Source: Dictyophora rubrovolvata
Taxonomy: Eukaryota; Basidiomycota; Agaricomycetes; Phallales; Phallaceae
NCBI GenBank assembly: GCA_029959195.1
Contig: CP114119.1
Coordinates: forward strand, 1,736,001 to 1,800,000
Length of the DNA: 64,000 nt
Direction: 5' to 3'
In this document: one piece after another, positions 1 through 64,000 of the stretch
Layout: every line of letters starts with the position of its first letter
How positions within the stretch are numbered: the first letter of the stretch is position 1
The notes under the pieces: model-generated
What the model was told of the DNA's origin: nothing
The model's database searches: none
What the model saw: the letters and a program-made list of their open reading frames with translations, nothing else
Made by a program: the position numbers and the translations under genes

Positions 1-559
1 TCGGGATACCATACTTTTGTAGAAAGTGAGATGGAACGGGTTCAAGGAAAAAGCGCACACGGAATCATTTACATACAGAGTTCAAGAGCTTTACGGATTG
101 ATACTCATGTATAGAGAGGAATCGTTTCTGCCCGAAGGGTATTGTCTGGTGAAAAGGGGTAGATGATCTAGTACGTCTACGGTCTTTTTTTCTTAACGAC
201 AAGCCACGTACTCGAGAAAGAGATTTCCATGTGGTAGTGAACAACATTATCAACGCGGAATCGTGCAAGTAAGAGATGAACAAGAGAAAGAGACAGAGAT
301 ATGGGCGAGGGTCAGTTCACGTCCGGAAGGATGGCCGTGTGTCAATTAACAGGTGGGTTGGCTAATTCAATTAAATTGAAGGGAGTCGGAACGAAAACGA
401 GCGTTAGGGCAGGCGGTGAGCCGTTCAAACGTTTGGGTCGAAATTTTGATTGTTAGCCGATGGCAGGACAGACAGGCGCCCGAGAGAGAGGAGAGTGATG
501 TCACTGTGCAGCGTGGGTCCGTTGTCACGCAACGGTCCTATATAGTGGCCTCTTAAGAA
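1..559. other. Left-edge intergenic region and MTC1 promoter
   Basis: No convincing gene is seen here. A 72-codon minus-strand frame (65-283) has no recognisable features and is probably chance. The last 100 bases before the ATG at 560 carry a TATATAG-like run close to the start codon, too close to be a usual TATA position. Confidence 0.5.
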
Positions 560-2162
560 ATGTCGAAACAACAAGAAGCTCTACGATTCTTAGACGATCT
601 TGACTCTCTCAATGCCGATACTGTAGCAGTTACGATACCATCCAACACCCCTTCGTCGTCAGATGCGCAAGCAACAACGACGCAGGGAGCAACGATCAAT
701 CAGCAGTCAACAACAACAGCCCAAGCCCAAGCCCAAGCTGAATCTCAAACTCAGCCTGCGAATACAACACTAGGTGGAAACGAAGCAGACGCACTTGCAT
801 TCTTGGATGAAATAACGCAGAAATCACTCATAGCCTCTCAACCGTCGTCTTCGTCAACGTCAAGTGCACGGTCGACACCGCCTTCGATAGGCTTATCAGC
901 GGGTCGATCGCTGTCTTCTACGCCACGCACTGCGTCTAGGATATCTCTACGGAAAGGTGCTGATGGGAACGTTAGTCTCAGTCGGAGTGCATCGCCAGCC
1001 TTTGGAAAAGCAGAAGGTCCTGCTGCTGCTGCTACTACTACTACTACTACTACATCCACCAACAATAGTGGAGCGAATTCTTCTCAAGCTGCTGCGGGTG
1101 CAGGTGCGAACAGTACAAGTTGGGGATGGTCCTCTGTTTGGTCATCCGCTTCTGCGGCAGTTAAACAAGCCCGAACCGTGGTCGACGAACAAGTGAAAAA
1201 TCTCCCGGTTACCATTCCCAACGTCCCTATACCAAATAACGAACAAGCCAAGAAATGGTCAGAAGGAATGTTAGAATACGTCAAGAGTACTCAATTGGAT
1301 AAAATTGGTTCGTAATTCAACGTTTCTTTTGTAATGTTCTTTTCATAAGTTGATGTGGATCAACTGTGTAGGACAAGACCTCAAGTCTGTTGGTTTATCC
1401 ACGTTTACGGAAATTTTGAATGTTGTCGCACCGCCCATTGCAGAGCACGAGGTGATTGAGATATGGCTTAGCCATGATATGCGTGGTTATGATGGTGTGG
1501 AGTCTTTAGTTTACGAATGTATGGCTAAAGTGCGGATTTCTCTCTCTCTCTCTCTCAGTCTGTCTAATAACATTTTAGGTGCTTGAGCAAGTCGATGGCG
1601 GTGATCTGGTGGTCAATAAGGGGACGGAATCACGTCCCAAAGATAATATTGGGCCGGAAAGAGAGCTGGGGGGTGTAGAAGGATACGACGCCGCTCTGAA
1701 GCTAGCGCAGGTTAAATTCTCTCTTTTTAAATTGTGTGTTCTTATGCATGCGTGCTGAAACCATGATAGGCTAATATTGAAGATCTGATTAAAGCAAAAC
1801 CTGAACGACCACCGCGACAATCAAGTGCGACGAATCCGACGACGTATAGTTCAGTGTATTTACATATTCAGCCGTGTATAACGGATGGACAACTTCAATT
1901 CGTGTTACACCTGGCCTCGCCGTCGTATGGAATGGTTCATACAACTATAACGCAAGCGGTACCCCATAAATGGATTGTGGCTTTTGAGAAGGAAGATGGG
2001 AAAAACAGTGGTAATAACGGGGCGTGCGGATGGGTGGAAGATACATTGGTCGAGGTGCTGCGTGTTGGGATTGGGGTGATTGGACAAGAGTATTTAGCTG
2101 AGAGGATGGGCTGGTTGAAAGAGATGCAAGAAGAGGCCAAGGAGAAGACCAAGGCGGCTTAG
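560..2162 (+). CDS. MTC1: MTC1-like protein (maintenance of telomere capping 1 family)
   Basis: Four exons are inferred (560-1307, 1372-1529, 1579-1710, 1770-2162), joining in phase to about 476 aa. The N-terminus starts MSKQQEALRFLDDLDSL and repeats the theme as ALAFLDEITQKS, which is typical of the fungal MTC1/DUF5427 family. A Ser/Thr/Gln-rich low-complexity stretch follows (about residues 30-190). A Trp-rich segment (WGWSSVWSSASAAVKQA) and the conserved C-terminal half (VYLHIQPC, FVLHLASP) come next. In yeast, MTC1 is a cytosolic/vesicle-associated protein with genetic links to telomere capping; its biochemical role is unknown. A (TC)n run lies in intron 2. The stop codon overlaps that of the convergent gene downstream. 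Confidence 0.85.
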
Positions 2163-2530
2163 GGCAAGGGAGTGGAGTGCTGGGCGAGGACGATGGCTAC
2201 GACATAATCAGCATCGTGACTGATTGAGGCATGGAAACGAAGGTTGGGATGAGAGGGACTGTGTAAAAACGGTTTTGGGGAATCTTTGTTTTTGAGGAAT
2301 TCGAGTTGCTTCCATGTGAGAGAGTAGTATGGATATGCAGCTTTGTATGCAGCTTCTTTGACTGCCCATCGCACGGCAAGGTATTGGGTAGATGGGGTAT
2401 GAAGCCATGGTGTCAGCTCTGACGGAGACAGAATTCTTTTAGCGAAGTGAGATGGTGATTTGCGACGGGCGAGAAGGGCGGAGAGACGAGGCAGGTGGAG
2501 GATGTCGACGCCTACGCCGAGCGTGTACAT
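2159..2530 (-). CDS. PPT2: Holo-[acyl-carrier-protein] synthase (mitochondrial 4'-phosphopantetheinyl transferase, PPT2-like)
   Basis: Single exon of about 123 aa. The AcpS fold signature is complete: GVGVDILHLPRL at the N-terminus (Mg-binding Asp), FAKRILSPSE, WAVKEAAYKA (the catalytic W-x-x-K-E-A-x-x-K motif) and a C-terminal SISHDADYVVAIVL. The enzyme moves 4'-phosphopantetheine from CoA to the serine of acyl carrier protein. In fungi this short stand-alone form serves mitochondrial ACP, and a candidate partner lies at 59036-59592. An upstream in-frame Met at 2590 would add 20 residues, but the fold begins right after Met-2530, so the shorter start is preferred. No clear targeting peptide is visible on the short form; the longer form might supply one. 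The stop codon overlaps the MTC1 stop by 3 bases (2159-2161 versus 2160-2162). Confidence 0.88.
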   Translation of the reverse strand: MYTLGVGVDILHLPRLSALLARRKSPSHFAKRILSPSELTPWLHTPSTQYLAVRWAVKEAAYKAAYPYYSLTWKQLEFLKNKDSPKPFLHSPSHPNLRFHASISHDADYVVAIVLAQHSTPLP

Positions 2531-2743
2531 TATATTAGTAGTGGGAGTGTGACAAGATAGGGGGTCACTCGAAAAGGGCTGGCAACACACGCAGTATATA
2601 ATAGATTCAGTGATTTATATTTTTTTATATTATTTATAAGTATATGGCAGGTGCGCGTTGCACTGCACTGCACTGGCGTTGCTACCACAATTTTAGTATT
2701 CACTATCGAACCACAGCAGGGCCGCATCGTGTTGCAGTGTAAA

Positions 2744-3253
2744 ATGGGTCTCGTGCACAAAGATTATCTGAGTTCGCAGAGGGTGTTTGGTTGTTTGGCG
2801 TGTCGAACACATTTGACGACCATCGAGTCGATGCTGTCCAGGGTTAGTCGAGTGACATGTGCATGTGCGTTGCTGATCTTGTTTACAGGCTTTTACTGGA
2901 CAACACGGGCGAGCGTATCTTTTTGATCAAGTGTGAGTTTCATATTACTAAAAACAACAAAATACACAAAGTTGTGGTGTTGACTCGGACAACAGGGTGA
3001 ATGTGTACACGGGCGAGCCACAGGAAAGGCAGATGACGACAGGACTGCACGTCGTGCGAGACATCCATTGCGTCAAGTGCAAGACCGTACTTGGGTGGAA
3101 ATATGTTAGTCCCGAGCAGATCATCATCATCATTATTATTATTATTATTATGAGTCTCATGATTCTCGCCAGGACCGAGCATACGAGGAATCGCAGAAAT
3201 ACAAAGAGGGCAAGTTTATATTGGAAAGGGCTTTGCTAGTGGATGTAGAGTAG
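2744..3253 (+). CDS. Yippee-family zinc-binding protein
   Basis: Four exons (2744-2842, 2889-2932, 2996-3104, 3173-3253) give about 110 aa. The two zinc half-sites CLAC and CVKC lie about 50 residues apart, as in Yippee/MOH1/YPEL proteins. The family blocks [28 protein letters not shown] and [20 protein letters not shown] are all present. The family adopts a beta-tent fold related to cereblon and RIG-I C-terminal domains, and yeast MOH1 is linked to stress survival. The gene starts 213 bp from the divergent holo-ACP synthase start, so the two may share a promoter. Phase consistency and the unbroken family signature make the model strong. Confidence 0.93.
3121..3151 (+). repeat. Trinucleotide microsatellite (ATC/ATT) in Yippee intron 3
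   Basis: The run of ATC then ATT units fills much of the third intron of the Yippee gene, just before the acceptor. Confidence 0.9.
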
Positions 3254-3448
3254 GAAAGGAAATAGGAAAGGAATGTGTGATATTATAGATGACAGACTTG
3301 GTATCTAATCTAACTCAAAACTGTTCACAATGAGCCGAGACTGAAACCCCACGGGCGCTTGGGTAATCCGTCGTGTCGTTCTTGCCTCTCCCCAGAGGAA
3401 CAGCAGCACCAGCCATTATATTACATATAATTCCAAATCCAATCCCAT

Positions 3449-3459
3449 TATATAAATCC
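3449..3459 (+). promoter_or_regulatory. Candidate TATA box
   Basis: TATATAAATCC lies about 80 bp upstream of the ATG at 3536 and fits a core TATA element for the small gene that follows. Inference from sequence only. Confidence 0.45.
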
Positions 3460-3535
3460 CAGTGAATACCTGCGAATACCCATCCCCTTTATCAGCTTCC
3501 ACATTCGTTTTCCCCACTCACAGAAATTGTCAATA

Positions 3536-3895
3536 ATGGGTCAGTTGTCTCTTTTTGTGTTCGTGCATCGTCCTTATTATATTGTTATATTGTTATTATT
3601 GTCAGCCACTAAAATCAGCATCGATTCCTCTTCCTATTCATCCACGTTCAAGCCGTCGCCTCTCAACCCGCATGCTACAGAGGCCATGTCCTTGTCTTCA
3701 TCTCCCAAACGCGTCTCTTTTCCAACTTCGAGACCCCTCCGTCCATTCCCTTCGCGTTCAAATACCATGAGTCCAATTTACCAAGCACGAAAGACTAGCA
3801 ACTCTGCTAGCTCCCAAATCCAGTTGTCGTCAAAGTGGAAGGACGGCTTTCTCGTTCTTGGCATGACTCAGGCTGAATTCAGTCGAAGGGATTGA
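3536..3895 (+). CDS. Small Ser/Pro-rich protein of unknown function
   Basis: I do not recognise this gene. The model has a 4-nt first exon (ATGG, 3536-3539), a 66-nt intron with donor GTCAGT and acceptor TCAG (3540-3605), and a second exon 3606-3895, giving 97 aa. The product is Ser/Pro/Arg-rich in the middle, with one short aromatic tail segment (SSKWKDGFLVLGMTQAEF) that looks conserved-like. No signal peptide or membrane segment is present if the intron is spliced. Unspliced, an upstream start would add a hydrophobic stretch encoded by the intron, which is less credible. A TATA-like element upstream supports transcription. Whether the protein is real needs RNA evidence. Confidence 0.5.
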   Translation: MGQLSLFVFVHRPYYIVILLLLSATKISIDSSSYSSTFKPSPLNPHATEAMSLSSSPKRVSFPTSRPLRPFPSRSNTMSPIYQARKTSNSASSQIQLSSKWKDGFLVLGMTQAEFSRRD

Positions 3896-4710
3896 CAGAA
3901 AAGAGACCAGGAAAATGAAAATGAAATTATAAAAGAGAGAGAGTTGGTGGAAGCAGATCTACTGAGAGCGAGCGACGTTCCATCTTTGTTCTTGTGTTCG
4001 TTTCAATTTTGTTCTTTCGGCGTCGTCTTGTTTGTTTGTTCCTCTAATGTAACAGCCCTGTCATATTGTACACATTCATTCACCGGCATCCTTGCGTGCT
4101 TCTCTCCTATTTTATCCCAGTATTTAACATGCATCAAATCAATATTATATTATTATCTGTCTTCCCCCATACCCCCTTCGAGTCACCACTGCTTGCCGAG
4201 TGATATATCAACCATGTATAGAATATATAGAACATGCATGTCTTCCCCCCAACGTTCTACATACTTGTCGACTCGTCATTAATCAAAGATAACTACACGC
4301 ATCTTATGTAAAAAGAAAAACTTGGAACAATTAAAACACACATTTTTTGTGCTTTTTCGGTCGATTATTCACTCCGCTGTCTCTGAGCGCTTATACCTCC
4401 GACTCCGTCTCAGTCTTCGTTCAGTGTGCCCCTTCAAAAACGCGCCTCTCCTCCTCCTCCTCCTCCTCCTCCCTCTTCCTTTTTCTTCTCTTTCTCCCTT
4501 CCTCCCCCCCCTTTCCTTCTTCTTCCGTCCTTTCAATCCTCATTCTCTCTCTTTCCGACCTCTCGTCACGAACAGCAACGACCAAGAAACGAGCGCACGA
4601 ACCTCCTATCTCTCTCCCTAAATATCTGCCTATTCCGAATCCTTAAATTTTCTCGATCTCTCGATCTCTCTCAAAAAAATAAAGAGAAAGTATATTACAA
4701 ATTTCAAATC
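3896..4710 (+). other. Intergenic region and pyrimidine-rich leader of the Ras gene
   Basis: No gene recognised. From about 4380 to 4600 the plus strand is strongly C/T-rich, including a (CTC)n run at about 4448-4472. Such CT-rich tracts commonly lie just upstream of transcription starts in filamentous fungi. Long open frames here are low-complexity Ser/Leu/Pro and look spurious. Confidence 0.5.
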
Positions 4711-5671
4711 ATGGACAGCTGGAGAGTCGCTGTCTTGGGTGACGGTGGTGTGGGCAAAACCGCACTAGCCGTGCAAGTACGCATTGTCCGATCTCTCCTA
4801 TCAAAAACCTTAATCTAATTCATCAACCTTATTTCACTTTCGTGTTAATTTTTTTTTTTAAAAAAAAAAAACCAAACAGTTCACTCTCAATTGTTTCGTT
4901 GGTAAGTATTTCTGCAGTTTCTATTACATTGCCACCGCCTTACTATTTACGCCTCGCCTTATTTTTACAGAGGTATGTCATTTCATCATCCAATATCTCT
5001 ATCCTTCTTCTCCTATCCCAAACTCAAACTCAAATTCGTCGCCATCGTTATCTAGACATACGATCCAACCATTGAGGATGCCTACAGGAAACAAATGGTT
5101 GTGGACAATCGCATGTGCTTTGTAGAAGTAATCGATACAGCCGGTCAAGGTTCGTTATTTCCCTCAATTTCTCCACCGTAGAAATAGTAAAGAATAGTCA
5201 ATCATCATCATCATCGTTATTGTTATTATAGAAGAGTATGTGGCTCTACGAGATCAATGGATCAGAGAAGGTCAAGGTTTCCTCCTCGTATACTCAATCG
5301 CCTCACGTGTCACCTTCGAACGACTTGAGGTCTTTCGTCAGAGTATCTTACGTGTCAAGCCTCGACCAAAGCCGGTTTTTATCCTTGTTGGCAACAAGTG
5401 TGACAGAACTCAGGATCGTGAGGTGACACGTGAGGAAGGTATAGAAATGGCTCGTTACTTCGGATGTGATTTCCTCGAGACTAGTGCAAAGACGGCGGTC
5501 AACGTTGAACGTCTCTTCGCAAGTCTCGTTCGCAAGTTACGCGAGTCGAGGCAAGAGAATGGAGGACCATCCACCGGTCCTGTCGGTCCTTCCGGCACTG
5601 CCCCTTTACCCGGTGCCCCACCACCACAGGGTCAAAAGAAAAAAAGGAACAACCGATGTATTATCGTTTAA
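4711..5671 (+). CDS. Ras-family small GTPase with C-terminal CAAX box
   Basis: Five exons are inferred (4711-4776, 4880-4901, 4971-4972, 5056-5149, 5232-5671), giving 207 aa. All G motifs are present: P-loop GDGGVGKTA, effector loop [24 protein letters not shown] and ETSAK. The C-terminus has a Gly/Pro linker, a basic patch (KKKRNNR) and the prenylation box CIIV, so it should be farnesylated or geranylgeranylated and sit at the membrane. The effector loop is identical to Ras over YDPTIED, and GDGG in the P-loop resembles Ras2/Rsr1-type fungal proteins; the exact paralogue is not decided. Exon 3 is only the two bases AG, needed to make the Glu of [11 protein letters not shown]. Reading through either flanking intron breaks the frame. 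Confidence 0.92.
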
Positions 5672-7565
5672 AATATCCTTTTCCCCCTTTTTTTCTTTCA
5701 CCTTTCTCTCCGCTTCCTTTCCCACCTGGTGTTTTTCTTTTTGGCGCAACCTTTCCCTCGCACTCTTTATTTTTTCGCTCTGTTTAAAAAGGCATTTCAC
5801 GGCCGCTGCCCTATTCGCCTCCGCTCTCGCCTTTCCCCATTTAGAGTCTCTGTTCCATTTTCGGTTTTTCTCCAAGGCCCCTACATGTTTTTTTGACGGA
5901 TCTTTTTCTATTTGCCATATATCTCTGTTTCCATTTTCTTTCTTTCTTTCTTTCTTTCTTTCTGTCTTTTCTTCTTCTACCTGCGAGGATTAAGCTGTCG
6001 TCCTCTCTACATACCCTTTCCCCGTTGTGCTTGGCTGATCTATTTGATTTGAAGCAGAAAGAAAATGTACGGTTCCCTTTTTTTCCCACCTGTTTTTGTT
6101 TTCTCTAGTACTTTTTCCCTCATCACTTTCACTTCCATTTCATAAACTTCTGCCTTTTCCGAATACGAACGGATGAGCCCATTATCAAACCCGACTACGA
6201 GTCATCCCGAAAGGTTTCAAAAGAATTTAGTTTAAGTTTCTTCTTCTGGAACAACCTTTCCCCTCGTTTTTCCCGTTTGTGCTCATCGTTCCGACCGTAA
6301 CCTGCACCATTTGACCATCCTTTCCGTCGTTCACTCCCTGCTTTCTTCTTCCCCGCTGACAATCATGGCACGCAAATCGTACGTAGATATACATATGCAT
6401 AATCCATATCGAAAATATCATTTGGCTTATCATCGCATATAGGGTCATATTCCTCGTTCCTCCGTTGTACTCCTATCGCGCTGTCGTTTATCTTTCCATT
6501 CCGCCATATCGCTGCAATTGTAAAGATTATGCGTAGACAATCATCTCATGCATCGTACATTGTTTATATCACTGTACAATATCCCATCATCATCATCATC
6601 ATCTTCATTATCCTTCGATTCCGGTTTTATATCCTTGCTTTCTCTCTTTGTCCTGCGTCCGCGTGACCCTATATCATATCCTCCGATCCATTGCTACAAT
6701 TTCTCTCCCCCATCCCTTGTCACCTCTCCCCATCGTCCCTGGCTCGGATGACTGCTAGTATGACACATCCCGACATCCACTAGATGTCACTCGTCATCGT
6801 TTGTGTCCGTATAGATGACCGGGATGATTTTCTTGCGCGTCAAATGGTCTGTTTGTCTGTCACAGTCGTAATCTCCCTCTCTCCCTTTCTCTACTCATCT
6901 ATACCCTGCCAATATTTCCTCCCTTTTTTTCTCCCCCCATTCTGCGGTCGTGACGAGTCCTCCCGATTCCCGATGTATGGTGTGTTGTCAGTACCGGTTG
7001 GTGCTTATTAAACGGTCCCAAGTTTGATTCGAAAACGTTTTGTATGGTCTGAAGTTTCCCCGCCCCCGTTTTTTCCCTTTTTTCTTTATGTAAATATTCG
7101 ATGCATCATAAACAGAGTTGTGCTGGAAGTGAAGTGAGGTGTACCCGAGTGATTTTGAAAATTTTGTTATGGCACATCACAAGGATATCAACAAAAGAAG
7201 CACGTGATAAATTGACAGATGTAATCCTGAATCCATTATCCGCCTATACTACGCGGCGCTGACTTGAACCGTCAACAGCTGTCCGAAATTCGTTTCTCTA
7301 ACTTACCCCCTGCTCTTGTACTCAACTGGATTATACGTAGCCTGGTTTTCCACTAGTAGTCATACCTCTAGTGACATTGTCACTTTGAAAAGTACAGGTT
7401 CGTTCAATGATTTACATACAATTGCTGGCTTTATTACTTCAGTAATACTGACCTGCAACAAACAGCTCTGTCGAGTATTAGATTTGCATACTTAAGCTCC
7501 TATTACTAGAATAAGGATAAGCACAATAATACCCCCCCCACCCCGCTTCGAACGATTATCGAGGA
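5672..7565. other. Long gene-poor stretch after the Ras gene
   Basis: About 1.9 kb without a recognisable gene. The first 1.3 kb continues the C/T-rich strand bias and carries a (TTTC)n run, so open frames there are low-complexity. It may be a long 3' UTR of the Ras gene, an unannotated non-coding transcript, or regulatory DNA. The last 400 bp is the upstream region of the PXMP4-like gene, with a short poly-C run just before the ATG. Confidence 0.5.
5934..5963 (+). repeat. (TTTC)n microsatellite
   Basis: About seven TTTC units in the pyrimidine-rich stretch downstream of the Ras gene. Confidence 0.9.
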
Positions 7566-8384
7566 ATGTCGACTCCCTCTTCAATACCTTATTCGACTTT
7601 ATCGCGTATTATTACGGACCCGATCTATCAGCCTTACTTGGCCATAATAAAAGGGGCACGTAATGGTGCCGTTTACGGTACAAAAGTACGATTACCGCAC
7701 GCAGTAGTAAACACATTACTTTGGGGACATGGAAAGTGGGTGCTTTTCTTTTTCTCTATACATTTTATATGAATACATGTTTCTAATTATTAGCTGGAAA
7801 ATCCGGCTACAACAAATTTTGAGTCTCACTAAACAACATGCTATGGGTTTGGCTGGCTTTGTAACAGTCTATAAGATATTACTGTTAGTTCAACGTTGGC
7901 TGAACGGAAACAAACCACGGCCACTTGATACTTTTATAGCTGGTTTATTTGGAGGTTATGTCGTCTTCGGCGATCGAACCGCCGTTAATGAACAGGTACG
8001 TTCCCAAAAAAACACCGATATCTTTCTTTCGTTCTTCTTCAGACGTGTACCAATTGAATTCCCCCCCCCACACACACACAGATTGCATTATACGTATCTT
8101 CACGAGTCTTACTCTCACTTCTTCCACGAGAATATAAAACACCTTATAGCGAGACAACACACCCTCTCAGCACCGTACGATCCAACTGGGTCACAAAGCA
8201 GCCTATACCCCCAGATGCTGCGTGGTTCCGCATGTTTTCCGCTTTTGCATGGGCAATGGCTATGTATCGCTTCACCCATCACAGTGAAACTTTCCAGCCT
8301 GGGATGTTTAGTTCCATGCGATATCTCTATGTCGAATCAGAATGGTGGAACTCTTTAAAAACGCTTTTGTGGCATAACAAATAG
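7566..8384 (+). CDS. Peroxisomal membrane protein 4 (PXMP4/PMP24-like, Tim17 superfamily)
   Basis: Three exons (7566-7735, 7794-7995, 8082-8384) join in phase to about 224 aa. Recognisable blocks are GARNGAVYGTKVRLPHAVVN near the N-terminus, the Gly-rich membrane segment FIAGLFGGYVVFGDRTAVNEQ, and a C-terminal segment with FSAFAWAMAMYRF and SSMRYLYVESEWW. This order and length (human PXMP4 is about 212 aa) fit the peroxisomal PMP24 branch of the Tim17/22/23 superfamily. It is an integral peroxisomal membrane protein whose molecular role is poorly defined. The second intron carries a C then CA repeat directly before its acceptor. Convergent with the RSC9-like gene. Confidence 0.9.
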
Positions 8385-8807
8385 TATATGTGTGCTCCTT
8401 GAGCTTGAGTCGCCGCATCTCAGTCTGAAATTGGTCATTATATCTCGTGTTCTTCTAATTTAGACTCTAGTTGTTGTATTTTTTTCATATTTATTTAATC
8501 TTGGCACATTTCTCCTTTTTTTTTGCTTGGAAGTCCGCAAAACATATGCATTTACTATATGAGGTATATTTTTGAATGGCTAAACTAGTTTTACATGTTT
8601 GATCATACAAGGACGTCTTACTTGATTCGTCTCCTAAGTTTTGTGTTTTCAAATCTTGGTCAGTGGTGATATAATATTTCTATCAATACAGCCAGGAGCT
8701 AGGTCATGTACACACGTAGCTGAAGTATCGCCTGGACGAAAACGTTACTCCCGCTCATGAATAATTAAGGCACCCGCGGGTTATTCAGCCTACGCAACTG
8801 CTTTTTT
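8385..8807. other. Convergent 3' intergenic region
   Basis: Lies between the stops of the PXMP4-like (+) and RSC9-like (-) genes. Only 3' UTR-type sequence is seen. Confidence 0.6.
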
Positions 8808-10904
8808 TTACACGTTTGTGGCCTTTTCATCCAGACTAACATCTATGATCTCCCCAATCCAAGCCATCAAAGCGGGATCACGCACTCGAACTTCTTGAAT
8901 TAACTTTCTTATCCCAGTAAACGCTTTCCTCCCCCTTTCACGACTCATTTCATCCTCTATAACATCCTTCATCTCCTCTTCAGTGTCCTCTTCCACCATA
9001 CCAGGAAAACCAAAGTGATCAGCGTCAGCCCTGGGCGCCGCATCATTCGATGCGAAAGAAGCACGAAACAATACTCGGATGATTAGCAGAGCAGTTAATG
9101 ACGTTGAAGGTGGATCGGCATTCGGTTTAGGAAAAACGACTTTTGACTCTGGCGGGGGCGGAACTGGTCTTTTTGTTGGAGTGGCGGAGGGATGGGGATA
9201 TGGTTCGAGCGGGAGCGTGATTTTTTCCATCTGAGAAGGGTGCCGCTTCGGTACTTCGGAGCTTGGTATATGAGTTAAGCTATGCAATTTTAAAACTGAT
9301 TTCGACGGTGCAGTGTATTGACAAGTCGCCCACTGACACGCCAAACCCGTGGAAATATTATCCGCGTTGTTCAGATGTTGAAGTACATGATCCCAAAGCG
9401 TCGTAGGTAATGTTAAATTGGTCGCGGTGCATGCCGAACGGTTCCACCGACATCGAAACGTTTCTTCTGTTACATCAACCATTTTTCGGGTTATTCCTTT
9501 GATAACGAAACGTTGCGGTTGCCCAGGTAAAACCATGGCTTGAGCTGTTGGAAATACTTGAGAAACGTTCTTGATAACCTCGGCAGCGGAAAGAAGGGGC
9601 TGAACATCAGCCCGTGGCGAGAAGGTATCGCGATATAGATTCCAAAATTCGACTTGTGTAACTTCTTCTGTATCCGATGCCAGGAATAATGAACGCATCC
9701 TAATGGTAGAGCTCAATACCACAATTGGAAAACGAAACATGCTGTCTTGAACTTACCATTCGGAGGACCTTTCGGGTTCAGCCAGTTTGGCTATTCGATC
9801 CAATTCCTCTGGAGTGGGCTCACACTGCTGTTTGACAATTGCAATAGCAGGAGCTGTTTTGGCAGGCTCGGGTAATAATTCTTCAGATACCAACTCTTCG
9901 TGCTGTTCATTAAGCAACAACGTCACCAGGATCTTCAATAGGCCTGGCATATTTGGTAAGAGAAGGAAAGACTTGACCATTGGTCCGTGTGAAACGTGTG
10001 CATAGATGTAATCTAGACAGGAAGAAATAAGGGGAGTGTCAGATAATAGTGGGAGATAGCGGATTGATGCATGTAAAGCCGGTGAGGTAGTGGTAACGTA
10101 ATTTGTATTTCGCGGATTTGAGATTATCAATGTAAGAGTTCGGAGAACCGTTATTACGAATGCTCTGTCATTCGACGTTTCTATGAGCCCCTCGAGAGGT
10201 GCTATCAGGGCGGAGGTGGTAAATGTGTTTCCGGTTTGCGGTTTATCAATAGGCAGACACAAAACAACTGAGTAAGCCAGATCAACGATGTGCAATAGGA
10301 ATTCAGAATTCATATCGGAGTCCGCTTTGAGGCGATGCAACGCGTTATGGATCAAACGCAAGGTCCGGGAATGCGTTGAAAAGAATTGAGCATTATCCCC
10401 GTTGAGAGACGCGTTTCGTAGAATGAAGATGGCTTCTAATGCATGCCTTCTTTGTTGAGCCAGCGTGGACGGCATAGAAAATATAGAATCCATGCGACAC
10501 AAATCAGCACCCCGCGCAACGTACCACTCAGGCCACTCGATGAGTGCATCGGTAAGACCGACGATATTCTTCAGAATGAATTGATCATTCCCCGAGAGTC
10601 TGCACATGCGTTCCAGAGCCCAATTCACTTCTTTCGGAATCCCCGAGCGCACAGAAAGCAGCATGCGATTGGTTGCTGCAGGCTCTGTATACCATCCTGT
10701 TGAGAGAGAGTTGCAGGTCAGATTGTTAGACGGTGAGATTCAAGGTATCTTGAGATAATTACTTTCATAATCATCGGGTAGACTTGGACGGGGTGGTGGT
10801 GGTGGTGGTGGCGGCGGTGGCGGCGGTAACGTATACGCAGGATAGGTCACTCCAGGCTTTTGTGCAGCTGGAGTTCGAGACGTAGGGCCAACTGCGTGAG
10901 CCAT
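8808..10904 (-). CDS. RSC9: RSC9/ARID2-like chromatin-remodelling complex subunit
   Basis: Three exons (10904-10763, 10696-9757, 9699-8808), about 656 aa. After a Pro run the protein reads RWYTEPAATNRMLLSVRSGI, the hallmark opening of the armadillo-like region in fungal Rsc9. A long helical repeat region (to about residue 360) follows. An RFX-type winged helix comes next (VTQVEFWNLYRDTF through RFVIKGITRKMVDV), then two C2H2-type fingers (FRCRWNRSACTATNL...H and CQWATCQYTAPSKS...H), and an acidic then helical tail. No ARID domain is seen, as in yeast Rsc9. The protein should be a nuclear DNA-binding subunit of an RSC/PBAF-type SWI/SNF remodeller. The start at 10904 is chosen because upstream in-frame Met codons add only basic residues. 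Confidence 0.88.
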
Positions 10905-11230
10905 TTCTCGAGAGAAAATCGTGACGCGTGACGTCACAGCGCGAATAAATCTCATCACAGGTCGAGTCACGTATACTAGACTCTTGTAGTAAGCGTTGTG
11001 TGGAGAGTATATATAATATGCATATATATGTATGTATACGTGCTATGTACGGTTAATCTCAACAGCTCTCAACAAAAGAACACAAAAGGAAAAGGAAGAA
11101 AAGAAACAAAATAAACTATAGTAGGCTGGCTTGACGCGTTCTCCAAAGGTTTCAAAACAATGAGCATGGTTACGATCACTCTCAACGATTCTTCGACAAC
11201 GATTCTTTGAGTAGTATCCATCTCTGGAAA
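10905..11230. other. Intergenic region between RSC9 start and the next minus-strand gene
   Basis: About 330 bp holding the RSC9 upstream sequence (including a TATATAATATGCATATATATG tract near 11008-11030, overlapping likely core promoter elements) and the 3' flank of the gene beyond. No gene seen. Confidence 0.5.
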
Positions 11231-14200
11231 TTAGGATGGAAACATGTAAGGCGTTGTTGGGTACCCCGCATGAGGAGGCATTGCATGATAGCCTTCATAC
11301 CCGCGGGGGACCATCGTACCTCGATTCGCTCCAGTAGGTAGAGCGTACATAGTCTGCGGTTGACCTGCGTGTCCTGGGGGTGGAGGTGGTGGCGGAGAGA
11401 ACATGGCAGGGTGCATGGTCTGCATCGGAACGCCATGCGGGTGGGTGGGCGTGGCATGCGCTAGATGGGGAGACCGCATATGCATATTCTGCATATTCCT
11501 CATATCAGGCATCTGCGCATGTGCATATAAACTTCCTGCTTGCATTGCAGGTGGTGCTCCGGGTATTGACCCGTGACCCATCATAGCCATTCTGTGGGGT
11601 ACCATCTGATTCGGGGTAGCTCCGGAAGGAGGATATACCATTTGTGTCGGTTGCGGGGGAGGACCGGTGGGACGTAAATAGCTCCCATGCTGCGACGTGA
11701 CAGGAAGAGGAGGCGTTGAAAGCCACACACCATTCGCAACAGAAGGCGAAGGCCCGTTCACTGGGAGTCGCGGGTGAAGGACAGGACTATCTACACCTGT
11801 TGCATACATTAGCGTCGGGCTGGGTGAATGACCCATGACCGCGTGAGAATGGTATGGAGGGTAAGACGGACGAGCCGGGTGAGATAATGGCATTGAATGA
11901 TTGGGTCTGTGGTATTGGGGAAATATCGAATTCTGAGGATACGTTGGAGCGCGGGTTGCTGGGGATTCAGGAACTTGCTGAAATGCGCGAGCAACTTCTT
12001 GTTGTGAGAGACGCGTCGGTGGTGCTGGTGCTATCATCGGCGGCGGCGTTTCCCCACCCTCAGACTTCATATCTTGCACTGTCGACGGTATGGACGGTAG
12101 TTGCTCATCCGTGATATCCTGAAGAGAATTCGAGGTACTTCCCGTAGACATAGAAGTAGGCTGCGACCAAACTGCCTTCAGATGTTCGGGATCCGGAACC
12201 CGACGTGTAGGAGAATCTTTTACGACCGGGAAAGCCAATCCCTTCCCCCAAGGAGAAGTTGTATGTGGTGTCGACGAAGGTGGGGTCCCAGGACGCGTGG
12301 CCTATTGAGAGTGTGTTAAATGAGAGCGCAAAACCGGACAGATGAAAACTCACAGATTCCTCCGAACTTTTGCTCCCAGGCTTGCTGGCAATTAAGCGAG
12401 GCAACTCATGAGGAGTTGAAGTAAAAGTCTGAGAAGGCAGTGACTTTAATTCTGTCTTACTGGGTTCTGGTGAACTATTAGTGATCGGCACCTTGACAGC
12501 TTGGTCCGAAGGCTCAGAAGTAAAGGGGTCCAGTTCACTATTCACAGTAAAACTTGGTAACAGTGTACTCGCAGTTTGCTCTCTGATTACAACGTCTCTT
12601 GTCCGAAAGAAACTAACTGGCTCACGCAACGCTTTAATATCTGTAGGAGGCAGAGATACGTTGGCTGCAAGCGGGCCTTCAAAGCTTGTTGGTATTTCCT
12701 TTTTAGTCGGAGTGAGCTGAGGCAGTGGAGTAGAGGGATCGGGAGGTGGTGATCGGCTGATTGTGATGAGGTTTTCATTAGAAATGACGGGAATAACACG
12801 AGATTGCTCAGTTCTTAATGAAATGGAAGGAATGGCCGATCCACGCCAAGAAGATACGTTGAATACGTCCTGTGTGTGCTCTGTCGAAACTGGTCTGAAT
12901 GTCGATGGACCGCTTGGCAGCTTGATTTTTATACCCATAGAAGTGACTAATGTTGTAGAATCGGCACTGATATTTTTTGGGGACGTTTGGAAAATCTTCG
13001 CTTGCTGAGAGCTCAGTGGAGGTAGCACAACACGTAGTTTGCCACCTTTGGGAAGATGGTTCTTTTTGTGAAAAATTTCATCCCGCGATAGATCTCGTTT
13101 ATTCATACCTTCCACCGGCGGATCCCAAGAAAGGATATCCCACCTAAAAGGGGGATAAGGGAGATTCCAATAGTGAATCTGTTTCCTTTGTAACGGTTCT
13201 CGGATTTGACAAACCCGAGGAATTTTGACTGTATGAGTCTTCCACACAGGTTTCGGTGAAGACGGTGGTGGAATACAAGTAACAAACTCCTCCAATTTTT
13301 CTGGCGTCAATGACCGTCGTTGTGGCGCACCGTCATGAAGCGTGCGCCAACCATCAGGAGCACTTTGCCTCCCTTTGTCCTTGGCTGTCAATATATCATG
13401 GGATTGCATGCCATCCAATGCTCCTTTGATACGCGACATCGTGTCAGTTAATGCCGACATAGAGGCTTCTTTGAAGTGAGAAGCTCGAGGCGATCGCAGA
13501 GCTGAAAGAACAGGGGATATTTGAGAGTTATTGAGGACATGATCTCCTTGAGACAATCGCTTCGAGGGAGACAGTAAAGGCGATTGGCTATTTTTGGGAT
13601 CCATCGTTGGTAATTCTGTTTCAGGGGAAGACTCTGTCGAGAAAATAGGTATTGTCTGTGTGTGTAACCCGTCTACCGAGGAAGTTAATTGAGCTTTGAC
13701 TGTTGGTCGTCTCCACGACAACACTTCTGTCTTTGTTTCGTGTTCTACGAAATCGTCTTGGAAGAAATCGCTGGCCACCGGTCTATTTGAGAGCCTGGAT
13801 AGCACTTTGGGTAGAGCGCGTGGCTCTGGTGAAGCATTTCCCAAAAATTTACCTAAATCTTCAAAGTCGACAACTTCGACTTCCTCGTCTGGCTTTAATA
13901 ATAGTTCATTTGTGGGCGCGGATGGGAATGAAGGGACAAGAGGATTGTCAGAAGAAGGAAGAAGGGAGGACGCAGTTTGCGAATCCGGCCTAGCCTCTGC
14001 TTTCCCTTCCGTACTCTGCACTTCTGTTCCAACGCTTTTTGGAGGTGCTTTGCTTCTCCAAGATTCAGCTTGGTTGGCCACTGATGACATTGTTGGTTTC
14101 CGAGAAAGCAGAAGAGGAGGAGCTGAAGAGTGGTCTGTAGAAAGCCGCCTTGTCAACTGTTCTTGACTAACTTTGTGAGATAAGGTGGAGACGACTGTAG

Positions 14201-16723
14201 AAGTCTTAGCTTCTGTTTGTTCATCCTTAACAAAAATCATTCTCAATTAGTACCACGTAAAATGAAGACACAAAAACCTACACTTCTCAATTGATTCGAT
14301 GGTTCTGAGGTGGTCTGACTTTCATGCTTTCCCTCCATAGCACGAGCTAATGCCTCAGCCTTTTTTCGAGCTCTCTCGGCGGCTTCTTCTCTACGTCTCT
14401 CCTCTTCATTTAATTCCTGCTTGCGCCTTCTAGCACGTTCATTAGCCAAATGCATGGCACTTTTTAGCAGAACATTTTTGTCTACGTCTTCAGAATTCTC
14501 TACGGGCTGTGAAGCGGCCAATAATGATTTCTCTAAAACAGGCGAATGGAAAGACTGTGAAGAAACGGTAGGCGAGACGGCCGAAAAATTGGACTGAAAG
14601 TTATCTCTTTCCACCCCTCTGGGAGAAATGGGAGTGATAAGAGGTGGGCGGAGGTGATTTGGACGATCTCCATCTCGTTCGCGTGTCAAAGTCGGAGGAG
14701 CAAGTGCACCTTGCAAATTATCACGGTCGCCAATGATATGATGAGGCACCCATTTGTCACGCCCACGAGACCTATCTCGGATTGATCCTGTTGCACTACT
14801 CATGCTTTCTCTACGTCTAGACTCCCATGAACGTTCGTCGTTTTTCACCGAAGGCGGACCGCGAGGAGGGGGGCCATCTACCCAGTGATTTCGTTCCGCA
14901 CCAGGTCCAGTCCCCCGCAAAGGTCCTCTGTTCTTGAAGTCGGTACCAGGAAGGCCTTTCTGCAGAAGTTGGATATTCGATGAATATGTTGGCGAAGTAA
15001 ATGCCGGTTCCCTTTGTCGAGGCACAAAAGGTGCTTTAGATTCGGACAAAGGTTCCAGTCTATTCAAGCGTTCGTTGAATAAGACTCGCGACGTTGGTGA
15101 AACACCGTCATGGGGCGAATGTGTCTGATTTAAAGCTTCCGATGTGGGATGTGATGAGACAGATAGTTGTAGGGAAGGTTTGTTAATCGAGGGTTGTCCA
15201 ACAGCAAGCTCGCTTTGTCTAGGCCAATTTCTGCCCATATCTTCGCCAAATCGTTCCTCTTTTGCGACTGGTGGCCCATCGGGTTCGAAGGGCGTTATCG
15301 ATCGTTCTGGTGGTATTCCCTGAGAGGAATTTGGTTTCTGTTCAATTTTGTATTGGGTGCCATCACCAAATTCAATTACACCGTCGAAATCTTCGCTATC
15401 CTCGTCTGACATCTATTTATCAAAGGGTGAAATGTCGATTATCATGCAACGTCAATACTACATACCTCATCCCATCGCGCATTAGCGTCTAAATGGGTCC
15501 CTCGAAAGGCAGCAGCAGTTTCGTTTATGGCGTTTTGCTGGGCAACCTTATGCGCCGCCGCCGCCGTGTCTGCCTCCGTTTGTCCTTTCCCTGGCTTTCC
15601 TTTACGAACTGGAAGAGGAAAAAAACCGTTTAGAAACAAGTGGAAGAAATGAAGAAACTCCATAATGGACGTACGACTTTGAGTTTGCATGCTATGTACA
15701 GCTTCAGCTGCTGTTGGAAAGTCGCTCTTATTATCCAAGCCCGGGAGACTTCTTCCAGCTGGTTTGGATGACGGTGCTGTATACTTCGCCCAAACCGGTT
15801 TACTACTCTGTGAACCTGTGGAAACTGGAGCCCCATTCGGGGCGGGGGAGGTTCCTGAGCGATGCTTGATGGCTGGGTAAGAATTTGCTGTGGATTCGTG
15901 TAAAGGTGGTTGGGGTGACGTAGATGGCGGAGTCGGAGTCGTGTTGCTGTTTGTTGTTTGTCCTGGACGTAGCCATCCACTCGTAGAGGCAGACGAAGGT
16001 TGGGGCACAGCCGTCAATTTAGCAGTCACGAGACGAGAAGATACAGGCCGGTCAAAGGATGGTGATCGTGCTGAAACAAAGATTTTAGTAAAAAAAAAAG
16101 GGTTAGTATATATAGATATGTAGATATAACGCCATACAGTTTGGACTGATGCCCCGATGTTGACTGGAAGAAATCAAAGCGGAATTGGTATTTGAGAGAG
16201 AACCTGTTACTGAAGAAGAACCGGACATAGATGACGTTTTTTCCAGAAATCGCTTGGTAATGTTTACTGAAGTAAAACGCTTTGTTTGGGGAGCATGTAG
16301 AGGATGGGTAACGACGGCATATTGTTGAACTGGGCTGTTGCTCACTGTTGAAGGAATGCTACTTGGGTGTTCTGTGTTTGGTTCTGTGGCATTGTCCTTT
16401 GGCTTCTCTGTGATTTCAGTATTCGCGGAGAAATAGGGTGGATCTACTGCGTGTTGAATTACGGCAGGAGGAGAGGTCTCGAGACTGTTTATTTTTGCCT
16501 CGTCAGAGCTCAACGATTGTGAGAAATCGCGGCTGGGTTGTTGGCTATCTTCTGCATGGGGAGGCTGAGTCACTTCGTGGAGATGACTAACGGACGCTTC
16601 AAGGTTTTCGATAACTTCGTGCTCGCATTTTTCCAGACTTGTGGCTGCCCAAGCGACGGTCTGAATGGGGAGGACAGCTACTGGTGCGACGAGACTGGGA
16701 TCAGACGTTTGGGTGTCCGCCAT
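11231..16723 (-). CDS. Large intrinsically disordered protein, PRRC2/BAT2-like (tentative)
   Basis: Six exons (16723-16138, 16070-15675, 15608-15466, 15412-14282, 14225-12354, 12301-11231) join in phase to about 1,730 aa. Landmarks in order: TKRFTSVNITKRFLEK near residue 170; VSSRLVTAKLTA; SDFPTAAEAVHSMQTQS; AFRGTHLDANARWDEMSDED then FDGVIEFGDGTQYKIEQK (about residues 350-395); a charged coiled coil ANERARRRKQELNEEERRRE; a Trp-rich patch (HYWNLPYPPFRWDILSWDPP); and a Pro/Met/Gly/His-rich C-terminus. The DFPT-type motif, the D/E-rich block and the ERARRRK coiled coil recall the BAT2 N-terminal region of PRRC2 proteins, which bind RNA and stress-granule factors; this assignment is inference. 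The bulk is low complexity. Met-16738 is an alternative start. Confidence 0.72.
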
Positions 16724-17160
16724 ACATACGGAGAGCACGTTGAGGGCTCCTTTGATCGAAACGAAACTTTCTTCGAGAGTTAATTATAGGCTTTTAGGAT
16801 CGGAAGGTTTTAAGGAGGAAAAGTCACGAAGATGTCGAGCACAGATAACAAACAACATATGCAAAGGGGAATGAGAGTGAATTTTGAAAGAAATGAGATC
16901 AAGTTGTCAAAGCAGATAAAAGAGACTTACTCGAATGTATATTCGACCGGCTCGATAACGCGAAACTTTTGTAATCCTCTTAAACACTGTAGCTGTGGTT
17001 GACTGCCGCTGCACTAGCCTGACTGCCGCGACGGGCGCTTACTAAAGAGGGAGGCAAAAGCAATGCTACTTGCCACTGGACGGTGGTGGACGTTCAAACT
17101 CAGTACTACTTGTCAAAAATTATCACAAACAAAATGGTTTTATTAAAACTAGATAGATAT
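16724..17160. other. Intergenic region upstream of the PRRC2-like gene
   Basis: About 440 bp between the start of the PRRC2-like gene and the end of the complex I subunit gene, both on the minus strand. It should contain the PRRC2-like promoter. No gene seen. Confidence 0.5.
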
Positions 17161-18314
17161 CTATTTCTTTGTTTCTTCGGGTGGGGGTGGAGGCGGTAAA
17201 GGTTTCAGGTCATCTGGACGGACCGCGTCGGTTCCTGCACCGACCATTTCCCATGGAGATTGAGCATCAAAGTTCCTAATCCAAAACATGTGAGGTCAAC
17301 AAGAATCCCTTTAGAATAAAGTTGCTCTAACCGGAAGGCCTGGGTGAGCTGCAGCGGCTCATACACGACTCTTTTTCGTTCTTCGTCGTATCGCACTTCG
17401 GTATAACCCTAAAAAAACAATTACGCGTGAGACTTCGTTAATTTCGAAACACCCAACTGTTAATGGGAAATCCTTTCGCAAAGGATGTCCTTCAAAGCCT
17501 GATAATGAATTGACTTATAGAATGCACTGTAACAATAGGATTACGACCGTACCGTAGTCGGTTAAAATACGACGCCTTTGGCAAATTCAGCTGTTATACG
17601 AAAGAAAGAAAAAGGAAAAACACCGCGTACAAATCGGGGTGACCCTCGAAAAAAACACCAAACAAGTCCCAAACCTCTCTCTCGTACCTGTAGGTATAAC
17701 CAGTCAGGCCCGTTCGAAATGGACTAACAAACTGAAAATGCTACGTACCAATCCGCGCTTCGGTAAACACTCACAGCACTGGGCACGACATCAGCTTCTC
17801 CAGCGTATGTTTTAAGGCGGATTCTCGCTCCAAATCGGACGCTCAAGAGATGATAAACTACTTCAAATCGCTTTTCTTTTGTAGGATAGTCCACTCCACT
17901 GATATCCATACATGCTTTGAATTGGCATTGTGTATGATCCCGCAGGAACGTCAATACGGGTACGACACTGCTCGGAACGGTGTGCAACGTGAGTTCATCG
18001 CGCGACACGGAAAACTGCTGGATGAATTTGGGCAGACATTGTAGTAGGTAAGAGCCGTATGTGTGAAGTTTCGAAGTTGCCTCTGCATATTTAGCCAAGG
18101 CGGGATTAGGGGAAGTAGCCTCAGTGAATGGAGAGCCCGTTGGAATGGCTGCTAATCCCGTGAGCATAATTATCTATTACCTCAAAATTGACAGACCTTG
18201 CAGACATGTTGACGTGTAATGGATTCCCTTCTTGCAATATCCGACAGGAAGACGAGACACAAGCTGTCTAAAGGATCTCTTTGACCCCGATGCAATTAAC
18301 TGCAAGCTTGCCAT
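17161..18314 (-). CDS. NADH:ubiquinone oxidoreductase 30-kDa subunit (NDUFS3/NuoC homologue), mitochondrial
   Basis: Seven exons (18314-18197, 18151-17749, 17687-17631, 17575-17553, 17498-17458, 17408-17332, 17275-17161) give 277 aa. The N-terminus (MASLQLIASGSKRSFRQLV) is a typical matrix-targeting presequence. Family signatures follow: [63 protein letters not shown] and the C-terminal FDAQSPWEM. The protein is a core subunit of the complex I peripheral arm, near the quinone site. The ERE-WD-FG-F block is cut across three short exons of 57, 23 and 41 nt, all needed to rebuild the conserved protein. Confidence 0.95.
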
Positions 18315-18715
18315 GGACTCGGAGGCACAATGCACAATGCTGCTTAGATAACTCCAAAGCGCCTGGTTTGCGCCTGGTCACCGGGACAATCTACCATTTG
18401 GCATTCCGCACAGAAGAAAATTGGAAAAATGATATACGATAATGTATTTGACTAAATACGAAGGCCAGAAAATTACATAACCGATGCAGAAATTAATAAA
18501 ATTAAATATATGACATTGTAAGTCCATGACATGGTGTGGAAATGCTACAGCCGCTAGTATATCGTGAGGTATGAAGGAGAAGAAAACGTTTCAAAAGCTG
18601 AAGTGAAGGTGAGAACCGGTTAAAGATATGAGGATACTGTCACAGTCGAGGAGAGTCGAGGAAGAAGTCAAAAAAAATGTGAGCGATGGATGCAATGGTT
18701 CAAAATACAGATTTT
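18315..18715. other. Intergenic region
   Basis: About 400 bp between two minus-strand genes: the promoter of the complex I gene and the 3' flank of the BTG gene. No gene seen. Confidence 0.55.
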
Positions 18716-19828
18716 TTAAAAGCGAAGACGTTGTGAGGAAGCGCGAGCCCAGTTTCCCCTTCGGGTGTTAATGTGAGGCGTGGTAGAATAGAAGCGGGGC
18801 GTGGAAGGGGTAGGAGTAGGGGGGGTCAACGTTACGCCTGGTTTGCAGCCGAGCATAACACCACCAGTCAAAACCGTAGTCTTGCCACCGTCATAGGGGG
18901 TAACCTCTTTCTTGGTAACATCAATTATAACTTGAGACTGAGATAATTCCTTGTGAGACTTCCCAGAACACATGTCATTAGAATCGTCATCGTCGTCGAT
19001 AGAAACAGGAGCTTGCATGATCAAAGCTCCAGCTGGAAGGAGAACCGAATTGGCCTTGCGAGAATGATTGAAAGGGATACGGGAACCCGGGCGAGAACGT
19101 GATGGTATGGAAGACGTATACCCAGAGTTCGCAGCTGTTCCAGTGCTCTCCACGGAGCTAAAGGAAAGGCCGGAATCAGAAGAGCGAGAACTGGAGCGAG
19201 AGTGTCCGCTTGCAACGGATAAGAAGCTATTGATAGATGTGGTGGAGACCGCGGATTCTGGTTCACTCTCAGTAAGTTGGGAAGGAGTGAAGGTATTATT
19301 ACGTGGTACTGGGGGGAATTGATTTAGGATGGGTGTGAGCGATGTTGGGGCACGTATTTGGTCATTAATCATGTTGAACAGTTCGTCTTCGTCTTCGTCA
19401 ATGATGCTTTGAGCCACGGTGGGTTTTTGGTTGGAGTTGACTCGAGTTGGAAGACAAGCAGACCAAACAATGTAGGATTTGTTGAGACCAACGAGACGTA
19501 CAAAAACGCAACCGGGGTCAATGAAGAGGTCCATCTCGACGTTCCCAAGACACATCATCCATTCGTCCCAACTAATACGAGCGGATTTACAAGCATAGTA
19601 GATGGGACGAGGGGGTACGCCATTCGGGATGAGAGTAAGGCAGCGTCGGCCTGAGCCACGATGGGGCTCGCTAGGGAACCAATTGTTTTGGTACTGTTTC
19701 GCAAGGTTGCGCTCAAGAGTAAAATGCAAGAGGTCTATCGTCGTAGCTGAATAGCGGCCAATGAGAGAACGGGTTAAGAAGGCAATGGCGTGGTAAAGTG
19801 CAAAAGTGAGTTCGGTGGAAGCAGACAT
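18716..19828 (-). CDS. BTG/Tob-domain (anti-proliferative) protein
   Basis: Single exon, 370 aa. Residues 1-125 match the BTG fold: N-terminal helices (LTFALYHAIAFLTRSLIG), then NWFPSEPHRGSGRRCLTL, an Arg/Cys-rich turn and the closing segment MDLFIDPGCVFVRLV, which is the box B-like WxDPxEVxxR region in animal BTG/Tob. In animals these proteins bridge the CCR4-NOT deadenylase (via CAF1) to mRNA and regulate proliferation. A similar role here is inference. The rest is Ser-rich and disordered, with an acidic DDDDD run and a Thr/Pro tail, resembling the long C-termini of Tob rather than short BTGs. No introns in the coding part, unusual for this window. Confidence 0.85.
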   Translation of the reverse strand: MSASTELTFALYHAIAFLTRSLIGRYSATTIDLLHFTLERNLAKQYQNNWFPSEPHRGSGRRCLTLIPNGVPPRPIYYACKSARISWDEWMMCLGNVEMDLFIDPGCVFVRLVGLNKSYIVWSACLPTRVNSNQKPTVAQSIIDEDEDELFNMINDQIRAPTSLTPILNQFPPVPRNNTFTPSQLTESEPESAVSTTSINSFLSVASGHSRSSSRSSDSGLSFSSVESTGTAANSGYTSSIPSRSRPGSRIPFNHSRKANSVLLPAGALIMQAPVSIDDDDDSNDMCSGKSHKELSQSQVIIDVTKKEVTPYDGGKTTVLTGGVMLGCKPGVTLTPPTPTPSTPRFYSTTPHINTRRGNWARASSQRLRF

Positions 19829-20726
19829 GTCGATCGTCGTTGGTGTCAGAGAAATATTCGTAGATGGTGCAATGAAAGAAGACCTAGATAGGGGGAGTAG
19901 AAAATGATCGACCTGCGATAAAAGCGTGTAGTCTAAACTCGAGGCTGGAACGTGTTTTACGTGTGATGCGCCTGGCTAGTGTCTGAACTTGAAAAAAAAG
20001 GAAGGGAAGTGTTGGGTGAAAAAGATGAACGAATGATCTAATGAAATAAACGACACGTCAAAAAAAGGATCAGCGAAAAGAGGAGGAATGGAATAACATA
20101 CCTAGCGGCTGTAGTATTTATTATAGAAAGAGGATAGGGGGGTCAATTATTATTCCGTAAGCGGCAGGACCAAAGTGAAGTACTGACCTGGACGAGAAGG
20201 TGGGTAAATGACCAGTATTGGCTTGCCAATGCTGCTTGGGGAAGACATTTGAGTGAAAAACCGGACGGAATATATACTCAGGGAGGCGGGCCCACACGGA
20301 CGAATTCACCTTCCCATTTCCCATTGTCGGGACGGTAAGCGATATGGCTCTGGGATGAAAACAAAAAGAAATTATTGACAGCTGAGAAGCTCGGGAGTTG
20401 GCCGTATATACCCCCTTTGTTGAGCATTCTTTTTTTTAATTGTCGTTTCATGACCTGTGAAAAAGACAATGGTACCACGTTCGGTATTGATAAAATGGCT
20501 GACTAAGCAGCGAAGTGCTTATTGTCCTCTGGGACAACAATAAGCAAGAATCAAACTCGTGTGATTCTCATCAGCCCTTAAAATTGATGATCTTTTAGAA
20601 TGCGAACCAGTAATATTCTCGTAGATAAATATGTACTATTCCTCGTTGAGCCCCATTGACGGAAATCGCCAGCATGAACGCAAGCGCGCGTTACGTAAGG
20701 CCTATTAACTGAGCTCCAACTGAACC
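19829..20726. other. BTG/U2A' divergent intergenic region with a doubtful small minus-strand frame
   Basis: The region holds the promoters of the BTG gene (-) and the U2A' gene (+). A minus-strand frame at 20278-20478 encodes a basic start (MKRQLKKRMLNKGGIYGQLP) and the tail YRPDNGKWEGEFVRVGPPP, preceded by a good acceptor-like TTTTTCACAG. It could be the last exon of a small gene or an exon in the BTG 5' region. I could not find a convincing first exon, so no gene is called. Confidence 0.35.
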
Positions 20727-21638
20727 ATGGTCAAGCTCACCCCAGAGCTGATAGCACAATCCCCTTCTTTCATCAATCCTTTAAAAGAGCGGCAGCTTGA
20801 TTTACGAGGTTCGCAAGACGTTAGATTTGTTCATGTCACCACTTATCATACGGCCTTGCAGGTCACAAAATCCCAGCCATTGAAAATTTGGGTGTAACAA
20901 AAGTATACTTCTTTTTTTTCTTATCGAATTGCGTCCAGATTGTTCTCATTCATCTATCTCTTTCAAGGATCAAAATGATTCCATCGATTTAACTGATAAT
21001 TCAATAGTCCTCCTTGGCAACTTACCATTGCTGAAGCGTTTACGGACATTGCTATTAGCTAACAATCGAATCGCTACCATCTCGCTATCCTTACATCTAT
21101 CCGTCCCTAATCTCACTACAATTATCCTCACCAACAATAATATTGCCGAGCTGGGCGATTTGGAACCTTTACGAGAGTTGAGATACTTGAAATACCTGAG
21201 TTTATTGGGGAACCCTGTCAGGGAACGCAAGTGGTATCGTGAATGGCTAGTTTGGAGACTCAAATCTCTAAGAGTTCTTGATTTTCAGAGAATTAGGGAC
21301 AAGGTAATCAAAACACCACCCGTATCACCGTTTGAAGATGTACTCACAACCATATTATTTGTATATAGGAACGAACAGTCGCCAAGGGACTTTTCCTTAC
21401 TGCAGATGACCTGCCCACCGCTTTAGCCACAAGTATATCGACAACGGTAACTACCGTTTCAGCAAAAGCACTCGTTTCGACAGACGAACCAAAAGCAACT
21501 ATTCCGGGAAAAGCTGGTCGACTAATGACCGCAGAAGAAAAAGAACGAGTCAAGGCAGCAATTGCTAATGCGACCAGCACAGAAGAGGTCAGAAGATTAG
21601 AAAACAGCCTAAAAGAAGGTTGGCTGCCGAATGCTTGA
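20727..21638 (+). CDS. LEA1: U2 small nuclear ribonucleoprotein A' (LEA1 / SNRPA1)
   Basis: Four exons (20727-20808, 20862-20902, 20968-21303, 21369-21638) give 242 aa. The N-terminus MVKLTPELIAQSPSFINPLK and the leucine-rich repeats match U2A' closely: ENLGVTKDQNDSIDLTDN, then GNLPLLKRLRTLLLANNRI, LTTIILTNNNI, and LGNPV with the LRR cap YREWLVWRLKSLRVLDFQRI. The C-terminal extension (LTADDLPTAL, TAEEKERVKAAIANATS) is also family-like. The protein binds U2B'' and stem-loop IV of U2 snRNA in the spliceosome. All exon joints are in phase. Confidence 0.96.
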
Positions 21639-22181
21639 AAATGATGCTTATGCCGTCTGGCCCTTTTTTCCCCGTCCTTTATACCTTCATTCCTTCCTAT
21701 CTCTTTAGTACTTGACAGATAGTAATTGTGCGAGTCTTGCGCGACAGCCGCGTATGTAAAAATAAACCTGTGTTAGCGTGTCTAGATTGATTGCTAAAAA
21801 TAATTGAGTTCCGGAATGCAGTGCATGTGGCCGCAGCGTCACTATAGCACCAACGCCACTTGCGATTGCGGTTGGCTTCTAAAATTATGTATGTAGATAA
21901 GTCATTCCTGCGTACAAAAATCAGCTGAGTTTACTTTCGCAGATTCCATTACTTTCTTTAGGAGCATTCGCATATTCAAAGGGTGAACAAGCAAGTCCTA
22001 ATCCCCGTCTAAAGTTGTTAACCGGCTGCCCAAGTTTGCCCGGCCAGGCTGCTCCGCTCCACAGCTTACAGTGACCGGAAGCGAACGACTAAAAGACAAA
22101 CCGGCCGACAGAGGTGTGGCGCCTCCTTTGGACCCCACTGAACCTTCCCCCGCGACCAATTACTCTTTCAGATGGTATATA
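21639..22181. other. Intergenic region and promoter of the GT32 gene
   Basis: About 540 bp. The 3' flank of U2A' is followed by the upstream region of the GT32 gene. An in-frame Met at 22071 could extend the GT32 protein by 37 residues, so the right part may be coding. Confidence 0.5.
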
Positions 22182-23863
22182 ATGACTACAGCTGCCACTG
22201 AACGCTCCCTTCCTTTACATTCAAGCCCGAAACATGTGTCCGTTTCCCCATCACGGAGACAGCTGAAAATTATCGTCTTTATTCTTATTTTTTTGACTCT
22301 CATTATCTTCGTATCATCCCATTTTCACCCAATCTATGTTGAGAAAATACCACTCCCGTCCTCACGTTTGTCAATACCTTCGCCGCCCGTAGGCAACGTT
22401 TCAGACGTGTATACTCCAGATCCGTCGCACCCTCTTTCGTCGCTAGGGCCTGAAGCAGATCAAGTATACAAATTAGGTTCGCTTTCTCCAACATTTTATC
22501 GTGAATCTCTTGAGACTTTCATTGGCGAAACCTTTCCACTTCGATTCCACTCTCAACTGAAGCTCCAACTAAATCAATACCTTGATGATTCGTCGACAAC
22601 TCTGCCGAAAATTCCCAAAATAATTTGGCAGACCTATGATATTTATCCAGAAACCTTCGAAGTTCGTAGTTGGCAAAGCGAGAATCCGGGTTACGACTAT
22701 CGCTTCATGAAAGACGACGACGTCGAAGATTGGATCAAACATAATTTCAAAGGCAGTCGCATCGAGAAATTGTGGAACATGCTTCCCCATTTCATTTTGG
22801 CAAGTTTTCTTATTTATTGTATTCTTTTCCTCTCGCTTATGTGAATTTGCTCCATTAATTCAGAAAACCGACCTCCTCCGTTACCTTCTACTTTACATCG
22901 AGGGGGGTATATATTCTGACGTGGACACTATATGCTTGAAACCAATCGATATGTGGGGTCTGTTTCCGGACATTAGAGGCCAAATGAGAGGGGGCGACTC
23001 CCCAGCAGCTATATTAGGAGTCGAAGCCGACGTGTAAGCCACAGGATTCAAGTGATGTGGGTGACATTCTATTAATGTCCGAAATATTTTTAGCGGAGAA
23101 CGTCGAGATTGGCATGATGTGAGAATACCTTTCGAATTTTGATGTTTTTTTTTTCAATCCATTAAACTCAGTGGTGGTCCCGTCCGGTTCAGCTCGTTCA
23201 ATGGACCTTGGCTTTTAGTCCTGGTGAGACGCTTCGTTCTTCTTAACTAAAGTTGCTCTATCATCTACTAACTATGAGATATAAATAGGGCATCCAATCT
23301 TACTAGATGCCATAGAAAGAATTTATAGAAGAACAATAGAACTTGAACACACCTTTAACGGGCCGTTAAAAAGTTTTCCTGAGAAGGAAGTCTCGCCGTT
23401 GGTTTTGGAGTGGACTGGTTCGTATTGTGGTAACCAAACAGTTAATGCTGTTGACTAATATTATTTGTCAGGCCCAGCCGTTTTTACAGACTCAGCACTT
23501 CGGTGAGAAGCCTCCTATATGCATAAGAGAAGCAACGAATTGATTCTGAATTAAGCTTTCTCAAAATTGAAGATGACCTTCAATGGATTGATCTGCGTAA
23601 ATTAGGGAAGCCGTTACGCGTGGGAGCTATAACAATACTACCCGTAACAGGTCAGTAAAAGATGTTTTCTCGAGCTGTGTAATCATCCTTCAACTATCCA
23701 GGTTTTTCACCCGGGGTCGGGAATTTCGGTGCGGGATCACCAAACGATCGGCAAGCTATGGTCAGTTTCCTAAAAATGATTTTAGACCTTAAGTATGGTC
23801 TAAAAATGAAAACAGGTACAACATAACTTCAAGGGAAGCTGGAAACCAAAAGGATCGAATTAA
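22182..23863 (+). CDS. Glycosyltransferase family 32 protein (Och1-like), type II membrane protein
   Basis: Nine exons are inferred (22182-22799, 22864-23033, 23094-23118, 23172-23223, 23289-23417, 23472-23502, 23556-23650, 23702-23760, 23816-23863), about 408 aa. A short basic cytosolic tail is followed by one membrane anchor (LKIIVFILIFLTLIIFVSS), which suggests the Golgi. The catalytic domain shows IPKIIWQTYD, the Asn/Pro-Asp stretch NPGYDYRFMKDDD, the adjacent LLRYLLLYIEGGIYSDVDT with its DxD metal site, and the C-terminal VQHNFKGSWK. These fit Och1/Sur1-type alpha-mannosyl- or related transferases; the sugar and acceptor are unknown. The first intron has a GC donor (GCAAGT) that is needed to keep phase. 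The start could also be Met-22071. Confidence 0.88.
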
Positions 23864-24215
23864 CTGTTTTCGGCGGTGCAGAAAGATTCTCTCTTATTTA
23901 TCTATATTTCATATCACAATAATGTCAAGAACCACACAACTGTATTGTGAATAGACATGCACGGACTTTTCAATAGCTCAAAGCACTAAATCAGAACGCT
24001 GCCAATTTGCGCCGCCAACCTAAACAAAGTCTTATGGCACAACATTCACTCGGCCATTCATGGTCACCAAAACTGCTATTAAGTTTCGTAGAGCACCTAC
24101 ACGATACTCGGGATGGAATTTATTTGACCTTGCATTCAGATAGTGATTTCCAGGAAACTCATTGTCTGGATACAAATAACTGCCAATATACACGGAAAAG
24201 GTAATAACCAATGCC
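23864..24215. other. Convergent 3' intergenic region
   Basis: Between the stops of the GT32 (+) and CSN6 (-) genes. No gene seen; presumably 3' UTRs and terminators. Confidence 0.6.
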
Positions 24216-25594
24216 TCAGCGGTTTCGATCCCATTCAGCAAATGATGTACCAAAACCACCTCGTCCTCTACGTCTACTAGAAATATGGCCCAGCGTTTCC
24301 CTCGGTGAAGAGGACATTAATAGGTGCTTGTCAACCAACTAAACGGAAGAGAGCGTTGTTAGCACGGGTATTATCTCGCGTGGAAGACTTACATCATTGA
24401 GTATATTAGTGGATTTTGTCAAAGAGGCAAGATAGGCAACTATCTGGACATCGGAGTATTCCTGATAGTATATAGTCAACGAAGTGGCATCAAAAAATAT
24501 ATGGGAGGGACGTACGGTATCAAACTCTTCTCTGAATTCTGGCGCATCTGAAGCCGGGAGTGAGGTGAGTAATGCAGAAAGGGAGCGGAATGCCGTGTGA
24601 TCTACACTAGCCGTGCCTAAAAAGCCTGAGGAACTGGTCATCAATGAAGGTGATGTAAAGGCACCTGATATAGCCAACGATACGTAATTAACTAAAATCT
24701 GGATACGGTCATGGAGCATCTTTATAGCGGCTCTTTGAGTTTGTAAGTTTGATAGAACTAATAAATAACACCGTCAGATGTTTCAAACAGCGGGGAGTTT
24801 GGCTGTCTTACGTGTACTTCCACCTTCACCGCCTCGAGCCGTCCAATCAACTGCTATGCGTTCTGCTTCACCTGTTTCGATAATATATGATGCTTCAACA
24901 AAGACAGAACGGGATTTGCGATCTCTGATTTCGACTGTTGGTTCATATGCTTTGAAGGGTAAGGCAGGCGATTCTTTTGCATCTGCGGTGCGTGGTTGTA
25001 ATAGTAGCAAAATCGGTGTGGCGGTAAAATTCGACAACTGGATGAAAAATTAGCTGATTACCACACTAGATAAAGACCATTTTACCTGCTCGTGAAGGGC
25101 AGTGTGTAGACTGGTTGGGCTAGTCGCTACACTATACCAACCGATCAATTCTAATGAGGGAAAAACTTGCTTATCTAGAGAATGTATAGGTAAGATACCT
25201 CATATACTCTGAGTAAAGCTTACATTGTTGCGTCCGGGATACTAAGAAGGCATCGTCCACTGTCGGAATTTGAGTTGTTTCATCTGCGGCAAGATCGAAA
25301 CTATTGACTATTTCAACTTCACGGCCATTTTGCGTCCCCAGTAATGCGCCAATGACTAGTATAGGACTTGTTGTTAGCGAAAATGTTCATGAATTGGTTT
25401 GAAACTTACCAAAAGGATTGTTGGTGTTACTCTGTAGCTTCTTTCGAGTGAGATGCTCTGAGATGTTTAGGATGGGAAGAGGATGGCTGTTCAAACATTA
25501 ATTCAGAGCTATTGTTCGGAAAAGCGGCTACTGACAGCGATAGAGATAAAGTTGAAGTTGTAGAAGATGGCAATACAATTGGTTCCCCCGACAT
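24216..25594 (-). CDS. CSN6: COP9 signalosome subunit 6 (CSN6), MPN domain
   Basis: Eight exons rebuilt by phase; the first is 25594-25536, the second 25486-25410 and the last 24338-24216. The protein has an MPN domain with LHPLPILNISEHLTRKK, then VIGALLGTQNGREVEIVNSF, FPSLELIGWYSVATSPTSLH and TPILLLLQP. The C-terminal half has KMLHDRIQILVNYVS and the joined EFDTEYSDVQIVAYLASLTK. As in known CSN6, the JAMM metal-binding residues are not conserved, so this is the inactive partner of CSN5 in the deneddylase complex. The tail ends in an Arg/Gly-rich RRRGRGGFG. Divergent from MCM5 with 126 bp between the start codons. Confidence 0.93.
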
Positions 25595-25720
25595 ATTCGT
25601 CAGCGAAAGTGGCCCAAGTCAGTGGGCGCTTGTGAGTGTAACGGTGAACCTGTGAAACGCGTCCACAGGTGCCTACGCGTTTGTATTTTTACCCACTCCC
25701 ACTTTCTGTGATACCCTCAC

Positions 25721-28670
<2,950 letters not shown>

Positions 28671-28885
28671 ATGTGATAGGTGTATTAGTGTTGTTAGCAT
28701 ATGATATTTATTGTACACTATCGAATGTAAAGCTACGCTAGGTAACTTGCAATCCAACTTGAAGTATTACGAAATGTGCTTAGGTAATCAGAGTTCCATT
28801 CCAGTTGCCAAAGCTTTCTCCGTCATATTACTCATTCAGCTCCATATTGTTCTCAATAATTGAATCTGCATTAATTGGAATTTTG

Positions 28886-30029
28886 ATGGCCTATCTTCCT
28901 GATCCATCGATCAAGTTGGAGCCTTTTCTTCTGATATCGAAGTCGGCGAGAGGAGCGGCCGCCGCAAAACTCATTCAGGATGCTACAGCTGCACCAGGGG
29001 TTCTCGTTTTCCGTGAGCTTATGGAAGTTCCAAGTATAAGAGAGGTATTTCGTATTTTGTTGATGCCGTACAATCAGGTTTTTTATGTTTGATCAGCTTG
29101 AGTCAAATCCCCAATACATATCGTCATTCCGGTTGTTGGAATTGTTTTCATACAGGACATATGAAGACTATAAACGTGTGGTTAATTCTTATCAACTCGA
29201 GTTTCCAAGTTTTAATATTTTTCCACCTTAGAAAACAAAGACGTCTATCCGCCCCTTGGTTCGGGTCAATTAAACAAATTAAGACATCTGTCATTAGCAA
29301 CGTATGCCATGTCGAAACGAGTACAGCCAAATTTCCGGCCTTTTGAAAGATAAATATGCTCAGTCTTCCGTCGTTTTCAGATTCTCCCATACGCCCTTCT
29401 CCAGTCGGCGCTGGACCTCGGTTCAATCCGAGAGTTAGAGGACGTAATAATAGATGCGATATACGCGGATGTCATTCGAGGAAAGCTTGATCAACAAAAA
29501 CAAGAGTTTCAAGTTGAATGGGTGATGGGACGAGATCTTGCACCTGGTGCAATGGAATCAATATTGGAGGGTCTGCGGGAATGGCGAGTTCAATTTCAAC
29601 ACCTTTGCAATCATGTCCCACTTATCATCACATTGACTTGTAGGTCAAATACAACATCCACCCTTCTCGCTAGGTTAGACCATGCCATAGCATCAGTCCA
29701 ATCTTCGCAGGCGGCTGAGTCATTGGTCTTGGAAAATCATAACGTCTTGCAGCAAAAAGTACTGGCGGAAGTAATGCAAAGCGCAAAGTCGGGACGTCCA
29801 AACAATGGTGCGGGAGGGCCGGCTCCTGGTGGTTTGAAAAAAGGTAGCGCTGTCACTTCCGGAGCAAATGTAATGGAAGAGGACAAAATGGATGTTGACG
29901 AAAATGTCACAGAGGGAAAGAAGAAGAAGTGGGTTTGATTTTCCTTCTTTCGTCAAATGTTATTTACTCACAGCTGCTTTTAGAACTAGTCAGGAAGCGA
30001 AAAATCTCAGGAAGCGGAGTCGATTTTAG
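28886..30029 (+). CDS. CSN7: COP9 signalosome subunit 7 (CSN7), PCI domain
   Basis: Starts at Met-28886 (MAYLPDPSIKLEPFLLISKS); the first exon is 28886-29044 and further exons join in phase. CSN7 landmarks are KSARGAAAAKLIQDAT, FRELMEVPSI, LNKLRHLSLATYA, ILPYALLQSALDLGSIRELE, VIIDAIYADVIRGKLDQ and FQVEWVMGRDLAPG, the PCI winged-helix end. The C-terminus has an acidic then Lys-rich tail (KKKTSQEAKNLRKRSRF). CSN7 scaffolds the signalosome that removes NEDD8 from cullins. The intron at 29584-29643 has a GC donor (GCGAGT): only this junction gives EW followed by SNTTSTLLARLDHA in frame. Confidence 0.92.
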
Positions 30030-30232
30030 CTTCAAATATGTTTCGTCGTTTTGCTCTCACATGCTGCATTAAACATCGTGTACTATTTTACTTTACTTCA
30101 CACTCCTATTTACGTCATATTATGTATGTGATAACCCTCCAAACCGTTTGCGGTTGGCATGAATGACATAATGCGAGGTATCGTCATTGTGATTGCCTGG
30201 AAATAACCTGAAAGCCGAAGCTTTGTTGAATT

Positions 30233-32282
30233 TTAAAGTTTTTTCACTTTCATATCTCCTCTCTTGGTCATAGCCTTAGCAACTTGTTTCCGCTCCTTAG
30301 AGAATATCTCTTGATTTGCTTTTTTATCCAGTCTTCGTGCCTACATAGACAACTGTCAGTAAATGGGGAATTAAAAAATTTAAATCATACCTGTCGCTCC
30401 TTTTTAACGGCTAGCTTTCTCGCCTTTTTCTCATCTTTAGATTCATTCCTTGATCGTGTTATTGTCGTTCGATCCGCTAGAAAAGAAGCACGATCAATCA
30501 AAATAAAGGGCTAGTTTGTCGATACTTGCGTTGTTCGGTAGCATCGCTGTCTTCATTATCCTCCCCCTCTTCCAGATCTTCCAATGGTGGTTTGTCCTGA
30601 TGAGATACAACAACAGGCAAACCCGTTTTGGGGTTCAATCTAATTTGTGGTGTGGGCTTTGTGTTTCTGACACGAATTAATCGCGGATGGTTTTCAAGAT
30701 TACTGTATGTGGCTGATGAAAATCAAAGTGGCATGACACATCATGGTCATAGAGGAAGGGACAGGGGAGGATGCATACATAAAATAGTCTCACAATCCCA
30801 TCGTTCTTTCTCCTCGTCTATATCAGTAGGCATAAGTATGTTGTCATCGCCGTCATCCACAGTATCGTCATTTTCATTTCCGTCTCCTGCAATCCGTACT
30901 TGCCCTAACGCACGACGGATAGTGTCGAGTTTGTCGACACCGGTAGAACCTTGTAAGACAGGACGCATGCGACCCCCAACTAGCTCGTAATTGTTGAGAA
31001 AATCATCCATGACAGCCTCAAAGTCATCTCGGGCTGCTATAAGGTCCGGTGCTTCATCCGGATCCGAGTCTATCAGGTCGTCTGGGTCCGATGGTATATC
31101 GTCGTCGTCATATGTTTTATCAAACTATAAATAGATAGATTAGTATGAAATTTCATATTGGGGAGGAAATAAAAGTATAGAAAATTACCTGTTCAAACCG
31201 CTCGTCTAGTAATGTTAAGCCAGCATTTCGATGTACTGCCGAACTTGTCATACTGAAACCAGATGAAGCGGTGGCAGCACCACGTCGACGTCGTTTTCCG
31301 CCTATGACTACAGGCAAGTTTCCTAGTGTATCGACTGACTCGGCCTGTGATCTTGCGTCTGTATCCTGTATGCCAGAACCGCTGTTGCTGTCTTCGTCAT
31401 CATCAGAGGCTTTCAGCTTTTGCTGCTTTTTGAATTTTACAAATTCAGCTTCCCAAGGTTCTTCGTCTTCGTTAGGATTTTCGGTATTACCTTCTTCACC
31501 CTCATGAAATTCGAAGTCATCATCACCATCCTCGCGCTCTCCGCCGTCGACCAGCTCTCCAAAGAAGTCGTCATCGAGGTTATCGTCAACAAACGCATCT
31601 TCATCAAGGGCCTCTAGTGCTTGTCGTAGATGCGGGTTCAAATCAGGGTTGAATCTAGCAATATCATCAGGTATATCTCGTTGTGCATCTAGTGCTTTTA
31701 AGCCGTCTAGTTCTTTTGTCGGAGGTAAAACGTCCGGTGGAAGCTTCAGTTCGAATGGTCCGGATTTAGCATTGTTGCTTTCAGAAGTGGGGATGGAAGC
31801 CGGGATTAGAATGGTTTCTATTCCGTCTTCCTTCAAGGTGGTGTCTCGTAAATGTTGCATGTAGTCATATTCGGTATCATCGAAAAAGATGCCATGTTCT
31901 GCTGCTTCTCCTATGTTGTGTCTTTCCTTATCTGTGTTTGGAACACAAGACTCTATATCCACTAGCGATTTACCCTGAGCATTGCGGTAGAAATAAAAGC
32001 AGAAAAGAAGAGTATTTGGCCAATAACAGAGTTGAGCGAGGGCAGCGAGGGAAGACGGGAAAGTTAGACATATGAAGGAATAAGCACATCTGATATATAT
32101 ATATATATATATGTATGTATTAGTGTACTGACCTTTTTGATATCGTTCTCTCTTCTAAAGGGTTTGAGAACATGTAGACTGGCCTCAGAATCATGTATGA
32201 GGGGATCACGCTGGGAACGATGTACCAGCTGGAAATGCTGGGCTTCAGGACGACGAAAAACCGATTTTTGCTTTGGAGGCAT
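30233..32282 (-). CDS. LTV1: LTV1-like 40S ribosome biogenesis / export factor
   Basis: The first exon 32282-32133 encodes MPPKQKSVFRRPEAQHFQLVHRSQRDPL, the LTV1 start. Later exons carry GIFFDDTEYDYMQHLRD, LDEDAFVDDNLDDDFF, long acidic runs, FSMTSSAVHRNAGLTLLDERFEQ, DDFLNNYELVGGRM, RNTKPTPQIRLNPKTGLP and the basic end RRLDKKANQEIFSKERKQV. LTV1 is a conserved 40S assembly and nuclear export factor acting with Enp1 and Rps3. About eight exons are implied; the interior junctions are approximate. The first intron contains an (AT)n run at about 32093-32112. Confidence 0.93.
32093..32112 (+). repeat. (AT)n microsatellite in LTV1 intron 1
   Basis: About ten AT units in the first LTV1 intron. Confidence 0.9.
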
Positions 32283-34076
32283 TTGGGTATAGCTTCAAGA
32301 ACAAAGTTTGTTAATTTTAGAAGGACCTAGAAAAAACCTATGAAATCAAATGTTCGACTTGGGTGTGACAGCATAACCCAGCACAATTATGTAACTCATT
32401 CAATATACTCAAGGCTTCAAAATTATGAACATTGATATCGAACGTTCAACGTTCAACGTTCAGCGTCGAATAACTTACGAGATTGCCTTATGTTTTTATC
32501 TTTGTTTCACACTACCGTCCTGTCTAAGTTCATGCCAGTGGGGTCGTACGGGTTTCTGCTTATCACTACTTCGTGTCCTCAGCGCGCAGTCCACGCAGTC
32601 TACCGTCGCATTTTTTCTTTGGGATGACATGCCCCTTCAGACTCACAGGGAATTATGACACATACGATGTAGGGTCTTTTATATTCCCCGCGTCTGAGCA
32701 TCGACTTTTGTCGACGGCTATTACACCGGTATCATTATAATAAAAGTGCACAGCAGTTTTAGGTGTGTTCTATTCGGTACCGTCTATAACGGTTGATGGT
32801 TAATTGAAAGATCTACCAGGAAGTGCTTCTTGAATGATGTGCGGTTGTGCGTATACATATGGGTTTGCGCAGCCATGTACGATCAAATGACCTTCAGTCG
32901 CCACAAAGTCTATCTACCGGCCCGCAATAGTACTCAGTCGAAGACGGTAATTCGGGGCTGCTCAGGTACTGGCGCAATGAATCAACAATATTTCGAGCGC
33001 AATTCTACCGATACCGTGCGCAGTGACTTAGGCAGGGGCTTCCAGGCCCTTGTAACTAGAGTAGCGGTCTATCACCGGGGATGATCAGAATATAGGCTGG
33101 CATGCTATGCACCGAAGTTAGGCACAGTCGAACAACGCAGCTGCGCTTGCTAGAAGCGGAAAAAGAAAGTCATGTAGCTCGCTGATGGAAAATGACAACA
33201 CCTCCGAGTCATACCAGAACATTGTACGCCGGATTCCCCTTTCGGCAATAGTGTCGTTCAAAGTTTTGAACCAGTCTTTCGGTTGCTCGGTTACAAGGGG
33301 GGATCCATTGAACCGGTTCCAATCTAGAAGTATAGAACCATGTACAACCATGCATCATCTTTCAATAGTAACGTAGGTTACTGAACATAGCGTTCATTCA
33401 CACGCAGTTCGTAACAAAAAAATAATTCAAGGCAATATTTCTAGCACTAATTTGCTCGTAGATGTTTTATCGCTCTTGTAAACAAAGAACATGATACACA
33501 CGTGTTGAATAAATAATATTTTCAGATTCACGGTATAGCCAAAAATTTTAGCGAGAGGAATAGGAGAAGGAAAGGAAAAGAAAGTTAACGATATATTCTC
33601 GAATAGGGGCATTGATATCTCAATTTAGCAGGTGATAAGTGAAAGAAAGAAAGGAATGTTTGAATTAAAAGAGACAAGCGCATAGTGCAAAAAAAAAAGA
33701 TATTATCGGAAGGACTGACAAATTCCAATGTCCGGCGGAAGGGCATATTTGAGGAAGACAATCGGAAAGTTCTGGCAGACGACCACACTCGCCACTGGGT
33801 TTGTGATTGCAAAAAAAGGTGAAACAGGAGGCAGCAACAATCACAAACGGGACGAAAGTATAGCACGGGGATTTCGGAGGGGAATCAGATCGATACTTGC
33901 AACGTAGATGTTGCGGCGACTACACAAGATAGAAGGAAATAATATTAGCTCAATCTTGATCCACGTTGCAACGAAACTGGTGAAAGCACTAACCCCAAGG
34001 GATGGTTTTCTTAAAAATACAACCAGTCCGAAATCCGAGAAAACAGCGAAACAGAACAGCCAGTGCTTTGGACTGT
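32283..34076. other. Gene-poor region upstream of LTV1
   Basis: About 1.8 kb without a recognised gene; the left part is the LTV1 promoter. A minus-strand frame at 33118-33351 (77 codons, starting MVVHGSILLDWNRF and containing RRTMFWYDSEVLSFSISEL) has protein-like composition but no family I recognise and no good flanking exon. Frames between 33427 and 34076 on the minus strand are Phe/Ser-rich and could be 3' UTR of the C2H2 gene. Confidence 0.45.
32441..32461 (+). repeat. Three tandem AACGTTC units
   Basis: Three perfect 7-bp units, each containing the palindrome AACGTT, lie about 160 bp upstream of the LTV1 start. They may be a transcription factor site cluster or chance. Confidence 0.6.
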
Positions 34077-35490
34077 TTATTTGACATCGCGGCAAGAGCA
34101 TGAGGCCTCCTTTCCAACCCAGCCTGCACCGCAAATGTCACACCATCCACGTGGACCTTGCGAGACACCAATGGTATTCATGTTATCATTTGAATCCTTG
34201 CCTTCAGAGCCGGAGGTAGAAGCAGAAACTGGCTCATCGCGATGAATAGAAACAAGGTGACGACCGAGGTCGTGCTTCCGACTGAAGGAGCGACCACATG
34301 AGCGATGAGGGCATGTATGAGGCTTCAATCTGTTAGGATCGTGAGTCTGCTGATGAGTTTTGAGATTATAAGCCCGGGCGAATGCTAGAAATGAATAGAA
34401 GATATCAGGCGGGGAGTGCGACGAAATGGGCAAAAGTGATTCTACCTCTGGGGCACGATTGGCATTTGTACTTCTTGCGGGGATCTCTTTGTTCAGCGGA
34501 ATCATGAGGTGGCGTGGAAGACGTGCTATTGGAATTAGACGGGCTTGGTGATATAGACGAATGAGGTTGCGGTTGCGGTTGCGATGGCGTTTGTGCTTGC
34601 TGCTGCTGTTGCTGAGGATGATGATTATGATGTGACTGCTGTTGTTGTAGGGTTTGGGACTGCTTGGGGTCGAATGAACGCAACATGGCTGGGAGTCTGA
34701 TAGCAGTGGTGGGAAGAAGATTGGTAGGTGAAATAGTGTTCTGAGCCGCAGGCAGGTGTTTGTAATTGTAGATCGCAGAGGGATAATAATCGGTTACTGC
34801 AGGCTGCGAATGCGCGCTAAAAGCTGCGGCGACCGCTGCGGAATTGAGACTATCATAAGAGCTGCGATGATGAGCGTCGGAAGTGGACATGAATGGGATA
34901 GAAAAAAGATTGTTGTTGTTATTTGCGTTTGGGGAAGAAGAGGGGCTAGAAGTGCTGTCGGGAGAATTAGAAGCGCCTGAAGAGGATACGTCAGGCTCTA
35001 AATTTGGAAGAAGACCGAGCACGCATTCTGGGTCCGTTTTAACAATATTGTTAGGGGTGTTGGACCTTGTAGAGTCGAGGGCGGCCGCAGCTATTAGCTG
35101 TGCCTTTGCCTCAGCGGCAGCAGCATCTACATCGACCGTGAATGTAGAAAAATCGATACCCAGGTCAGCTGAGTAATCGGTTGGGTTTGATTCATATTCG
35201 GAATAGTTGTATAAGGATTCTGAGTATGAATCGTATGTGGATTCTGACGACGCCGTAAGCGTAGAAGGGGGTCCGCAGCGAGGCGTTGCGTTTGTTGGGA
35301 GAAAAGCATAAGTGTCGGTTAAGTCAATGTTGAGCTGCTGAAGCTGTTCCTGATCCACTTGGGGAAGAGCAATAATTGAAGCTTCCAGATCCAAATCGAA
35401 CAAGTCCGGGTGGGGAGCGTGGACATCGCTGGGACTTGTTGGTGGGAATGAAAGCCAGTCCAAGGGAGAGGGTTTGAGTGTTGACGACAT
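34077..35490 (-). CDS. C2H2 zinc-finger transcription factor
   Basis: Two exons (35490-34446, 34384-34077) give 450 aa. The N-terminal 330 residues are disordered and rich in Ser, Asn, Gln and Pro, with Asp/Tyr/Ser acidic activation-like stretches and Gln and Asn runs. Two C2H2 fingers follow: CQSCPRAFARAYNLKTHQQTH (split by the single intron) and CPHRSCGRSFSRKHDLGRHLVSIH. A Cys-rich tail (CDICGAGW, CSC) ends the protein. The finger pair resembles fungal developmental or stress C2H2 regulators of the RFXxx/Crz1-like kind; the exact orthologue is not clear. Probably nuclear DNA-binding. The gene is divergent from the small membrane protein gene at 35944. Confidence 0.85.
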
Positions 35491-35943
35491 ATGAAAAAGC
35501 GATTTTTTACTGAGCTAGCTAGTTACGACTGTGCTTCACAAACTGTGTTAGAGGGCAATAAAAACAAGAAAACAGGAGAGAAAGAGACACACAACAGAAA
35601 GAAAGAGATGGTTGGGGAGGAGGTTAAAAGAAGCGGAGTGAAAAACGAATCTTGGGCGGCGTTGTTCCGGTGGGAGACGTTGTTATTTGCACTTGTTTGT
35701 CCCTGGCTGACTGCGCAAATGCCAAATACTCGGCGCCGAATCGGACAAGTGCTGTTTTGTGATTACGTATTCTGGGCGCTTCCAAAAGAATGCACGTCAA
35801 CGAACGGCACTCATGCTATTGTTCAATGTGGTCCATTGTTCATTGAAAGGATATTAAGACACATTATGCATTGCTAAATGCTCCAAAGCAACCATTATTT
35901 TTTCTCTCTGTTTCTCCTAAGTCTCTCATTTTATTTTTCTTCT
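35491..35943. other. Divergent promoter region
   Basis: Lies between the C2H2 factor start and a membrane protein gene start. A 128-codon plus frame (35491-35877) is Lys/Glu-rich then unstructured, and I take it as non-coding. A further in-frame Met at 35878 would give the next gene a hydrophobic N-terminus. Confidence 0.45.
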
Positions 35944-36634
35944 ATGCCTCATCCCCTCCAGGTCCACGTTACGAAACATGTGGTGACTCGTGTCGATTAT
36001 TCCAACGATGCTCCACCAAAATATACCAAAAGCTATGACTATGACTACATTAAGAATAACGTTTTTTCAAATTACCCAAAGACGCCCTCTGCACCGCTCC
36101 CTCAATGTACCACTTTCTCGGACAGTATCTCATCCAAATTAGACTCGGATGATTCAGGTTCAGACTCGGACGTAAAATCAGGCATTCTCGATCTCGATAT
36201 TCCATCAGGGCACACTATTATTTGTCATCCTACGGAGCCGGGCATTTATGCCATCGCCCGTCCTAATACTCTCGCTCGTTTATTATTTCTTTTTGGTTTC
36301 TGTAAGTGCAACCTCCTGCAGTCTCATAAAAATATACTTCATCTGTGTCCAGTATTCCCAGCTTTCTGGATCCTTGGCGCCATCATTCTTTTGATGCCCC
36401 TTCGCCCCACTCCGGACTGGGAAGTCGGCAAATCACCTATCCAGGTTGAATGGTCTTGTGAGGTCATTCGCCGGGTTGAACTAAAGTGAATGCCATTTAG
36501 ATGAATTTTGTCTTGTTTTAACGAACACCCTTCTTCCTTTTAGATGGGCACGTCGTTGTCTCTATGCACTCTTAATTGAATTGACAGTCATCGCTCTCCT
36601 ATCCGTTCTCCTCAAATCTCATTTTCACATTTGA
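35944..36634 (+). CDS. Putative two-span membrane protein of unknown function
   Basis: Not recognised. Two introns are inferred (donor at about 36303; second from the AAGTGAATG donor near 36486 to the TTTTAG acceptor near 36543). The product starts MPHPLQVHVTKHVVTRVDYS; a start at 35878 would add a signal-like MLQSNHYFFSLFLLSLSFYF. It has a Tyr/Asp-rich segment (YTKSYDYDYIKNN), a Ser/Asp acidic run, and two hydrophobic segments near the C-terminus: FPAFWILGAIILLMPL and CLYALLIELTVIALLSVLL. The short linker between them is PTPDWEVGKSP. The pattern looks like a small membrane-anchored protein found only in basidiomycetes; function cannot be told. Confidence 0.65.
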
Positions 36635-36878
36635 GAGAGCATGTGGAATTATACCCCCTGCTTATGTATCTTTAAGAAAATTTAACACCCTGTATTGACT
36701 AACAACTCCAAGTGACAAGTTTGTATGTTACGGAAGTATAATTGCATAATCCAAAAGACTTTCGATTAGAAAATAACTATAAGACACAATACCAGAATGC
36801 AGTGCGGTGTAGCAATGAATGAGATAACGATGTATGCAAAGCAAATGTCAGAAAACGAAAAATTTGTTTTTGGGTTGG

Positions 36879-37917
36879 TTATTGAGAATGATGGACTAGG
36901 CCAGGATAGTGATCATGATCGCTTTCGCTGCCGATGGACCCATACAGCGTCTGTTCATCAGCTTCAAAGTAAGGCCTCGGAAAAACGGCGGATGCATCTT
37001 CGGGAAGCGGTGTTAACTAAGGCTTCTGTGTTATATATGGATGATGGAATGTATTGAAATAAAGTAATGAACCCACAGGTATCCCATGAGGACGGATCGA
37101 GGAAGTCACCGATGGCAATAAGAACAAGCCGGAGCCACTTGACGTACTCAGGTCATTGACAGACCCAACGCTTTCTTCCATTCCATCCCCACGTATTTGA
37201 AAGGGAGGGTTTCGACGTGGATCATTAAAAACCTGTTCAAGATTATTTTCCACTGAGGTTTTTAATATTGTAGTATGAACATTCTTTACTGACATTGACA
37301 TGAACAGGCGAGGGGGATCTTACTAACGAAGATACCGTGCCATTGTTATTATTATCACTTAACTCGTGATGATTGATTTCATGTTCATGACTGTATGGCG
37401 GGAGATCAGCAAACACCTTGTTAGTCGGTGGTGGAGAAAATGCCGTGTCAGTCTTCTCGGAATGATCAGGTCGCAAGACGGTGGTTGTCGATATCCGAGC
37501 CTTTTCTGTGGGTGCAGTCGGTGACACCGGGGAGGATGTTATTCTCCTTCGGGCCTTTCGCCTTCTCCAATGTTGTCGCATCTCCCGAAAATAAGCGCAA
37601 CAACGTCGAATGAGAACCGCAGCGATAAATCCTACCAACGCCAGGGCGACCGCGATGGCAAGAATGACATAACCAATGATGTTCTCCGTCGTCTGAGGTG
37701 AATCTACAACTACTACAGAACGGCCAAAATGGGCACTGGCGCTGAGATCGTCAACGTACGTGATATCTGTGGCAGCGGGACGGAGGTACATCACTGTTTG
37801 CGGGTAGGAGTGGAATACGGGAGCGCAAAGGAGGTAAGCTTCTGAGGCTGGCCAGCCCAATATAACGTGAAGCGGATACTTGGCGACATTCTTCGAACCA
37901 AACAAACAACTCACCAT
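36879..37917 (-). CDS. Single-pass membrane protein with LPxY-type motif, unknown function
   Basis: Not recognised. The first long exon begins at Met-37917 or continues an upstream exon. It carries an N-terminal luminal-like part (VILGWPASEAYLLCAPVFHS), one membrane span (NIIGYVILAIAVALALVGF), a basic cytosolic flank (RRCCAYFREMRQHWRRRKAR) and a long Ser/Pro tail with DLPPYSHEHE. Two short introns are then needed to keep the frame: one of about 37 nt (giving VNVMENNLEQVF) and one of about 60 nt (giving HGIPLTPLPEDASAVFPRP). The protein ends DHYPGLVHHSQ. The tail reads smoothly across both joints, which supports the model. LPPY could bind WW domains of a Rsp5-type ubiquitin ligase (inference). 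The 5' end is uncertain. Confidence 0.6.
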
Positions 37918-38319
37918 TCAAAAACCTTTAAAGTCATGCCAACACGCACTCGGAAAATGACGAGAAAAAATTAGAACAGGAAATGATGTGCGGAAGGCTA
38001 GAATAAGGCTAACGACCAGGTTTTGTTTCGTCTGAATTAAACACATCAGGCTTTCTGAATTAATGCGCACGCATGAAATTAAAACACCCTGAAAATCAAT
38101 ACTCGAGAAGACTGATGGCTTCGGCTCGACTCGCTTTCGGTAACCAACTGTTTTCAACGTGGTCTGGGGACAGGTACGAGGCGTTTTTATGTAACAAGTT
38201 GAAAAAGGTATATCACGTCGTCCAATGCTTTTAATACATTTTTCTCTCTCGCTCTATAACTCCCGCCCCCCAAGAAATTTACTAGAGCTAATATCAATAT
38301 AAATACCCTGTGCAGGCAC
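37918..38319. other. Intergenic region between two minus-strand genes
   Basis: About 400 bp with no recognised gene. It may hold an upstream exon or signal-peptide exon of the single-pass protein; I could not find one with a good phase match. Confidence 0.4.
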
Positions 38320-38749
38320 TCATGCTCCTCCCCTGCGAAATAAAGTCATCAGGAGCTTCGATCAAGCGGAGAATAGATACATACACTAAAATATTGTTGC
38401 TAGAAGGGGGAAAAAAAGATGTCAGTTGCTGGCTTAGAACACTAAATAATTTCCACCTACATAGGGATGTGAATCAGTTTGACAAAATATCCGAGAAGGC
38501 CCATAACGGCGAATCCAATAGCAACGGCTCTGCAAATTTGCATAAATTCTGTACGTTCTATCAGTAAACTACCGTCAACAAGATAGTATGTCAAACCTTT
38601 TTGCGTTGGTTTAGTGCAGCGAGCGATGAACTAATTGAAAATAAACTGAGGTTCAAGATACCAACACATTAACCAGAATAACATACTTGGTTTCCCTCCC
38701 GCGTAAATTGGCGGGGAACTTCCATAAACTCCTTGATTTTCTCTGACAT
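38320..38749 (-). CDS. SSS1: SEC61 complex gamma subunit (SSS1/SecE homologue)
   Basis: Five exons (38749-38687, 38630-38597, 38548-38461, 38399-38385, 38332-38320) give 70 aa. The sequence is textbook Sec61-gamma: [20 protein letters not shown], then [20 protein letters not shown], the single membrane span [20 protein letters not shown], and the tail INNILVGGA. It is the clamp subunit of the ER protein-conducting channel. The last two coding exons are only 15 and 13 nt. The conserved tail is recovered exactly only if both are used, which gives strong support. The start lies 297 bp from the divergent PPR-like gene. Confidence 0.96.
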
Positions 38750-39046
38750 TATTCAAGTAGGCACTTCTTAGTAGCAGCAAGTTACTTTTGACGGGGAAAA
38801 GCTTGAATGACGAAAACGAGCGTGGAGGTATTGACGTGGTATCTTAGGTAAGCCATTTCACAGGCGTCTGTCTGAAGTTTGAAAGCGCTAGTCTGATATC
38901 TACCTTCCGAGCACTCCTAGTAAGCTATTCTCTTCCTTGTAACTTTTTTCTTAAATCTTAGTTTTGGCTTTAGCGACATTTTTTTTATGTAGCTTGGGAC
39001 TGGAACGTGTGTTAAAAATCGCGAGCTTAGCCTGCTAGCGATTTTC

Positions 39047-42034
39047 ATGCTCACTCGTACCTCTCGCACATTTACATTCAAACTCGGTCCTGCCGTAATT
39101 CGCAGTCTCAGCACATACATTCCACATAAAATTCAATTTATCTCCAAACAAACTCAATGTCGACTCCGTTGTTCCAGTGCCGCATTTCTTCCTGCCTTGG
39201 AAGAACCGGAAACCACGGCATCACCACCGGTATCATTGCCTCAGGAGCTTTTCCAACTAGCCAAGGAAGTTGAAAAGACCCTTGAAGAAAGATCATTTCT
39301 CCAATTTCCAGAACTTTACTCCTCGTTCCGTCTCGTCGCTCTTGACTGTTCCCGGAACACCCTCATCCCAACCAGTTCGCTGGCTGCTTTATTTCCATCC
39401 CTCGACCAGTTTTACGATACAGCTCGGACGCGTCTGTGTCGGAATTCTCGCAAGGAATACGCGGCTCTTCACGTTATGATGTATAAAGACGCGTTTATCA
39501 TATTCCGCGATAGTTTGTCTCTGAAACACCCTTTACTTTTCGCGAGCGAGTCATTCGGATCTTTACTTGACCGGAATACCATCTCTACCGCTAATAACGT
39601 GTTTGAGCATATCAAACACCTTATTGGCATGCTTCCGACCGAAGTGAATGCGTCTTTATCCCTCAAAACCATGGAGAATTGGATGGAGACACTTGGGTCC
39701 AGTTCTGACTTGAATGCACTAACGCTTTTACAACGCATGGTTCTCAGTCTTCCGGACTGTCTTGGAATTCAGCCGTCTCGCAAGCACCATCATTACGTTC
39801 TTAAAGCTCTCCTTAAAGCCAATCAAGCTGGTCGAGCATGGCGATGGTTAGAAAAAATGCAGTTCCAAAAGCATTCATTGAATGAGGGTGAAAAACGGCA
39901 CTGGTGGGCTAAACTGCCTCACCTACCCTGGTTCAATAGCGATGATCCTGTCCCGCCTTCGTCTTCTATCACGTGGACTAGGGCTCGGACCCAGGATTAT
40001 GATTTATTCCTTACATATTTTGCGAAATGTGGAGATTTCATGTCGGCGCAATTGCTTATGAAACAGATGTTCATTCTAGGTCCGCCGATTTTGCCTGGAC
40101 AGCGGTCATGGCATCTTTACCTACTTGCCGCTGTTTCCCAAGCCAAGTCGAATGTTTTTTCTGTTCTCAAAGAGATGTCGGATGCCGGATTCAATGTTAA
40201 TCTAACGATTCTTGTATCGCTTTCTGGTCGCGTGGATTTGCAATCGTGGGTTTCCGAGGACATACTTTCCCTGCTTCGTTCGGAGGGATCCCAAGGAAAG
40301 CCGGAAATAACTGGAGAGAAGGCCGTATTAGATCTTCTCCCTGATTTCAAGCCCGATCCTCTGCATGCAGAAGTTCGAAAAGTAGAAGTGAAAATTCCCC
40401 CTCATTTAAAGCGACTTCCCTCTCCTGACAGATACGCTGCTTCCATGGATGGTGGTTTGACCGACTTGCCTTCGAACCAAGCTCACGCACTACCAACAAG
40501 TGAAGAGTTCGGTCTCTCGTTAAACCCTTTCCACGCTGCGTTCGAGAAACCTGTTCTCGAGAAAATGAATAGTCAAGACGTTGAAGTCGCAACTCCGAAA
40601 GACTCAGAAGAGCTGCAAGTAGCTTTTATTGCAGATCCCCATTTTTCGACCAATAGTGAGGTGGGCGCTGACAAGCTCAGACGCAATCTCCTCAAAATAG
40701 CTCAGACACCGAACCCGGTTAATACCATACGAAGTTATAATGCGTACATCAGTCTTCCAGGCAGCAGACGTTTCGACATCGAACTTGGTAGTGCTTTAAT
40801 CCGAGGTTTATGTCGGAACACACTTAAAGCACCTTCAAGACGAAATGTGCTGCATGCCGTCAAGATGTATAAAGATCTCTTAGCATCGGGCCTGGGCTCA
40901 TCCTCCCCATCATTTTTCACTCCGTCGTCCCGAGACGAATTAAAAATCGATCCTGCCAAGGAGCTAAAACATGTTTATTATATGCTCTTGAGAAACTTGA
41001 CTGCCCCACCCACGACTTATTCTTCAGGTGCTGAAGCCGTCGAAACTCAGGAACGGTGTTCGGAAGATATGCGCTATCTCTTGAATGAGATGAAAATTCG
41101 CGGGATTACCCCCGACTCGCGGTTAATTTCCCCTATTATGCTCCTTCAGTGGCGCAGTACTGGCAGTCATGACGAGGCTCTGCAGTTTTACATATCATTT
41201 ATTTCAGATATTGAATCCTCTCGGCCCTCTTCAGACGCAGGCACGAAAGTTCAATTAATGGATCTTGGTTCTTTCAGGTCTATCTTGAACTCGTTTGGGC
41301 AGCTTTCTTTTCAAAATGCGCCTATTACCCCAGCACGGCTATGGCATGTTCTTCTCTCACACATATGTGCAAGAGGATATATTTCAACTTCCAAGGATTA
41401 CGCCCTATACATTAACAGCCTTGTATCTAAAAATATATCGCCACTTGCTCTGCGCTACGTATCGCTCGGAATGGATCCACCCGAAGAGGAAGAAAACATG
41501 GTCAAATCTATGTACGACTCTCTGAAATATCTATTCCGTCAGATTACGATTGACATTCACATTACGCCGGACGCTGTCTTATTCAATACTCTTATGGACG
41601 CATTTCAACGCGTTGGTGCATTTGACGATGCCCTGCAAGTTCTTAATTTGAGTTGGCTGACTGGCCAAGTCGATAATGTTACGCCAATTATCATGTTTGA
41701 TGCGTGCGGACATGCCAAACGTCCCGTAGATGCATATCTAATTTGGAATATGCTTGTTCGACGTCGATGGAAGTTCGATAAACGGACGTTGGACACATGG
41801 GTCGAATGTCTTTGCCGTTTGGGATATGTCGATCAGGCTTGCAAGTTCGTGTGTCTGTACATGGGTAAAGAGCATGGCGAATATGAAACCGTTGAAGATA
41901 CTAACCCCGATATCAACACATGCCTCATTTTACTCAAGTTCTCTTGGAACTTTGGCCAGAGTCTGGAAGTCAGGGAAAGGATCAAGTCGCACCTTCCCCA
42001 CATTTGGAAAGAACTGTCAGCGAGATACATGTAA
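39047..42034 (+). CDS. Large PPR-like mitochondrial protein
   Basis: A single intronless exon encodes 995 aa. The N-terminus (MLTRTSRTFTFKLGPAVIRS) is rich in Arg, Ser and Thr with no acids, as in mitochondrial presequences. The rest is alpha-helical with scattered PPR-like helix pairs, such as YDLFLTYFAKCGDFMSAQLLMKQMF, SRLISPIMLLQW and PDAVLFNTLMDAFQRVGAFDDALQVL, the last close to a perfect PPR unit. PPR proteins bind organellar RNA and control its processing, stability or translation. A specific target cannot be given. Being intronless is unusual next to its intron-rich neighbours. Convergent with the glycine decarboxylase gene. Confidence 0.78.
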   Translation: MLTRTSRTFTFKLGPAVIRSLSTYIPHKIQFISKQTQCRLRCSSAAFLPALEEPETTASPPVSLPQELFQLAKEVEKTLEERSFLQFPELYSSFRLVALDCSRNTLIPTSSLAALFPSLDQFYDTARTRLCRNSRKEYAALHVMMYKDAFIIFRDSLSLKHPLLFASESFGSLLDRNTISTANNVFEHIKHLIGMLPTEVNASLSLKTMENWMETLGSSSDLNALTLLQRMVLSLPDCLGIQPSRKHHHYVLKALLKANQAGRAWRWLEKMQFQKHSLNEGEKRHWWAKLPHLPWFNSDDPVPPSSSITWTRARTQDYDLFLTYFAKCGDFMSAQLLMKQMFILGPPILPGQRSWHLYLLAAVSQAKSNVFSVLKEMSDAGFNVNLTILVSLSGRVDLQSWVSEDILSLLRSEGSQGKPEITGEKAVLDLLPDFKPDPLHAEVRKVEVKIPPHLKRLPSPDRYAASMDGGLTDLPSNQAHALPTSEEFGLSLNPFHAAFEKPVLEKMNSQDVEVATPKDSEELQVAFIADPHFSTNSEVGADKLRRNLLKIAQTPNPVNTIRSYNAYISLPGSRRFDIELGSALIRGLCRNTLKAPSRRNVLHAVKMYKDLLASGLGSSSPSFFTPSSRDELKIDPAKELKHVYYMLLRNLTAPPTTYSSGAEAVETQERCSEDMRYLLNEMKIRGITPDSRLISPIMLLQWRSTGSHDEALQFYISFISDIESSRPSSDAGTKVQLMDLGSFRSILNSFGQLSFQNAPITPARLWHVLLSHICARGYISTSKDYALYINSLVSKNISPLALRYVSLGMDPPEEEENMVKSMYDSLKYLFRQITIDIHITPDAVLFNTLMDAFQRVGAFDDALQVLNLSWLTGQVDNVTPIIMFDACGHAKRPVDAYLIWNMLVRRRWKFDKRTLDTWVECLCRLGYVDQACKFVCLYMGKEHGEYETVEDTNPDINTCLILLKFSWNFGQSLEVRERIKSHLPHIWKELSARYM

Positions 42035-42219
42035 AAAAAGCGGATATATAGAAAGGCTATACGAATTATATACACAATATTGCATCGATTAATATATAGC
42101 CCTCGAGGTAAAATAGATCTAAGTGGAATTAGATGAACGCGTAAATGTACTAGTCTAGTAGCGCTTGGTTGAACAATGACACCACGGATCCCAATATGAA
42201 AAAGATAAACAACAAGATT
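42035..42219. terminator. Convergent 3' ends of PPR-like and P-protein genes
   Basis: About 185 bp between two convergent stop codons. It must hold both polyadenylation regions; no specific signal was decided. Confidence 0.35.
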
Positions 42220-45200
42220 TTATGACGCTAGTTCCTCAACGGTTGGACATTCACACTATTCAAACGGGTCAAGGGGCGTTCAATTTAGCGAAAAGAAAAG
42301 GCGAACGTACTATTAGATTAAGGTCACCGTAGGCTTTGCGAAATCAATCAATATACATTCCACTGATAAGAGGGGGGAAAAAACTTACCATCGTCGATCC
42401 GACCTACTGTCGGCCAGAACTTCCGCTCTTTCAGATATGGCAAGGGATATACAGCTTCTTCACGGGAATAGGGTCTAAATTTACAGTCACGCATAAAATA
42501 CATTTCAGTGTAAGTTAATGAACATACCGATTCCATTGTTCGTCGGACACAATAATGGACGCTATAGTGTGAGGGGCGTTTTTGAGCAAGTTGGTATCTT
42601 TAGGTTGCTTCCCTGTGATTATCTCTTCCACTTCTTCCCGAATAGCGATCATCGCGTCACAGAATCTGAACAGACCGGTCACCAGTGGTACGAGGAGAAA
42701 AAACACAAGCTATTACCTATCCAACTCAGCGAGTGATTCAGATTCCGTCGGCTCAATTAGCATACATGTCGAGATGGGCCATGAACATGTAGGAGGATGA
42801 AATCCGTAGTCCTAGTACGATAACGTCGCTATAAAAATAATCCATGAAAGAATTATATAACACCTTACCTGTAACCTCTTCGCAAAATCAGCAACTTTTA
42901 GTCCCGCCTTTTTATCAAACTCGGCAAGATCAATGAGAAGTTCGTGCGCAACGCGATTATTCCTGTTTTTATAACGCAGGGTATAGTGGTTCTTCAAGCG
43001 ATGCGCGATGTAATTAGCATTGAGAAGAGCAAGCTTTGAGGAATCTGCAAGGCCCGTTCCGCCGAGCATTTTGATATAAGACCAGGAAATGAAGAGAATT
43101 GAGGCACTGCCCCAAGGTGCCGCTGCTACTGCCCCAATGGGTGAACTGCCTCCCGCGGGTATAACTGGATGGGAAGGTAAAAAGGGTGCTAGATGTTCAG
43201 CAACACATATGGGTCTGTAAGAAAACAAAACGGTCAATACGTAGTCGCATTAAGTTGATAGAACTCTATGACAAGCTTACCCGACGCCTGGTCCTCCGCC
43301 TCCATGGGGTCTGTTACAAGGTTATCGGTTTTTACCAACATTATAAATTTCAACATAACATACATGGCAAACGTTTTATGAAGGTTGAGATGACATACGT
43401 CACCTCCACAAACGGCAGGGTTAGTAAGGCCAATTTGAGCATTGAGATTCGCGCCTAAAAAATTAAATCATTAGTATTTTTATATACTACAACATTGTAT
43501 CTCTTACCATCCAGGTAAACCTGTCCATTATTTTCATGGATTATATCACAAGCCTTCAAAAAAAAAAACACTAGTCACAAGGTGAAGGTAAAACTATGAT
43601 AAATCGATACCCACCGTCTGAACACCTTCTTCGAAAACACCATACGTCGATGGGTAAGTAATCTGCAAATAAAAGGTGGTTTAGAGAACGTGGTCGAACT
43701 AAATGTCGAAAGAGACCAACCATAAATGCGGCCAAATTATGACGATATTTCTCAGCCTTCTCTTTCAAATCCTCAAGATCCAAGGTTCCATTCTCGTGGG
43801 TCTTAACAGGCACGACTTTGAAACCAGCCATTACGGCGGACTAGAGAAATTGAACGAGATTTGCCGAGCTGAGAAAGTACAAGGGAAAAATGACATACAG
43901 CGGGATTAGTTCCATGGGCACTGACAGGAATGAGACAAATATCGCGATGTCCCTCCCCTATAGACGCATGATACGCTCGAATAACCGACAATCCTGCATA
44001 TTCACCTGCTGCGCCCGAATTAGGTTGCACAGAGCATGCCGCAAATCCGGTTATTTTACACAAGTCACTCTCCAATTCCTATGCGTCGGCTTGTAGTCAA
44101 CACAAAACGCACGTTGTTGAAGATAACTACTGACCCTGATTATTTGAGAATAGCCTTGAGCTTGATATTGGGGAACGAACGGATGGATTGTACTAAACTC
44201 CGGCCACGTGAGTGGAATCATGCTGCTCGTGCTGTTGAGTTTCATAGTGCAGCTTCCAAGCGGAATCATGGCATGGACGAGCGATAAGTCTTTCTCTTGA
44301 AGGGAATACATATATCGCAACATCTCGGTTTCAGAATGATGCGTATTGAATATGGGATGTTCCAAGAATTTTGACTGTCTTTGCAAATGTGAAGGAATAT
44401 CTGGGGTAAAGTCCGGTGGAGGAACAAGCTGCGTGACATCGATGATTTTCGCCCCTGAAGCTAACGCGAAAACATTGATAATGTCCACCAAGTCTACAGA
44501 AGAAACGCTTTCATCCAGTGTAACTCCCACAGAGTGATTATTAATTTTTCGAAAATTAATGCCCAGGTCCTCAGCGATCCCATGAACTCGTTCTTCTTCC
44601 GCAAGGTCTTTCACGTTGACTGTCAGGGTATCAAAATAGGCGGAAGCATTTTCAATAGAGTAACCAAAGTTTTCCAACGCAGTCTTCAATACCTGTGTGA
44701 ATGCATGCACTTGGCTCGCGATATTTTTCAAACCACTAGGACCGTGATATACGCTATACATTGCAGCCATGTTTGCGAGAAGGGCTTGACTCGTGCATAT
44801 ATTACTCGTAGCCTTCTCTCGCCGAATGTGTTGTTCTCGTGCTTATTTGCAATGGGTTACGCCAATTCGGACAGTCAAAGAAAAATTCTGCGACTTACTT
44901 TGCAAGGCCAGCCTATATGCGGGCTTTCCGGTAACGTCTTTACTCTTTCCGATAAGCCTTCCGGGCATCTTACGTTTCAACTTGTCCGTCACAGCGAAAA
45001 AGGCAGCATGCGGTCCTCCATAACCAGCCGGAACACCGAAACGAGCCGACGAACCAAAGACAATGTCTGCATTCCACTCTCCCGGAGGTTTCAACATAGT
45101 CAAGGCCAGAAGATCGGTGGCTACTGTCATAAGACCTCCAGCAGCATGAATTGCGTCCGCCAGAGGCGAATAGTCTCTTATGAGTCCATTGACGTCAGGA

Positions 45201-46093
45201 TACTGGACCATCACTCCGCATAAGTCCAGACTCTGGATATCTGATTGAGAGAGACCGTGAGCGTCCCCAAGTAGGACGTTAATTCCAAAGCCTTTGCCCC
45301 GTGTTTGTACGACGGCAATTGTTTGAGGGGAGATGGACTGGTCGACAAAAAAGGTTTTTTTTCTTGAGCCGTGGTTCACAGATGCCATGACCATCGCTTC
45401 AGCGGCAGCAGTAGCTTCGTCAAGTAAGGATGCATTCGCAATGTCCATACCAGTCAAAGACATGATCATGGTTTGAAAATTGACGAGTGACTCGAGTCGT
45501 CCTGTTTGGTGATTTGGCAGGAATTAAAATAAAAATTACCGAAATGCGGAAAGTAATACGCATATAGACATGCCTTGAGCAATTTCTGGTTGGTATGGAG
45601 TGTAAGGAGTATACCAAGCAGGATTTTGAAGGATCTTGAGAAAATCAGAATAGTGAGGACTCTTCCGTCCTTAAACCCCACCAGAAACACGTACGTTTCG
45701 TAGTATAACAGGCGGAACCACAGCATTATGGTAGCCCATGCCGATATAGCTTCTCATTACTCTATTGGCAGAAGCTATAGACTTTGCTCGTTGAAATAAC
45801 TCTGATTCGCTGAGAGGTTGTATAGACCGATGATTCATAACATTCGGAGACAGCCGAATTGAAGGCGGGACTGTGTCTCCAACGAAGTCTTCCATTGAAG
45901 AGTAGCCAAGAGCTTTAAGCATCGTGATAGACTCAACATTATCCGGACCGATATGACGACTCGAGAAGGTGTCTAATGGCGCAAACACGTTGTACGGACG
46001 CCTCGAAAGAGAAACAAGGAGTCGGAGACAAGGACTGGGAAGTCTCAATCGAATGGCAGAGCGTAACAAGGAGTGTCCCGGGACGAGAGACAT
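42220..46093 (-). CDS. GCV2: Glycine dehydrogenase (decarboxylating), P-protein of the glycine cleavage system
   Basis: A long gene of many small introns; first exon 46093 to about 45694, last exon ending at 42220. The start [20 protein letters not shown] is a mitochondrial presequence. P-protein blocks include [89 protein letters not shown] and SAHGTNPA. The PLP lysine lies in NLHKTFA near 43370, followed by HGGGGPGVG and APWGSASIL. The enzyme decarboxylates glycine and passes the methylamine to lipoylated H-protein in the matrix. Length is near the usual 1,000 residues. Tail: [10 protein letters not shown]. Confidence 0.95.
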
Positions 46094-47000
46094 GGAAAGA
46101 GCCTGGAGACGAACAGCAGGAGAACAATGACTGTGCTGTTGTTCATGGGTATTTATTATACGTATATTGGCGTGGGTGTCCACCGAGCCATCCACCGAGC
46201 CAGGCGCATTTCGGTGGGTCGAGCTTTTATCTTCAAAAAAGAGCAATACCAAACATCGGCAGGGATCGGCTGTCACGCCGCAAAAAAAATTTTTTCGACG
46301 GAGCTCAGGATTCAAAAGTTACTCGGGTGTTTGACCCGCCAGCGCCAAAGTTATTAAGGCCATTATGACACGCGAGATAAGGAAACGCTGAGCAGCCTTG
46401 AGCAAACTTTGGCTATTCTTCGGAAATGTCTCGAATTTAACAGGGTCATATGTAGTTTTGGAAAAAGGAAAAAACAATTTATGCATAGTATGAGCATCTG
46501 AGCATCTGCACATACATACCTTCCTTCGGTGGGATTCATACATCGGAATGATAATCGACACTACGCGTGTGGGTCCTGCCGCTTCCGGCCAGGTACAAAC
46601 AACCAAGAGACTAATAGGCAGCCAAGAATCGTCTGATACCCTCGATGTGGAATAATTATGACGACAGTAAATTGACTGGTTTGAACGGGGCATTTAAACC
46701 CGCGGGACAGAGCATGATCAAACTTCCCGCCAATGTCTACCAACGAGGAGGTACAAGAACCACCGGAAAAGTCGTGTTCTTTCGTAGTATGACATTCAAA
46801 CCAGGTCCGTCGACATGGAAAGCAAATCAAATTTATTATCCAGAATGATAGTAGTTTATAGGTTCGGCGCAAGCCATGAACGCATGAACATACGGAACAG
46901 CGGCTTAATACGAACCTTCGACTCGGAACTCGTTCCCAGCGCTATTGCTATGAGTCACAAGATAAAGCATATAACGACACTACATATTCCTTTTACTTCA
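46094..47000. other. Divergent intergenic region (P-protein / GNAT gene)
   Basis: About 900 bp between divergent starts. Open frames on both strands overlap each other and lack family features, so I call no gene. The GNAT gene could start further upstream in this region, since its frame is open back to Met-46815. Confidence 0.5.
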
Positions 47001-47832
47001 ATGGACACTCACAAAGAGCTTCACAAGATGGCTGCGCAGCTTCATCCGCTTCAGATCAACGCGAAGACAGGAGAACCTTACCTGGCTCTTCCTGCTCCCC
47101 ACTCCAATATCATCATAACACCATTCCGTCTCAACAGTGAAGATGAAAAGTTTAACATCGAATATTTGAACAATATCGAGGTTGTTAAATGGCTGAGTGG
47201 ACCTCCATTTCCCTACGAGCAAACCCATGCACGACAATGGATTGAAAAAACATTCGCCGACTCCCAAAAATTGCTGGAAGAGATCTATCGAAAACCCCCC
47301 GGATTTCTTATAGACGGGTGTCCTGTCAGTATACTAAGGGAAATCCAGGAAGATGGCCGAGATATTTTGATCGGAGATTGCAGCATCAAACCCTGGATTT
47401 TCGAGGAAATATTTGTTCCCGAAGATAATCAAAAAGCTAGGACAGAGAACGAAGCACGTGCAGCGGGAGATGCTTTGAAAGAATGGGCGTTCGGAGGTAA
47501 GATTGAACCTCATTTCCTTTAATCGATAGATCACTGAACGCACAAATTTTACAGATTATCTCGCCCCTTCGCACCACGGTAAGGGAATCATGTCGTTGGC
47601 TATTAAAACCCTGATAGAGCAATGGGTCATCCCAAGGATGGGTGCGAACATCATTAAAGTCAGCGTGTTCACCCACAACATCGCCAGTCGAAGAGTATTT
47701 GAAAAGAACGGATTCGTACTCTGGAAAACAGTGGAGAACTGCCGTCCAATACCAGAAAGTAAAGGTGGCGGAGTGTTCAGAACACATATACTAAAGCTGG
47801 ACAAGGACAAGGACAGGCGGGACACAGCATAG
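47001..47832 (+). CDS. GNAT-family N-acetyltransferase
   Basis: Two exons (start at Met-47001 or Met-47028 to 47496; 47555-47832) give about 258 aa. The N-terminal part reads NIIITPFRLNSEDEKFNIEYLNN, the beta1-alpha1 opening of GNAT enzymes. LIGDCSI is the beta4 segment, YLAPSHHGKGIMSLAIKTLI holds the acetyl-CoA-binding Q/RxxGxG/A-type loop (HHGKGIM), and HNIASRRVFEKNGFVLWKTV is the C-terminal CoA-contacting helix. This resembles fungal RimJ/RimL-like acyltransferases of unknown substrate. The tail is Lys/Asp-rich. Upstream Met codons exist, so the start is not firm. Confidence 0.82.
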
Positions 47833-48093
47833 CATTCTGTCGTAACATGTAACCATGTACTTAGTTGACTTGTGTATTGCCTGTGCAGTGTAGCACTGTG
47901 CCACAGTCGGTGATGGCGTCTAAGCTCAAGTCTCGCAGTCACGCGCTTGTAGTCACAGCCACACTTCATTGGTTGCTGGTCGATAACTACCCAAAGTACC
48001 ATACTAGGCTTGGCAAAATAGATCAAGTTTCTTCCTTCAATTTCTCCCTCTTTCCGTCCTCTTTATTTCAAACGCTATTGAAAGTCTAGCAGG

Positions 48094-49764
48094 ATGGTAT
48101 TCAAACCAGCTACTCCCGGTTTTCTGGTGACTTTAGTAGCCACTGTCTTGCTGGCCCTAGTCTCTTTTGGCGTCCCCGTGATTAAGTCCATATTTTTTCT
48201 AAGAGTCAGTCCTTTATAAACCCATAAACTTCTGCATATGTATTCTGATATGGTGCAAGGCCCAAATTACTTTAGACGGGGTCAATGGTGTAGCAACCTT
48301 CGGCGTTCTTGGGTTCTGTCTGGATTCCGGTTCTGGCGCGAACTGCACATCACCAAAAATCGGCTACAAATTTGGTATGCTTCTTCTGTCACTCATATTT
48401 TGAATCATTTCTCATCGGATTTATCTCAAAGATCCGAACTCATTACTTGATAACACGACTCCTATCCAAATTCCAGAAGTAATTGTCAAGTGGCTCACTG
48501 ATGCCCTGGTCCTTCACATCGTTGCCTTTGTTCTGGCCGCCATATCCGCGGTATTTGGTCTTCTGGCACACATTCGTGAATTTGCCACAGTCTATTGCAG
48601 CACGTTCATCTCGGGACTAGCAGCCTCGGTGGCTTTAATTGCATTCATATTTGATATAGCGTTCTTTTTCCTTACCAAGTCCAGGATTAACAGCATTAAA
48701 GGGGCGTCTGCTCAGACCGGAAACGCTATTTGGTTGACGCTAGCAGCGTTTCTTCTATTATTTTTTGCAGGATGCTTTTATTCTATCGGAAGATGCTGCA
48801 TCGTCAGCAGACCTCGTGGTCCACGGAATCGAGACGTCTCAAGTGATATCGATGCCCAGCGAGCCGAAGCTTTGAGACTCGATGCTGTCAAAGCTGAATC
48901 AGACAGAAAGGCCCGTCAAAAACAAAAGGAGATGGGGTTGCCTGCTTTTCCTGAATATGATTCTCGAAAACCGTTGACACTTGAAGATGACGAATATTAT
49001 CAGGATGGTCAGCCGTCACCCCGGAACAATAGTAATTTCTCCTCTGGTTACTTTAACCAGTCGACTAACCCAATGCCGAATTATGTACCCGCTGCTAACG
49101 GGACGGCAGCTCGAGATGCATATTATGCTTCCAGCGCAGCTGCTAATGCAGCAACAATATATCCTCCACCTCCGCAACCGCCTCGTCAGACAACCCCCCA
49201 ACAGACTTCGTATTCTCAAGCTTATGCTGGCGTCAACAGTCAAAACGCAACTCCAAATCCATACGACTCTTATAATCCCAATGTTACGACTCTCGCACAG
49301 AATCAGCCTGCTCCATCGCAGTATGCAAGTGGAGGCCAAGGTCAAGCACAGTATTCATCTGCTATACACAATCAATATCCTTCTTCTACTCATACTCAGT
49401 ATCCATCTGCCGTCAGTGACCCGTATGCCACGACAGGTCATGATCAATCATATTCACAATACTCTCAAAACGAGGTCCCTGGATCGTATGGCTATGGGCA
49501 GTACGACCCAAATAGTTACTTTGTTTCTGAAGCGAACAATCAGCGCCGTGAGTGTTTTTATTTTTTTTTATTCTTTTAATTTTGCCACTCACAGTAATTA
49601 AACTTACAGAATCTCCTGCACTGCAAGTTGGCACGGTTTATCCAACTCAACCACGTGCTTCATCTAACAGTCCCCCGCCTGCGGATTACAAGCTGCCCCC
49701 AGGAATCGTTGTTGGTCAAACCAGCATGGGTAGAGATGATTATACTTTTGCACCCCGAAGCTAG
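48094..49764 (+). CDS. Sur7/PalI (RIM9) family tetraspan protein
   Basis: Four exons (48094-48204, 48260-48374, 48432-49547, 49610-49764) give about 498 aa. Four membrane spans are visible: GFLVTLVATVLLALVSFGVP, then VLHIVAFVLAAISAVFGLLA, FISGLAASVALIAFIFDIAF and AIWLTLAAFLLLFFAGCFYS. The first extracellular loop has GVLGFCLDSGSGANCTSPKIGY, the Cys-containing motif of the SUR7/PalI family. A long cytosolic tail is rich in Tyr, Gln, Ser, Pro and Asn and ends PPADYKLPPGIVVGQTS. PalI/Rim9 proteins take part in plasma-membrane pH sensing that leads to Rim101/PacC activation. Assignment to PalI rather than another Sur7-type protein is inference. Confidence 0.87.
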
Positions 49765-50107
49765 GCAAGACTGTACCTTCGTTGTCCTTTTCAAAGTCTG
49801 GACGTTCGTCCCAGGAGCCCGCTTCTCCTCACAAACCTGCGGTTTCCCTCCGACACGAAGGGGGTTTCCCGATATTTACCCTAACTTAAATGGACCGAAT
49901 TTCTATCTTCCACTCTACTCAAAGTTATTGATTTCATTAGTTTTGGACTTCTTTATTTCAAGCCGTGTACTCTTATCTCACATGATTTGATGCTAGAATA
50001 CGAGGTCTTATCTAAGTTATCTTTTGTCTTGTTTGATAATCGTTTTCATGTAAATATATAACTTGATCGACCGAGCCGGCTTCTTTCCACGTTCTCAGCA
50101 ATCCTCA
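49765..50107. other. Tandem intergenic region
   Basis: About 340 bp between the PalI-like and agmatinase-like genes, both on the plus strand. It has a CT-rich tract at about 49890-49960. No gene seen. Confidence 0.5.
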
Positions 50108-51837
50108 ATGACTTTGAAAGTGTCAAAAATTCTTTTCGTACTCATCGCATCTTTTGCAAGCTTTCAAACAATCCAAGCAGTAGACCAATTTACTGCAAGT
50201 TCTTCTGGGTCGGAGGAGCCTTGGGCGGCCAAGTATGGTCCCCAGATCGATTTACCTTTCACTGGTCCACTCAGCTTTTCGCATATTCCTTATACACGTT
50301 GCTTAGATGATCCCTCTCAGTTATTCGACATCGCAATTCTTGGAATGCCTTTCGACACAGCTGTGTCGTATCGTACTGGAGCTAGGTTTGGTCCGTATGC
50401 TATTCGCTCCGGTTCGCGTCGACAAAGAGAGCTCCGGGGATATACTCTGTCTTGGCAGATAAATCCCTATTCTCAAGGCTCAAAAATAATAGACTGCGGA
50501 GATGTGTGTCGCTTTAATCAAGATTTACAGTATTACTGTCTTAACCCTTTCTTTGAAAGGTACCCGTCTCACCCTTCGATAATGCACTGGCAATAGATCA
50601 GATGGAAGTGGCATATACAACGTTATTAAACCGACCTGTTGTGTCCAGTGAGAACGACACGGAAAGTAGTGGAAGGTTGCCGTTTACATTTCTTGGGGAT
50701 GACGGCAAGAAGCATCCCAGGATTATAAGCTTGGGAGGAGACCATACTATAGTATGAAAATCATCCCCATCAACCTAATTTTCGGTGCTCAATCGATTAT
50801 GACTAGGTCCTTCCCATCCTTCGTTCACTATATAAAATCTATGGTCCGATTTCGGTCATTCATTTTGATGCTCATTTGGATACGTGGTCACCCTTAGGAT
50901 ATCCAGGTGCAAGTACTGTGCAAGCTCATTCGAACCATGGCACGTTCTTTTGGGTAGCTGCTCAAGAAGGGCTACTTTCGAACACCAGTATTCATGCGGG
51001 GGTCAGGACAAAGTTGACGGTAGTACACTACACAAATATATTCTCTCGAAATTTGTGTCATTGATTATTGGGATATATATGTATCTTGTAGGGACTTCAA
51101 GATATCCAAGATGATCAGTCAGCTGGATTTGAGCTTATAACCACAGAAGATGTCGATGATTACGGCGTTCAGGACATCATTCAAAGAATTATACGAAGAG
51201 TGGGTAATTCACCTGTGTATTTGAGGTGAAATTTTTTTTGTCTATGTCAGTGTTTCTCGTTGCTAATAGAACATCTAGTTTTGACATTGATGTTTTGGGT
51301 AAGACTAATTGCATTCGATTCACCATGTCAAAGCCACTCACGAAGCACAGATCCATCTGTAGCTCCTGGTAGTAAGTCAGCCCATGAATGTTGTTAATCT
51401 TCGATTGATTAATGAATTACTTAGCTGGAACGCCAGAGGCAGGAGGATGGACAATGCGTGAAGTTAAACGTGTTATACGTGGTTTAGCAGGTCTCAATTT
51501 CGTGTACGTTTTTTCCTTGATGATTATCCCGAGTCTTACATATCAGAATTATTGAAATATTTCCACTCTTAGTGGTGCTGATTTGGTTGAAGTAGCACCA
51601 TCCTACGATCATGGTCAGTTTGATTTCGCAGTTGCTTCGGTTTCGAATATGTATATGCTAATGTTGATACATACACAAATAGCTGAGATAACTGGCATAG
51701 CAGCAGCGGACCTGGTACATGACTTTCTTTCCATGATGTTAATCGGCAAACAAGAAGCACCTTTATCATCACCTGTAGATAAAAAGGCTGCTTCAACCTC
51801 AGATACAGACGGTACGGTCTACCGAGACGAGTTATGA
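50108..51837 (+). CDS. Agmatinase/arginase-family ureohydrolase with signal peptide and RDEL end
   Basis: About nine exons; the first runs from Met-50108 to the GAT before GTGTGTCG near 50502. The N-terminus MTLKVSKILFVLIASFASF is a signal peptide. Ureohydrolase motifs are complete: GMPFDTAVSYRTGARFGP, ISLGGDHTI, VIHFDAHLDTW and SFDIDVLDPSVAPGTGTPEAGG, which together supply the binuclear manganese ligands, then GADLVEVAPSYDHAEITG. The enzyme should hydrolyse agmatine or a related guanidino compound to release urea. The C-terminus is VYRDEL, an ER-retrieval-like tetrapeptide. Several exons are 18-20 nt. Convergent with eEF2. Substrate choice cannot be settled from sequence. Confidence 0.9.
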
Positions 51838-52008
51838 CATATCACACTCTCACTATTCTGGCTGGATGTGATTGAATCACCAACATATATATCTCCTTGT
51901 TTCTATAACATGTGTAATACAGGATCACATGACTTCATTGTAAAGTCTACAAAGGTACATAGGAGATGAGAAAAAACGTACAAAAGATAGCTAAGTAAGA
52001 AAATCGTT

Positions 52009-55000
52009 TTAAAGCTTGTCGTAATAGTTGTCGAGAGGTGGGATTTCAGCCTGCGGCATAGATTAGTTAAAGGATATCAAGGAAAGCAAAATAAGTCAAA
52101 CTACCTTAAGACCCTTGCGAACTCTGATTGAAGTAACAAGCTGTTCAAGTTTGGAGCCCTTTTCAGTGGGAGCTGTAGAACAGTAATGGGTGAGGTATCC
52201 ATATATTTTTGTTACAGAAGAGAACGCACATCCAGTCATAAGTTCCCAGTGGTCAAAGACGCACTGTGGGAAGGCTTGTCCAGCCGTTGAACCACGGAGA
52301 TCAGCGGTGAAACCGAATGACTCCATGACAGGGAGATAAGCCTTAACGGTGAACATGGGCGTTCCCGGGCGTTGTTCTTCACTGAATACTTGTCCGCGAC
52401 GCTTATTCAAGCAACTGTAGATACCACCAATGGCATTCTCGGGACATTGGATTTCAGCTATTTCGAAGTAAGGAAATGAAGACCAAAAAAGAAAAGAAAA
52501 CGCACCGAGATATACTGGCTCATGCAGGCCGGGAGTAGCCAAAAGAGTAGCAGCGTAGCAGACGCGACGACATGTGGGAATGATTTGACCTCCTCCACGA
52601 TGGATCGCATCAGCATGCAACTGCAAAACAGTTAAAATGATAATGTAAGATTAAATAAACATCCAATAAACATACAGTGACATCCAATATGTTGAATCGA
52701 ACTCCACGCATGTTCTCTTCGGCGCAAACGCCTTCCTTTGTGGCCCATTGGAAAGCGGCCACGCACGAATCCTTGATTTCGTTCAAATACTGCACTCCTT
52801 TGGTAACGTCTACCAACAGGTTGGGACCGGTAGTCTCTGGTCCGAAGCACCATATTTTACGCGCATCAGTGACATCCCAACCGAAGTCATCGGCTAAGAC
52901 ACGAGCACGAACTTTGGCATCATCACGAGGGTTGATCTGGCCTTTTTCTATGGCAAGAGAAAGTTCCTCATCAAGGGGCATAGCCTTGCAGTACAACCGA
53001 TTGTGTTTGTTTTGAGATTTGGACAAGGCTACAATCGAAGACTCCGCTTTGACGGTTTCACGGTACCCGACGACTGGGTCGGATTTCTTTAGCGGGACAC
53101 CGGCATGGTCTTCTTCCAGATCCTAATAAGCAAGGCATTAGAAACAAATGTAAAATATCGCAGTATAAAGCTTTACCTTCAAGCAAATTTCCAAATGAAG
53201 CTCACCAGCACCGGCGACAATGTGTTCACCGGATTCATTGATCCATGTTTGCACACACGGATCCGACTTGGATAAACGCTTCAAGCCTTCGACAAGTTTT
53301 GGCAAATCAGCTGCATTCTTGACTTCCACGGCAACTTGAACGACAGGCGAGACGGAAAACTTCATGACCTTCATGTTGTGAGCTGTCTCCGATGTTGTCA
53401 AGGTACCGCTCTTGAGCAAGAATTGATCAATTCCGACAAGCCCTACAATGTTACCGGCAGGACAATCTTCAATAGGTTCAACGTAACGACCCATCATCAA
53501 AACAGTACGCTGTACGGCTTTGACGAACAGATCATCCTTCTTGCCTGGAATATAATTTGGTCCTTGAATACGGATTTTAGGACCAGCTCGCACAGTTCCG
53601 GAAAAGATACGACCAAACGCGTAGAAACGTCCCTTATCGGAAGTAGGCACCATTTTTGAGATATAGATGACAAGAGGGCCGGTGGGGTTGCAATCACGAA
53701 TACCAATGGCGGACTCATCATCCATGGGTCCTTCATAAAGAGTCTCTACACGATATCTTTGAGCAGAAGCCGGAGAGGGAAGGTTAATGACAACCATCTC
53801 CAAGAGAGAATCACCAGCAGGTAAGAATTTACGCATGATGGTTTTGAGAAGAGGTTTTCCTTCCTGCTCTCTCTCTTCAGCGATCAGCTTAACTTCAAGC
53901 TTCTCAAGCATGGTGTTTACTTGATCCTTTTTGAAATTCATTACGGCATCGAAAATCCTGAAGATGGGGTCCAAAACGAACATGTTGAAAGCACGTTCAA
54001 GAACATTACCGTCGGCATCGGTCGACTTGGTAGTCCACTTCTTAGTCTTCGGGTTGAAAAAGTTGTCACCCCACAGCTTCGCCATCATCTTGTCCTTATC
54101 GACACCGAATTTCTTTGCGTATCTCGTGGCAAATTGCCGCAGAGTAAACGCCCAACCATGCAATCCCGAACCAAAGGCGACAGTGCCTCTGTCGGGGTAA
54201 ACTTGTACATCTCCGAGGGCGGCGTCATGGTAAGTTGAAATAATAACGTTAACTGATTCGATAGTACGAGAGAAAGATTGGAACAGGTCCTCCTTGGAAA
54301 CCTGGAGTTCAAGAAGAGCACGATCCACTTTGTTAATGACAACGACAGGTTTGATACGCTCGGCAAGAGCTTGGCGAAGCACGGTTTCTGTCTGTACACA
54401 GACACCCTCAACACAATCGACGACGACTAAGGCACCATCAGTTACACGAAGGGCCGCGGTAACTTCAGATGAGAAGTCGACGTGTCCAGGAGAGTCAATT
54501 AGGTTAATGAGGAACTCGTTGCCTAGCCATTGAAGTGAGAAAGAAAAACCAGTGGTGCAAACAAAATTGATCAGCCTACCCAATGTTTTCTGCTTAATAG
54601 CTTCTACATCTTCGTCGGATATTTGAAAGTACATCGAGACGGCAGTTGATTTGATAGTAATACCACGTTCTTTTTCATCTTCTCGAGTGTCCGTAAATCG
54701 CATATCACCAGCCTTTGCAGCAGCAATAATACCAGCTTTCGAGACCAGTGAATCGGTAAGCGTAGATTTTCCGTGGTCAACTTAAGTAAACAAAGTTTTC
54801 AGGATGGATGAGAGCCAGCAATCGACAAGATGCATACCATGTGCAATAACACTCATATTCCGGATATTTGTAGGTCTATCCATGAGGCTCCGAATTTGAT
54901 CTGAAGTATTGAATGATGAAAACAAAAAAAAAACAGACATGAATACCCTTTACGTGCCTACAGTGAAGTTACTATATGCTGGTCAGTTTGCTGATAGCAT

Positions 55001-55027
55001 CAACGAAAAACTTGAAGCTTACACCAT
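52009..55027 (-). CDS. EFT: Translation elongation factor eEF2
   Basis: The coding start is rebuilt from exon 1 (55027-55023, ATGGT), exon 2 (54971-54958) and exon 3 (54900-54838), giving [14 protein letters not shown] then [13 protein letters not shown]. Later exons hold [13 protein letters not shown] (P-loop), [19 protein letters not shown] (switch I), [20 protein letters not shown] (DxPG), VINKVDR, and the domain II-V blocks. The diphthamide loop [15 protein letters not shown] is complete across an intron, so the diphtheria-toxin-sensitive His is present. The end is [11 protein letters not shown], as in all eukaryotic eEF2. The factor translocates the ribosome using GTP. The intron 54901-54957 uses a GC donor. 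About nine exons. Confidence 0.97.
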
Positions 55028-56359
55028 GATGGGCTAATTTTTTTCTACACAAAATACAGGAAGATAGGGGCTGGGAGTATAAGACTGCAACAAAATCGCA
55101 GGGAACGTTCGTAATTGAGAACTGACAGCTGCGACGATAAAAGTTTGTCGGAATCGATTCAAGAATCGATGAATAATCTTTTTAAGGCGCCGCAGCAATC
55201 GCTTAGAGTCACGCCGGTGCCGAACGTCGCACGCGCAAGTTTGCCGAACCATTTGTTTAGTCATTCCTGGCGGTGAAGTCGTCGTTAACAAGAAACACAA
55301 CTGGAGGAATTGAAAGCTATGGCATGAATCATTGTCTAAAACGGTGTTATCTTCACTGCCTTTTTTCAATGGCTGACTCGTACTCGACTCTCGAGTGTTG
55401 GTACTAATGCCGCTGTCTGACTCAGCCTGCCGACTCACTAACAGCTCAGACAACTGCTTATCTTTTAATTCAACTTTCTCTTGTGCATCCATCACCCTGC
55501 GCAAGTAGTTTACAAAAAAAATTAACGACAGGTGTAATAGAAGGGGTTCCGTTTACAGAGGAATCTATGGGATTGTTTAAAAGCTTCGACGGTTCCGATG
55601 CCGGCTGTGTAAAGATGATTGGGCATATGCAGAACCGGAATTATGCAGAAGAGAGAAGGTAATGTGACTCGTTTTATTCAAGTGAGGAGGAGGGTGACCC
55701 GAATATCGAGGTCATAGGACTGTGCTAAGTATTACGACACAATTCGACCAACGGTTGGAAAATGATTCGGGAGCTTGTGTCTTGTCGATGCTGTGTCCAT
55801 CATGCTTCGAACGAGATAAGCAATACAATACAGAGCAAATTGTTTGTTACCCCTTTGATAACATTTATCCTAATCTCTTCTCAAATAATTTACGATAGGG
55901 TCAGATCTTCAGGAATTGTGGCGTAAAAGACAGTCAATCATCAAGCGGAAAGAGACACATGTTTATCAAGTAACATATTTCATCATTAAAGTATGGTGGA
56001 GTATGTAACCACCTCACCCGTCTACGTAAGGTTCCACAGCCCGATCGGAATCCCGTTAAACTTGGAATGTGTCGGCGCATGTACATTCACACAATATTTG
56101 CCAATGCTTGTACCAAGTCATGTCGTTATTGAACTTGAACACGCTCCCGTATCTTCTGGTACGCGTGATCTTTATGTTCGCACCAGCTCGCAAATGCTCC
56201 CAATATAACAACGGATTCTATCGTGATATGTTGCCGGGATTCTGATTCTCGATCACACGGTAGTGAGAACCTTCCTTCTACGAACGTTCGTCGCTACATG
56301 GTGCAATGTCGCCTACTTAAGACGAAGAAAACAACCAGTGAGGCACGCAGTCTACGAAG
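55028..56359. other. 1.3-kb intergenic region (eEF2 / AIM6 promoters)
   Basis: No confident gene. It should hold the eEF2 promoter on the minus strand and the AIM6 promoter on the plus. A minus frame 55034-55504 opens with a charged, coiled-coil-like MDAQEKVELKDKQLSELLV and a basic second half, but I could not attach an upstream exon in phase (a GTAAAC...GCGCAG intron gives a stop). A plus frame 55993-56208 has no family features. Confidence 0.4.
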
Positions 56360-57559
56360 ATGCAATTCAAATTCTGGCCGTACATTCTTGTGGCTTCGTT
56401 CTTCGGTGGTCGCCTTGTGATTGGCTCACCTTCGGTTGATAAAGAAATCCAACAATTGGAATCAGAAAACTCTCCTTTACTCAATTATCCGACGATATTC
56501 ACTCAAAACATTGTTCCGAAACAGATACATTCTCATAATGACTGTCAGCCAATGCTCAAATTTCTTAGTTTTTTTTTTGTTGATAATATCATAGATTGGA
56601 GGGATGTCCCTGTCTTAACGGCCCTAAGTCTCGGGGTTGCTAGTATAGAAGCAGATGTATGGCTCGTTAACGGTACCCTATTCATCGGACATGAACTGGC
56701 TGCGTTAACTCCAGCTCGAACATTCGATTCTGTTTATGTCCAACCTCTCTTGACTATCATCAACAACATGAACCCGAAAAATGCATTCACAGCTAGTCAA
56801 ACTACTCCAAAGTTAGTTTTACTGTGCATTCCCGTCGTCTGTTTTAATGAATGTATTCTAGTGGCGTATTTGACACGTCTTCGAGCACTCCATTGCAGCT
56901 CTTGGTTGATGTAAAGACGGACGGCGACCAGTATGATCATCCTTTATACGTAGGGATGCTTTTCACTCTATTATCACTTGTTATAGGACCTTTCCATTCG
57001 TTTTGGAAGCTCTTGAGCCGCTTCGCAAAGCCGGCTACTTATCAGTTTTTGCGAATGGAACCTTGACGTTGAATCCTTTACTCGTGATTGGGACTGGGAA
57101 CTCTCCATTGGAACCAATCAAAGCTCTGAATCCTCGCGATTTCTTCTTTGATGCTCCTTTGACTGAGCTTGATGTACCATCCAACACTACATGGTCTCCC
57201 GAGTTAAGTCCAATCGCAAGTACGGATTATGGCGCTGCTATTGGGGCGAGTCTCTAGAATGCATTTCGTGATACACTATTGACGGCTTGTAATTAGTGGT
57301 CGGGGATTGGGAACATCTCTGAAGGTCAAAGGGCGAATATCACGAAATTTGTTCAGAGTGCTAACGTCAGGGGAATTAAATCGCGTTTCTGGGACACGCC
57401 AGGTTGGCCAATCCATGCTCGGTAAGGTCAAAATTTCTCGAAAATAAGTTTGATGAATTAAATTTCGTCGATAACAGAGATGCCGTTTGGACGGAGCTCT
57501 TGAACGATGGTGCGTTCTGGTTGAACGCCGATGATCTTGAGGCGGCCAGTTCTTTCTGA
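56360..57559 (+). CDS. AIM6: AIM6-like PLC-type phosphodiesterase family protein
   Basis: About six exons (first 56360-56543, second from 56595). The protein starts MQFKFWPYILVASFFGG, a hydrophobic signal/anchor. The joined core reads QIHSHNDYWRDVPVLTALSL, then GVASIEADVWLVNGTLFIGH, then LLVDVKTDG and TFPFVLEALEPLRKAGYLSV, and ends LNDGAFWLNADDLEAASSF. These are the PI-PLC-like TIM-barrel features of yeast AIM6 (altered inheritance of mitochondria 6): His in SHND, ExD in IEADVW, and His in FIGH. True enzyme activity of AIM6 is not established. The interior intron with donor GTATGA is needed to reach TFPFVLEAL in frame. Confidence 0.9.
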
Positions 57560-57887
57560 GAATCTAGATATCTGAGGATATGAATGCAAAATTTATCTTC
57601 GTGTAACTATGTTGTTGTTACTATAGAATCTGATCGTACTCCTAGTTTTGTCCGTTTCTCCCAAAATGAAGACTTCGACAGCGGTCGTCTTCCTAAAGTA
57701 CCTTTTGCCAAACCAATGCTGGTAGCAGACATTGACATCCCAGTCAACTTTTGTCCAGCGTGGGTGATATAGCCCTTTTGCACCGTCTTAGCCTTGTTCT
57801 TTTTCTCAACCGTTTCTGTATGCCGTAGGCCGCCATAAACCTCGGGCTGGGCCAGGAGTTTTGCCTGATTATTTTGTAAAAAAGTTA
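57560..57887. other. Convergent 3' intergenic region
   Basis: About 330 bp between the AIM6 stop (+) and the bL17m stop (-). A 62-codon plus frame (57584-57772) has no recognised features. Confidence 0.5.
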
Positions 57888-58640
57888 TTATGGCTCGAAG
57901 GAAGCATTGAAAGTCGTTACCATATGACGACTAGCTTTTGCAGTTATCTCCTCAATACCTCGTTCATCCCTGAATTTTAGTACTTTACTGAGATTTCTAC
58001 CTGTCAATTCACGCAAATAGGATCTTTGAGGCGTTTCTTGATCACTGGCGGAGTGCGAGTGAACAGCTTTGGCTACTTCTTCAATATCAACTGGGCCAGG
58101 TTCGCCATTGGTTTCTCCAATTTTTTTAGCAAGGATATCCCAGCCAATAGCCTTGGCAGTCATTTCTAATCTTAAATCGCGAGGGTTATCCACAAGCTCG
58201 AGAATAGCTTGCGGTGCGTTGTCGCCCTGGCGATTTCCAAATTTATGTATCCTTGTATACCCTCCGGGACGATCGATATATCTCTGTCGTAAAGAAGTAA
58301 ACAACTTGGGCACAACCTCAGGCTTGAGAATAAATCCCGATGCCCGACGGTAGGACGTTTCATCATTGTTTTTGCCAAGGGTTATAATCTGTTTGCAAGG
58401 GTGTCATTAATGGCAGCTGGCAGTTATACGCAACTCAAACAACTTTTTCCGCCAGTCGAGCAGTTTCGCGAGCTTTAGGAAGTGTTGTTTTTATCTGTTC
58501 GTGCTCCAATAGAGACGTCACGAGGTTCCTATAAGAAATTAGGAGCTGTGGGCTAGAGAATGAACTAGACGTTACCTTAACATAAGTACACGGTGAGAAG
58601 TTTTCTTCGAAAGCTTTCGAAATCCAAATCCATGCCTCAT
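57888..58640 (-). CDS. MRPL8: Mitochondrial large-subunit ribosomal protein bL17m
   Basis: Three exons, starting at Met-58640. The protein opens MRHGFGFRKLSKKTSHRVLM, the universal L17 start, with R then NLVTSLLEHEQIKTTLPKAR and ETARLAEKIITLGK. FTSLRQRYIDRPGGYTRIHK and GDNAPQAILELVD complete the L17 domain (about residues 1-140). The C-terminal extension of about 80 residues (NGEPGPVDIEEVAKAV, RNLSKVLKFRDERG) is typical of mitochondrial forms in fungi. It is a component of the mitochondrial 54S subunit exit-tunnel side. No cleavable presequence is seen, as in other bL17m. Confidence 0.94.
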
Positions 58641-59035
58641 TTTAGGGAAGCTTGACAGGAAAAGAAGGAAATACGGCTTATCTAATCATGCGGGCGGAAG
58701 CTAGCTTCAACTTCTTCAAGTTGTGCACACCAGTAGTTTTTCATGTCAACTGTCATGGCAAGAGTTAAATACCAACTGAACACTGCGAGAATTATATGAA
58801 AAATCATTGTTTGGTCGTATCAGTTTAGAAGAATTGCATGGGCCTCATGACTCGTGGTACTCCTTCGACAGTTTGAAATTATATATATATAACGATTAGT
58901 TATGCATGATTTATCAATTCTATCGAGTAGATAAACATTGGCCTCATGATTTTAGTTCTGCGGAAAGTTTATGCTCAAGAAAGACGGAAGAACGGTGTTG
59001 TTACGTAATCTCAAATTTTGCTGCAAAAGACAATA
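58641..59035. other. Divergent promoter of bL17m and mitochondrial ACP genes
   Basis: A head-to-head promoter of about 395 bp serves two mitochondrial genes, so they may be co-regulated. It contains an A/T-rich TATATATATA tract near 58880. Confidence 0.5.
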
Positions 59036-59592
59036 ATGTTTACCTTTCGCAGAGCCATTTTGCAGGCTACAAGATACTCTGGCTCATGGAATAGGGCGCC
59101 ATCTATGATATCTCAACGACTTCCTTTAATTTCCTATTCCTACAACCCACGAGCCAACTTTTCCGCTGCGTCCGGTTTGTCTAGGGATGAAATCCGAACG
59201 CGTATTTTAAATGTCATAGAGGGTTTTGAAAAGGTAGATGCTGGGAAGGTTAGTAAATTCTTATTTATTTACTCTATGCGCATGCGTATTGATTCTGAAT
59301 ATCTACAGCTCCAAGAGACTAGTTCATTTGCAAAAGACTTGGGCTTGGACAGTTTAGATGCAGTAGAAGTTGTCATGGCTATCGAAGAGGTAGGCAGTTC
59401 GTAAGTAGAACACACAGAAAAGTCCCGACTGCAATACAGGACTTTGGTATCGAAATTCCCGATGAAGATGCAGATGCCATTCAAACGGTGCAACAAGGTT
59501 AGTTGTACAGTATCCCTTGTATCCCGTGCCTTTGAACTCGACTCGTGTTCCCAGCTATCGACTATATCAGCAAAACACCAGAGGCCCGTTAA
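59036..59592 (+). CDS. ACP1: Mitochondrial acyl carrier protein (ACPM / complex I NDUFAB1 homologue)
   Basis: Four exons (59036-59248, 59309-59389, 59440-59497, 59555-59592) give about 129 aa. The targeting sequence MFTFRRAILQATRYSGSWNR leads to the ACP domain with LSRDEIRTRILNVIEGFEKV, the attachment site FAKDLGLDSLDAVEVVMAIEE (Ser in LGLDSLD receives phosphopantetheine) and IEIPDEDADAI. Mitochondrial ACP carries octanoyl chains for lipoate synthesis, sits in complex I, and pairs with LYR proteins in Fe-S and ribosome assembly. A holo-ACP synthase that could charge it lies at 2159-2530. Promoter shared with bL17m. Confidence 0.96.
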
Positions 59593-60053
59593 GTAATGCA
59601 ATATCTTTTCTCCATAAACAATTAATGTCAAACAAGGTTGTATAGATGAACGGGACGACAGGGTAGAATCAATGGAGAAAAGAGAATAGTCGGAGAAAAA
59701 GGAAAAGTGACATACCGTTCTGGGCTTTTGAACCAGTCGCATGGCCTTTGTGTTCACATGACCGAGATAGCGGAATAGCAATTTATTTCATTGTTCATTG
59801 TCTCGTACCGTCAGCGTGAGTTTATACTGCAAAAAAAGCAAGTCTTTACCAGATTGCCGTCTTTGCGGGAAAAGACGCAAAACGGCACGGTCCGTCTGGT
59901 TTTCTCCGTGGAATACTTGGATGCCTCGGTTTCTTATCTTGGTGACTGGGTTACAAAATTCGTGGAGAGATTCAAGTGAACCCCGACTAAACCCGTTTCG
60001 TTTCCTGGAGTGAATTAGCCTTGTCCACCTCTCCTCCTGAGACCTTCAAAAAC
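59593..60053. other. Tandem intergenic region
   Basis: About 460 bp between the ACP stop and the SMP-30-like start. Short frames on both strands show no family signal. Confidence 0.5.
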
Positions 60054-61420
60054 ATGGGTATTGGTACAACCATTGTCAACTCCTCAAACTACGAGGTCCA
60101 ACTCCTATGCTCAACACAATGCTTATTGGGCGAAGGTCCAGTTCAGACAGCCTCCTTTTGTAAAGGTTCATACTGAGTCGTTCTTAGGACCTTTATATGA
60201 CCCTCAGACGTCGACTCTTCATTTCGTCGATATCATTAGGCATCAGGTTATCTTCTCATTTCATTTGTTTTGTTGTTTTTTTGCATTCGCTGACAATGAT
60301 CACGGGCGTTTTGTTTGATTAGATCCTTCATTATAATACGGTGAACCATGAATTAACCGTAGATCAATTTGACAAACCGATAAGCTGTCTTGCCTTTCGC
60401 TCCAGTGGCTCTGGCGTAAGCAAATCAACCAATTCATGTACAAAGCGGGTCCTCCTTCTTTCAAAATTGATTTCTTTTTATTTTATTCATAGTTTGCAGT
60501 CGCTGCTGAGAAAGGGTTTGCCCTGGTGGAGTACGAGAATGGGGTGCCTTGTTTACGGTACATTTCCGAACCTCTTCCTAAAGAGCAACAGCCCTATACA
60601 CGGTTCAATGACGGTGCTTGTGATCCTCGTGGTCGTTTTTTGGCCGGGACGCTCTTTCATAAAGAAGAACCCCATTTCAGCGGTTCATTGTATAGTTATG
60701 ATCCGGAAACCAATATATGCAAGCTATTGGATAGTGAAGATATCACGGTAATTCAGCTAACACATGATCGAATTGCATCATACATACTCACTTGAATGAT
60801 AGGACTCCAATGGTTTAGGTTGGAGCCAAGACGGCAAAATATTGTTTGTCGCTGTTTTAGAGATGAAGAATACACATGTATATTGACGTGTTGAATCCTT
60901 TTTTTTGGCAGATACTTCACAAATTCGTTTCTGAATCGAATATATGCTTATGATTATGACGTCGACACGGGGAACGTCTCAAATCGGCGAATTTTCGTGG
61001 ATGCCCTGGCGGAAGGACTGCCGCCGGGAACTTTCTGCGACGGATTATGTTTTGATGATGAAGGTGGATCATGGTCTGCTCGATGGAACGGTGGTTGTGT
61101 TGCGAGATTTCGGTCCGATGGTACACTTGATTTCACGATTCCGATTCCGGGAGCTTTAAATGTGACGGCGTGTACGTTTGGAGGTTAGTAAACTCCAATG
61201 ACTCGACCCTTTACGTTCTTAATTTAAACGCAGTTTTTCTTATAAACCCTTAGGTCCGAACAATGATATACTCTACGTGACAACAGCCCGGTGTGGGTGC
61301 ATACCTGGTTTGGGTGACCCAGCAGAACAAGAACAATACCCTAATTCCGGAGACCTTTTTCTGGTGGATCTCAAGGGACAATTCCGCGGAGGAATGTGGC
61401 GACACAAATTTGGAGGATAA
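60054..61420 (+). CDS. SMP-30/gluconolactonase-family beta-propeller protein
   Basis: Seven or so exons, beginning 60054-60135, 60188-60246, 60323-60415 and 60493-60747. Joined sequence reads CSTQCLLGEGPLYDPQTST, then LHFVDI, the family opening with the catalytic Glu (LGEGP). TRFNDGACDPRGRFLAGTL follows (Asn and Asp metal ligands), then DSNGLGWSQDGKILYFTNS, FCDGLCFDDEGGSWSARWNG (Asp ligand) and LYVTTA. It is a six-bladed propeller using Ca or Zn to open sugar lactones in many members. The true substrate is unknown. Without a signal peptide, it is likely cytosolic. Convergent with the Atos gene. Confidence 0.92.
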
Positions 61421-61568
61421 AAAAATGTCATGTTGTATTGCAGAGTTGTTTGTTAGACTTGTCAGGGTATACTTCATAACAAATGGGTCTCGAAAGAGTT
61501 ATGTATGTACTTTACTAAAAAAACGTGCGGAATACAGAGAATAATAGACAGCGAAATCAAGGAGCAAG

Positions 61569-62908
61569 TCATCGAGAAGTATTGACGTCTTCAGGTTGCC
61601 AGTCGTAGTATTTGTCATAACCCCCTTCGTTTTCTGCTCGCACCATCTCTTCTTCATCTGGAATCCGACTGGCAAAAACAAGACGGATTTCCCCGGAAAG
61701 GAAAATCTTGCGGGGATCTGTCATTGAAGAACTTCGGGTAAATTTTCGGCGTGAGGTGCCGAAAAGACTGCCTTCGTTGGCACTGTGACTAGAAATTTCT
61801 CCATCGTCGCTTTCGTCCACTGTATCAGGTTCGATATTCGATGTCATAGATGTCATTCCGAACTTTGAAAATGTAGTTCTGTGTGTTGAGGTCTGACCCG
61901 CGGAATGGGCACGGGGACGACCGGCCATACGTGTCGGCGGGCAGACGAATTTCAGGTGTACTGCGTAGCGAATGACCTCTTTAATAATGGCCGTGTGATC
62001 CTTGTCTTCATCCCTGTTGTCCTTATTACTATTGTCATTATTGTTATGAGACACGGTGGTAGCCGACGCAGGAGCATTAACATCTGATTGCGATTGATGG
62101 GGGTCAATCGTAGCTTCACCATACCATAGACGTCGAATAGGGGCTTGCGTTGCTGGCGGCATATCCGTCAAGTCATAAGGAAGGACGAGTATTTTCATAA
62201 CCGTCCCAAGCTGATTCTTGATGACGAGCTGGACTTGACCTTTAGGGGGTACACGATAACCGCCTTCGGCTTGGAACATCTTTGTCTGTAATTGAGGTGC
62301 ATCATCAAGGTCGACAGAGCCGACCCAAGGACCTGACAGATCATAAAAACAAGCTTCAAATGGTATATGAACTTTTGGAGGAACGAAGAAATTTCGAAAC
62401 GGGGGGAGAGATTTGATGGATAAGGTCAGGGTAAATAAGCTGGGTGGTGAGGCAGGACCTGACATTCGACCGGAGAGTAAGGCATGCTTATATGAACCAA
62501 AAAGAGGCGAAGAAGCTGGGGATACCGGAGCGGAGACATCGTCAAGAGTACGATGGGAGAAGCGACGGCGACGACGAGAAGAGGAAGAACGAGAAAGAGA
62601 AGGGGTGGAGGCTCCAGATGATGGACCACTAGCGTTGTTATGACCGTTCGGGTCGTCGGAAGAGAGCGAGGTGGTCTCTATAGGAGTGAGTCGCAGAGAC
62701 TCGATATTGAGCTCCCTGGCGAGGGGACTGGGATCTAGCCAAAAACGAAATCAAAATGAAATCAAAAGGTTTGATTGAGATTTTGTGATGCGACTTTTGT
62801 TATTTTCAGTATAATTAGAACGAGAAAGTAGAATTACGGACTGAGTGTTCGCTGCACAGGATCATGAGGAGCTAAAACCCGACCAGACAAATGCGAGAAA
62901 TGAGGCAT
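61569..62908 (-). CDS. Atos-domain protein (ATOSA/ATOSB, formerly FAM214, homologue)
   Basis: Two exons (62908-62842, 62734-61569) give 410 aa. After a Ser/Arg-rich start (MPHFSHLSGRVLAPHD; SSSSRRRRFSHR), the Atos/DUF4210 core opens with GSYKHALLSGRMSGPASPPS. FEACFYDLSG and the very conserved GGYRVPPKGQVQLVIKNQLG follow. TVMKILVLPYDLTDMPPATQ and, after an Asn/Asp insert, RYAVHLKFVC and IFLSGEIRLVFASRIPDEEE close the domain. In Drosophila, Atossa is a nuclear regulator in macrophages; fungal members are linked to chromosome segregation or meiosis in databases, but with little direct evidence. Residue FxRQR of the animal core is changed here to APIRRLWYG. Confidence 0.88.
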
Positions 62909-63627
62909 TTTGGAAAGGACGAAAAGGAAGCGAAATTGAGAGCTGACACGACACTATAGCGTGGTGCTGAAGAGCCATGGAGCTGGGAGAAGGGGAGTCG
63001 GAATAAAATAGCTCATTACATAAGCATAACCCTATGCATTTGTGTATTGGCATGGGCGCCGGTGGGTGTCGATGAACCGCCACGCCGTCAACTCGAAGAT
63101 CTGGTTCTAGTCTAAAATGCATACTATATTTTGAGACATAAACTAGATCTAGTTCCAATCACAATACCGTATGTATAACTTGGAGTTTTTTTTTTGAAAA
63201 ATATGGCAGGAAGCCAGCTTTCTCAGCACTGGAGTACTTTTTCAGATGGGGACCCTTTTTCTAATAATAGGTTCTGTCTATATGTTCTTTTAATTGTTCA
63301 ATTATAATCACAGTGTCTTCTATTACGAAGGTACATACCAAAGTACCTGGAAGCGTCGCCTATGGAGGGTGCCCTAAGAACGTGCCCAGGAGGCTGTCAA
63401 CTGGCATGTCACGACGGTATGGCTTCAACCGGGTTATCAATGGTCTAGCTTCTTCGAGTCAATTTTGTTCGTTCTAGATTTTATATCGTAGAGAAGGAAG
63501 AGTTTACATTGGTTATCTTTACGTTCAAGTTCTTTAACCGCTCAACACCGTATATTACACGTAATGTCAACAACTTTCAGTTCTTCTAAATCGTTCGGAA
63601 CTACTAGCATCAAAAGCACGAAAATCT
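62909..63627. other. Intergenic region upstream of the Atos gene
   Basis: About 720 bp. It should include the Atos promoter and the 3' end of the edge gene. A 98-codon minus frame at 62862-63158 overlaps the Atos start and is read as spurious. The minus frame at 63542-63760 covers part of the edge gene in another frame. Confidence 0.45.
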
Positions 63628-64000
63628 TTAGAAAGTAGCTTGGATATGGGCACAGGCTAAATGAGTGGCATCCGCATTGTAAACGTCCATTTTTACATCG
63701 TAGCTTCCTGGAGTCGCGGGTTATACATTTCAGATTGAGGTACAGAAAACGCGGCTTCACTAACCTTTCAGTTCGCTAGGGATGTTAAGGCTTCCTGTGA
63801 CATCAAAATAACCGGAATTAATTGGACAATGCGCATTATTTATTCTGGGGAAAAAGTATGTCAGCTTGAAAGTGCGACTTCTACGTATATGGTACTACGT
63901 GCTCAGAGCAAACTGAGGGGCGTCCTGGAACTGGAAAGGGTCCGTAGCCAGATGTTCCAAGAGAAAGCTCAGCCCATGCGCCGTTCTGGGAGAACTTTTA
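63628..64000 (-). CDS. ML/NPC2-type lipid-binding protein, 3' part only (tentative)
   Basis: Partial: the 5' end is beyond the window. Three exons on the minus strand are inferred: about 63985-63899, one ending near 63772, and the last ending at stop 63628. The joined segments are NGAWAELSLGTSGYGPF with VCSEH, then NNAHCPINSGYFDVTGSLNI and PSELKGSYDVKMDVYNADAT, then HLACAHIQATF. The spaced Cys residues, the CPIN/CP-motif and the ending (P...G.Y.V.....N.D...L.C......F) match the end of ML-domain proteins such as NPC2 and fungal phosphatidylglycerol/phosphatidylinositol transfer proteins. The first of the two introns would be only about 34 nt, so that join is uncertain. Confidence 0.5.

What the first reader, a model, noticed from the sequence alone, without database searches (positions are those of the whole stretch)
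4880..5149. Two-nucleotide internal exon in a Ras GTPase gene
Exon 2 ends GTT G (4901) before GTAAGT, and exon 4 starts ACA TAC GAT (5056) after CTAG. Joining them directly breaks the frame. A two-base AG (4971-4972), flanked by TTTTTACAG and GTATGT, supplies exactly the missing bases and gives [11 protein letters not shown], matching the Ras effector loop. The two flanking introns are 69 and 83 nt. Exons this small are extremely rare and would require coordinated splicing of two introns with almost no exon definition. The microexon sits in the functionally critical effector loop, so skipping it would frameshift the protein.
Basis: partly seen in the sequence, partly recalled or inferred. Interest (0 to 1): 0.85.

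Follow-up and report, generated by a model that had tools for sequence, protein, structure and literature searches.

The report
Two-nucleotide exon in mushroom Ras gene
In a fungus that is likely a stinkhorn relative, a Ras switch-protein gene yields the conserved protein under the usual splicing rules only if one exon is just two letters long, and public gene models from 14 orders of mushroom-forming fungi lack or alter residues at that same spot, so this tiny exon is likely ancient, widely shared and overlooked.

Summary
A Ras gene at 4711-5671 gives the conserved switch-I peptide [16 protein letters not shown] only if a 2-nt exon, AG (4971-4972), lies between introns of 69 and 83 nt. Among canonical GT-AG structures joining exon 2 to exon 4, exactly one gives that peptide, here and in a diverged copy on another contig. 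Shuffled sequence holds even a minimal frame-restoring site in 0.2% of trials. Public gene models break at this codon: 67 of 97 organism-named proteins seen are altered there, in 14 Agaricomycete orders, against 1 of 108 ORFs from unnamed contigs. Two of the three searches were seeded with altered models, so this is no prevalence; unseeded, it is 4 of 32 and 0 of 88. The commonest alteration, loss of exactly Val-Glu, is the only single-intron reading that keeps exon 2 here. Six altered models fit the microexon's own splice sites. The exon is probably conserved across Agaricomycetes and spliced one intron after the other. No RNA read was available; splicing order is inferred. One-nucleotide exons are known in plants and Fusarium, so this is a new, probably deep-rooted member of a known kind.

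The parts
4711..4776 (+). Ras exon 1 (codons 1-22, P-loop GDGGVGKT)
   Evidence: translation and alignment with homologues
4777..4879 (+). intron 1, 103 nt, GT..AG
4880..4901 (+). exon 2, 22 nt, FTLNCFV + G of codon 30
4902..4970 (+). intron 2, 69 nt, GTAAGT..TTTTTACAG; if retained it reads through in frame without a stop
4971..4972 (+). exon 3: the predicted 2-nt microexon AG, completing codon 30 (GAG, Glu30)
   Evidence: only canonical solution giving FVETYDPT; chance 0.2% or less
4973..5055 (+). intron 3, 83 nt, GTATGT..TTATCTAG
5056..5149 (+). exon 4, 94 nt, TYDPTIED... to DTAGQ
5150..5231 (+). intron 4, 82 nt, GTTCGT..TTATAG
5232..5671 (+). exon 5, 440 nt, to CIIV and stop TAA (5669-5671)
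   Evidence: Pfam Ras match
4898..4903 (+). GTTGGT, the weak upstream donor whose use would delete Val29-Glu30 in frame; the alteration seen in 44 of the 67 altered database models

Best explanation
This Ras gene is predicted to contain a two-nucleotide exon, AG, that is likely spliced into every productive mRNA by removing its two flanking introns one after the other, and that likely dates from early in the evolution of the Agaricomycetes. Shown: the gene anatomy; the single canonical solution that gives the conserved peptide in two gene copies; the pattern of alterations in public gene models at this codon. Inferred: each flanking intron (69 and 83 nt) is recognised by intron definition. The U1 site of the microexon's donor (positions -3 to +6, 4970-4978) and the acceptor AG of the upstream intron (4969-4970) share G4970, so they probably cannot be occupied together and the introns must go in sequence. 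The donor reads GAG|GTATGT in either state, because the -3 base is G4970 before intron 2 is removed and G4901 after it. The AG itself supplies the -2 and -1 bases of the donor consensus. Skipping AG would give a 35-residue dead end, probably removed by nonsense-mediated decay, so inclusion should be constitutive.
For: (1) Coordinates, frame and 207-aa product. (2) Enumeration: 5 frame-keeping canonical structures in the window and 6 in the copy on contig C7; exactly 1 in each gives FTLNCFVETYDPT, the 2-nt exon. (3) Chance 0.215% for a minimal site, 0.01% with good sites, 20,000 shuffles. (4) The C7 copy keeps ..TTTTCCAG|AG|GTCTGT while its flanking introns changed length to 81 and 99 nt; its protein is under selection (dN 0.024, dS 0.206, 204 codons). 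(5) Intron sizes: 12 introns of four Ras-type genes here that do not flank the microexon are 48-103 nt and the four that do are 69-99; a single intron would be 154 and 182 nt. (6) Database models: 67 of 97 organism-named proteins altered at this codon, 44 lacking exactly Val-Glu there (43 plus P0197), 14 lacking exactly the 8 residues of exon 2 + microexon; 107 of 108 ORFs from unnamed jgi, lgn or ena contigs intact. (7) Eight genera hold both an intact and an altered species, e.g. Schizophyllum, Suillus, Trametes. (8) Five of the 7 irregular models read x-Glu-Thr-Tyr-Asp with an x that fits ..YAG|AG in all five (rough background 0.42 to the fifth power = 0.013, picked after the fact), and a sixth, Pyrrhoderma's FVE-VR-TYD, fits G|AG|GTNMGN. 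(9) Two ORFs from unnamed contigs, 95% and 87% identical to this protein, read FVETYDPT uninterrupted.
Against: No RNA read across these junctions could be examined. The ORFs from unnamed contigs are only presumed to be transcripts. Two of the three protein searches were seeded with altered models and only 120 hits each were listed; in the unseeded one 28 of 32 organism-named proteins are intact, and intact ones could come from genes that lost the introns. The C7 copy is weak evidence by itself, since its introns are 87-91% identical over aligned columns anyway, and its microexon donor is weaker (GTCTGT). One irregular model (P0141..VVTYDPT) shows no sign of the microexon. Intron 3 has no clear branch-point match by eye.
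Confidence: 0.92

Rival explanations
1. There is one long intron with a non-canonical 3' end (4902-5053, GT..CT), so that the AG before ACA is exonic; it would give the same GAG codon without any microexon.
For: The translation is identical, because the two missing bases equal the acceptor dinucleotide; TTATCTAGACATACG is the same in the C7 copy.
Against: GT-CT introns are not an established spliceosomal class (recalled). As single introns the stretch is 154 nt to the AG here and 182 nt in the copy, against 48-103 for the 12 introns of four Ras-type genes that do not flank the microexon. The internal YAG|AG|GT would have no reason to persist, yet both copies have it and six models from Agaricales, Russulales and Hymenochaetales fit it.
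Confidence: 0.03
2. The real product lacks Val29-Glu30: a single 158-nt intron uses the upstream donor GTTGGT at 4898.
For: It is the only single canonical intron after exon 2 that keeps the frame, and 44 of 97 organism-named database proteins have this form (two of three searches were seeded towards such forms).
Against: 0 of 108 ORFs from unnamed contigs have it. Species of the same genus have the intact form in seven genera with this alteration. GTTGGT is a poor donor beside GTAAGT four bases downstream. It would take two residues out of the start of switch I.
Confidence: 0.03
3. The site is a recursive-splicing ratchet (zero-length exon) rather than an exon: intron 2 ends at 4972 and the regenerated donor is then used.
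For: AG|GT is juxtaposed at 4971-4974, and AGAG offers a second acceptor two bases downstream (sequence).
Against: The product is frameshifted and ends after 35 residues. A ratchet is hard to motivate in a 154-nt stretch.
Confidence: 0.01
4. The microexon is real but alternatively spliced, with skipping or intron-2 retention used to make inactive or altered Ras as a control of signalling.
For: Three other outcomes stay open in frame here: VE-less, 24-nt skip, and intron-2 retention; similar forms occur as database models.
Against: The database forms are explained by gene finders that do not model 2-nt exons; no skipped form was seen among 108 ORFs from unnamed contigs.
Confidence: 0.1

Closest known systems
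1-nt exons of APC11 (Arabidopsis) and VPS55 (land plants)
   Same: Ultra-small, frame-essential exon between two introns; conserved among land plants; missing from annotations (passages of PMC4674806 and PMC8831610 seen).
   Different: Plant genes, 1 nt instead of 2, confirmed by RNA-seq and RT-PCR; here fungal, 2 nt, inside the Ras switch I codon 30, without reads.
1-nt exon of Fusarium CYP621A P450 genes (PMC12940212)
   Same: Fungal; inferred from exon phases and an over-long apparent intron; conserved among orthologues (first of three parts of the text read).
   Different: Ascomycete P450 in Fusarium species, confirmed with SRA reads; this one is in a core signalling gene, and altered models point to it in 14 orders of another phylum.
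Microexons of 2-10 aa in Phanerochaete P450 genes (PMC1184071)
   Same: Agaricomycete, small exons and frequent small introns (passages seen).
   Different: The shortest exon reported in the passages is 6 bp.
Microexon switch in Trichoderma Xlr2 (PMC11121469)
   Same: Functional microexon in a filamentous fungus (start of abstract and passages seen).
   Different: Inclusion there changes with glucose; the Ras exon is predicted to be constitutive.

Membership tests
Ultra-small (1-3 nt) constitutive internal exon | 1-3 nt exon between canonical GT-AG introns | tested here: met
   by sequence: AG at 4971-4972; GTAAGT..CAG and GTATGT..TAG
Ultra-small (1-3 nt) constitutive internal exon | needed for frame and for a conserved peptide | tested here: met
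   skipping stops after 35 aa; single canonical solution for FTLNCFVETYDPT
Ultra-small (1-3 nt) constitutive internal exon | conserved in homologous genes | tested here: inconclusive
   DNA: only the C7 copy. Proteins: alterations in 14 orders, indirect
Ultra-small (1-3 nt) constitutive internal exon | spliced reads spanning both junctions, no substantial skipping | not testable with these tools
   no RNA data; 107 of 108 ORFs from unnamed contigs intact is suggestive only
Ras family small GTPase | P-loop, switch I YDPTIED, DTAGQE, NKCD, TSAK, C-terminal CaaX | tested here: met
   all present in the 207-aa product; best solved-structure matches are Rap1 and Ras proteins; Pfam PF00071
Recursive splice site (zero-nt exon) | juxtaposed AG|GT whose use leaves no base and keeps the product | tested here: not met
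   AG|GT is present, but a zero-length exon gives a frameshift and stop

The most novel reading that the evidence does not exclude
A 2-nt exon has been kept at exactly two bases in codon 30 of Ras throughout the Agaricomycetes, and its inclusion is a control point: the in-frame alternatives (loss of Val29-Glu30, loss of exon 2 plus microexon, or an in-frame intron-2 insert) are made on purpose to tune switch I and Ras output during mushroom development.
Probability: 0.1. Interest if true: 0.88.

Novelty: new member of a known kind. Interest (0 to 1): 0.66.

Why it matters
If confirmed, this is a 2-nt exon inside the switch region of one of the most studied proteins, kept across a class of fungi. 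It gives a natural series of orthologues in genetically tractable mushrooms for asking how a spliceosome includes an exon too small to be bound, and in which order the introns go. It also means that many public Ras sequences from mushroom-forming fungi carry a false deletion or insertion in switch I, which would mislead structure, evolution and signalling studies.

Tried and rejected
Direct join 4901-5056, zero-length recursive exon, exon-2-only skip and intron-3 retention all break the frame. Other microexon positions: the site at 4969 is the only AGNNGT in the 154-nt stretch, and no other single internal exon up to 60 nt gives the conserved peptide. A real Val-Glu deletion was considered because 44 named proteins have it, and rejected because of intact sequences in the same genera and 107 of 108 intact ORFs from unnamed contigs. 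The two other Ras-type genes looked at in this genome (C2, C1) read codon 30 without an intron and have one at codon 37 instead; other, more distant small GTPases listed were not checked. Scans for related DNA in viral contigs and genome contigs gave no relative. Rfam gave no match above its thresholds in the window. Ten paper searches listed no paper whose title or shown abstract reports a 2-nt exon in Ras or in an Agaricomycete; several listings were capped (for example 20 of 2,199, 30 of 50). Subscription papers, including older cloning papers on mushroom ras genes that I only recall, are mostly not held, and the Schizophyllum Ras1 paper PMC3675993 is not held, so priority is not settled. 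A back-translation test on P0132, an ORF that reads through the introns, allows AGAGGT at exactly one place of its 39 residues; suggestive, not counted as proof.

Full report
What was checked. The window is part of contig C3 of an unnamed fungal genome of 28.24 Mb in 11 contigs. The gene on the plus strand at 4711-5671 encodes a Ras GTPase. With exons 4711-4776, 4880-4901, 4971-4972, 5056-5149 and 5232-5671 (66, 22, 2, 94, 440 nt) and introns of 103, 69, 83 and 82 nt it gives 207 residues ending in CIIV, a prenylation-type motif. The nearest organism-named proteins are from Clathrus columnatus (Phallales) and Hysterangium stoloniferum (Hysterangiales), so the source is likely a phalloid; the species was not identified.

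Is a 2-nt exon forced? Exon 2 ends one base into codon 30 and exon 4 starts at codon 31. With the start of exon 2 held fixed, I enumerated canonical GT-AG structures to exon 4 with introns of at least 40 nt and at most one internal exon of up to 60 nt. Five keep the frame and DPTIEDAYR; one gives the conserved FTLNCFVETYDPT, and that is AG at 4971-4972. The only single-intron solution uses the weak donor GTTGGT at 4898 and deletes Val29-Glu30. Dropping AG alone stops the protein after 35 residues. In 20,000 dinucleotide shuffles of 4902-5055, a minimal AG-A[AG]-GT with room on both sides appears in 0.215%, with good splice sites in 0.01%, and the observed string never; any AGNNGT appears in 8.3%.

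A second copy. A duplicate on contig C7 (125927-127282, minus strand) matches window 4365-5751 at 82%, that is the gene with some 350 bases upstream and 80 downstream; nothing else of the 3-kb query matched there. It keeps the same five-exon layout including AG, with introns 2 and 3 of 81 and 99 nt and donors GTGAGT and GTCTGT. Its protein is under selection (dN 0.024, dS 0.206; of 204 codons 34 differ, 23 of them synonymously). The same enumeration again finds exactly one structure with the conserved peptide, of 6. Because its introns are still 87-91% identical over aligned columns, the copy alone would not prove much. Two other Ras-type genes of the genome (C2, C1) have no intron at codon 30 but one at codon 37. 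Their 8 resolved introns are 48-72 nt; introns 1 and 4 of the Ras pair are 79-103; the four introns beside the microexon are 69-99; without the microexon the single introns would be 154 and 182 nt.

Public proteins. Three protein searches listed 120 hits each (of 1,313, 425 and 422), together 205 distinct proteins. Of 97 that carry an NCBI or UniRef name with an organism, 30 are intact at this codon and 67 are not: 44 lack exactly Val-Glu (one of them, P0197, has one more changed residue nearby), 14 lack exactly FTLNCFVE, which is exon 2 plus the microexon (24 nt), 2 read VG, and 7 are irregular. Of 108 known only from jgi, lgn or ena contigs without an organism name, 107 are intact and 1 (P0132) reads through the introns. 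Two of the three searches were seeded with altered proteins, so 67 of 97 is not a prevalence; in the unseeded search 4 of 32 organism-named and 0 of 88 other proteins are altered. The unnamed contigs are mostly about 1-3 kb, up to 7.9 kb, by the listings. An uninterrupted full-length ORF there most likely means spliced RNA, and P0132 suggests that introns are not modelled out in that source, but this is inference.

Altered models come from Phallales, Hysterangiales, Geastrales, Sebacinales, Sistotremastrales, Atheliales, Gloeophyllales, Hymenochaetales, Corticiales, Thelephorales, Polyporales, Russulales, Boletales and Agaricales (15 of the names looked up, 14 orders, all Agaricomycetes; Geastrales rests on a VG model). 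Eight genera have an intact and an altered species: Trametes, Phanerochaete, Suillus, Boletus, Paxillus, Pholiota, Schizophyllum (these seven with the Val-Glu loss) and Serendipita (8-residue loss). Armillaria and Lentinula each show two different alterations in two species (P0144 and P0187; P0152 and P0170). One hidden structure that gene finders cannot express explains this better than repeated true loss of two switch-I residues. The 30 intact named proteins do not tell whether their genes have the microexon correctly annotated or have lost the introns.

Some alterations fit the hidden splice sites. Of the 7 irregular models, five (Armillaria ostoyae P0144, Amanita polypyramis P0146, Hericium alpestre P0150, Lentinula guzmanii P0152, Cyclocybe aegerita P0153) carry foreign residues, probably intron sequence, and then read x-Glu-Thr-Tyr-Asp; in all five x is a residue with a codon NYA, as ..YAG|AG|GT..AG|ACA demands (rough background 0.42 per residue, 0.013 for five, chosen after the fact). 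A sixth, Pyrrhoderma noxium P0151, reads FVE-VR-TYD, as if a model had found the acceptor and AG and then run six bases into the next donor. The seventh, Hypholoma P0141 (..VVTYDPT), shows neither. These are readings of proteins, not of DNA.

How it likely works. Both introns are short and have ordinary ends, so each can be paired across the intron. The acceptor AG of intron 2 (4969-4970) and the U1 site of the microexon donor (4970-4978) overlap, so they are unlikely to be bound at once; removal in sequence is the natural reading, as the authors suggest for the 1-nt exon of Arabidopsis APC11 (passages of PMC4674806). The sequence suits this: the -3 base of the donor is G whether intron 2 is still present (G4970) or gone (G4901), and AG supplies the -2 and -1 consensus bases. 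The order of removal is not known. Glu30 lies at the start of switch I; that residues 30-31 set effector choice between Ras and Rap is recalled, not tested.

Known or new. One-nucleotide exons are reported in plant APC11 and VPS55 (passages of PMC8831610; [quoted passage not shown] Phanerochaete P450 genes were reported with exons down to 6 bp (passages of PMC1184071). None of the titles and abstract starts listed by my ten paper searches (several listings capped) reports a 2-nt exon in Ras or in an Agaricomycete. It is thus, as far as seen, a new member of the ultra-small exon kind, remarkable for its place and its probable age.

Limits. No RNA evidence from this species, no DNA from other Agaricomycetes, orders looked up for 15 names rather than for all 67, and hand sorting of sources.

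Noticed in passing
G000:C7:125927-127282 (L005): A diverged second copy of this Ras gene (82% DNA identity to window 4365-5751), with no further match of the 3-kb query around it; it kept its introns, hence it is not a retrocopy.
   Followed up: partly
P0129: A 'ras protein' filed under the willow Salix suchowensis starts like an Agaricomycete Ras (96% over the first 52 residues of the Clathrus model) with the same 8-residue gap; probably fungal contamination of a plant assembly.
   Followed up: no
P0131, P0133, P0173, P0200: Mycena Ras models include diverged ones with the same 8-residue gap (P0131, P0133, P0173), one with an altered P-loop (P0173); M. alexandri has at least two (P0133, P0200). 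They may be duplicates or pseudogenes.
   Followed up: no
window 8808-15412 (-): A run of long minus-strand ORFs (310, 303, 335, 713, 389 aa) without a Pfam match at E 1e-4.
   Followed up: no
window 560-1312 (+), 18719-19828 (-), 39047-42031 (+), 53141-54703 (-): ORFs matching DUF5427, the BTG family, PPR repeats, and a translational GTPase with EF-Tu and EF-G domains.
   Followed up: no
window 4440-4530: Strongly CT-rich stretch with CTC repeats some 180-270 bases upstream of the Ras start codon.
   Followed up: no
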